This document shows, piece after piece, positions 1-38,607 of a DNA stretch of 38,607 nt. Positions within the stretch are counted from its first letter, which is position 1, and the number at the start of each line of letters is the position of its first letter. A program made the translations under genes and the position numbers. The stretch comes from Microcoleus sp. GA_180221_E-2-1-MAG-45_12. GTDB lineage: Bacteria; Cyanobacteriota; Cyanobacteriia; Cyanobacteriales; JAAUUE01. The DNA is taken from the NCBI GenBank assembly GCA_020692245.1, contig JAIMKT010000022.1, positions 10,871 through 49,477 of the forward strand. Direction: 5' to 3'. A model generated the notes under the pieces. The model was not told the origin of the DNA and searched no databases. It worked only from the letters and a program-made list of their open reading frames with translations.

Positions 1-991
1 TACCCGCCCCCAAAGCTCCCCCCAGCGTGATCCCCAAAACTGGTAACACCACTACATTTTGAGGAACAACGGCAATCATCACCCAATCGGTGTTGGCAAT
101 GCGATCGTAAACCCAGATATTCCCCGCCGCCTCAATAATCCCCGCAGGCTCCCTCTGAATTTGTTCCCAGACATTTTGAAAATCAGGAATACTTTGATAC
201 CCGGCTCTAGTCTTGGCTTTTTCTGGGTCTGGGGGATAGCCAAGGAGTTCTCCTTCCTTAGTGAGGAGTGCAAAATAGCCTTGATCTCGGATGACTTTTT
301 TATCGATTTGCTTACTGATGGCGGTGACATTTAGTTCACTGGTGGCGTAGCCCAAAATCTTCCCTTGGGCATCTCTAAAAGGATGAGAATGACTTGCCAT
401 GGTAATACCGTACCAGTCATAGGGTCTTGTCCATGCAGGTTTTCCAGCTTCGATCGCAAATTTGTAGTAGGAAGTCTCCGGATAAAATTCTGCATCGATC
501 ACATCTAGAGAACGGATATTTTCATAGGGAGGTGGTAACAAGTTCCCTAAGGAATTGGGTGTGCCTTGGTCTACGTAGTAGTAGGGATAAAACCATTGTC
601 GATCTTTGAGAATGCCATACTCAGTCTGCCCAAAGCCCGAACCCATTACCAAAGGTGGACGCTGCTGAAAAAACTCAAAGGCTAGGGATTTATACTCTGG
701 GATTGATTCGACAGTATTAGCTCTTGGCAATTGCGCCGCCACGGCTGTTTTGATCCCTGTAGCAAAGGTTTCTACCTGAATTATCTGGATCTCTATGTTC
801 CGCACTTCGATCTGGATGGTTTTCCGAATTTCGTCTCTAGCCTGATTATCGAGAACTTGATAAACCAAAAATGACATGGCACTCAGCCCGACAAAAGCCC
901 CTGCTAATACTGCAAGGAGGAGGTTATTCCCGATCGATCGCCGCAATAAAGGTTTAGTTAATTGGTTTTTGGGGCTAGAGGGAGTCCGCAT
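1..991 (-). CDS. Membrane sensor with extracellular Cache domain (C-terminus beyond window)
   Basis: The reading frame is open from an ATG at 991 down to the window edge, giving about 330 codons of an N-terminal part. Residues about 18-43 form a membrane segment after a short basic N-terminus. A periplasmic region follows that looks like a double Cache sensor, including a Tyr-rich stretch (WFYPYYYVDQG) and a second half with the typical 'GxILGYATSELN' pattern. A second membrane segment begins at the cut end (VVVLPVLGITLGG). In this family the missing part would carry HAMP plus a histidine kinase, cyclase, diguanylate cyclase or methyl-accepting output, so the output cannot be named. It lies upstream of nothing else visible and is separated from the next minus-strand gene by 361 bp. 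Confidence 0.8.
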   Translation of the reverse strand, partial: MRTPSSPKNQLTKPLLRRSIGNNLLLAVLAGAFVGLSAMSFLVYQVLDNQARDEIRKTIQIEVRNIEIQIIQVETFATGIKTAVAAQLPRANTVESIPEYKSLAFEFFQQRPPLVMGSGFGQTEYGILKDRQWFYPYYYVDQGTPNSLGNLLPPPYENIRSLDVIDAEFYPETSYYKFAIEAGKPAWTRPYDWYGITMASHSHPFRDAQGKILGYATSELNVTAISKQIDKKVIRDQGYFALLTKEGELLGYPPDPEKAKTRAGYQSIPDFQNVWEQIQREPAGIIEAAGNIWVYDRIANTDWVMIAVVPQNVVVLPVLGITLGGALGAG

Positions 992-1352
992 AAAATTTTC
1001 TAAGACTTTCTAATAATTTTTTTGATAGGTTTCTAGACTGCAACACCTGACCCTTTCGCTAAAATTCTTTAAGCCTTGAACAGGATTAAAAACTTAACTA
1101 CATGCGCTTAGCTACCAATTAAGTATTTGCGATTCCATAAAACCTTATAGGACTTAATATAATTTATCTAAATTAACAACTCTAGACTTAAGTATATTTA
1201 TAACACAAAATTCCTTAACTAATCAGCAGTAAATTTGACATACTAACTAGAAGTCTTAGGATGCAAATCCTTGACAAAAAGGGGTTATGAAAAGATTAAG
1301 AAGCAATTATAACTAGGTAGGGAATAGAGGTGTATAGCCAATGAATTATTGA
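992..1352. other. AT-rich intergenic region, no gene seen
   Basis: This 361-bp stretch lies between the stop of the hybrid kinase gene and the start of the Cache sensor gene, both on the minus strand. It should hold the promoter of the Cache sensor gene. I see no RNA gene, no convincing terminator hairpin and no open frame with coding character. Confidence 0.5.
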
Positions 1353-4300
1353 CTAATTATTTTGAATAGGGAGATTGATAATAAATTCTGTACCGCTGCC
1401 CAATTCAGATTTGACTTGGATCTGCCCGTGGTGTTTTTCGACAACAACTTGTTGAGCAATCGCTAATCCCAAGCCCGTGCCTTTGCCCACACCTTTGGTG
1501 GTAAATAAATCATCAAAGATTTTCTCTCGGACTGCTTCACTCATCCCCGCCCCGTTATCTTGAATATAAATTACTGCCTGAGATGGAGTTTGTGATTCAT
1601 CTAATAGTTTATTTGAGAATTCATTTAACAATTTATCTTCTAGTTTATCTTCTAGTTTGTCTTCTAATCGATCATGGGCTAAATTAGAAAAATTAATTAC
1701 TTCGGTTCTGACAATGATTTGATTGGGAGCCGCTTGGATATCAGCATAACTCCGTCCTGTATTTGCTTCTTCGAGGGCATCGATCGCATTAGCCAAAATA
1801 TTCATAAATACTTGATTTAACTGCCCGGCATAACATTCTATCTGGGGTAAATCACCATAATCTTTGATCACCTGAATTTCTGGACGAGTTTCATTAGCTT
1901 TGAGGCGATGCTTCAGAATCATAATCGTGCTATCAATGCCATCATGAATATTACATTTAATTGGTCGATCGCTATCCGCCCTCGAAAAAGTCCGCAGACT
2001 ATTACTAATATCTTGAATTCGCTTCACTCCTTCCCGCATAGAGCCGACTAACTTTGGCAAATCTTCCCGGATATAATCTAAATCAATAGTCTCTATTTCT
2101 GTTTGAATTTCTGGATCAGGTTGGGGATATTTTGCTTCATACAAATCAACTAAGCCCAACACATCATTAATATAATCTAGAGCTGGCTGAATATTTCCAC
2201 TCAAGAAACCAATGGGGTTATTAATTTCGTGGGCAATTCCGGCAACTAAATTCCCCAGAGCCGACATTTTTTCACTTTGGACAATAGTTAATTGGGCTTG
2301 CTTTAGATCAGAGAAAGCTTGTTGGACAGATTGATATAAACGGACATTTTCTAGGGAAATTGCAGCTTGGGCAGAAATTAAATTTAAGATTTCAATGCGG
2401 TTACTGGTAAAAACTCCTGTAGTCAAATTATTTTCTAAATACAAAATCCCAATCAGATTTCCTTGACTAAGCACTGGGCTACAGATCACACTTCTAGGTT
2501 GATGTTCTTGGAGATAAATATCTGTGGCAAAATAGGGAGAGATACAGGCATCTGCAAGGACTATGGGTTGTTTACTCCGTTTTACATTGTTAACCAAACT
2601 AATAGCTACATCTTGACTTAATTCCACCGGAATAGATGGCAAAAGTTGGGGAGATTCACCTTGTTTTACTAGGGCTACAACTTCCAGACCAAGGTCTTGT
2701 TTCAGAAGTAGTACACACTTAGTTGCCCCAGCATTGGCAATCAGAATTTCTAAAATAGTTGTCAGGAGTTGATCAAGCTCAATCTCTCCAGAAATTGCTT
2801 GGGAGGCTTTGAGGAGAGTTGCCAAATCAAGGGATTCTGAAATACTAGTGGAGGTTTGAATAAAGGCGATCGTCTCCTGAGAAATAGTATCTTGATTGGT
2901 AATTTCTCTCAGCACATCCGCCGTGCGTACCTGTTGTAAAATAGGCATTAATAATTGAGAATAACGAGTTTCCAAATCTATAACTTTGGCTTTTGCTCCC
3001 CAATAAATGTAGCAATAGTAAGCCTCTTGCATGTAACCTGCTGCGACCTTTTCTTTACCCCAGTTCAGATAAAACTTTGCTGCTAGTTCATTAGCTAAGG
3101 CTTCTTCTTGAATATGTTTATTAGTTTTGGCAATGGCTATAGCTCGATCGTAGTTTTCGATGGCTGCTAGTTTATCTCCAGAAACCCTTGCCATTTCGGC
3201 GGTAACTAAACAACTTAGATGTTGAAAATTAACTGGATTATTTTCTGCCCATAGTTCTAGCAATTGGTGGTAGTCAGAAATTTTTTGCCAAGAGGTCAAT
3301 TGCTCCTTGATCGACACATTTTGATAACGAGCTAATAGTAACAAAGAGTAGATAAAGCAGTGATAAATGTAGGGTAGCAATCCTTGGGGAGCTACGTTGA
3401 TAATTTCTTGCTCTGCAATTTTTCCGTACTGAAAAGCAGTTTCAATCTGATCAAAAAAGAACAAAAGTTGACTCTTGAAGATATTATAAATACAAATCAC
3501 TTGCCAGTTTTTATGTTGATGGCACTGTTCTAGATAGGCAGATTCTTGGAGATAAAAATCAATCCCCATATATTTATAAATAACTATTTGTCCACCCAAA
3601 AATAGGTCGATCGCCCACTGATTTTTGTACTTTTGACTAAAAGCTAAAGATTCACTAATCTCTATAAATAATTGTTCTAAAGGGATACTTTGGTAAAACC
3701 GACAATACATATTATGCCCAAAGGCATAGGCAGCATACTGCAAATTACTCGACTCTAAACCAACTCGATAGGATGTCAAATAATCCTCCGTTGCCTTAGC
3801 AAGAGGTGCAGACCAATGGCGGAGGGAACTACCGATGATTAAATAAGCAACACTTTCTGCTGATTTATTATTAAATACCTGCATTAACTGGAGTGTCACT
3901 GCTAAGAGTTCTTCCGTATTTTGGTAATTATTTAATGCATAGCCTCGCAGACTGCCAAAGGAGGGGTAAATATAGCCAATCTCTGGAGTATTGCCATACT
4001 GTAAACATAAATTCATCGCCTTGGTGCAAATAACTGACCATAGTTTCTGATGAGAACGATAGGTCGGTGGCCCCATACTAATTAGGAGCTTGATTACCAT
4101 TTTCTGCTTTGGTTGCGTCATATTTGGTAAGGTAGCCAAATCAGCAAAGGAACGACCTTTCATGGTTTCTTGGATAATCGCTAATTCTGTATCCTGCACC
4201 AGTTCTAGATCTGTTTCTGGCAAATCTACTTCTAATAGGGCAAGCCCTTGGCGACCTGCTTGAATTGCTTCTGGATAATTAGCTTGAAGAGTATGCTGGA

Positions 4301-7019
4301 GGATAATCATATTATAAACTTCAGCTTTTTCTAGGGGCGTTTTTGCTCGATCGACTGTTTCGTGGAGCCAGTGTTCTGCAAGCTGAAAATTACCATTTAG
4401 GTATTCTACTTCTGCTCGTTCTTTATATAGAGAAAGACTTAGATCATAATATTGCTGCCAATGATTCACTGGAAGTAAGTTCATCCCTGTAGTGATATAC
4501 ATCAAAGCTCCTGTATAGGCTGTAGCGGCTTTTGCTTTGATCCCAGCAAGTAAATTAAGATGGGCTAATTCTGCTTTAGAAATGGATTTCTTGGCTTGAT
4601 AGACTTGATTGTTTTTATGTGATTGATCTGATTTGTCAAATTGATTTGTTTGAGTGTTAATATTGTCAAGTTCAAGATCATCAAGATCATTAAGATCATC
4701 AAGATCACCAAGATTTAAATGATTTACTATTTCAAAAATTCGCTCTTCTTTTTCTGATGCCGATAATTTTTCTAATAATAAAGTGCCGATATGAAAATGA
4801 ATAGATTGTTTTTGAGCTGGATCAATGAAAGAATAAGTTGCCTGTTGGACTCGATCGTGTAGGAATTTGTAGGGAACTGTAATCTCACTGGGGGAATCTG
4901 TTTCTAGATGCTCTGGAGATTGAATAGATTGAATATCTGTAGATTGAAAGAACTTATAAACTTCACTAATTGGCAAAACTAATCCTGCTTGTAAAGCTGC
5001 CCACAAAGCTGTAGCCACCTCCGTATTCGATCGCTCCGAAACAATCGCTAAAGTGGACAAATCAAACTGATTACCAATACAAGCAGCTAGTTTTAATATT
5101 TCTTGAGTTTCTATAGGTAATTTCTGCAATTGCTGCCCCATAAACTCCACAACATCATCTGTTAGAGCCGCTTCCCGAACTTTGGCAATATCACACCGCC
5201 AGTAGCCTCCTTGGACATCAAATTCAATTAACTTTTCTTGATGTAAAGCCTTGAGAAATTGGGTGACAAAAAATGGATTTCCTTGAGTTTTTTGGTATAT
5301 TAATTCCGCCAGAGGTTTCTCTAAATTATCATCACAGCTAAGAGTGTCAGCTACAAGATGATTAAGACTATTTTGATCCAACGGTTCTAGGGCGATCGTA
5401 TTTACTTCTGTTCCAGATTTAGTTATCAAATCTAGTGTTAATCTCAACGGGTGAGTCGCAGATATTTCATTATGCCGATAAGCTCCAATTAAAAGTAAAT
5501 ATCCTGTGGTAGCAGCAGACATTAGTAATTGAATTAAACTTAAAGAAGCCGAATCTGCCCACTGGAGATCGTCAAGAAAAATAACTAAAGGATGTTCTGG
5601 CTTTGTAAATACTTGAATAAACTTCTGGAATAGCAAGTTGAAGCGATTTTGAGCAGCGTTGCCACTCAGTTCTGGGGCTGGGGGTTGCGCTCCAATAATT
5701 TGTTCTAGCTCTGGGATTACCTCCATAATTACTTGACCGTTTTCACCCACAGCCTGAAGGATTCTCGATCGCCATATTTGTAGAGCTTGATCATTTTCAT
5801 TTAATAGTTGTCCCATCAAGTCTCGAAATGCTTGCACAAAAGCACTAAGAGGAATATTTTGATTAAACTGATCAAACTTTCCTTGAATAAAATAACCACG
5901 CTGCCGAGTAATTGGCTTGTGAATTTCATGGACAACTACAGTTTTTCCTACGCCCGAAAAACCTGCCACTAACATCATTTCTGTCCTGCCCCGACTAACT
6001 CTTTCAAAGGCAGTTAATAGCTCAATAACCTCATTTTCTCGACCATAGAGTTTCTCTGGAATCGTGAATCGATCGCTCAGGTCTCGCTCTCCCAATCTAA
6101 ATATATTAATAGTTGCCGTTGTTTGGAATTGATCCACACAAAGTTGTAAATCATGTTTCAAACCCAAGGCACTTTGATATCGATCTTCCGCATTTTTTGC
6201 CATGAGTTTACTGACAATGCTAGATAAGGCTAGGGGAATTTGCTCATTAACCTGATGAATAGGGATGGCTTGTTTTGCAAGGTGATAATGGATTAATTCC
6301 ATTGGTTCTTTAGAAACGAAAGGCAGATTTCCAGTTAACAACTCATAGAAAGTAACACCCAAAGAATAGAAATCACTACGATAATCAATACCCCGATTCA
6401 TCCGTCCAGTTTGTTCTGGTGATAGGTAAGCTAGAGTTCCTTCTAAGATATTAGTATTCTGGATTTCTTTAATTTCCCTTGGCAGCAGTGAAGAAATACT
6501 AAAATCAATTAACTTAATCTGTTTAGTATCAGGATTAATCAATATATTGTCTGGCTTAATATCTTTATGGATAACTCGATTTTGACATAGATAATGTAGA
6601 GTATCTGTTAATTGTAAAGCTATATCAAAAAAGTCTTTTAAGGCAATAGTTAGAGGAGTTTTATCTACTGTTATTAATAGTTCTTGATTTGGTTTTTTTT
6701 GGTTTAATGATTTTAGGTAATCAGATAAAGAAATCCCACCAAAGTCTTCCATTACCAAGGCATAGGTATTGTAGTATGCTTCCAAATTTAAGGATTTTAC
6801 TATATGGGGAGAGTCGAGATTTCTAGTGATTGTATATTGGTTGCGAAATTTCAACAGTTCGCTGAGGGGAGGATAGTCATTTTTTAGCAGTTTAATGACA
6901 ACAGGTAACTGCTCACTAGTCTGATCATTAGTATGGATAGCTCTATACACTAAAGTACGAGTCCCAACATAGATTTGCTCCGTCAATTGGTAACTCGGTA
7001 GTTTTGTAATTATATCCAT
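1353..7019 (-). CDS. Hybrid Ser/Thr kinase - AAA ATPase - GAF - histidine kinase (HstK type)
   Basis: This is an 1888-residue signalling protein of a type common in filamentous cyanobacteria. The N-terminal Ser/Thr kinase (about 9-290) has Lys43, an HKD catalytic loop at 151-153 (usually HRD) and DFS in place of DFG at 172-174, so activity may be atypical. A predictive-ATPase domain follows, with Walker A GFSGVGKT at 353-360 and Walker [10 protein letters not shown] near 479-487. A long helical TPR-like region leads to a GAF domain (about 1430-1580). The C-terminal histidine kinase has its phospho-acceptor His1597 in GIAHEINNP, then an N box, DNGAGM and a GTGLGLAI G2 box. No membrane segment or receiver domain is visible, so a separate response regulator is expected. 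Two in-frame tandem repeats interrupt it, near residues 768-782 and 1785-1796. The function class is certain; the signal is unknown. Confidence 0.93.
1632..1667. repeat. Three 12-bp tandem units inside the histidine kinase gene
   Basis: The units at 1632-1643, 1644-1655 and 1656-1667 are near-identical; the first two match exactly and the third differs at two positions. Read on the minus strand they encode three copies of LEDK at about residues 1785-1796. They lie between the N box and the DNGAGM box of the ATPase domain, and they keep the frame. Confidence 0.9.
4674..4718. repeat. Five 9-bp tandem units inside the hybrid kinase gene
   Basis: The units, of the type AAGATCATC, start at 4674, 4683, 4692, 4701 and 4710; the last is degenerate. 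On the minus strand they encode an acidic Leu-Asp-Asp run in a linker after the ATPase domain. The frame is preserved. Confidence 0.88.
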
Positions 7020-7399
7020 AGCTTAGTTTTTTTATTCTAAGGGAATTGTTGATTGGGGCTGTACCCCAGTAGAGGTCAGTTTGAGGCTTTCCCCGATTAT
7101 TTTTAGGTAATTTACCGGATAAATTAAACTTTTTTAGAATAAGCCTCTTTATAATATATTAAAATTAACTATCAAAACTCTGGATTGAGATATACGACTT
7201 TTTTGATAGGAATTAAACTTAGGTATTGATCAATACTAATTTTTTATTTTTCTGGACTTTTCAAATTCTATTTTGGGGAATAATTTCTTGAGGATAACTT
7301 ATAGTAAATAATGGGTATTGCTAGACTCTCAATGATATCTACAAAACTTTAGAAAATATCCTTACCAAAAAAATCCTTTATTTTTATTTAAAGTTACCA
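7020..7399. other. Divergent intergenic region, no gene seen
   Basis: This 380-bp, very AT-rich stretch separates the divergent hybrid kinase gene (minus) and membrane protein gene (plus), so it must contain promoters for both. I cannot place -35/-10 boxes with confidence and see no RNA gene or strong hairpin. Confidence 0.5.
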
Positions 7400-8089
7400 A
7401 TGATTTGGGGGAATATCGTGACTAGAAGAATTAGCTTTATGCTTCTATGGCTGGGTTTTACGAGTTACGCTTTTTTCTTGGCTCCTCCAGATGACCCGAA
7501 TACAAACGTTTTAATTGGTAATTTAATTAATATGCAACTAGATGGGGTCAACCCTCTGGTTGTAGCTTTGTTCAACCTCATGGGCATATTTCCCATGCTC
7601 TATGGATGTCTAATGTTTACTGATGGCAGGGGACAAAAACTGCCAGCTTGGTTATTTGCTATAGCTTCCTTTGCGGTGGGAGCTTTTGCAATTTTGCCTT
7701 ATCTAGCATGGCGATCGCCCAACCCACATTTTTTGGGCAAGAAAGATTGGGGTTTAGTAATTTGGGAATCGAGACTGACCGGGATTGTCTTACTAGCCGG
7801 GGCGATCGGGCTTTTATATTATGGCTTCACTCAAGGTAACTGGGCAGATTTTGTCCAGCAATGGCAGACTAGTAGATTCATCCACGTGATGAGCCTAGAT
7901 TTCTTAATGCTCTACCTCGTTTTTCCAGCACTCCTAGGGGATGACATGGCAAGAAGAAAGCTAGATAATCCCCAAATTTTCTGGGCTGTAGCCCTCTGCC
8001 CCCTCTTAGGTCCTCTCCTCTACCTCTGCCTGCGTCCCTCCTTACCACTATCACCAGCAGTTTCCCCGGTACCTATCCCTAGCGATTAA
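7400..8089 (+). CDS. Conserved cyanobacterial polytopic membrane protein
   Basis: This 229-residue hydrophobic protein has an estimated six membrane segments. The first is near residues 10-28, followed by an 'APPDDPN' turn. A conserved-looking core (NLMGIFPMLYGCLMF, then WLFAIASFAVGAF) resembles proteins found across cyanobacteria and, I believe, in plastids, but I cannot assign a function. The ATG at 7400 has no good ribosome site. A GTG at 7418, six bases after a GGGGG run, is a plausible alternative start and would remove six residues. The gene ends tail to tail with, and overlaps by 11 bp, the epimerase remnant on the other strand. Confidence 0.75.
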   Translation: MIWGNIVTRRISFMLLWLGFTSYAFFLAPPDDPNTNVLIGNLINMQLDGVNPLVVALFNLMGIFPMLYGCLMFTDGRGQKLPAWLFAIASFAVGAFAILPYLAWRSPNPHFLGKKDWGLVIWESRLTGIVLLAGAIGLLYYGFTQGNWADFVQQWQTSRFIHVMSLDFLMLYLVFPALLGDDMARRKLDNPQIFWAVALCPLLGPLLYLCLRPSLPLSPAVSPVPIPSD

Positions 8090-8201
8090 AAATATCGTAG
8101 CGTTGACCAATGCGACCTTGGTTTTCTCTGTACCAATCCATGACTTCTTTGATCCCTTCTTCCAGAGAAATTGTTGGCTCGTAGCCGATCGCCCGTAGTT
8201 T
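8079..8201 (-). pseudogene. C-terminal remnant of an NAD-dependent sugar epimerase/dehydratase
   Basis: The minus-strand frame of the RND gene continues past its TGA stop (8202-8204) for 40 sense codons to a TAG at 8079-8081. The translation reads KLRAIGYEPTISLEEGIKEV, then MDWYRENQGRIGQRY, and ends in NR. This is the usual C-terminal pattern of extended short-chain dehydrogenase sugar epimerases (xLGYEPxxSLEEGIxxxxxWYRxN). No start codon or Rossmann domain is present, so it is a fragment. The last residues of the RND frame before the stop (FKSQGDNPV) probably belong to the same remnant, with the TGA standing where the intact enzyme would have a sense codon. Family membership rests on pattern recognition, not a search. 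Confidence 0.65.
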
Positions 8202-11200
8202 TCAGACTGGGTTATCTCCCTGAGATTTGAACACAGCTCTTGAGGGGAGATAATCTGGGTCGGAAGACACTGTGGGGTAAGTTGATTCCGGTGGTGAGGG
8301 TGGTGGGGGAGGGTTGCCTTTGGAAAAAGATTCTGTGAGATTTTTCACCACTACATAAAGTACAGGGACGAGAAGTAGGGTCAAAATGGTAGAAACCAAG
8401 AGACCACCAAATACGGCTGTCCCCAAAGACCAACGGCTGGCTGCTCCTGCTCCCGAAGCGGTGACGAGGGGAAAGAACCCAGCTAAGGAAGAAATGGTAG
8501 TCATTAAGATGGGGCGGAGTCTTTGACGCACAGCTTCTAAGGCTGCTTGGGCGATCGTCTTCCCTTCCTCTCGAGACTGGTTGGCAAATTCCACAATTAA
8601 AATTGCATTTTTACTGGCTAACCCAATCAACATCACCAACGCCACCTGACAGTAAATATCGTTGACCAAACCCCGCAGAGAGACGAAGATTAAGGCTCCG
8701 AGGATCGCAAAGGGTACGGTTAGAAGAATAATGAAAGGATCGATATAGTTTTCGTACTGGGCTGAGAGGATTAAAAACACCGCTAAGATTCCCAGGGCAA
8801 AAAAGATCCCTGCTTGACCACCTGATTGAATTTCCTCTCGGGACAGCCCTGTCCAGTCGTAGCCCAAACCGGGTTGATTCATTTCCTGAAAGATCTGCTC
8901 CATGGCAGCGATCGCCTGTCCAGAACTATAACCGGGGGCAGCACTACCTTGAATTTTGATTGTCCGGGCGAGGTTGAAATGGCTGATATTTTGAGGGCCG
9001 GTAATGGGAGTTATCTGGGCAATTTCATTGAGACGTACCATCTGCCCCGTGCGGGAACGGACTTGGATTTGGCTAATTTTGTCGGGGGAATCTCGAAATT
9101 GAGCATCGGCTTGAATATACACTCGATAACTGCGCTGGGCAAAGGTGAAATCGTTAACATACTGTCCCCCAATGTAAGCACCAAAGGTATTCATGGCTTG
9201 GGCAAAATCAACATTGAGAGCTTCTAGGCGATCGCGATTAATGTCAATTTGGTACTGGGGAGTGCTGGAGGTGAATTGGGTAAAGACCCGGCTCAAGGCT
9301 GGATTTTGGTTAGCCCTGCCAATCATCTCTTGGGCGATCGCCAAAAATTGCTCAATACTTAGTTGTCCATTGGTCTGGTCTTGGAGTTGAAATTCAAACC
9401 CGCCAGTTACGCCATAGCCAGAAACCGCCGGGAGATTCGCCGCAAAGATCAAGGCATCCTGATTTTGGCTAAATATCCCATTTAAGCGTCCCACAATTCC
9501 ATTAGCTGATTGTCCCTCTCCCCGCCGCTCTTTCCAATCCTTGAGCTTGATAAAAAATGTCGCTTGATTGGGCCCGTTACCTCCCAAACCAAAGCCAGCA
9601 ATGACCACAGAAGCTTCCATTTCTGGGACGGACTGCTCTAGGGTCTGCGCCACTGTATTTACTACTTTTTCTGTGGAGATTAGGGAAACTCCATCGGGTG
9701 CTTGGATAATACCGACGATCACGCCTTGATCCTCCTCTGGCACAAAACCATTAGGTACGGAATTATAGACCAAGGCTGTAGCTACCAAGCCGAGTACGAA
9801 GACCCCTACTACCACCATCCGCCCCCGGATCAAGGACTTACTCAGACGCTCATAACCTGCTAATACCCAATCAAACCCCCGGTTGAACTGGCGAAAGAAC
9901 CAGCCGAGAAATCCTTGTCCTTCTCCATTAGCACGACGCAGGAACAGAGCTGAGGTACTGGGGGTGAAACTAAGGGCATTAAAGGTGGAGATGGCGATCG
10001 AAAAGATAATCACCAAGGCAAACTGTTGATACATGATCCCCGTGGCTCCCGGAAAGAAAGACACTGGAATAAATACGGCAATTAGAACTAACGAAGTGGC
10101 AATTACGGCTCCAGAAAGTTCTTGCATAGCAGCCATAGCAGCTTGGGGAGGAGACAAACCCTCTTCGATCTTGGCGGCGATCGCTTCCACAATCACAATG
10201 GCATCATCCACCACTAGTCCTGTTGCTAAGACGAGGGCAAACAGGGTCAGGTTATTAAGAGAAAAACCTAAAACATAGGCAAAAGCCATGGCTCCGATCA
10301 AGGACACAGGAACGGTGATTGCAGGAATAATCGTCGCTCGCCACTCTTGTAAAAAGACGAAAATTACTAATACTACGAGGAGAATTGCTTGAATTAAGGT
10401 AATTACCACTTCCTCGATGGAGACTTCCACAAACTTGGTGGTGTCATAGCAAATAACTGATTTGATCCCCGGCGGAAAATTTGCCTCCAACTGAGCAAGT
10501 CTAGCTTCGAGAGCCTTGGCAGTTTCTAGGGCGTTGCTCCCCGGTAGTTGATAGATCAACATGCCTACCCCCGGTTTCCCTTGCACCAGCGCCGAAGTTG
10601 TGTAATCCCTTGCTCCGAGTTCAGCCCGTCCCACATCTTTTAGTTTGACTAGGGTGCCATCAGTTTGGGTCTTGATCACCAGATTTTCAAAGTCTTTGAC
10701 TTCCTTGAAGCGACTATTGATCCTGAGGGGAAAACTAGATTTTTGGTCATCCTTGGTGGGGGCTTGCCCGATCGTCCCAGCTCCCACTTGAATATTTTGA
10801 GAAGTGAGGGCAGCACTAACATCTGTTGAGGTCAATCCCCGAATCGCAAGGGCGTTGGGGTCTAGCCATAGCCGCATAGCATACTGTCGTTCCCCAAATA
10901 AAATCACGTCTCCGACTCCCGGCACCCGCTTGATGGCATCCAAAACGTACAGGTCAACATAGTTACTCAAAAATAGGTTGTCGTACTCGCTATTTTCGGC
11001 ATAGAAACCATAGACTCGGAGAATGCTATTGGAACGGGCAACGGTGGTGACTCCTGTTTGCCGTACGGAGGCGGGGAGGGTTGGTTGGGCGATCGCCACC
11101 CGGTTTTGGACGTTGACTTGATTAATATTTCGATCGCTGTTGGGGGGAAAGAAAGCAGAAATAGAACTAGAGCCATCGTTACCACTGGTGGAGGTCATAT

Positions 11201-11435
11201 ACTGCATCCCTTCCACCCCGTTGATCTGCCGTTCAATCACCGTGGAGACCGATTCTTCTACAGTTTGGGCATCAGCACCGATGGAAAAGGCACTGGTTTG
11301 TACCTGAATCGGGGCAATATCTGGCAAGTTGTTGATGGGTAACTGGGGAATAGCAATAAGACCCACCATCAAGATCAAGAGAGTGCAAACTGTTGATAGA
11401 ACCGGGCGGCGGATGAAGGTATTGGCGATCGACAT
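8202..11435 (-). CDS. RND multidrug efflux transporter, HAE1/AcrB family
   Basis: This is the inner-membrane pump of a tripartite efflux system, driven by proton flux. Its 1077 residues are slightly more than the usual 1020-1060. The N-terminus (MSIANTFIRRPVLSTV) is the typical first helix. The proton-relay residues are present: Asp410-Asp411 in GLVVDDAIVIVEA and Lys942 in GLASKNAILIVEF. These correspond to AcrB D407/D408/K940. The membrane fusion protein gene lies 84 bp upstream on the same strand, so the two are probably co-transcribed. No outer-membrane TolC-like gene is present here. The final 35-40 residues, after a proline-rich run, look foreign and lead in frame into an epimerase remnant. 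Substrate is unknown. Confidence 0.95.
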   Translation of the reverse strand: MSIANTFIRRPVLSTVCTLLILMVGLIAIPQLPINNLPDIAPIQVQTSAFSIGADAQTVEESVSTVIERQINGVEGMQYMTSTSGNDGSSSISAFFPPNSDRNINQVNVQNRVAIAQPTLPASVRQTGVTTVARSNSILRVYGFYAENSEYDNLFLSNYVDLYVLDAIKRVPGVGDVILFGERQYAMRLWLDPNALAIRGLTSTDVSAALTSQNIQVGAGTIGQAPTKDDQKSSFPLRINSRFKEVKDFENLVIKTQTDGTLVKLKDVGRAELGARDYTTSALVQGKPGVGMLIYQLPGSNALETAKALEARLAQLEANFPPGIKSVICYDTTKFVEVSIEEVVITLIQAILLVVLVIFVFLQEWRATIIPAITVPVSLIGAMAFAYVLGFSLNNLTLFALVLATGLVVDDAIVIVEAIAAKIEEGLSPPQAAMAAMQELSGAVIATSLVLIAVFIPVSFFPGATGIMYQQFALVIIFSIAISTFNALSFTPSTSALFLRRANGEGQGFLGWFFRQFNRGFDWVLAGYERLSKSLIRGRMVVVGVFVLGLVATALVYNSVPNGFVPEEDQGVIVGIIQAPDGVSLISTEKVVNTVAQTLEQSVPEMEASVVIAGFGLGGNGPNQATFFIKLKDWKERRGEGQSANGIVGRLNGIFSQNQDALIFAANLPAVSGYGVTGGFEFQLQDQTNGQLSIEQFLAIAQEMIGRANQNPALSRVFTQFTSSTPQYQIDINRDRLEALNVDFAQAMNTFGAYIGGQYVNDFTFAQRSYRVYIQADAQFRDSPDKISQIQVRSRTGQMVRLNEIAQITPITGPQNISHFNLARTIKIQGSAAPGYSSGQAIAAMEQIFQEMNQPGLGYDWTGLSREEIQSGGQAGIFFALGILAVFLILSAQYENYIDPFIILLTVPFAILGALIFVSLRGLVNDIYCQVALVMLIGLASKNAILIVEFANQSREEGKTIAQAALEAVRQRLRPILMTTISSLAGFFPLVTASGAGAASRWSLGTAVFGGLLVSTILTLLLVPVLYVVVKNLTESFSKGNPPPPPSPPESTYPTVSSDPDYLPSRAVFKSQGDNPV

Positions 11436-11519
11436 GGTAATTTGCTCCTAGAAAGTAAGTCCCCTAGATCGGCTCCTGAAATAGGATTCCGAACCTAAAA
11501 CATGATCCCGAAATAAAAT

Positions 11520-12905
11520 TTACGGTTCTGGTTGAATTGGTACGCCATCCCGCAGTTTGAGAATATTGGATATAGCAACTCGATCGCCTTCTTGGATCCC
11601 CTCCAGAATCGGGTACTGGTCATTCTGGACTTCCCCCAATTTCACTGGTTTGAGTTTGACCACAGATTGCGGCGGCTGCTGTTCACTGTTTTCTTCAACT
11701 ACATACACAAAATTCTGACCACCCATCCGATTTACCGCCTGTACCGGAACTAAAATCCCTGCTTGCTGATTCCAGATAATTCTGGCTCGTACGTACTGCC
11801 CATCTCGTAATCTACCATTTGCATTGCTGAAGCGGGCTTTGACAAGGATTGATTGAGCATTCACATCCACTTGGGGCGAAATAAAATCGAGACTACCCCT
11901 TGTTAGTTGCTGCCCAGTGTTGGCATCTATTAACTCCACTCGTAAGCCCGGACGGAGCTGAGTTCCATTACTTGCTGGCACGGCAATCCGCATGTCTAAG
12001 ACATCATTTTTGATCAGGGATGTCAGAGTCTGCCCCACATTAACGTAATCTCCTGCTTTAACAGCAAAATCACCCACCACCCCATCCATCGGGGCAAGTA
12101 CCTGCTTTTGATTTAAGTCGATCTGAGTAGCCGCCACTTGAGCCTGAGCTTGCTCTACGCCAGATAGGGCCTGATTAATCCCAGCTTGAGCTGCATTCAC
12201 CTGTTTTTCGGCGGCGGTTAAAGTTGCGAGGGCTGAGGTCAGATTATTTTGAGCAATGTCTAGCTGTTGTCTGGCGATCGCCCCAGCACTGACTAGGGAT
12301 TGGGTTCGATCGTATTGAGTTTGCTGTAGTTCCACATCGGCGGCGGCTTTGGCTAGGTCGGCTTCCCTTGCTTCTAGTTGAGCTTGAGCAGTAGTAACGG
12401 CGGCTTCATTGGAGTTGACCAAGGCTAGGGCGCTGACGACATTCGCTTGAGTTCGATCGAGGCTCAGGGAGACGATCGGGGTTCCGGCACTGACTCGATC
12501 GCCACTAGCAACCAAAATTCGTTCGATCCGTCCTTGAATTTGGGGCTGCAAAGAAACCCGCTCTTGAGCTTCTAGAGTCCCCACAAACTCGGAGCTTGAT
12601 TGCAGTTGAGTTGATTCAATAGTTTGAACTTTCACCGGGGTGGGCGGCATTTGGGGTGGTAGGGCTTTACGATTCCCCAATAGTTGCCAAGCTCCAAAAC
12701 CTCCACCTCCCACAACAAGTAAAGCTAAAATACTCCAAAGCCATGTTTGGCGACGACGGGGGCGTTCAAAAAAGTCGGCATCTGAGGATATGGATGCTGT
12801 TGTTTCAGACTCTAAAACTGCTCCAGAGTAGTGGTTAGCCTCAAGATTCTCTACATCCTGATTGGGGTCAGAAGAGCTGGATAGAGTTGGTTGATTGGAT
12901 GACAT
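11520..12905 (-). CDS. RND efflux periplasmic adaptor (HlyD/AcrA family)
   Basis: This 461-residue membrane fusion protein links the RND pump to an outer-membrane channel. A cytoplasmic N-terminal segment of about 50 residues is followed by one membrane anchor (about 54-76, WLWSILALLVVGGGGFGAW); there is no lipobox. Next come a lipoyl half-motif (QGRIERILVASGDRVSAGTPI) and a long Ala/Gln/Leu-rich coiled-coil hairpin (about 150-260). The second lipoyl half (APMDGVVGDFAVKAGDYV) and a beta-barrel domain complete the order usual for AcrA-like adaptors. It lies first in a two-gene unit with the RND pump downstream. Confidence 0.93.
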   Translation of the reverse strand: MSSNQPTLSSSSDPNQDVENLEANHYSGAVLESETTASISSDADFFERPRRRQTWLWSILALLVVGGGGFGAWQLLGNRKALPPQMPPTPVKVQTIESTQLQSSSEFVGTLEAQERVSLQPQIQGRIERILVASGDRVSAGTPIVSLSLDRTQANVVSALALVNSNEAAVTTAQAQLEAREADLAKAAADVELQQTQYDRTQSLVSAGAIARQQLDIAQNNLTSALATLTAAEKQVNAAQAGINQALSGVEQAQAQVAATQIDLNQKQVLAPMDGVVGDFAVKAGDYVNVGQTLTSLIKNDVLDMRIAVPASNGTQLRPGLRVELIDANTGQQLTRGSLDFISPQVDVNAQSILVKARFSNANGRLRDGQYVRARIIWNQQAGILVPVQAVNRMGGQNFVYVVEENSEQQPPQSVVKLKPVKLGEVQNDQYPILEGIQEGDRVAISNILKLRDGVPIQPEP

Positions 12906-13602
12906 AGGACACTAACCCCCTAAGGATTTCACGTTTCATAGATATATTTTTAGGTTGAAGATTTTGAGTTTGAGTCGATTTCAAATATTTATTCGATTAT
13001 CAAGAAGGAAGAAATCGATCGAATATCCTCACCTAAGGCATTAAAAATTAAAGCTGTTTTTAGCTAAATTGAAGGACTGGAGTTGAGATAGGAATTAGAG
13101 ATTATGGAGCGTTATCTGAGGATTATCTGTCTGCATACAAATCTCAATTGAGCTTTTACTCTGTTCACTTCACTGTTTTCACTATTGATGATTTAAAACT
13201 CTCATGATGTATTTTCCTAAATTTAAGGCTTCTAAATTGACTAAGGTTATTACCCCTAGAATTCTTTTCCCCTCCTTGATTAAGCTTGGCAACAAGAAAC
13301 TAAAAGCCTCTATTAATAGTACAAATGCCCTATAGCAAAATTAGTTAACCAACCACGGGCTAATATTTTATATCGACTAGTTGTTATATAATAAATTCCT
13401 GTTCTAACAATGTCAAGCCTTAGAGGGAGAATTTTTGGTCTGTCAAAAGACTGAGTTGAGTTATGGCTAAGATTCGAGATGCATATCCTTAAATTTAAAC
13501 ATTCTAAGATTTGACAAAATGGTTGTCACCATAATTTTCCGAGGATGTAAATATGCATAGGTAGAGTAGAGGCAAAATATGTACAAACAGTATTAAGACT
13601 AA
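12906..13602. other. Long AT-rich intergenic region
   Basis: The 697-bp gap lies between the dprA 3' end and the adaptor gene start, both on the minus strand. It should contain the promoter of the efflux operon. A 43-codon plus-strand frame at 13204-13335 (MMYFPKFKASKLT...) has no ribosome site or recognisable homology, so I do not call it. A weak inverted repeat (7-bp arms at 12991 and 13018) and the palindrome CTATTAATAG at 13310-13319 are present. No RNA gene was recognised. Confidence 0.5.
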
Positions 13603-14793
13603 CTAGTTTCTCTGGTAGCGCATTCCGGGTAATTGGGTAATTAGACCCAGAAGTTCTAGTTGCAATAAAGCTCCAGCAACTTCGGCAGCACTGGTCTGCA
13701 TGGCTTGGACGATCGCATCTAAGGTAATTGGCTCCGGGGGGATTGCTTGCCAAACTTTTAATAAATTGGGGGGGAGTTTAGCGATCGCTGGCGGTGGTGT
13801 GGTGAATAATTCCTGTTGATTTTGAGAGAGAGAGTTTTGGGGCTGGAGGTCTAAACTGGGCAGTTCTCCCAACATTGCTAGTAAATCTTCTTCCCCTGTA
13901 ATTAGATGCGCTCCTTTACTCAGTAGGCTCAAACAACCCAGACCTTTGATATTATCTGGAGAATCGGGCAGGGCATAGACATCCCGGTTATATTCGTTGG
14001 CAATGTAGGCAGTTATTAAGGCTACAGATTTAATGGGTGCTTCCATGACCAGCACGGCTCGACAGAGACCAGCAATGATCCGGTTGCGTTGGGGGAAGTG
14101 GGGGCGGTCTGGGGCTGTGCCTTGGGGATATTCGCTGACGACTAAGCCCTGTTTGACGATATCTCGATACAGCCCTTGGTTTCGGGGGGGATAGGCAATA
14201 TCAATCCCAGTCCCCAGCACAGCGATCGTTCTCTGTCCTACTTCTAGACAAGCTCTGTGGGCTTCAGTGTCAATGCCTGCTGCCATCCCTGACACAATTA
14301 AAAAGCCTCGTTTCGCAAGGGCAGTAACTATGCGCTTTGTCCACTTTTTGCCGTGGGGAGAGGGGTCTCGTGTGCCAACAATGGCGATCGCTGGGGTGAT
14401 TCCTTGGCTTTCTAGGGAGTTGGGTTTACCTCGGTAGTAGAGAACTGGGGGTGGGTTAGGAGTTTCGAGAAGTAGGCGGGGATAATCTGGGTCGGCGGGA
14501 GTCCAGAAATGGGGATTTTTGATGAGGTGTTCTTCAAGAAATTTTTGGGGATCAATGGTCGATCGATTTTCTTGGATCCGCACAGATAATTGTTGACCCA
14601 GCCCTTCTACTTCCTGTAATTCTCTCGCAGGGCTTACCCAAGCAGCGCCCAGTGTCCCAAACTGTTGCTCTAGACGGCGCAATAGCACGGGGCCAATACC
14701 GGGAATCTTTGACCATGCTAGCCAGTACGATCGCTCCTTTAGGTGATTATTTTCATGATCGGCAGTACCCTTCGAGAAATTATCGACACCCAT
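13603..14793 (-). CDS. dprA: DNA-processing protein DprA
   Basis: DprA binds incoming single-stranded DNA during natural transformation and loads RecA. The 396-residue protein begins with a helix-hairpin-helix/SAM-like region (about 28-75, IPGIGPVLLRRLEQQFG). A Rossmann-type DprA domain follows, with IVGTRDPSPHG near 138-148, SGMAAGIDTEAHR at 168-180, the VLGTGIDIAYPP segment and FPQRNRIIAGL, all family signatures. A C-terminal winged-helix-like domain (about 330-396) completes it. It lies 48 bp downstream of dnaX on the same strand and is probably co-transcribed with it. Confidence 0.96.
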   Translation of the reverse strand: MGVDNFSKGTADHENNHLKERSYWLAWSKIPGIGPVLLRRLEQQFGTLGAAWVSPARELQEVEGLGQQLSVRIQENRSTIDPQKFLEEHLIKNPHFWTPADPDYPRLLLETPNPPPVLYYRGKPNSLESQGITPAIAIVGTRDPSPHGKKWTKRIVTALAKRGFLIVSGMAAGIDTEAHRACLEVGQRTIAVLGTGIDIAYPPRNQGLYRDIVKQGLVVSEYPQGTAPDRPHFPQRNRIIAGLCRAVLVMEAPIKSVALITAYIANEYNRDVYALPDSPDNIKGLGCLSLLSKGAHLITGEEDLLAMLGELPSLDLQPQNSLSQNQQELFTTPPPAIAKLPPNLLKVWQAIPPEPITLDAIVQAMQTSAAEVAGALLQLELLGLITQLPGMRYQRN

Positions 14794-14841
14794 CCAACAA
14801 AAATCCTAGCAAAAATCCAAAGTTATATTTCCCTAGTCTAA

Positions 14842-17055
14842 CTAAAATACGCCATCTAAGTTAACAATACGACCATCAAAAAAATTACTAATTTGTTCTA
14901 GGGCTGCCAAGGATGCTCGATCGTAGCTTTGATTTTCCCCTTCTATGCTTTCTTCTAAGGTTTCTGTAGGGGTTTCTGCGGTCTGAGGAGAAGTTAAATT
15001 TGTTGTGGAGACTTGGTTGGGGTGGTTAGATTGATGGGGTTTGTCTAGGGAGGAGGCAGGAGGGGCGGGAATTACTGCTACCTGACTAGTCCCCGAAGTA
15101 GATCGGGGGGACTCGATCGAGAATCCCGGAGAGGTCGATCGGCTAGCTCCTTGACCATTACTGTTGCCATGACCATTACCATTATTCCCGTTGCTCCCAT
15201 AGCCATTACCGTTATTACCATTTGCCTTAGCATACTGAGGGTAACTATTACCACCATGACCATTCCCAGCAGAAACCCCAGGGCTAGGATTCTCGCCAGA
15301 ACCATTTGTGCTGTTAGCGTAGTTATGTTTTGGCTCCTGTACTGATGTTGTAGAGGGTGTTGCTGGAGTTGAGGCAGAGAGATTTTGGGGGGTTTGGGAG
15401 TCTGGAGAATTTTGAGGAGTTTCTGGGGTCGGTAATTTTTTGCCAATCTGCAACTGTACTACTACCTTGCGACCACAAAGTTTCGTAAACGCATTTTCAA
15501 TTTCCTCTTGCTTTCGCTTGGCAGTACTGACGAGGTTTTGATTAGTGATGCCAATGATCGCCACTACGCCATCAAATTGCAATAGGCAACAGTGCTGAGT
15601 TAAAAAGGCTTGAGTAGACAGCATGGGGATATGCTCTACCACTTCCTGCCAAGTTTCCAGCATTTCATCAACTTCTGGTTCTGATGGTAAAGGGGCAGAA
15701 GCCTCTACAGGATTTACTGCTCCCGAAGTTAATTCCGGGGATTGAGGAGTATGACCATTAACATGACCGTTTTGACCATTGGTGGAACCGTTGGCTCGAT
15801 CGCCCGTAGCACCATTACCAGATACCATAGCCCCTTCAGGACTAGAAGAACTTACCTGTCCATGAGAAACCATAGAGGCTGAAACGCCCGGTGCAGTTAG
15901 TAAAGGCATCACGCCACTTTGATCAGGCAACAGCAATCCCAATAAAGTTACCTCTAGCCAGAGCCGGGGCTGGGTCGTATTTTTGATTTGAACTTCGCTA
16001 TCCCGGAGATATTTGCTGCCAGCAAGGATTTTATCGGTAGTCCAGCGATTTGCCTCTTGGGTGAGTTGTTGCCAAGTGCTGGCAGTGAGAGCCACAAGAT
16101 CAGGGCTACGGGGTGCAGTTTTGGCAATGAGCAAATCCCGATAAAATCCCCCAAGGTTTTGCAGGACAATCATCGGCTCCTTCCCCCGATCCATCAAGTT
16201 TCTAGCTCGATTAATAATAGTTTCGTGATCCCCTTCAGCGATCGCTTGTACCATCGCCAACAGGTCAATTTCTGACACTGCTCCCACCAAATCCCACACC
16301 TTCTCCGCCGTCACCCCATCCTTGAGCAAACTCAACTGATCCAATAAGCTCTCTGCATCCCGGAGTCCCCCTTGGGAGATTTGGGCAACTAAACGCACCG
16401 CCTCTTCGGTAATATCTATGTGTTCTTGGCGAGCAATCCAGAGCAAATGCGCCACCATGGACTCTAGGGGAATCCGGCGAAAATCGAAGCGTTGACACCG
16501 AGAAATAATTGTTGGTAAAACTCGTTGGGGATCAGTAGTAGCAAGGATAAAAACTACTCTTTCGGGCGGTTCTTCTAAAGTTTTTAGGAGGGCATTAAAT
16601 GCTTGATTTGTTAATCCATGAACCTCATCAATAGCGTATACTTTGTAGCGACATTGAACGGGAGCAAAATGTGATTTTTCAATAATTTCTCGAATGTTAT
16701 CAACCCCAGTATTACTAGCAGCATCAATTTCGATCACATCCATGGCTACGCCGTGGGCAATTCCTCGGCAGACATCGCAGACACCACAAGGCTTTGGGGT
16801 CGGTTCATTGAATGCTAAACAATTGAGAGATTTCGCTAAGATTCTGGCACTAGAAGTCTTACCTGTACCTCTAGAACCTGTGAATAAGTAGGCAGGAGCA
16901 ATGCGCTGGCTTGTAATGGCGTTGGTTAGGGTCGCAGCGATCGCTTCTTGCCCCACCAAGTCGGCAAAAGTCTGGGGACGATACTTGTGGTGGAGTGGCT
17001 CGTAGTTCACGGCTTTAGGGGTGGCTAGAATAGTCTCCATCATAGCGGTTGTCAT
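14842..17055 (-). CDS. dnaX: DNA polymerase III subunit gamma/tau
   Basis: This is the clamp-loader ATPase of the replisome. The 737 residues contain Walker A GSRGTGKT at 60-67, a zinc-binding cysteine set (Cys79, 90, 93, 96), Walker B IDEVHGLT with Asp143-Glu144, and the SRC motif at 185-187. Domains I-III end near residue 380. The C-terminal half is low complexity, with a very Asn/Gly-rich segment around residues 580-632. Unlike the split dnaX of Synechocystis PCC 6803 and some other cyanobacteria, no intein interrupts it. Clustered Met codons at 1, 5 and 6 leave the exact start open by a few residues. Confidence 0.97.
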   Translation of the reverse strand: MTTAMMETILATPKAVNYEPLHHKYRPQTFADLVGQEAIAATLTNAITSQRIAPAYLFTGSRGTGKTSSARILAKSLNCLAFNEPTPKPCGVCDVCRGIAHGVAMDVIEIDAASNTGVDNIREIIEKSHFAPVQCRYKVYAIDEVHGLTNQAFNALLKTLEEPPERVVFILATTDPQRVLPTIISRCQRFDFRRIPLESMVAHLLWIARQEHIDITEEAVRLVAQISQGGLRDAESLLDQLSLLKDGVTAEKVWDLVGAVSEIDLLAMVQAIAEGDHETIINRARNLMDRGKEPMIVLQNLGGFYRDLLIAKTAPRSPDLVALTASTWQQLTQEANRWTTDKILAGSKYLRDSEVQIKNTTQPRLWLEVTLLGLLLPDQSGVMPLLTAPGVSASMVSHGQVSSSSPEGAMVSGNGATGDRANGSTNGQNGHVNGHTPQSPELTSGAVNPVEASAPLPSEPEVDEMLETWQEVVEHIPMLSTQAFLTQHCCLLQFDGVVAIIGITNQNLVSTAKRKQEEIENAFTKLCGRKVVVQLQIGKKLPTPETPQNSPDSQTPQNLSASTPATPSTTSVQEPKHNYANSTNGSGENPSPGVSAGNGHGGNSYPQYAKANGNNGNGYGSNGNNGNGHGNSNGQGASRSTSPGFSIESPRSTSGTSQVAVIPAPPASSLDKPHQSNHPNQVSTTNLTSPQTAETPTETLEESIEGENQSYDRASLAALEQISNFFDGRIVNLDGVF
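15160..15310. repeat. Asn/Gly codon-repeat tract in dnaX
   Basis: On the minus strand this stretch encodes repeated Asn-Gly-Asn/His-Gly units built from degenerate AAYGGN repeats. It forms a flexible linker in the tau-like tail. Unit boundaries are imperfect, which points to old slippage followed by divergence. Confidence 0.75.
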
Positions 17056-17128
17056 CGCAAAAGTCCAGTGATAATTTTTACAATAAACCTATATCTAGGT
17101 TGAAATTTTGGAAAGATTAGGAAATATT

Positions 17129-17144
17129 ACACTAGCGGTAGTGT
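17129..17144. promoter_or_regulatory. Inverted repeat ACACTA-GCGG-TAGTGT upstream of dnaX
   Basis: Two perfect 6-bp arms flank a 4-nt loop, 74-89 bp upstream of the dnaX start codon. No T-run follows on either strand, so an operator site is more likely than a terminator. The role is inferred from position only. Confidence 0.35.
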
Positions 17145-17187
17145 TTAGTACAGAAATATTATCAAGAGAAAACTTGTTAAAAATTAG

Positions 17188-17204
17188 TTTAAGCGCGGCT
17201 TAAA
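17188..17204. promoter_or_regulatory. Inverted repeat TTTAAGC-GCG-GCTTAAA upstream of dnaX
   Basis: Two perfect 7-bp arms flank a 3-nt spacer, about 133-149 bp upstream of the dnaX start. This could be a dimeric regulator site. There is no T-tract, and its function is unknown. Confidence 0.35.
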
Positions 17205-17541
17205 AGTTAGGCAAAAGAGGTCGATCGACCACACTAGATGACCAGAGCCAGATTGCCAGAGTTGGCGGGAAAAATCTGGGAGTTGAGATGGCTGAGGGGA
17301 AATATTGCCGGATTGTTATCTTACTCGCAAAGGTGCTGTTTTGCCAAATAGCCAAATAGAAGCCATTCTTAATTAATTCTACAAATAAATCTCATAACTA
17401 AGAATATTAATTCTAAAGAAAAAGATATTTTATGAAGTAATTAAGCTGTTTGTAAATCGGGAATTATTGTTAAGTTTAGATGAAATTAGATAAAATTTTA
17501 GAGGGGGATTTTTGAATAGATTTCAAATAAGTTTTTCAAGG

Positions 17542-17567
17542 CTTATAATAGCTTTATAAAGCATAAG
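17542..17567 (-). terminator. Weak hairpin just past the pilin-like gene
   Basis: Outer arms CTTAT/ATAAG surround the perfect palindrome GCTTTATAAAGC (17551-17562), immediately after the pilin-like stop codon on the minus strand. No U-run follows, so it may slow or end transcription only weakly, or be an operator-like site. Confidence 0.25.
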
Positions 17568-18077
17568 TTAACTTGCTAAATTTGTACTTCCTTGGGGACA
17601 AGAAATATTCCGATGCTGGCGATCGAGCCTGATAGTTGCGAGGGGTTGGGGTTGGGTAAGTTCACAGAGGATTCTTTGCATGGATGGCTCTCGATCGATC
17701 TCTGTCGCAGACTCTACAAAAACTGCACCTAGATAACTTTTGAATTGGAGATTTTTACTCTGGGCGTAGGTAATTGCTAGTTCTCGATCGACCTGTTGGA
17801 AATATTCATAGTTTTCCTGCACCGCCATCTGGGGATCAAGGCCGAGGTTCAGTTCAGCGATCGAATTTGCAAACTGATTATTTTCAAAATAAAATGCCTG
17901 TTGCCCCCGGTTGATCGCCCCAACATTCTGTTTTGCTGCCAATTGCTGAGATTGATTTGAGCAACACATCTTAGAAGAGGTGGGTAATAAAAAAGCCACT
18001 CCTAGCCCCGCCAAAATAGTTAGAGGTACACCAATCATTAACGCCCATTTAATTTTATTTCGGGAAATATTCATCAC
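17568..18077 (-). CDS. Type IV pilin-like protein (Pilin_GH family)
   Basis: This is a 169-residue membrane-anchored protein. Residues about 10-31 (IKWALMIGVPLTILAGLGVAF) form one N-terminal helix. The motif 'AKQNVGAINRGQQAFYFENNQFANSI' (about 48-73) is the signature of the cyanobacterial pilin-like G/H family. The canonical prepilin leader and Glu5 (GFTLIE) are not visible, so processing by prepilin peptidase is doubtful and it may stay anchored in the membrane. Cysteines near 38-39, 138 and 159 could pair. It lies 27 bp downstream of the adenylate cyclase gene on the same strand, which suggests co-transcription. Confidence 0.78.
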   Translation of the reverse strand: MMNISRNKIKWALMIGVPLTILAGLGVAFLLPTSSKMCCSNQSQQLAAKQNVGAINRGQQAFYFENNQFANSIAELNLGLDPQMAVQENYEYFQQVDRELAITYAQSKNLQFKSYLGAVFVESATEIDREPSMQRILCELTQPQPLATIRLDRQHRNISCPQGSTNLAS

Positions 18078-18104
18078 CTTATTTGGAAAATTTGCAAAAA
18101 TAGT

Positions 18105-20150
18105 TTAACGCCTGCCTACTAACCAATAGGTCATCATCTCGCCCCGTCCTTTTACTTGGACACTGCCCCGTGGTTCCAAAACATACAAATCTTTGAGATG
18201 CTGGTAGGTAGCCTCCGTTACTTGAATATAACCGGGTTTACCGTGGGACTCCATCCGTGAAGCCACATTCACCGCATCCCCCCAGAGATCGTAAGTAAAT
18301 TTCTTGATGCCGATTACCCCCGCAATTACCGAACCAGTATTAATACCAATGCGGAGTTCCAAAGCCTCGCCAAAAGCCCCATCTAGGGTAGCAATATGAG
18401 CTAACATATCCAAAGCCATGGAGGCGATCGCTTGGGCATGATCTGGACGAGCTACAGGTAAACCACCAACAACCATATAGGCATCACCAATAGTTTTAAT
18501 TTTCTCTAGTCCATACTTTTCTGTTAAATGATCAAAAGCCGAAAAAATTTGATTTAAACCAGCTACTAATTGCATCGGTTCCATCCTTGAAGACAGTCCG
18601 GTGAAGCCCACAATATCGGCAAATAAAATCGTTGCTTCTGCAAAGTGTTCCGCCGGAGATTCATTGGTTTGTTTCAGGCGCTCAGCAATTTCTGCAGGTA
18701 AGATATTTAATAATAATTGTTCCGATCGCTCCTTTTCTTGGCGTAGTTGCAAAGTCCGTTTTTCCACCCGTTCTTCCAACTCTTCATTGGCAAGCCGGAG
18801 AGATTCCAAAGAAGCCCGGAGTTGGGCAGCCATATAATTAAAAGATTTCCCCAATCGATCTAATTCAAAAATTCGGCTGGGTCTTAAATTTTGTTCTAAA
18901 TTCCCTGCTGCCATATCTTCCGAAGCTTGGGTAAACTGCCCCAGAGGACTCGCAATCCACCGAGCCGTCCAGATGCCTAAAATAATCGCCGCCGCCAAGG
19001 CAGTACAGGCAAGAAAAATTGTATAACGAGTATTTTCATAAATAGTTGCCATGAAGTCAGCTTCAGGAATTACAAGGACAATTAACCAATCTAAATTCAG
19101 ATTCTTAAAAGGCACAATTTGTACATACTGCCGTTGCCCATTTAAGGTGAGGTCTAACTGTTGGATTGCTTGGATTTGGTTTAAGTCTCTCGATCGAGTT
19201 TGTAAAAATCTCGCAGTATCCCGAATCCGGGAATTTTCACTATCTACAGCGAGTAATCGGGTAGTATTTTCTCCTGTCCCTTTGAGCATGGGTTCCTGAG
19301 CAGAAGTTGCTACGAGACTGCCCGATCGATCAATAATAAAAGCTGTTCCTGTCTTGCCAATCTGTAAAGTCTGCATGAAATTACTTAATTCTTGGGGCAG
19401 ATAAAAATCTGTGGCACAGGCGCCAATAAAACGACCATCAACTTCATCATAGACAGGCAGACTAGCTGTCACCGTGGGCAGGAGCGTGGAAAAATCTAAA
19501 TAAATTTCACTCCAGACGGCAGCACCAGTACTTTTGGCAGCTTTATACCAAGGGCGCGATCGAGGATCGAAAGGTCTTTTATTCAGGGGTTCGATTTCTT
19601 GAGTCCGATTACCTTTGGGATCAAAATCAAAGGCTCGACGGATAAAATTCGTCTCAGGATTACTAAATTGCAAAATTACCCTCGATCGATCCTCTGGAAA
19701 CAAGCGACCAGTTCCTAAGAAATCTCCATTTTCATTACCACAATAGATGTAACTAATTGCCGGATAAATTTGCATTTGCTGCCACATTTGTAGCTCCCCT
19801 GTTGCGGCGGGTAAATCAATATTTTCCTCAATTAAATCAGAAGCATTAATGCGATTAATTGCATGGGGAGCCGTTGTGTAGGAAGCTAATTTTTCCTCAA
19901 TTCGATTCGTTAATTCCGCTCTTAATTGCAAAGCCACATCTTTCACTGCCCGTTGCCCACTTTGATAGGAAATCAGCCCAATTAAAGCAAAGGCAGTACT
20001 GATTTGCAAAACCACCGGAACCACTAGGGTAGTCCGCAGATGAAATTTGGGACGGATAGATGGGATTGTTGCTGGATAGGTCGAATTCGAGTCGGAAGAT
20101 AGATGATCTGGGGATTGGGGATCGGGGCGCACAGGGGGAATAATACCCAT
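18105..20150 (-). CDS. Membrane class III adenylate cyclase with Cache and HAMP domains
   Basis: The 681-residue enzyme makes cAMP in response to an extracytoplasmic signal. Its order is membrane helix (about 37-62), periplasmic double Cache domain, second helix (about 375-397), HAMP (to about 450), coiled coil, then the cyclase domain (about 500-681). Both metal-binding Asp residues are present (Asp512 in FADIVGFT and Asp556 in KTIGDAYM) with the usual 44-residue spacing. Lys552 and the Asp of YDLWGD specify adenine, and the transition-state Asn and Arg of VNVASRM are present. These predict an active adenylate rather than guanylate cyclase. The layout resembles CyaG-type enzymes. A pilin-like gene follows closely, and a 10-bp-period repeat lies just upstream of the start. 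Confidence 0.95.
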   Translation of the reverse strand: MGIIPPVRPDPQSPDHLSSDSNSTYPATIPSIRPKFHLRTTLVVPVVLQISTAFALIGLISYQSGQRAVKDVALQLRAELTNRIEEKLASYTTAPHAINRINASDLIEENIDLPAATGELQMWQQMQIYPAISYIYCGNENGDFLGTGRLFPEDRSRVILQFSNPETNFIRRAFDFDPKGNRTQEIEPLNKRPFDPRSRPWYKAAKSTGAAVWSEIYLDFSTLLPTVTASLPVYDEVDGRFIGACATDFYLPQELSNFMQTLQIGKTGTAFIIDRSGSLVATSAQEPMLKGTGENTTRLLAVDSENSRIRDTARFLQTRSRDLNQIQAIQQLDLTLNGQRQYVQIVPFKNLNLDWLIVLVIPEADFMATIYENTRYTIFLACTALAAAIILGIWTARWIASPLGQFTQASEDMAAGNLEQNLRPSRIFELDRLGKSFNYMAAQLRASLESLRLANEELEERVEKRTLQLRQEKERSEQLLLNILPAEIAERLKQTNESPAEHFAEATILFADIVGFTGLSSRMEPMQLVAGLNQIFSAFDHLTEKYGLEKIKTIGDAYMVVGGLPVARPDHAQAIASMALDMLAHIATLDGAFGEALELRIGINTGSVIAGVIGIKKFTYDLWGDAVNVASRMESHGKPGYIQVTEATYQHLKDLYVLEPRGSVQVKGRGEMMTYWLVGRR

Positions 20151-20167
20151 AGCTAGTTGAGTACCTT

Positions 20168-20217
20168 TAATTATTACTAATTGCGGCTAATTACTCCTAA
20201 TTACTGTTAATAATTGC
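20168..20217. repeat. Five 10-bp units (TAATTACTNN type) upstream of the cyclase gene
   Basis: The units start at 20168, 20178, 20188, 20198 and 20208, each beginning TAAT, with a further TAATTAA at 20221. They fill most of the 83-bp gap between the MATE gene and the cyclase start. A 10-bp period would place the AT-rich cores on one face of the helix. Confidence 0.8.
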
Positions 20218-20233
20218 TGCTAATTAATTTTAC

Positions 20234-21616
20234 TTATTTCGATTCGATTCTCCTCATAAATATAGTCAAATGTTTGTGATGAAACCTAACAATAAAAAAT
20301 CCGGCTGCCACGGCTACCCCCAATAGTTGCCCTAACCATAGACCAACTCCCCCTAGATTTAATTCAAACCCCAAGACATAGCCACTAGTTAAGCCAATTC
20401 CCCAAAAACTTAATAGGCTCAGAAGCACGGGGATCCGGGTATCTTGCAAACCTCGTAATACTCCCGCCGCATTGGTCTGGACTCCATCGAGAACTTGGGA
20501 AAGAGCCGCGATCGCCAGCATCGGAATCGCCAAGGAAATTACTCTAGCATTGGCAGGATTGTGGATATCTATGTAAAGAGAAATTACTGAGCGGGGAAAC
20601 AGGAGGAGGACGATCGCCATGACCAGCATAAAAGCACCGCCTAGACCCATACTCAGGTAGGCAACCCGTTTCACACCCACAGAGTCTTCCTGCCCATACC
20701 ACTGTCCCACCCGGATCGTCGTCGCAAAGGACATACCGAGGGGAGCCATGAAAATAACGGCAATGGTTTGAAAGACAATTTGATGGGCGGCTAAAACTTC
20801 TGTTCCCAAGGCTCCCATCATGTAGGTGGTGCTGGTAAAAAGACCCATCTCTAGAGTGAAGGAAGCGGCGATCGGCACGCCAATCCAGAGGAGTTCTTTG
20901 ATTACCTTGGGGGAGAATCTGTGGAGATTAGTAAACAAGTGGTAGGTTTTGAGTTGGGGATGCTGGTAAATATAAATAACCAAACAGATTGCCATAAACC
21001 AGTGAGCCAAGGCGCTAGCGATCGCCAATCCTTCCAGTCCTAGGGATGGAAAGCCAAATTTCCCAAAGCCAAGGATATAATTGCCGATCGCATTAAACAC
21101 TGTTCCGAGGATCACAATCACCATGATCGATCGAGGCTGAGACAAGGAAGACACCACACTTTTGAGCAAGGCAAACAACAGGGCGGGGCAGAAACCCCAG
21201 AGAATCAAATTTAAGTAGCTCTGGGCAATGGCAACCACTTCTGCACTCTGCCCCAAATGGCTCATAATCACATCAAAATGGCGGAGGATGAACATCATTG
21301 GCAGACTACTTAACAAGACTAACCACAGCCCTTGCCGGGTCAAATCTTGAATCTTGGCACGGTCTCCGGCTCCGTAGGCAACCGCAATCAAGGGACTAGC
21401 TCCCACCATTACCCCAGTCATCATGACTAGCAATCCTGTAAAAGTCGTCGCCGCTAATCCTCCCGCCGCCAACACTTCCTGCCCTAACCATCCCATCATC
21501 ACAATATCCACAAAGCCAGTAGCAGCTTGGGCAATCTGGGCGCTAGCAAGGGGAACCGTAAGCCGCATTAGTTCCTGAGCTTCAGTGTATAAAGGAGATT
21601 TTATCAAGGTTTTCAT
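20234..21616 (-). CDS. MATE family multidrug/metabolite exporter
   Basis: This 460-residue inner-membrane antiporter has about 12 helices in two homologous halves. The first half starts with the family pattern 'LTVPLASAQIAQAATGFVDIVMMGWLG', and the second with 'WIGVPIAASFTLEMGLF'. I start it at the ATG at 21616. An upstream in-frame TTG at 21637 would add seven residues but is a weaker choice. It lies 106 bp downstream of the Anbu gene on the same strand, so it may belong to the BlaI-M56-Anbu unit or have its own promoter in the repeat-containing gap. Substrate is unknown. Confidence 0.93.
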   Translation of the reverse strand: MKTLIKSPLYTEAQELMRLTVPLASAQIAQAATGFVDIVMMGWLGQEVLAAGGLAATTFTGLLVMMTGVMVGASPLIAVAYGAGDRAKIQDLTRQGLWLVLLSSLPMMFILRHFDVIMSHLGQSAEVVAIAQSYLNLILWGFCPALLFALLKSVVSSLSQPRSIMVIVILGTVFNAIGNYILGFGKFGFPSLGLEGLAIASALAHWFMAICLVIYIYQHPQLKTYHLFTNLHRFSPKVIKELLWIGVPIAASFTLEMGLFTSTTYMMGALGTEVLAAHQIVFQTIAVIFMAPLGMSFATTIRVGQWYGQEDSVGVKRVAYLSMGLGGAFMLVMAIVLLLFPRSVISLYIDIHNPANARVISLAIPMLAIAALSQVLDGVQTNAAGVLRGLQDTRIPVLLSLLSFWGIGLTSGYVLGFELNLGGVGLWLGQLLGVAVAAGFFIVRFHHKHLTIFMRRIESK

Positions 21617-21672
21617 AGATGACCAGTTTAGGAGCAATTTTTCAAGGCGGCGACAGGATAGAGAGTATAACT

Positions 21673-21700
21673 AATAAAATATGACCAATAAAATATAATT
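21673..21700. repeat. Two 14-bp units (AATAAAATATNANN) in the MATE-Anbu gap
   Basis: Copies at 21673-21686 and 21687-21700 share their first ten bases (AATAAAATAT). The rest of the gap is also AT-rich and could hold a MATE promoter. Confidence 0.6.
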
Positions 21701-21722
21701 AATATTAAATTAACAACTAAAA

Positions 21723-22466
21723 CTAAACTTCCGTTTCTGAAAACCAGTTAATAGCCGGAATTTCCTCAAAGGCTTTTTTAATAGCAACTTCCCAGCATTG
21801 TCTAATTTCTGTGAGGTAGGCATTACCCCGGTCTAATTTGAGGCGATGTTTTATTTCAAAACTATTAGCTTCATAGAGAATTAGATGGATAGGTGGGCCC
21901 ACAGAAATATTTGATTTCATGGTGGAGTCGATCGACAGTAAGGCACATTTAGCTGCTTCTTTGATGGGAGTATCGTAGGTCAAGATACGATCGAGAATAG
22001 GCTTGCCGTACTTAGTTTCACCGATTTGGAAAAATGGAGTTGAGGGCGTAGCATGGATAAAATTGCCCTGACTATAGATTAAATAAAGCTCTGGTTTTTC
22101 TCCCCGAATTTGTCCTCCCAACAACAAGCTAGATTGCCAATCTACCCCATCTTTTTTCAGCCATTCCTTATCTTCGCCTTGGGTTGCCCGGAGTTTGTTG
22201 CCTATATATCGAGCCATATCATACATATTTGTAAGACTGTGCAGACTAATTTCCTGTTGGGTTTTTATATCTTTTTTGAGGCTCGTAATCACGGCTTGGG
22301 TAATCGATAAATTGCCAGAGGTGCAGATACTAATCACTCGATCGCCAACCACCGAAAAATCAAAGAGCTTTTCATAGGTAGAAATGTAGTCTACCCCAGC
22401 ATTGGTACGGGAGTCGGCGGCGATAACTAAGCCACTAGAGGTGATAATTCCAAGACAGTAGGTCAT
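21723..22466 (-). CDS. Anbu-type proteasome-like peptidase
   Basis: Anbu is a bacterial relative of 20S proteasome beta subunits that assembles into open spiral particles. The sequence MTYCLGIITSSGLVIAADSR is the diagnostic start: removal of Met exposes Thr2 as the N-terminal nucleophile. I therefore place the start at the ATG at 22466 (247 residues), not at an upstream in-frame ATG (22559) that would add 31 residues and bury the active site. Later landmarks are RVISICTSGNLSITQ and SLLLGGQIRGE. Most anbu genes sit with alpha-E, ATP-grasp and transglutaminase-like genes. None are here; a BlaI/M56 pair lies directly upstream (35-bp gap) and a MATE gene downstream. Confidence 0.93.
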   Translation of the reverse strand: MTYCLGIITSSGLVIAADSRTNAGVDYISTYEKLFDFSVVGDRVISICTSGNLSITQAVITSLKKDIKTQQEISLHSLTNMYDMARYIGNKLRATQGEDKEWLKKDGVDWQSSLLLGGQIRGEKPELYLIYSQGNFIHATPSTPFFQIGETKYGKPILDRILTYDTPIKEAAKCALLSIDSTMKSNISVGPPIHLILYEANSFEIKHRLKLDRGNAYLTEIRQCWEVAIKKAFEEIPAINWFSETEV

Positions 22467-22501
22467 AGGTTTGGGGTGATAATTTACGAAGCATAAAAAT
22501 A

Positions 22502-23422
22502 CTAAGCATGAAAAGGAATCGTTAAAAGTGGCATAAAGCCCAAGGCTAACCATAGCCAAAATTGAACTGGAAAGTGATCCTCTGGCGGGGAATGATCCAG
22601 CAGGGCTTCGATTCTTCTGGTGAGGCGAGGTTGGGGCAGGGGCAGGCTAAAGGCAGTACAAATATTCGGATCATACTCTGGAGTCTGGGTGAGGGGATGG
22701 CTCACAACCAAAAGGAGAGATTCGGCGAGGAGTAATGGCTCTACAACTTTGCCAGCGTAGGCATCAGCCCGGATTTCCCGGAGGAGGAGTAATTCTTGCC
22801 AGAGAAATTCGGTTTGTGGTAGCCAAGAGGTAAGCGATCGCAGCCAACCCAGCCAGAAAAACCAAAAGGTATCCCGGTAATTATAATGAGCCTGTTCGTG
22901 GGCAAGGACTGCTTGGAGTTGATCGGGGGTGAGGCAATCTAACAGCCCTTGGGTAATCACTAGTTCTGGTCGCCAAAAGCCAATTTGTCCGCTAAAAAGT
23001 TCTGGTCGATCGATCAGCCGAGCCGAGGTTTGCCGAATTCCAGGAGAGTAATTTGAGCGAGTATTGTGATTAATATCTTGATTAATAATTGAGGTATATT
23101 TTGCTAGATTAATCCTCGGTTGCCGTCGGAGATGAATTAGGGTCTGCCAGCCTTGGAATGTGAGTTTTCCCAAGATTAACAAAGCTCCGAGCCAAACAAC
23201 TAAACTTAGTCCATAGCTCCACCAACTTTCACTGCCCCCCGCCATCACACCTTGATTGCCCATGCAGAGAATTGCCAAGGTACTAGTGAGGATTAGCAGA
23301 GGTGGCAGGAGAAACAAACTAACAGTAAGGCTGACTTTTTGGCTAGCAATTTTTTCGCAAAAGTAAGTAGAGCGCAGATAAAAAGCAAGGATTAGGGCAG
23401 AAGAGAGTAATAGCAAATGCAT
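22502..23422 (-). CDS. M56 family (BlaR1-like) membrane metalloprotease
   Basis: This 306-residue protein has membrane segments near 1-18, 31-54, 72-90 and at the C-terminus (about 286-304). The zinc site HEQAH is at 175-179, with Glu216 in REIRADAYA as the likely third ligand. In BlaR1/MecR1 such a protease relays a signal that leads to loss of the cognate BlaI repressor. This one lacks the C-terminal penicillin-sensor domain of true BlaR1 (about 600 residues), so its signal is not a beta-lactam bound there. Its ATG overlaps the TAA of the BlaI-like gene by one base (TAATG), indicating translational coupling. Confidence 0.92.
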   Translation of the reverse strand: MHLLLLSSALILAFYLRSTYFCEKIASQKVSLTVSLFLLPPLLILTSTLAILCMGNQGVMAGGSESWWSYGLSLVVWLGALLILGKLTFQGWQTLIHLRRQPRINLAKYTSIINQDINHNTRSNYSPGIRQTSARLIDRPELFSGQIGFWRPELVITQGLLDCLTPDQLQAVLAHEQAHYNYRDTFWFFWLGWLRSLTSWLPQTEFLWQELLLLREIRADAYAGKVVEPLLLAESLLLVVSHPLTQTPEYDPNICTAFSLPLPQPRLTRRIEALLDHSPPEDHFPVQFWLWLALGFMPLLTIPFHA

Positions 23423-23901
23423 TATTTTTCTTCCTCCTGTATTGTTTTTAATGGTTGGGAGCTTGACTGATTTAGGGTCGATTCTGGTGGGGATTGTTGC
23501 TGTCGGACTTGCTTCAGGCGTTGAGCGATCGCCTCAATTTGATCCATGCTAGCGAGGTCTAAACTATCAGCAAAAGCAGCGACTATATCTGGGTTGCCCA
23601 CGGCGAGGAATTTTTTCAGGTGTTGGTGGGCTTGGATGGCTCTAGCTTGGTCACGGGATACTAGAGATTGCCAGAGAAATGCGCGATCGGTGCGTTGACA
23701 ATGGAGCCAGCCTTTATCAGTTAAACGGCGGAGGACGGTGGTGACAGAAGTATAGGCAAGTTCTCGATCGGGGTCAGCGAGGATGCGATCGTGAATTTGT
23801 TTCACCGTAGCTTCCCCCAAATCCCAAATAATCTCTAAGATTTCTGTTTCCAGAGGGCCGAGAGAAAGTTGTTTGGGGCAGTATTCTGGTAAAGGAGCCA
23901 T
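23422..23901 (-). CDS. BlaI/MecI/CopY family transcriptional repressor
   Basis: The 159-residue protein has an N-terminal winged helix-turn-helix (about 12-78). The typical 'LGPLETEILEIIWDLGEATVKQI' opening is followed by 'TSVTTVLRRLTDKGWL' recognition and wing segments. The C-terminal region is charged and helical, and suited to dimer formation and cleavage. It is the first gene of a tightly packed set with the M56 protease (1-bp overlap), then Anbu. By family precedent it represses its own operon until the partner protease triggers its removal. The 12-bp tandem repeats directly upstream are candidate operators. Confidence 0.93.
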   Translation of the reverse strand: MAPLPEYCPKQLSLGPLETEILEIIWDLGEATVKQIHDRILADPDRELAYTSVTTVLRRLTDKGWLHCQRTDRAFLWQSLVSRDQARAIQAHQHLKKFLAVGNPDIVAAFADSLDLASMDQIEAIAQRLKQVRQQQSPPESTLNQSSSQPLKTIQEEEK

Positions 23902-23918
23902 AGTTGATTAAAGGATTT

Positions 23919-23954
23919 AATGTTTAGTTTAATGTTTAGTTTAATTTTTAATTT
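23919..23954. repeat. 12-bp tandem units (AATGTTTAGTTT) upstream of the BlaI-like gene
   Basis: Two exact copies at 23919-23930 and 23931-23942 are followed by a diverged one at 23943-23954. They lie 18-53 bp upstream of the repressor start codon, where an operator or core promoter would be. They do not match the TACANNTGTA operator of staphylococcal BlaI. Confidence 0.75.
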
Positions 23955-23970
23955 ATTTGTTAGTTCATTT

Positions 23971-24969
23971 TTAGTTTAATGGCTGGTTGCCCACACCGAC
24001 TAGATAGAGTAACGCCATCCGGACTGCAATCCCACTAGTAACTTGAGCGGGAATTAGACTAAAAGCGGGATCATCCATGAGTTCTGAGCTAATTTCTACG
24101 CCTCGATTCACGGGGCCTGGATGGAGGACTTTCACTTGGGGCTGGCAGAGTTGGAGGCGATCGTGGGTTAGTCCAAAATTTTGATGATATTCCCGGAGAC
24201 TGGGCAGGAGATGGGCGCGCATTCTTTCGGTTTGCAGGCGGAGAGTCATGACAAAATCTGCACCTTCTAGGGCGGGGGGTAGCTCCCAATGGAGGACTAG
24301 TTTTCCTTGGGGATGGGTATCTTTGCCCCAATTGCTAAATAACTGTGGCAGGAGAGTCGGCGGGGCAGCCAAATGGACTTCCGCTCCACTAGAAAGAAGA
24401 CTCCAGAGGTTCGATCGAGCCACCCGTGAATGCAAAATATCTCCCACGATCGCCACCTTTTTGCCCTGCAACAACTCCCACCGGGGATTAACTGGATCCA
24501 GGAGAGAGCAAATAGTAAATAAATCTAGCAGAGCTTGGGAAGGATGTTCGTGTTGTCCATCTCCAGCATTGAGAATACTTACCTTTGCCCCCAGGTGATC
24601 CAGTGCTTGGGCGATCGCTCCCGGAACCCCCGCCTCCTGATGTCGAATCACCATGAGATCTGTCCCCATCGCCCAGTAGGTCTTGGCTGTATCCAAAATC
24701 GTTTCCCCCTTAGACAAAGAAGAAGTTCCCGGTGCAAAATTGAGAATATCCGCCGATAGCCGCTTGGCAGCCAGTTCAAAACTATTGCGAGTCCGGGTCG
24801 AAGCCTCAAAAAATAAATTTGCCACCACCAACCCCTGAAGAGTCGGAACCTTCTTGGTCTTCCGAGATAAAACCTCCCGAAAGCTGGCAGCAGTCTTCAG
24901 GACAGTGTTATATTCATCGGGGGTGAAGTCTGCCAAAGAAAGAATATGCCGCCGTTTCCAGTTAGTCAT
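23971..24969 (-). CDS. pyrB: Aspartate carbamoyltransferase catalytic subunit
   Basis: PyrB joins carbamoyl phosphate and aspartate to give carbamoyl aspartate, the committed step of pyrimidine synthesis. The 332-residue protein has the carbamoyl-phosphate loop [13 protein letters not shown] (STRTR at 57-61), the [11 protein letters not shown] motif, [10 protein letters not shown] and the C-terminal [11 protein letters not shown] aspartate-site motif, all intact. It is of normal length for the bacterial enzyme. No regulatory subunit gene (pyrI) is adjacent, as expected in cyanobacteria. It is the gene upstream of the BlaI-like repressor, with 69 bp between them. Confidence 0.97.
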
Positions 24970-25273
24970 CAGTTATTCAATATCATCTAATATCTAAATA
25001 TCCAGTATCCAGTCACGATTTGTTAATACTTGGGGAACCATTGGGAACCATAGGAAATCATATATTAGTCTTTGCTAGTTTGATGAGTTTATTCGATCGG
25101 ACCTAGATTCGGACTAGGGTAAATTTGATAGTAAATCTCAGGGTAATCTCAAAATTAAATTCTTAAACTCAAGCCTTGGATGAAAATCTAAAGCTCAACT
25201 CTAGAATTGTTACAATGGCAAAAAATATTCCAGTAATCTTTGTAAAGCTACTAGTGAAAGCTCCCCAAGTCTC
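24970..25273. other. Divergent intergenic region with a short repeat
   Basis: The 304-bp gap lies between pyrB (minus) and the O-antigen ligase-like gene (plus) and must hold both promoters. Three degenerate 10-bp units (TGGGGAACCA, TTGGGAACCA, TAGGAAATCA) lie at 25031-25060, and a small ATCCAGT pair lies near 25000. No gene or RNA is seen. Confidence 0.5.
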
Positions 25274-26761
25274 ATGGAAATTCCCCTAAATCGGTTTTTG
25301 ACTATGGCTGATCTCCCTGAACTCTATCTCCTCCAGCAAGCTGCTCCCCCCAATGCCCTCAAGGAAATCCTCTTCAATCCTTTTGTATTGCCTCTAGTCG
25401 GGGGAATTGGGTTCCTTTACATTGTTATTTTGTTTAACTACCTAGATAAAGATAAAAAACTAAGTTATTGGTTAGAGAGGAGTGTTTTTACTGTTTATAT
25501 ATTTCTGATTAGTGGCATTGATGGCATTGCGGCAAATCCCTACAATCGTCTTTTTCCCGGAGGGCTGGCTAGTCAAGAAACCTCGCCAACTCTCAAAGCC
25601 ATGTTGATTGCGGTGTACGTGTTAATCCTTGTTTTATTATCAGGGAGACTGAGCCGTACCATGAGAGACTACATCTACAGCCTCGCTATGGTTGCCCAAA
25701 AAGATGCCGGATTGATTTTAGTCCTCTTCCTCAACCTCTTTTCTGCCTCTTGGTCTCAGACCCCAGACTTGACATTACAAAATAGTCTGGTTTTGATTAT
25801 GGTGAGCTTGGTGGCAGTGTATGTAGGCAAACAATTTTCTTGGTCTGAAATTCACTTTATGCTGCGCTGGGTAGCAGCTATTTTAATTATCCTCAGTCTC
25901 AGGAGCCAAAATCCAGATGCGGAGGGGAACTGGGCAGGAATTTTGGTGCATAAAAATCCTTTTTCCTTTGCCATGGCTCAAGGGGTAATTTGGTGGCTCC
26001 TCCAAGCCTTTTATCAGCCTAGGTATCGGCGACGATCGATCCTCTTCATTATCTTGTGTCTCTATGGACTCCAAAAGGGAGGTAGTGGTGCAAGTCGGGT
26101 TATATTCCTGATGTTGGCAATTCTCTGGGGGTATATTGGCATCATCAAAAAAATTCCGGTGAAGTGGGCTTTTCTATCAGTAGTCATCTTTCTGATTCTG
26201 GGGATCAACGCTACCATCTGGGTTTCAGATAACTTGCAATACATTATTGTCGATAAGCTCAACAAAGATATCACCCTCACAGGTCGAACAGATTTCTGGC
26301 CACAAATCTGGGAAAAAATCATGGAAAATCCCATGGGCTACGGTACTCGCAGTTTCTTTCAGGCTTGGCGAGGCGCAGACAATCCAGCCTTTACCCTCAG
26401 AACCACCACCGGATTTAAGCCGCCTAATGCTCACAATGGTTTCCTCGAACTGGGGACAGAAATTGGGTTACTAGGGATGGTCTTTTTTGCAGTTTCTTTC
26501 TTTAATAACCTCTCAAGAAGTATTCTTCACCTCAGCCAAAATAAACAACCAGAGGCAAGTATTCCTCTGCAAATTCTGACTTATCTGATTATGACCAATA
26601 TTACCGAGTCTGCACTGATGGGGATCAATACTACTTGGTTTTGCTATGTAGCCATGTCGACTCGTTTTAGTTTGGATATCAAGGGTAATATTATGAGCGA
26701 TGAATACAAAAAAGCTCCTAAGCAAGATAATTCGAGTCAACCAAGTCTGCGATCGGGCTAA
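25274..26761 (+). CDS. O-antigen ligase/polymerase-like membrane protein (Wzy_C family)
   Basis: The 495-residue protein has about ten to twelve membrane helices. A large outer loop holds the family-type 'LTGRTDFWPQIWEKIMENP' and 'GYGTRSFF...PPNAHNGFLELGTEIGLLG' segments. The Arg and His of these (GRTxxW, AHNxFL) are the usual functional residues of WaaL and Wzy enzymes. It would join or polymerise lipid-linked sugar units at the outer face of the inner membrane, for surface or exported polysaccharide. A flippase gene follows 58 bp downstream in the same direction. An internal ATG at 25304 is an alternative start. Ligase versus polymerase cannot be decided from the sequence. Confidence 0.88.
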   Translation: MEIPLNRFLTMADLPELYLLQQAAPPNALKEILFNPFVLPLVGGIGFLYIVILFNYLDKDKKLSYWLERSVFTVYIFLISGIDGIAANPYNRLFPGGLASQETSPTLKAMLIAVYVLILVLLSGRLSRTMRDYIYSLAMVAQKDAGLILVLFLNLFSASWSQTPDLTLQNSLVLIMVSLVAVYVGKQFSWSEIHFMLRWVAAILIILSLRSQNPDAEGNWAGILVHKNPFSFAMAQGVIWWLLQAFYQPRYRRRSILFIILCLYGLQKGGSGASRVIFLMLAILWGYIGIIKKIPVKWAFLSVVIFLILGINATIWVSDNLQYIIVDKLNKDITLTGRTDFWPQIWEKIMENPMGYGTRSFFQAWRGADNPAFTLRTTTGFKPPNAHNGFLELGTEIGLLGMVFFAVSFFNNLSRSILHLSQNKQPEASIPLQILTYLIMTNITESALMGINTTWFCYVAMSTRFSLDIKGNIMSDEYKKAPKQDNSSQPSLRSG

Positions 26762-26819
26762 TATATTTTTTCATACAGAATTTCTAATTCCCCATACCCC
26801 ATTTTAATCATCGGCAATA

Positions 26820-28163
26820 ATGCACAAAAAATTTAGTTCTTTGAAGGAAAAGCTCACGCCCAACGTTCGGAAGGTTCTTGCCAATGCTGCGTGGTTGTTC
26901 ACAGAAAAGGTTTGGCAGTTGGGTTTGGGTTTGGTGGTGGGGCTGTGGGTAGCGAGGTACTTGGGGCCAGAACAGTTTGGGGTATTGAACTATGCTATGG
27001 CGGTGATGGGGGTGGTGAGTCCGATCGCCAAAATGGGGCTAGATAATATTTTGATTCGGGACTTGGCTCGGAACCCAGAAGAAAAAGAAGAGATATTGGG
27101 CAGCGCTTTTCTGTTGAAATTTTTTAGTAGTCTGGGGGCTTTTTGTCTGACGGTGAGTTTTGTGAGCTTGACCAACCGCACAGGTTATCTAATTCCTCTA
27201 CTGGTAGGGATTCTTTCCTTTGGCTTAGTCTTGCAATCTATTGATGTCATTGACTTTTGGTTTCAATCCCAAACTCAGGCAAAGTTTTCGGTGTGGGCAA
27301 GAAATTTTGCTTATATTGTCATGAGTGGAGTCCGGCTACTATTGATTTTCTTGCAGGCTCCTCTGGTGATGTTTGCGGGAGCGATGACTGTGGAGATTGG
27401 GATTGCTTCCCTAGGGATGATGATCCTGTACCGTCAGCAGGGGAATGTTTTGTTTAACTGGAAACCCCAACTTGCCCGCATGAAAACCCTTGTCAGCGAT
27501 AGCTGGCCTCTGATTTTGGCGGGGATTGTCATTATTCTCTACATGCGGATTGACCAGATTATGCTCAAGGAAATGGTGGGCGATCGCTCCGTGGGTATTT
27601 ATTCCGCCGCAGTGAAAATCTCTGAACTCTGGTACTTTGTCCCAGCAGCGGTGATTAATTCCGTTTATCCTTCGGTCATTCGTTCCAAAGCCAATGGCGA
27701 AGATATCTACTACAGCCGCATCCAAAAACTCTTTGATCTCATGTCTCTCCTTGCCTACGGGGTCGCTATCCCGGTGACTTTTCTGGCGCCTTTTCTAGTC
27801 CAACTCCTGTACGGACAGAAATATCTGGGAGCAGAAAATATTCTTGTCATTCATATCTGGGCGGGGGTGTTTGTATCTTTGGGGTTGGCGAGGGAAATTT
27901 GGATTACCAATGAGGGGTTAATGCGGTTTGCGGCGGTGACAACAGCGATCGGGGCGGGGATTAATATCTGTCTCAATTTACTCTGGATTCCCCAGTATGA
28001 GGGAGTAGGAGCAGCTATAGCGACGATCGTTGCCCAGATGTTTTCTACCTATTTGGTGAGTGCTTTCTATGCTCCGACCCGGAGAATTTTTTGGAGTCAA
28101 ACAAAAGCTTTGTTTTTAATTAGTTCTGGGCAGAAGTTGTTAGGATTAATTAGGAGAAATTAG
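26820..28163 (+). CDS. Wzx-type polysaccharide flippase
   Basis: The 447-residue inner-membrane protein has about 12 to 14 helices. The start (NAAWLFTEKVWQLGLGLVVGLWVARYLGPEQFGVLNYA) is typical of the Polysacc_synt family that flips undecaprenyl-linked oligosaccharides outward. Together with the preceding O-antigen ligase-like gene it makes a Wzx/Wzy-like pair. No glycosyltransferase genes are near, so the sugar units must be built by enzymes encoded elsewhere. Gene order and spacing suggest co-transcription. Confidence 0.92.
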   Translation: MHKKFSSLKEKLTPNVRKVLANAAWLFTEKVWQLGLGLVVGLWVARYLGPEQFGVLNYAMAVMGVVSPIAKMGLDNILIRDLARNPEEKEEILGSAFLLKFFSSLGAFCLTVSFVSLTNRTGYLIPLLVGILSFGLVLQSIDVIDFWFQSQTQAKFSVWARNFAYIVMSGVRLLLIFLQAPLVMFAGAMTVEIGIASLGMMILYRQQGNVLFNWKPQLARMKTLVSDSWPLILAGIVIILYMRIDQIMLKEMVGDRSVGIYSAAVKISELWYFVPAAVINSVYPSVIRSKANGEDIYYSRIQKLFDLMSLLAYGVAIPVTFLAPFLVQLLYGQKYLGAENILVIHIWAGVFVSLGLAREIWITNEGLMRFAAVTTAIGAGINICLNLLWIPQYEGVGAAIATIVAQMFSTYLVSAFYAPTRRIFWSQTKALFLISSGQKLLGLIRRN

Positions 28164-28209
28164 GAGTGTTTTTAGTGGAGAGTTTGATCGATAAATCAGG
28201 ACTTGTGTT

Positions 28210-28530
28210 ATGAATATCACAAATATTAATCAAGAGAAAAAGCTGAAACAGTTATTACAAGAAAGGCGTGAGGAGATTTTGCAAATTGCTGCTAAACATG
28301 GGGCTTTTAATGTGCGAGTGTTTGGTTCAGTAGCTCGGGGTGAGGAGACGGAAGATAGCGATATTGATTTACTGATTGATTACGATCTCAAAAATATTTC
28401 ATCTTGGTTTCCTGTAGGTTTAATTCAAGATTTAGAGGACTTATTAAAGTGTAAGGTAGATGTGGTGACAGAGCAGGGACTAAAGGAACGCATTCGAGAT
28501 CGTGTTTTACAGGATTGTATTTTGCTATGA
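28210..28530 (+). CDS. Minimal nucleotidyltransferase antitoxin (MntA-like)
   Basis: This 106-residue nucleotidyltransferase has the complete catalytic motif GSX10DXD (Gly39-Ser40 then Asp51 and Asp53 in SDIDLLID) and a third Asp at 84 (KVDVV). In known MNT/HEPN pairs the enzyme AMPylates and silences the HepT ribonuclease. Here the stop codon overlaps the start of a HEPN reading frame (ATGA), the normal coupling, but that partner is cut to 23 codons. The antitoxin is therefore likely an orphan here, or acts on HepT proteins encoded elsewhere. Confidence 0.9.
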   Translation: MNITNINQEKKLKQLLQERREEILQIAAKHGAFNVRVFGSVARGEETEDSDIDLLIDYDLKNISSWFPVGLIQDLEDLLKCKVDVVTEQGLKERIRDRVLQDCILL

Positions 28531-28598
28531 GAAGTGATGTTGAACGCTTAAAGGATATTGATGAAGCGATCGCTAAAATTGATAAGTATAAAATTTAG
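28527..28598 (+). pseudogene. Truncated HEPN toxin (HepT) stub
   Basis: An ATG overlapping the MNT stop (ATGA) opens a 23-codon frame, MRSDVERLKDIDEAIAKIDK plus YKI, and then TAG. This matches the normal first helix of HepT proteins (RDxERLxDILEAIxKIxKY). The remaining roughly 85-110 residues, with the catalytic RX4-6H motif, are absent: the next gene on the other strand overlaps the stub's end. It is a remnant rather than a functional toxin. Confidence 0.75.
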
Positions 28599-28975
28599 GG
28601 CAATGTACTAGATTTATTGATATAGTCGATCGCCTGCTCTGCGGTAATCAATCTCTTGAGAACTACTTTCCCAATGGGATTAATCTGAGGATTGGTTGGG
28701 GGAGATTTGCTAGTAGTTTCAACATCTGGATTAGTCTCTAGGTCGGCTTCTAGATTGCGATCGACCCCAGTAAACCCCGGTCTGACCTCTACCATAATCA
28801 CATCTTCCTCTACTCGATACAGCCACAATTTTTCTCCCTGCTCTAAAACACACAAGTTTAACCTCTGGATATCTGGTCGCCGTCGCCACGTAGCTTCACT
28901 CCACAATCCGCCAAATTCCCAAACTCTCCCCACATCCCAACCATCCGACAGAAAAAAGTATTTCACAGGCTTCAT
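28595..28975 (-). CDS. Conserved cyanobacterial protein of unknown function
   Basis: The 126-residue soluble protein opens with MKPVKYFFLSDGWDVGRVWE and a Trp-rich stretch (GGLWSEATWRRRPDIQRL). It then has a beta-rich part (LWLYRVEEDVIMVEV), a polar variable linker (about 75-102) and a C-terminal helix (VVLKRLITAEQAIDYI). The Trp-rich start looks conserved among cyanobacteria in my memory, but I know no function. Its 3' end overlaps the HepT stub by 4 bp, tail to tail. Long 12-bp-period repeats lie just upstream of the start. Confidence 0.7.
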   Translation of the reverse strand: MKPVKYFFLSDGWDVGRVWEFGGLWSEATWRRRPDIQRLNLCVLEQGEKLWLYRVEEDVIMVEVRPGFTGVDRNLEADLETNPDVETTSKSPPTNPQINPIGKVVLKRLITAEQAIDYINKSSTLP

Positions 28976-28988
28976 TAAGTAATTCTTT

Positions 28989-29048
28989 AGTTAAATTGCT
29001 AGTTAAATTGCTAGTTAAATTTTTGGTTGAATTTCTAGGTGAACTTCT
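28989..29048. repeat. Five 12-bp degenerate tandem units upstream of the 126-residue gene
   Basis: The units start at 28989, 29001, 29013, 29025 and 29037. The first two are identical (AGTTAAATTGCT) and the later ones diverge stepwise (GGTTGAATTTCT, AGGTGAACTTCT). They begin 14 bp upstream of the minus-strand start codon, within its probable promoter or leader. Confidence 0.82.
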
Positions 29049-29109
29049 AAACTTTCTAGTTACATTTCCTCTGATTGCTGAAAATTATGCCTTGTTTTGG
29101 CAAAAATGA

Positions 29110-30303
<1,194 letters not shown>

Positions 30304-30330
30304 ACTTCCCCTGCCCTAAAATTACTGCCT

Positions 30331-31143
30331 TTACAAGGGAAAAAATAATTGCCAATAACTTTGGAGGAGTAGCTCTCCCCAGAAAACTGTGAGGGTAGCA
30401 CCCAAGGCAAGGAAGGGGCCAAAAGGGATGGGTTGCCTTCGATCGATCCACCCCAAGGCGATCGCCCCGCCCCCCAGAAAAGCTCCCAAGGCACAGGCAA
30501 GAAAACTGCCGACTAATAAATATTTCCAACCCAACCACGCCCCCATCATCGCCGCAAGTTTGCTATCTCCCGCTCCCATGGCTTCTTTTCCGAGGATGAC
30601 ATAGGCAGCAAGAGCAATAATTTCAAATAACCAAATCCCCACCACTGCCCCCCGAATCCCGGTCATCAATTGGGGAATTATGGCTTGATCGCTGCCAGCA
30701 TAGCCCCAGATTAATTGAAATCCTAAGCCGACCATTAACCCCGATTTAGTCAATGGATGGGGCAGGGTCATGGTGTCTAGATCAATCAAGGATAGAGCGA
30801 GTAACCAACTTAGAAAAGCCCAGTAGCCTAAGGTTTCTAGGGATGTCCCAAACCGAAAGAAAACAGCCAAAAACATCAGCCCGGTAGCGGCTTCCACCAG
30901 GGGATAGCGGGGAGAAATTTTAACCCCACAATGGCGGCATTTCCCCCCTAATCTTAACCAGCCAAGAATGGGGATATTCTCTGCCTTGCCTAGGCGATGC
31001 AAGCACTGGGGACAACGGGAAGGGGGATGAATAATGGATAAGTTGGCAGGAATCCGGTAGATTACCACATTGAGAAAACTACCGATCGCACTCCCGGTAG
31101 CAAACACTAGCAGCCAAACCATGCCGATAAATAACGCTTCCAT
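30331..31143 (-). CDS. pilD: Prepilin peptidase (A24 family)
   Basis: This bifunctional membrane enzyme removes the leader of type IV prepilins and methylates the new N-terminus. Its 270 residues contain a short cytoplasmic domain with two CxxC zinc pairs (Cys44/47 and Cys69/72), the N-terminal GSFLNVVIYRIP motif, the first catalytic Asp region LIDLDTMTLP (Asp121/Asp123) and the GAGDSKLAAM motif holding the second. About seven or eight helices are expected. The other pilus genes are not adjacent. It is a likely partner for true type IV prepilins elsewhere in the genome, less clearly for the pilin-like protein in this window. Confidence 0.95.
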   Translation of the reverse strand: MEALFIGMVWLLVFATGSAIGSFLNVVIYRIPANLSIIHPPSRCPQCLHRLGKAENIPILGWLRLGGKCRHCGVKISPRYPLVEAATGLMFLAVFFRFGTSLETLGYWAFLSWLLALSLIDLDTMTLPHPLTKSGLMVGLGFQLIWGYAGSDQAIIPQLMTGIRGAVVGIWLFEIIALAAYVILGKEAMGAGDSKLAAMMGAWLGWKYLLVGSFLACALGAFLGGGAIALGWIDRRQPIPFGPFLALGATLTVFWGELLLQSYWQLFFPL

Positions 31144-31190
31144 TTTTGATTACTTCTCCCCTATGCCTACAGAAATCTTGCCAAACTTAA

Positions 31191-32138
31191 CTAAGAAATA
31201 CCCAATTTATTCAGGAGAGGTTGCACAGAAACAATGTGTTTTGATAAGCCTAATTGATCGGGGCTAATCCCTAGAGCTAAACAAATTAATTGAGGCAAAT
31301 GTAAAACTGGCAAACCCAATTTTGAGCCGATCACTTTTTCGACTTCGGGTTGGCGAGAATCTAAGTTGAGATGACAGAGAGGACAGGGAGTAACCAAACA
31401 ATCGGCTCCGGCGGCGATCGCAGTTTGGATATGTCCCCCCGCCATTTTGAAAGATTGCTCTGTAGCATAACTAGCCAGTGGCCAGCCACAACATTGAGTC
31501 CTGCCTTGGTAATACACGGGTTCCGCCCCCAAGACTCGGAAGACATTTTCCATGGATTGGGGATTGATAGGGTCATCAAAGGGCAATTGCTTTTGTCCCC
31601 GGAGGAGATAGCAACCATAGAAGGCAGCACATTTAAGACCAGAGAGCGATCGAGTAACTTTTTTCTGCAATTCTTCTAAACCATAATCTCCTACCAAAGC
31701 CCAGAGAAGATGTTTGACTTCGGTACTGCCTTTGTAGGGAGAGCAACCCTGCCCCGTGAGCAGATCATTAACTTCTGCTAGATACAGGGGATTTTCCTGT
31801 TGAGCCGATTTGAGGCGATCGTCCACCTGACCAATGACTCCCTGACAAGTGCTGCAATGGGTTAGCAAGGGCAGTTGTAATTCCTCCGCAAGGGCAATAT
31901 TTCTCGCATTCACGCTATCTTCTAATAGTTGCGACTCTTCCTTAAAAGTCCCTGAACCACAGCAGGAAGCCTTCTTCAGTTCAATCAGTTCAATGCCCAA
32001 AGCCGCCGCTAGGGATGTCGTGGAAAGATGCAATTCCCGGCAAGCCCCTTGAGCCACGCAACCGGGAAAATAAGCATACCTGAGTTTTGATTGAAGACAG
32101 GAATCAGGATTTGAGCCGACAGTTAAAGTGTTTACCAT
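31191..32138 (-). CDS. HdrB/SdhE-like CCG-domain iron-sulfur protein
   Basis: The 315-residue protein has two cysteine-rich CCG domains. The first holds Cys27 (FPGC), Cys59-Cys60-Gly and Cys95/Cys98; the second holds Cys175 (FYGC), Cys216-Cys217-Gly and Cys252/Cys255. Such domains bind non-cubane [4Fe-4S] clusters in heterodisulfide reductase HdrB and in the SdhE subunit of type-E succinate dehydrogenases. Cyanobacteria lack the methanogen pathway, so a role as succinate dehydrogenase partner or another quinone-linked redox subunit is more likely. No sdhA or sdhB gene is near. It lies 47 bp upstream of pilD on the same strand, perhaps by chance. Confidence 0.85.
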   Translation of the reverse strand: MVNTLTVGSNPDSCLQSKLRYAYFPGCVAQGACRELHLSTTSLAAALGIELIELKKASCCGSGTFKEESQLLEDSVNARNIALAEELQLPLLTHCSTCQGVIGQVDDRLKSAQQENPLYLAEVNDLLTGQGCSPYKGSTEVKHLLWALVGDYGLEELQKKVTRSLSGLKCAAFYGCYLLRGQKQLPFDDPINPQSMENVFRVLGAEPVYYQGRTQCCGWPLASYATEQSFKMAGGHIQTAIAAGADCLVTPCPLCHLNLDSRQPEVEKVIGSKLGLPVLHLPQLICLALGISPDQLGLSKHIVSVQPLLNKLGIS

Positions 32139-32163
32139 AATTTAGCTTGGGTTTGGCTTAGGC

Positions 32164-32187
32164 AGCAGTTAAAAAAGCAGTTAAAGA
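32164..32187. repeat. 12-bp direct repeat (AGCAGTTAAARA) upstream of the HdrB-like gene
   Basis: Two tandem units, 32164-32175 and 32176-32187, differ at one position. They lie 26-49 bp upstream of the minus-strand start codon at 32138, so they fall in the probable promoter or leader. Confidence 0.75.
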
Positions 32188-32267
32188 TCAATAATTAGCC
32201 CTGAAATTCTACCCTGCCCTTGTTCTGAATAGTCTGAAATTACCAAATTAATCTCCCCTTTCGCCGC

Positions 32268-32630
32268 CTATAATTGTTCCCATTTATTTGCTTCATTACT
32301 ATTTTTTGAACCATCATGACTACTCAGAAATTCTTCAAACAACTCAAAAAATCTGTTCAAAGCAGCCGCTTCATCCTCAGCATAAAAAAGAATAATTCGA
32401 CTCCAAGATTGAGTAGATACTTGGTTAAATCGTATTTCTATCCATTCTTGAAACTCCTCAAACTTCTTTTCCTGTTCTGTTGGAGGAATGTCTAGTTGAC
32501 GACAGGCAAAAGTATAACCATCAAGGAACACATGGAGATGACTGAGCGATCTCTTTCCCAAATATAGAGATGGTTGTTGTTTGATCTTGCTTAATAGCTC
32601 GTATAAATCTAAATTCATCTCCAAACTCAT
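32268..32630 (-). CDS. Uncharacterised 120-residue protein, possibly immunity-like
   Basis: This is a small acidic helical protein with no signal peptide or membrane helix. The pattern 'LYELLSKIKQQPSLYLGKRSLSHLHVFLDGY' followed by 'FQEWIEIRFN' and 'FELFEEFL' looks like a family scattered through bacteria. I know no tested function; similar short proteins turn up beside polymorphic toxins, so an immunity role is only a guess, and no toxin is adjacent. It starts 12 bp after the fabG stop on the same strand. The second ATG (residue 5) is an alternative start. A stretch of Ser/Asn near the C-terminus is probably disordered. Confidence 0.6.
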   Translation of the reverse strand: MSLEMNLDLYELLSKIKQQPSLYLGKRSLSHLHVFLDGYTFACRQLDIPPTEQEKKFEEFQEWIEIRFNQVSTQSWSRIILFYAEDEAAALNRFFELFEEFLSSHDGSKNSNEANKWEQL

Positions 32631-32642
32631 TGTTTATTAAGG

Positions 32643-33425
<783 letters not shown>

Positions 33426-33591
33426 CTATTGTTTGCGCTCCTGAATTTAAGTATTATTTGTTACCTAATTTCCAAAACAATCAAAAATAAACTAAATAAT
33501 AAACCAAAAATAATCATAGCTCCACACCAACTAAGTTTGCTATGCTAGGATAATTCGTACACGGGTTAGCTACAGGTGATGGAAAAAAACC

Positions 33592-36069
33592 ATGTTTGAA
33601 CGCTTTACAGAAAAGGCCATTAAGGTAATTATGCTCGCCCAGGAAGAAGCACGTCGCCTGGGGCACAATTTCGTCGGTACGGAACAAATACTTTTGGGTC
33701 TGATCGGCGAAGGCACAGGCGTTGCTGCCAAAGTCCTAAAGTCTATGGGTGTCAATCTCAAAGATGCCCGGATTGAGGTCGAGAAAATCATTGGTCGGGG
33801 ATCGGGTTTCGTTGCTGTTGAAATCCCCTTTACTCCCCGTGCCAAACGTGTCCTAGAACTATCTCTAGAGGAAGCACGGCAATTGGGTCACAACTACATT
33901 GGTACCGAACACCTACTCTTGGGGTTGATTCGGGAAGGTGAAGGGGTGGCTGCCCGGGTGCTAGAAAACCTTGGAGTAGACCTAGGCAAAGTCCGGACTC
34001 AAGTTATTCGGATGCTTGGCGAAACTGCGGAAGTTAGTGCGGGTGGCGGCTCTCAGGGGCGGACGAAAACCCCCACCCTTGATGAATTTGGCTCCAATCT
34101 GACAGTTATGGCTGCCGAAGGGAAGCTTGATCCCGTAGTTGGTCGAGCTAAGGAAATTGAACGGGTGATCCAGATTCTGGGTCGACGGACAAAAAATAAC
34201 CCAGTCCTCATTGGAGAGCCGGGTGTGGGTAAAACTGCGATCGCTGAAGGGCTTGCTCAACGGATTGCCAACAACGATATTCCAGACATTTTAGAAGATA
34301 AGCGGGTTGTTACCCTGGATATCGGTCTTCTAGTGGCGGGAACTAAATACCGGGGTGAATTTGAGGAAAGACTGAAAAAAATCATGGATGAGATCCGCTC
34401 GGCGGGGAATGTCATTCTGGTAATTGATGAAGTCCATACTCTGATTGGTGCAGGGGCTGCCGAAGGGGCGATCGATGCGGCAAATATTCTGAAGCCAGCC
34501 TTGGCTCGGGGTGAATTGCAGTGTATCGGGGCGACCACTCTAGATGAATACCGCAAGCACATCGAACGGGATGCGGCTCTAGAGCGTCGGTTCCAGCCTG
34601 TTATGGTGGGTGAGCCTTCGGTTGATGAAACCATTGAAATTCTCTTTGGTCTGCGCGATCGCTATGAGCAGCACCACAAGCTAAAAATCTCTGATATGGC
34701 TCTGGAAGCGGCAGCGAAGCTTTCCGATCGCTATATTTCTGACCGCTATCTGCCAGACAAAGCCATCGACCTTGTAGATGAAGCGGGATCACGGGTGAGA
34801 TTAATTAATTCTCAACTCCCGGCTGCTGCTAAGGAATTAGATAAGGAACTGCGTCAAGTCCTCAAGGATAAAGATGATGCGGTCCGGAGTCAGGACTTCG
34901 ATCGAGCCGGGGAACTACGCGATCGGGAAATGGAGATCAAAGCCGAGATTCGGACGATCGCCCAAACCAAGAAAGCTGAACCCAAGAGCGAAGAAATGCC
35001 CGTCGTCTCTGAAGAAGATATTGCCCACATTGTGGCTTCTTGGACTGGGGTTCCTGTCAGCAAGTTAACCGAGTCGGAATCGGTGAAACTGATGAATATG
35101 GAAGAAACCCTCCACCAGCGCCTAATTGGTCAGGAAGATGCCGTGAAAGCTGTATCTAGAGCTATTCGTAGAGCTAGAGTTGGCTTGAAGAACCCGAATC
35201 GACCGATCGCTAGTTTCATCTTCTCTGGACCAACCGGAGTCGGTAAAACTGAGCTTGCCAAATCCCTCGCTGCCTACTTCTTTGGTTCTGAAGACAACAT
35301 GATCCGTCTCGATATGTCGGAATACATGGAGCGGCACACCGTTAGTAAGCTCATTGGTTCTCCTCCGGGCTATGTAGGCTACAACGAAGGTGGTCAACTC
35401 ACGGAAGCAGTCCGCCGTAAACCCTACACCGTAGTTCTGTTTGATGAAATTGAAAAGGCTCACCCCGATGTCTTCAATATGCTCTTACAGATCCTCGAAG
35501 ATGGGCGGCTCACTGATGCCAAGGGACGGACGGTAGATTTCAAGAATACCCTCTTGATCATGACCTCCAACATTGGTTCTAAGGTAATCGAAAAAGGCGG
35601 CGGCGGTTTGGGCTTCGATTTTGCTACCGAAAGTGCAGTGGAATCTCAGTACAACCGGATTCGCTCCCTTGTTAACGAGGAACTGAAGCAATACTTCCGC
35701 CCAGAATTCCTCAACCGTCTCGATGAAATCATTGTCTTCCGTCAGTTAAACAAACTGGAAGTCAAGGAAATCTCCGATATTATGCTCAAAGAAGTGTTTG
35801 GTCGCCTCATTGAGAAAAATATCACCCTCGAAGTGACGGAGAAATTCAAGGATCGTCTCGTGGAAGAAGGCTACAGCCCCAGTTATGGTGCTAGACCCCT
35901 CCGTCGGGCAATCATGCGCCTCTTGGAAGATGTCCTAGCGGAGGAAATCCTCTCTGGCAGAATCAAGGATGGCGATACAGCGATCATCGATGTCAACGAG
36001 GAAGGGCAGGTCAAAGCTAGTCGTGGGGAACAAAGAGAGCTAGTTCTCACCCCGGCTCCTGAAGCCTAG
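33592..36069 (+). CDS. clpC: Clp protease ATPase subunit ClpC
   Basis: ClpC unfolds proteins and feeds them to ClpP; it is essential in cyanobacteria and closely related to the plastid chaperone. Its 825 residues comprise the double Clp-N repeat (about 1-145), a first AAA domain with Walker A GEPGVGKT near 207-214, a UVR/middle region near 430-465 ([15 protein letters not shown]), and a second AAA domain with Walker A GPTGVGKT near 546-553. The GLGF loop after GGG is the expected ClpP-binding tripeptide region. The C-terminal D2-small domain is complete. It is transcribed alone and ended by a strong terminator. Confidence 0.97.
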
Positions 36070-36120
36070 ACTCTAGATTGTCTTTAAACAATTTCAGTTA
36101 GACATTTTTAAGTAAACATT

Positions 36121-36156
36121 AAGACCGTTCTGGTGAAAAGGAGCGGTCTTTTTTTG
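36121..36156 (+). terminator. Rho-independent terminator after clpC
   Basis: The stem AAGACCG pairs with CGGTCTT, and wobble pairs extend it inward (TTCT/GGAG) around a short A-rich loop. A run of T follows directly (36149-36155). It starts 52 bp after the clpC stop and is the clearest intrinsic terminator in the window. Confidence 0.9.
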
Positions 36157-36222
36157 CCTAAAATTTTTTATCTAAAATCTCAATAGATAATTCTCTTGAA
36201 AATTTGCCAGTAAAAATAGTGG

Positions 36223-36648
36223 CTAGAGTTTTAGAACAAAGTGGTAGCAACTGATGGTGAGGCGGTGGCGAAAGTAGAAGCGATGGGCAGCAAAGCGCTG
36301 GACTCCAGAATCAAGATGAAACTCGGCACAATCTTGCTCTTTGGCGTAGGCGATTAACCAGTTTAAGATTTGTTCCCCGTAGCCTTGGGATCGATCGTCC
36401 TCCAGTGTCACCAAGTCATCCACATATAAAAATTTCCCATAGGACAAACATTCAGAAATTCGTAACCCCGCTACTGCTTTCACTTCTGCCAGATTTTCTC
36501 CAGTCAAAAAAGCTAGTTGATAACCCCCCTGCTGTTGCCTACGGACTCTAGCAACAAATTCTGCTGGGTCTAGATGGGGACGAAGTTGGAACATCACTGG
36601 AAAACAGGCGTTAATTTCTCGATCGCTCTTCGCAAATTGAATCGGCAT
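36223..36648 (-). CDS. GNAT family N-acetyltransferase
   Basis: The 141-residue protein has the GNAT fold. Beta strands lead to VDDLVTLEDD, then the acetyl-CoA pyrophosphate loop RSQGYG (86-91) and helix, and a C-terminal 'HLDSGVQRFAAHRFYFRHRL' segment, where the Arg-Phe-Tyr pattern is typical of the end of the domain. The substrate (small amine or protein) is unknown. It is convergent with clpC beyond the terminator and divergent from the VapB-like gene, 137 bp away. Confidence 0.88.
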   Translation of the reverse strand: MPIQFAKSDREINACFPVMFQLRPHLDPAEFVARVRRQQQGGYQLAFLTGENLAEVKAVAGLRISECLSYGKFLYVDDLVTLEDDRSQGYGEQILNWLIAYAKEQDCAEFHLDSGVQRFAAHRFYFRHRLTISCYHFVLKL

Positions 36649-36785
36649 GATTAAGATTGATGAATGTGTACTTTGATTGATATTGAAAATAGGACGATTG
36701 ACCTACAACACTTAAAATATTTCCCCTCCTAGGACTTTTATGACTTTGACGTATCATAGAAATAGTACTCCAACTAATCAACCCC

Positions 36786-37016
36786 ATGAGCATCAAAGAA
36801 CAACTTATTCTTGAGATCGAGGAAGCTCCAGAAGAATCTCTGATCAAGTTTATGGAACTTTGGCAACTTGCTAAACAAGCATCTACTCACCCAGAGAATT
36901 ATCCTATTAAACTCTCAGAATTTTTCCATCAATCTCCTCTCGCCGAAGTTGTGGCTACAGATGAACTAGATTTCAGCCGTGATCATAGCCTTGCAGTCGA
37001 TCGCTTCATTGTATGA
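36786..37016 (+). CDS. VapB-like antitoxin
   Basis: This is a 76-residue acidic protein. The first 35 residues (MSIKEQLILEIEEAPEESLI and on) resemble the helical start of cyanobacterial DUF2281-type antitoxins, and the C-terminal tail (DFSRDHSLAVDRFIV) would wrap the toxin. Its TGA overlaps the PIN-domain toxin start (ATGA), the standard layout of an antitoxin-toxin operon. Neither a ribbon-helix-helix nor an AbrB fold is obvious, so DNA binding is unproven. A decayed copy of its 5' half lies downstream at 37537-37651. Confidence 0.85.
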   Translation: MSIKEQLILEIEEAPEESLIKFMELWQLAKQASTHPENYPIKLSEFFHQSPLAEVVATDELDFSRDHSLAVDRFIV

Positions 37017-37441
37017 ACTATCTCCTTGATACTTGCCTAGTTTCTGAACTAGTCGCCAAACAACCTAATCAAAAAGTTCTAGACTGGCTTGATGCCCAAG
37101 CTCCAGAAACACTCTATCTCAGCATCATCACGATCGGTGAAATTTCCAAAGGCGTTAGTAAACTTGCCTCATCTCAACGTAAAGACTCCCTAGATATTTG
37201 GCTAAATCAAACTCTGCCAAATCGCTTTCTAGGCAGAATAATAGGGCTTGATCTGCAAACTATGTTGTTGTGGGGAGAATTAGTTGGGAAACTCGAACAA
37301 CAGGGGCGCTCACTGCCTGTAATAGACTCTCTGATTGCAGCGATCGCTCTTCAAAATTCCTTGTCTCTTGTTACTCGTAATGAAAATGATTTTGAAGGCA
37401 CAGGTGTTGCCATCTTCAATCCTTGGAATAGCGATTCATAA
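37013..37441 (+). CDS. PIN-domain ribonuclease toxin (VapC-like)
   Basis: The 142-residue PIN-domain protein has the expected acidic residues: Asp6 (YLLDTCLVSE), Glu43 (TIGEISKG), Asp105 (PVIDSLIAAIAL) and, near the end, Asn123/Asp126 in TRNENDF. VapC toxins cut tRNA or rRNA and are held inactive by VapB. The gene starts inside the antitoxin stop codon (4-bp overlap). All catalytic positions look intact, so the toxin is probably active when free. Confidence 0.92.
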   Translation: MNYLLDTCLVSELVAKQPNQKVLDWLDAQAPETLYLSIITIGEISKGVSKLASSQRKDSLDIWLNQTLPNRFLGRIIGLDLQTMLLWGELVGKLEQQGRSLPVIDSLIAAIALQNSLSLVTRNENDFEGTGVAIFNPWNSDS

Positions 37442-37748
37442 AGTTCTTCTAAATTATGATGGAAATAGTTTCCAACCCACGGAGCATTAGCATTATGGAC
37501 AATTCCACTGCTACTATGGGTAAAGTCCTCTCTTCCATGAACATCAAAGAACGACTTATTCTTGAGATCGAGCAGGCTCCAGAAGAATCTCTGATCAAGT
37601 TTATGGAACTTTGACAACTTGCTAAATAAGCATCTAATCACCCAGATAATTCTTCTTCCACCTACGCATTTACAACCGCTAGAAACTTCTAAAACATCCC
37701 GTAAATAGAGAAGTTCAGAAGTTCTAGGGTAGATTCTTAGTTACTCAG
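37442..37748. other. Intergenic region with antitoxin remnant
   Basis: The 307-bp gap lies between the VapC gene and the 3' end of the aldehyde dehydrogenase gene. Its main content is the antitoxin pseudogene. A short tandem of GAAGTTC lies near 37710. No complete gene or terminator is seen. Confidence 0.5.
37459..37651 (+). pseudogene. Decayed partial copy of the VapB-like antitoxin gene
   Basis: Positions 37537-37651 align without gaps to the antitoxin at 36786-36900, with 8 differences in 115 bp by my count. Two of these make stops: TGG to TGA at codon 26 and CAA to TAA at codon 31. Homology then ends. An in-frame extension from an ATG at 37459 would give a 51-residue product ending at the first stop (37614). 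The second half of the antitoxin and any second toxin are missing. Confidence 0.88.
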
Positions 37749-38607
37749 CTACTCCGCATCACCAAAAATGGTAAAGTGCCAAGGTTTCCGGGCAGCACCA
37801 GTGGTGTCGAGGACAACGTGCTTGACGATCGTGTATTCCTCTAGGGCGTAGTGGGAGAGATCCTTACCAAAGCCGCTTTGCTTGAAACCACCATGGGGCA
37901 TTTCACTGGTGATCGGTAGATGGTCATTAATCCACACCGTGCCGCATTCCAAGGCTGCTGATAGACGCATAGCTCTTTGGACATTGCTCGTCCAGACACT
38001 ACCCGCCAAACCGTAGGCAACATCATTTCCTAGGGCGATCGCCTCTGCCTCATCCTGAAACCGATTCACCGTCACTACGGGACCAAAAATTTCTTCTTGG
38101 ACACAGTTAGCTGTTTGGGGTGGTTCGACAAGAATTGTTGGTGGATAGAAAAAGCCCTCTTCTCCCGGTAATTCGCCGCCAATCAAGACTTTAATACCCT
38201 GCTGTTGGGCTTCTTGGACAAAACCGTGGACTTTTGACTGGTGGGCAGCACTGCTCAGAGGCCCAATATCTGTCGTCTCCTCCATGGGATCGCCAACCCG
38301 CACCTGTTGGGTTAATTCTTGGAAACGAGCTAGGAAGCGATCGAACACTGCCTCCTGCACATAGATCCGAGTTGCTGCCGTACAATCCTGCCCTGTATTC
38401 ACAAAAGCTCCCACTACTGCACCATGAGCCGCCGCTTCAATATCTGCATCCTCAAACACAATAAACGGAGCCTTCCCCCCTAGTTCCAAGGTGACTCGCT
38501 TGGCTGTTTGGCTGGCTAATTCCATAACTCGTTTTCCAGTGCGGGTGCTACCAGTGAAACTAACCATCCGAATTTGGGGATGAGTACAAATCGCTTCACC
38601 CACGGCG
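37749..38607 (-). CDS. Aldehyde dehydrogenase, C-terminal part (N-terminus beyond window)
   Basis: About 286 C-terminal codons are visible, and the frame stays open to the window edge, so this is a partial gene. Motifs are FTGST (NAD binding), LELGGKAP with the catalytic Glu, NTGQDCTAATR with the catalytic Cys, EEIFGPVV, and the C-terminal 'HGGFKQSGFGKDLS' segment. The set fits NAD(P)-dependent aldehyde dehydrogenases of the betaine-aldehyde / gamma-aminobutyraldehyde class (polyamine breakdown), which I favour, but the substrate is not settled by sequence alone. It is convergent with the toxin-antitoxin locus. Confidence 0.93.
   Translation of the reverse strand, partial: AVGEAICTHPQIRMVSFTGSTRTGKRVMELASQTAKRVTLELGGKAPFIVFEDADIEAAAHGAVVGAFVNTGQDCTAATRIYVQEAVFDRFLARFQELTQQVRVGDPMEETTDIGPLSSAAHQSKVHGFVQEAQQQGIKVLIGGELPGEEGFFYPPTILVEPPQTANCVQEEIFGPVVTVNRFQDEAEAIALGNDVAYGLAGSVWTSNVQRAMRLSAALECGTVWINDHLPITSEMPHGGFKQSGFGKDLSHYALEEYTIVKHVVLDTTGAARKPWHFTIFGDAE

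Follow-up and report, generated by a model that had tools for sequence, protein, structure and literature searches.

The window, by which we mean the whole 38,607-nucleotide stretch of DNA analysed here, very probably carries the scar of a recent deletion of ~4.9 kb that removed a three-gene cassette beside a normal efflux pump gene; as read from the sequence, this would be an ordinary case of gene loss, with no fused pump. The ancestral locus is likely to have resembled that of the sister genome L005 (the MAG Coleofasciculaceae cyanobacterium SM2_1_6, the sole other genome of the genus found), where an epimerase (epimerase-2), a B12-dependent radical SAM enzyme and another epimerase are encoded between the pump and the convergent gene (229 aa in the window). 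The deletion appears to have taken everything from just past the pump stop up to a point 40 codons short of the end of the last epimerase, so that the pump would have been left intact, with a 40-codon leftover that fell into the pump frame by chance (one in three) and is presumably an untranslated or non-functional scar. Illegitimate recombination is the putative mechanism. The evidence that bears directly on the deletion consists of the collinear flanks, the missing block, the lack of this radical SAM gene anywhere else in the genome and the native pump tail; the direction of change, probably loss and not gain, is read from the remnant itself and from one comparison, with a single sister genome and between draft assemblies.

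Both flanks of the joint are collinear with L005. On the left, L005 3919-9237 aligns with window positions 13473-8196 at 87%, and on the right, L005 14153-15009 aligns with 8194-7334 at 85% (both blastn), with nothing between the two blocks, and ~4.9 kb, from the pump stop to the last 40 codons of the epimerase, is missing in the window. In L005, the intact epimerase gene lies at the same locus, ~4.9 kb from the pump and on the same strand, and the end of epimerase-2, on the opposite strand, is found 3 nt behind the pump stop. The convergent gene on the right flank is widespread: at E up to 1e-20, 120 of the 148 related genomes have a homolog. At the divergence between the window and L005, the break can be placed no more finely than 8194-8202 (Table 1), and no direct repeats or clear microhomology that would account for it were found. 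Scans for terminators and promoters, run around the joint and also in L005, gave no terminator-like site in either. The only further member of the genus among the 148 related genomes searched, G001, encodes an epimerase and a radical SAM protein identical to those of L005 over their full length, and because its pump tail and downstream bases also match, we take it to be SM2_1_6.

Table 1. Features of the window around the deletion and of the corresponding locus in the sister genome L005
Sequence	Feature	Coordinates	Strand	Length or extent	Evidence or remarks
Window	Convergent conserved cyanobacterial gene, right flank of deletion	7400..8089	+	229 aa	Ortholog L005 14258-14941
Window	Remnant of NAD-dependent sugar epimerase	8079..8201	-	Last 40 codons + stop	39/40 residues as in L005 13285-14268
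Window	Deletion junction	8194..8202	-		Two-flank fits: last left-flank base 8202 to 8194; blastn: one block stops at 8196, the next starts at 8194
Window	RND (AcrB/HAE1-type) efflux permease, complete	8202..11435	-	1077 aa	ORF; Pfam; NCBIfam
Window	Native variable tail of pump, Pro-rich, ending KSQGDNPV	8205..8330	-	Residues 1036-1077	Tails of L005, L006, L007, L008, L029, L034
Window	Periplasmic adaptor (HlyD/CusB-type), upstream of pump	11520..12905	- (pump strand)		Pfam HlyD_D23, 2.2e-19
L005	Pump	6001-9231	+
L005	Epimerase-2	9235-10185	-
L005	B12 radical SAM protein	11160-13190	+
L005	Epimerase	13285-14268	+	327 aa
L005	Ortholog of window 229-aa gene	14258-14941	-	227 aa

Directly after the TGA of the pump, and in the pump frame, stand the 40 codons of the remnant, closed by a TAG at 8081-8079; the minus-strand translation of 8420-8079 ends in FKSQGDNPV, a stop, KLRAIGYEPTISLEEGIKEVMDWYRENQGRIGQRYDIFNR and the second stop. 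In a tblastn comparison with the loci fetched by that stage, these residues proved identical to the C-terminus of the L005 epimerase at 39 of 40 positions (97.5%, E 5e-23), the sole differing residue being the one at the deletion joint. The intact L005 protein matches the Pfam Epimerase family (PF01370, 5.6e-42), with the match ending at residue 245, and the 40 residues of the remnant alone matched no Pfam family. The end of the remnant and the convergent gene share 11 nt, and the overlap between the epimerase and the convergent gene is identical in L005; since it is conserved in both genomes, the remnant would represent the original end of the epimerase gene in its original place. The earlier note, made from the sequence alone, had read the frame at 8079-8201 as an epimerase C-terminus and had pointed to close relatives for an intact gene at the same locus, and both expectations were borne out in L005. 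Its description of the epimerase as decayed is misleading, given that, outside the junction, there is no amino-acid change relative to the intact gene.

In the genome of the window (G000, a draft of 132 contigs, 95.32% complete), the full-length epimerase recovered only the remnant and paralogs at 32% identity or less, which rules out the remnant as a copy of another epimerase of the same genome; the remnant itself found nothing else closely alike there, its other three matches having E of 0.07 or worse. The radical SAM protein had no match on any contig, the same query giving 100% in G001, as a positive control, and 77% in G092. Nor was there an ortholog of epimerase-2 among the five other epimerase-like loci that the epimerase search returned from this genome, the best of which reached 31%. 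The locus is much like known bacterial deletion scars and truncated pseudogenes: the flanks are collinear, a block is missing, one of the lost genes has left its 3' end, no intact copy of that gene was found elsewhere in the genome, and L005 keeps an intact homolog at this locus. Nothing of substance differs, except that the fragment is unusually undecayed, as a recent event predicts.

The pump gene is normal by all that can be read from its product. The Pfam ACR_tran domain is complete, spanning 1-1021 of 1021 (E 0), and the protein scores 1200.5 bits against TIGR00915, above the NCBIfam cut-off of 940.35, which identifies it as an HAE1 RND permease; the likeness to HAE1/AcrB-type systems extends to an adaptor gene that lies upstream in the same orientation. 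Compared with these permeases, it has a longer variable tail, with an end motif of the QGDNP type that is present in a subset of cyanobacterial pumps. The tail shows 71% identity over 38 aa to that of L005, the pump of which ends in DYLPSGAIFKSQGDNPA (QGDNPA-type), four Nostoc pumps (L007, L008, L029 and L034) end in FQGDAPA, and that of L011 ends in EGDNPA. No epimerase-like sequence follows the stop in the pump frame in the L005, L011 or Nostoc loci compared, and the 40-codon extension is not kept 3' of the stop, other sequence being found there in L005 and the four Nostoc loci, where the DNA runs well past the stop. Because the tail type and the position of the stop are common to the L005 and Nostoc pumps, which have no epimerase frame, the TGA at 8204-8202 of the minus strand can be considered native, with nothing fused to it; judged by this comparison, the last ~40 residues of the pump and its stop are native, and the pump is unchanged by the deletion. 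The end of the gene is far more diverged than the gene as a whole: over the last 45 codons (8205-8339), dS between the window and L005 is 1.4 and dN 0.22, compared with 0.54 and 0.03 for the whole pump gene.

In this light, the earlier proposal that a deletion joined the pump to the 3' end of an epimerase gene holds for the deletion, in view of the collinear L005 flanks and the missing ~4.9 kb, but not for the fusion, the stop being native. The last 25-35 residues of the pump had been ascribed to the epimerase remnant, and the TGA had been taken to end a fusion; a tail shared with the L005 and Nostoc pumps, which lack an epimerase frame behind it, and a stop at the position common to them contradict both suggestions. 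A pump-epimerase gene fusion is rejected, as no single open frame leads from the pump domain into the epimerase.

The remnant also carries information on the age of the loss. Leaving the junction aside, the remaining 38 codons differ between the window and L005 by 9 synonymous and 0 nonsynonymous changes, and the dS of the remnant (0.52) is close to those of the pump (0.54) and the 229-aa gene (0.63). When 9 random changes were placed in 5000 simulations, the minimum number of amino-acid changes was 2, and had the remnant been unconstrained over the whole window branch, ~23 nonsynonymous changes would be expected, against none observed. The lack of nonsynonymous change, combined with a dS like that of the neighbours, argues for a recent loss, which, if a simple clock holds and each branch took half of the divergence, would fall within roughly the last 13% of the window branch (at 95%). 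Such a lack of amino-acid change would also be seen with a strain variant or a joint made in assembly and, in principle, with a readthrough tail under constraint.

It seems improbable to us that the joint arose in assembly, or belongs to one strain, without the cassette, of a mixed population, and is thus not fixed in the organism. Such an origin would agree with remnant codons that look like those of a still intact gene and with the draft state of the genome, but the joint lies inside a contig and between collinear flanks, the radical SAM gene turns up on no other contig, and no repeat common to both break points, which could make an assembler jump, was found in L005. Much harder still to credit is translation of the 40 codons by readthrough of the pump TGA, with selection maintaining them as an optional cytoplasmic tail. 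That the codons are open, in frame and devoid of nonsynonymous change would suit this reading; against it, most of the constraint can predate the deletion, the sister gene being intact, the pump stop is in its native position, the RNA fold around it (8260-8060) is no stronger than those of shuffles (z 0.17), and nothing else suggests recoding. We find no more plausible than this a newborn in-frame extension, whereby the deletion set 40 intact epimerase codons behind a leaky TGA and the pump would sometimes be made with an extra cytoplasmic tail; if true, that would be a C-terminal extension caught before its fixation or decay. Insertion of the cassette in the L005 lineage, such that the window never had it, is equally hard to accept: the cassette, to judge by its radical SAM gene, is so sporadic that it was likely acquired by transfer at some point, but an empty site would not hold the 3' end of the epimerase at its original position, with an unchanged overlap of 11 nt, and the ortholog-like dS of the remnant would be unexpected of such a site.

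A recent deletion, the reading we prefer, matters little beyond annotation, except as an instance, in one cyanobacterial genus, of a probable sugar-modification cassette being lost, and it carries a warning against annotating the frame behind the pump stop as a fusion or readthrough product. A brief search of literature listings returned nothing on this locus.

A by-product of the analysis is the documentation of a cassette (epimerase - B12 radical SAM - epimerase) that occurs patchily in a few cyanobacteria (L005:9235-14268; L095, L155, L157). At E up to 1e-60, the epimerase is found in 3 of the 148 related genomes, and 2 of the 388 genomes of a class sample have the radical SAM protein at E up to 1e-100. 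Genes for epimerase-2, the radical SAM protein and the epimerase form a conserved unit in G092 and G424, and G404 has the latter two, with no epimerase-2 within the stretch read. The L005 block consists of the same three gene families as these cassettes (partial in G404), and the remnant in the window corresponds to the end of the last gene of the G092/G424 type; unlike those genomes, L005 has epimerase-2 on the opposite strand and its block adjoins a pump gene, and in the window the block is gone. Against NCBIfam, the radical SAM protein scores best with the KedN5 C-methyltransferase subfamily, at 287.7 bits, far below the cut-off of 700. Beside the G424 cassette lies a gene that resembles, we presume, DegT-type aminotransferases, and from the cassette genes together with this neighbour, we infer that the cassette probably modifies an activated sugar.

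The interval between epimerase-2 and the radical SAM gene in L005 holds a decayed second copy of the pump 3' end (L005:10990-11090; PEPIYLKSTSEPDYFPSEAFSKSQGESLA followed by a stop), which suggests that the pump or its tail was duplicated long ago. With the left break placed at this second copy (near 10,990-11,090), the alignment has 31 mismatches, compared with 30 for the real pump end, and a two-step loss that used such a copy is conceivable on these sequences. L005 also contains short dispersed MITE-like repeats of 79 and 100 bp, the 100-bp one partly self-complementary (10655-10875, 3774-3852 and 15056-15155).

A C-terminal motif of the QGDNP(A/V) type, after a variable linker, recurs among cyanobacterial RND pumps: in the window (8205-8228) and in L005, L007, L008, L011, L029, L034, L144 and L150. 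In one set of listed cyanobacterial tails, 8 of 28 end in this way, looser forms (L006, L023) included; in a second set, from which the window and its sister were left out, 3 of 28 do, one of the three having only FQG. This ending is possibly a short binding motif.
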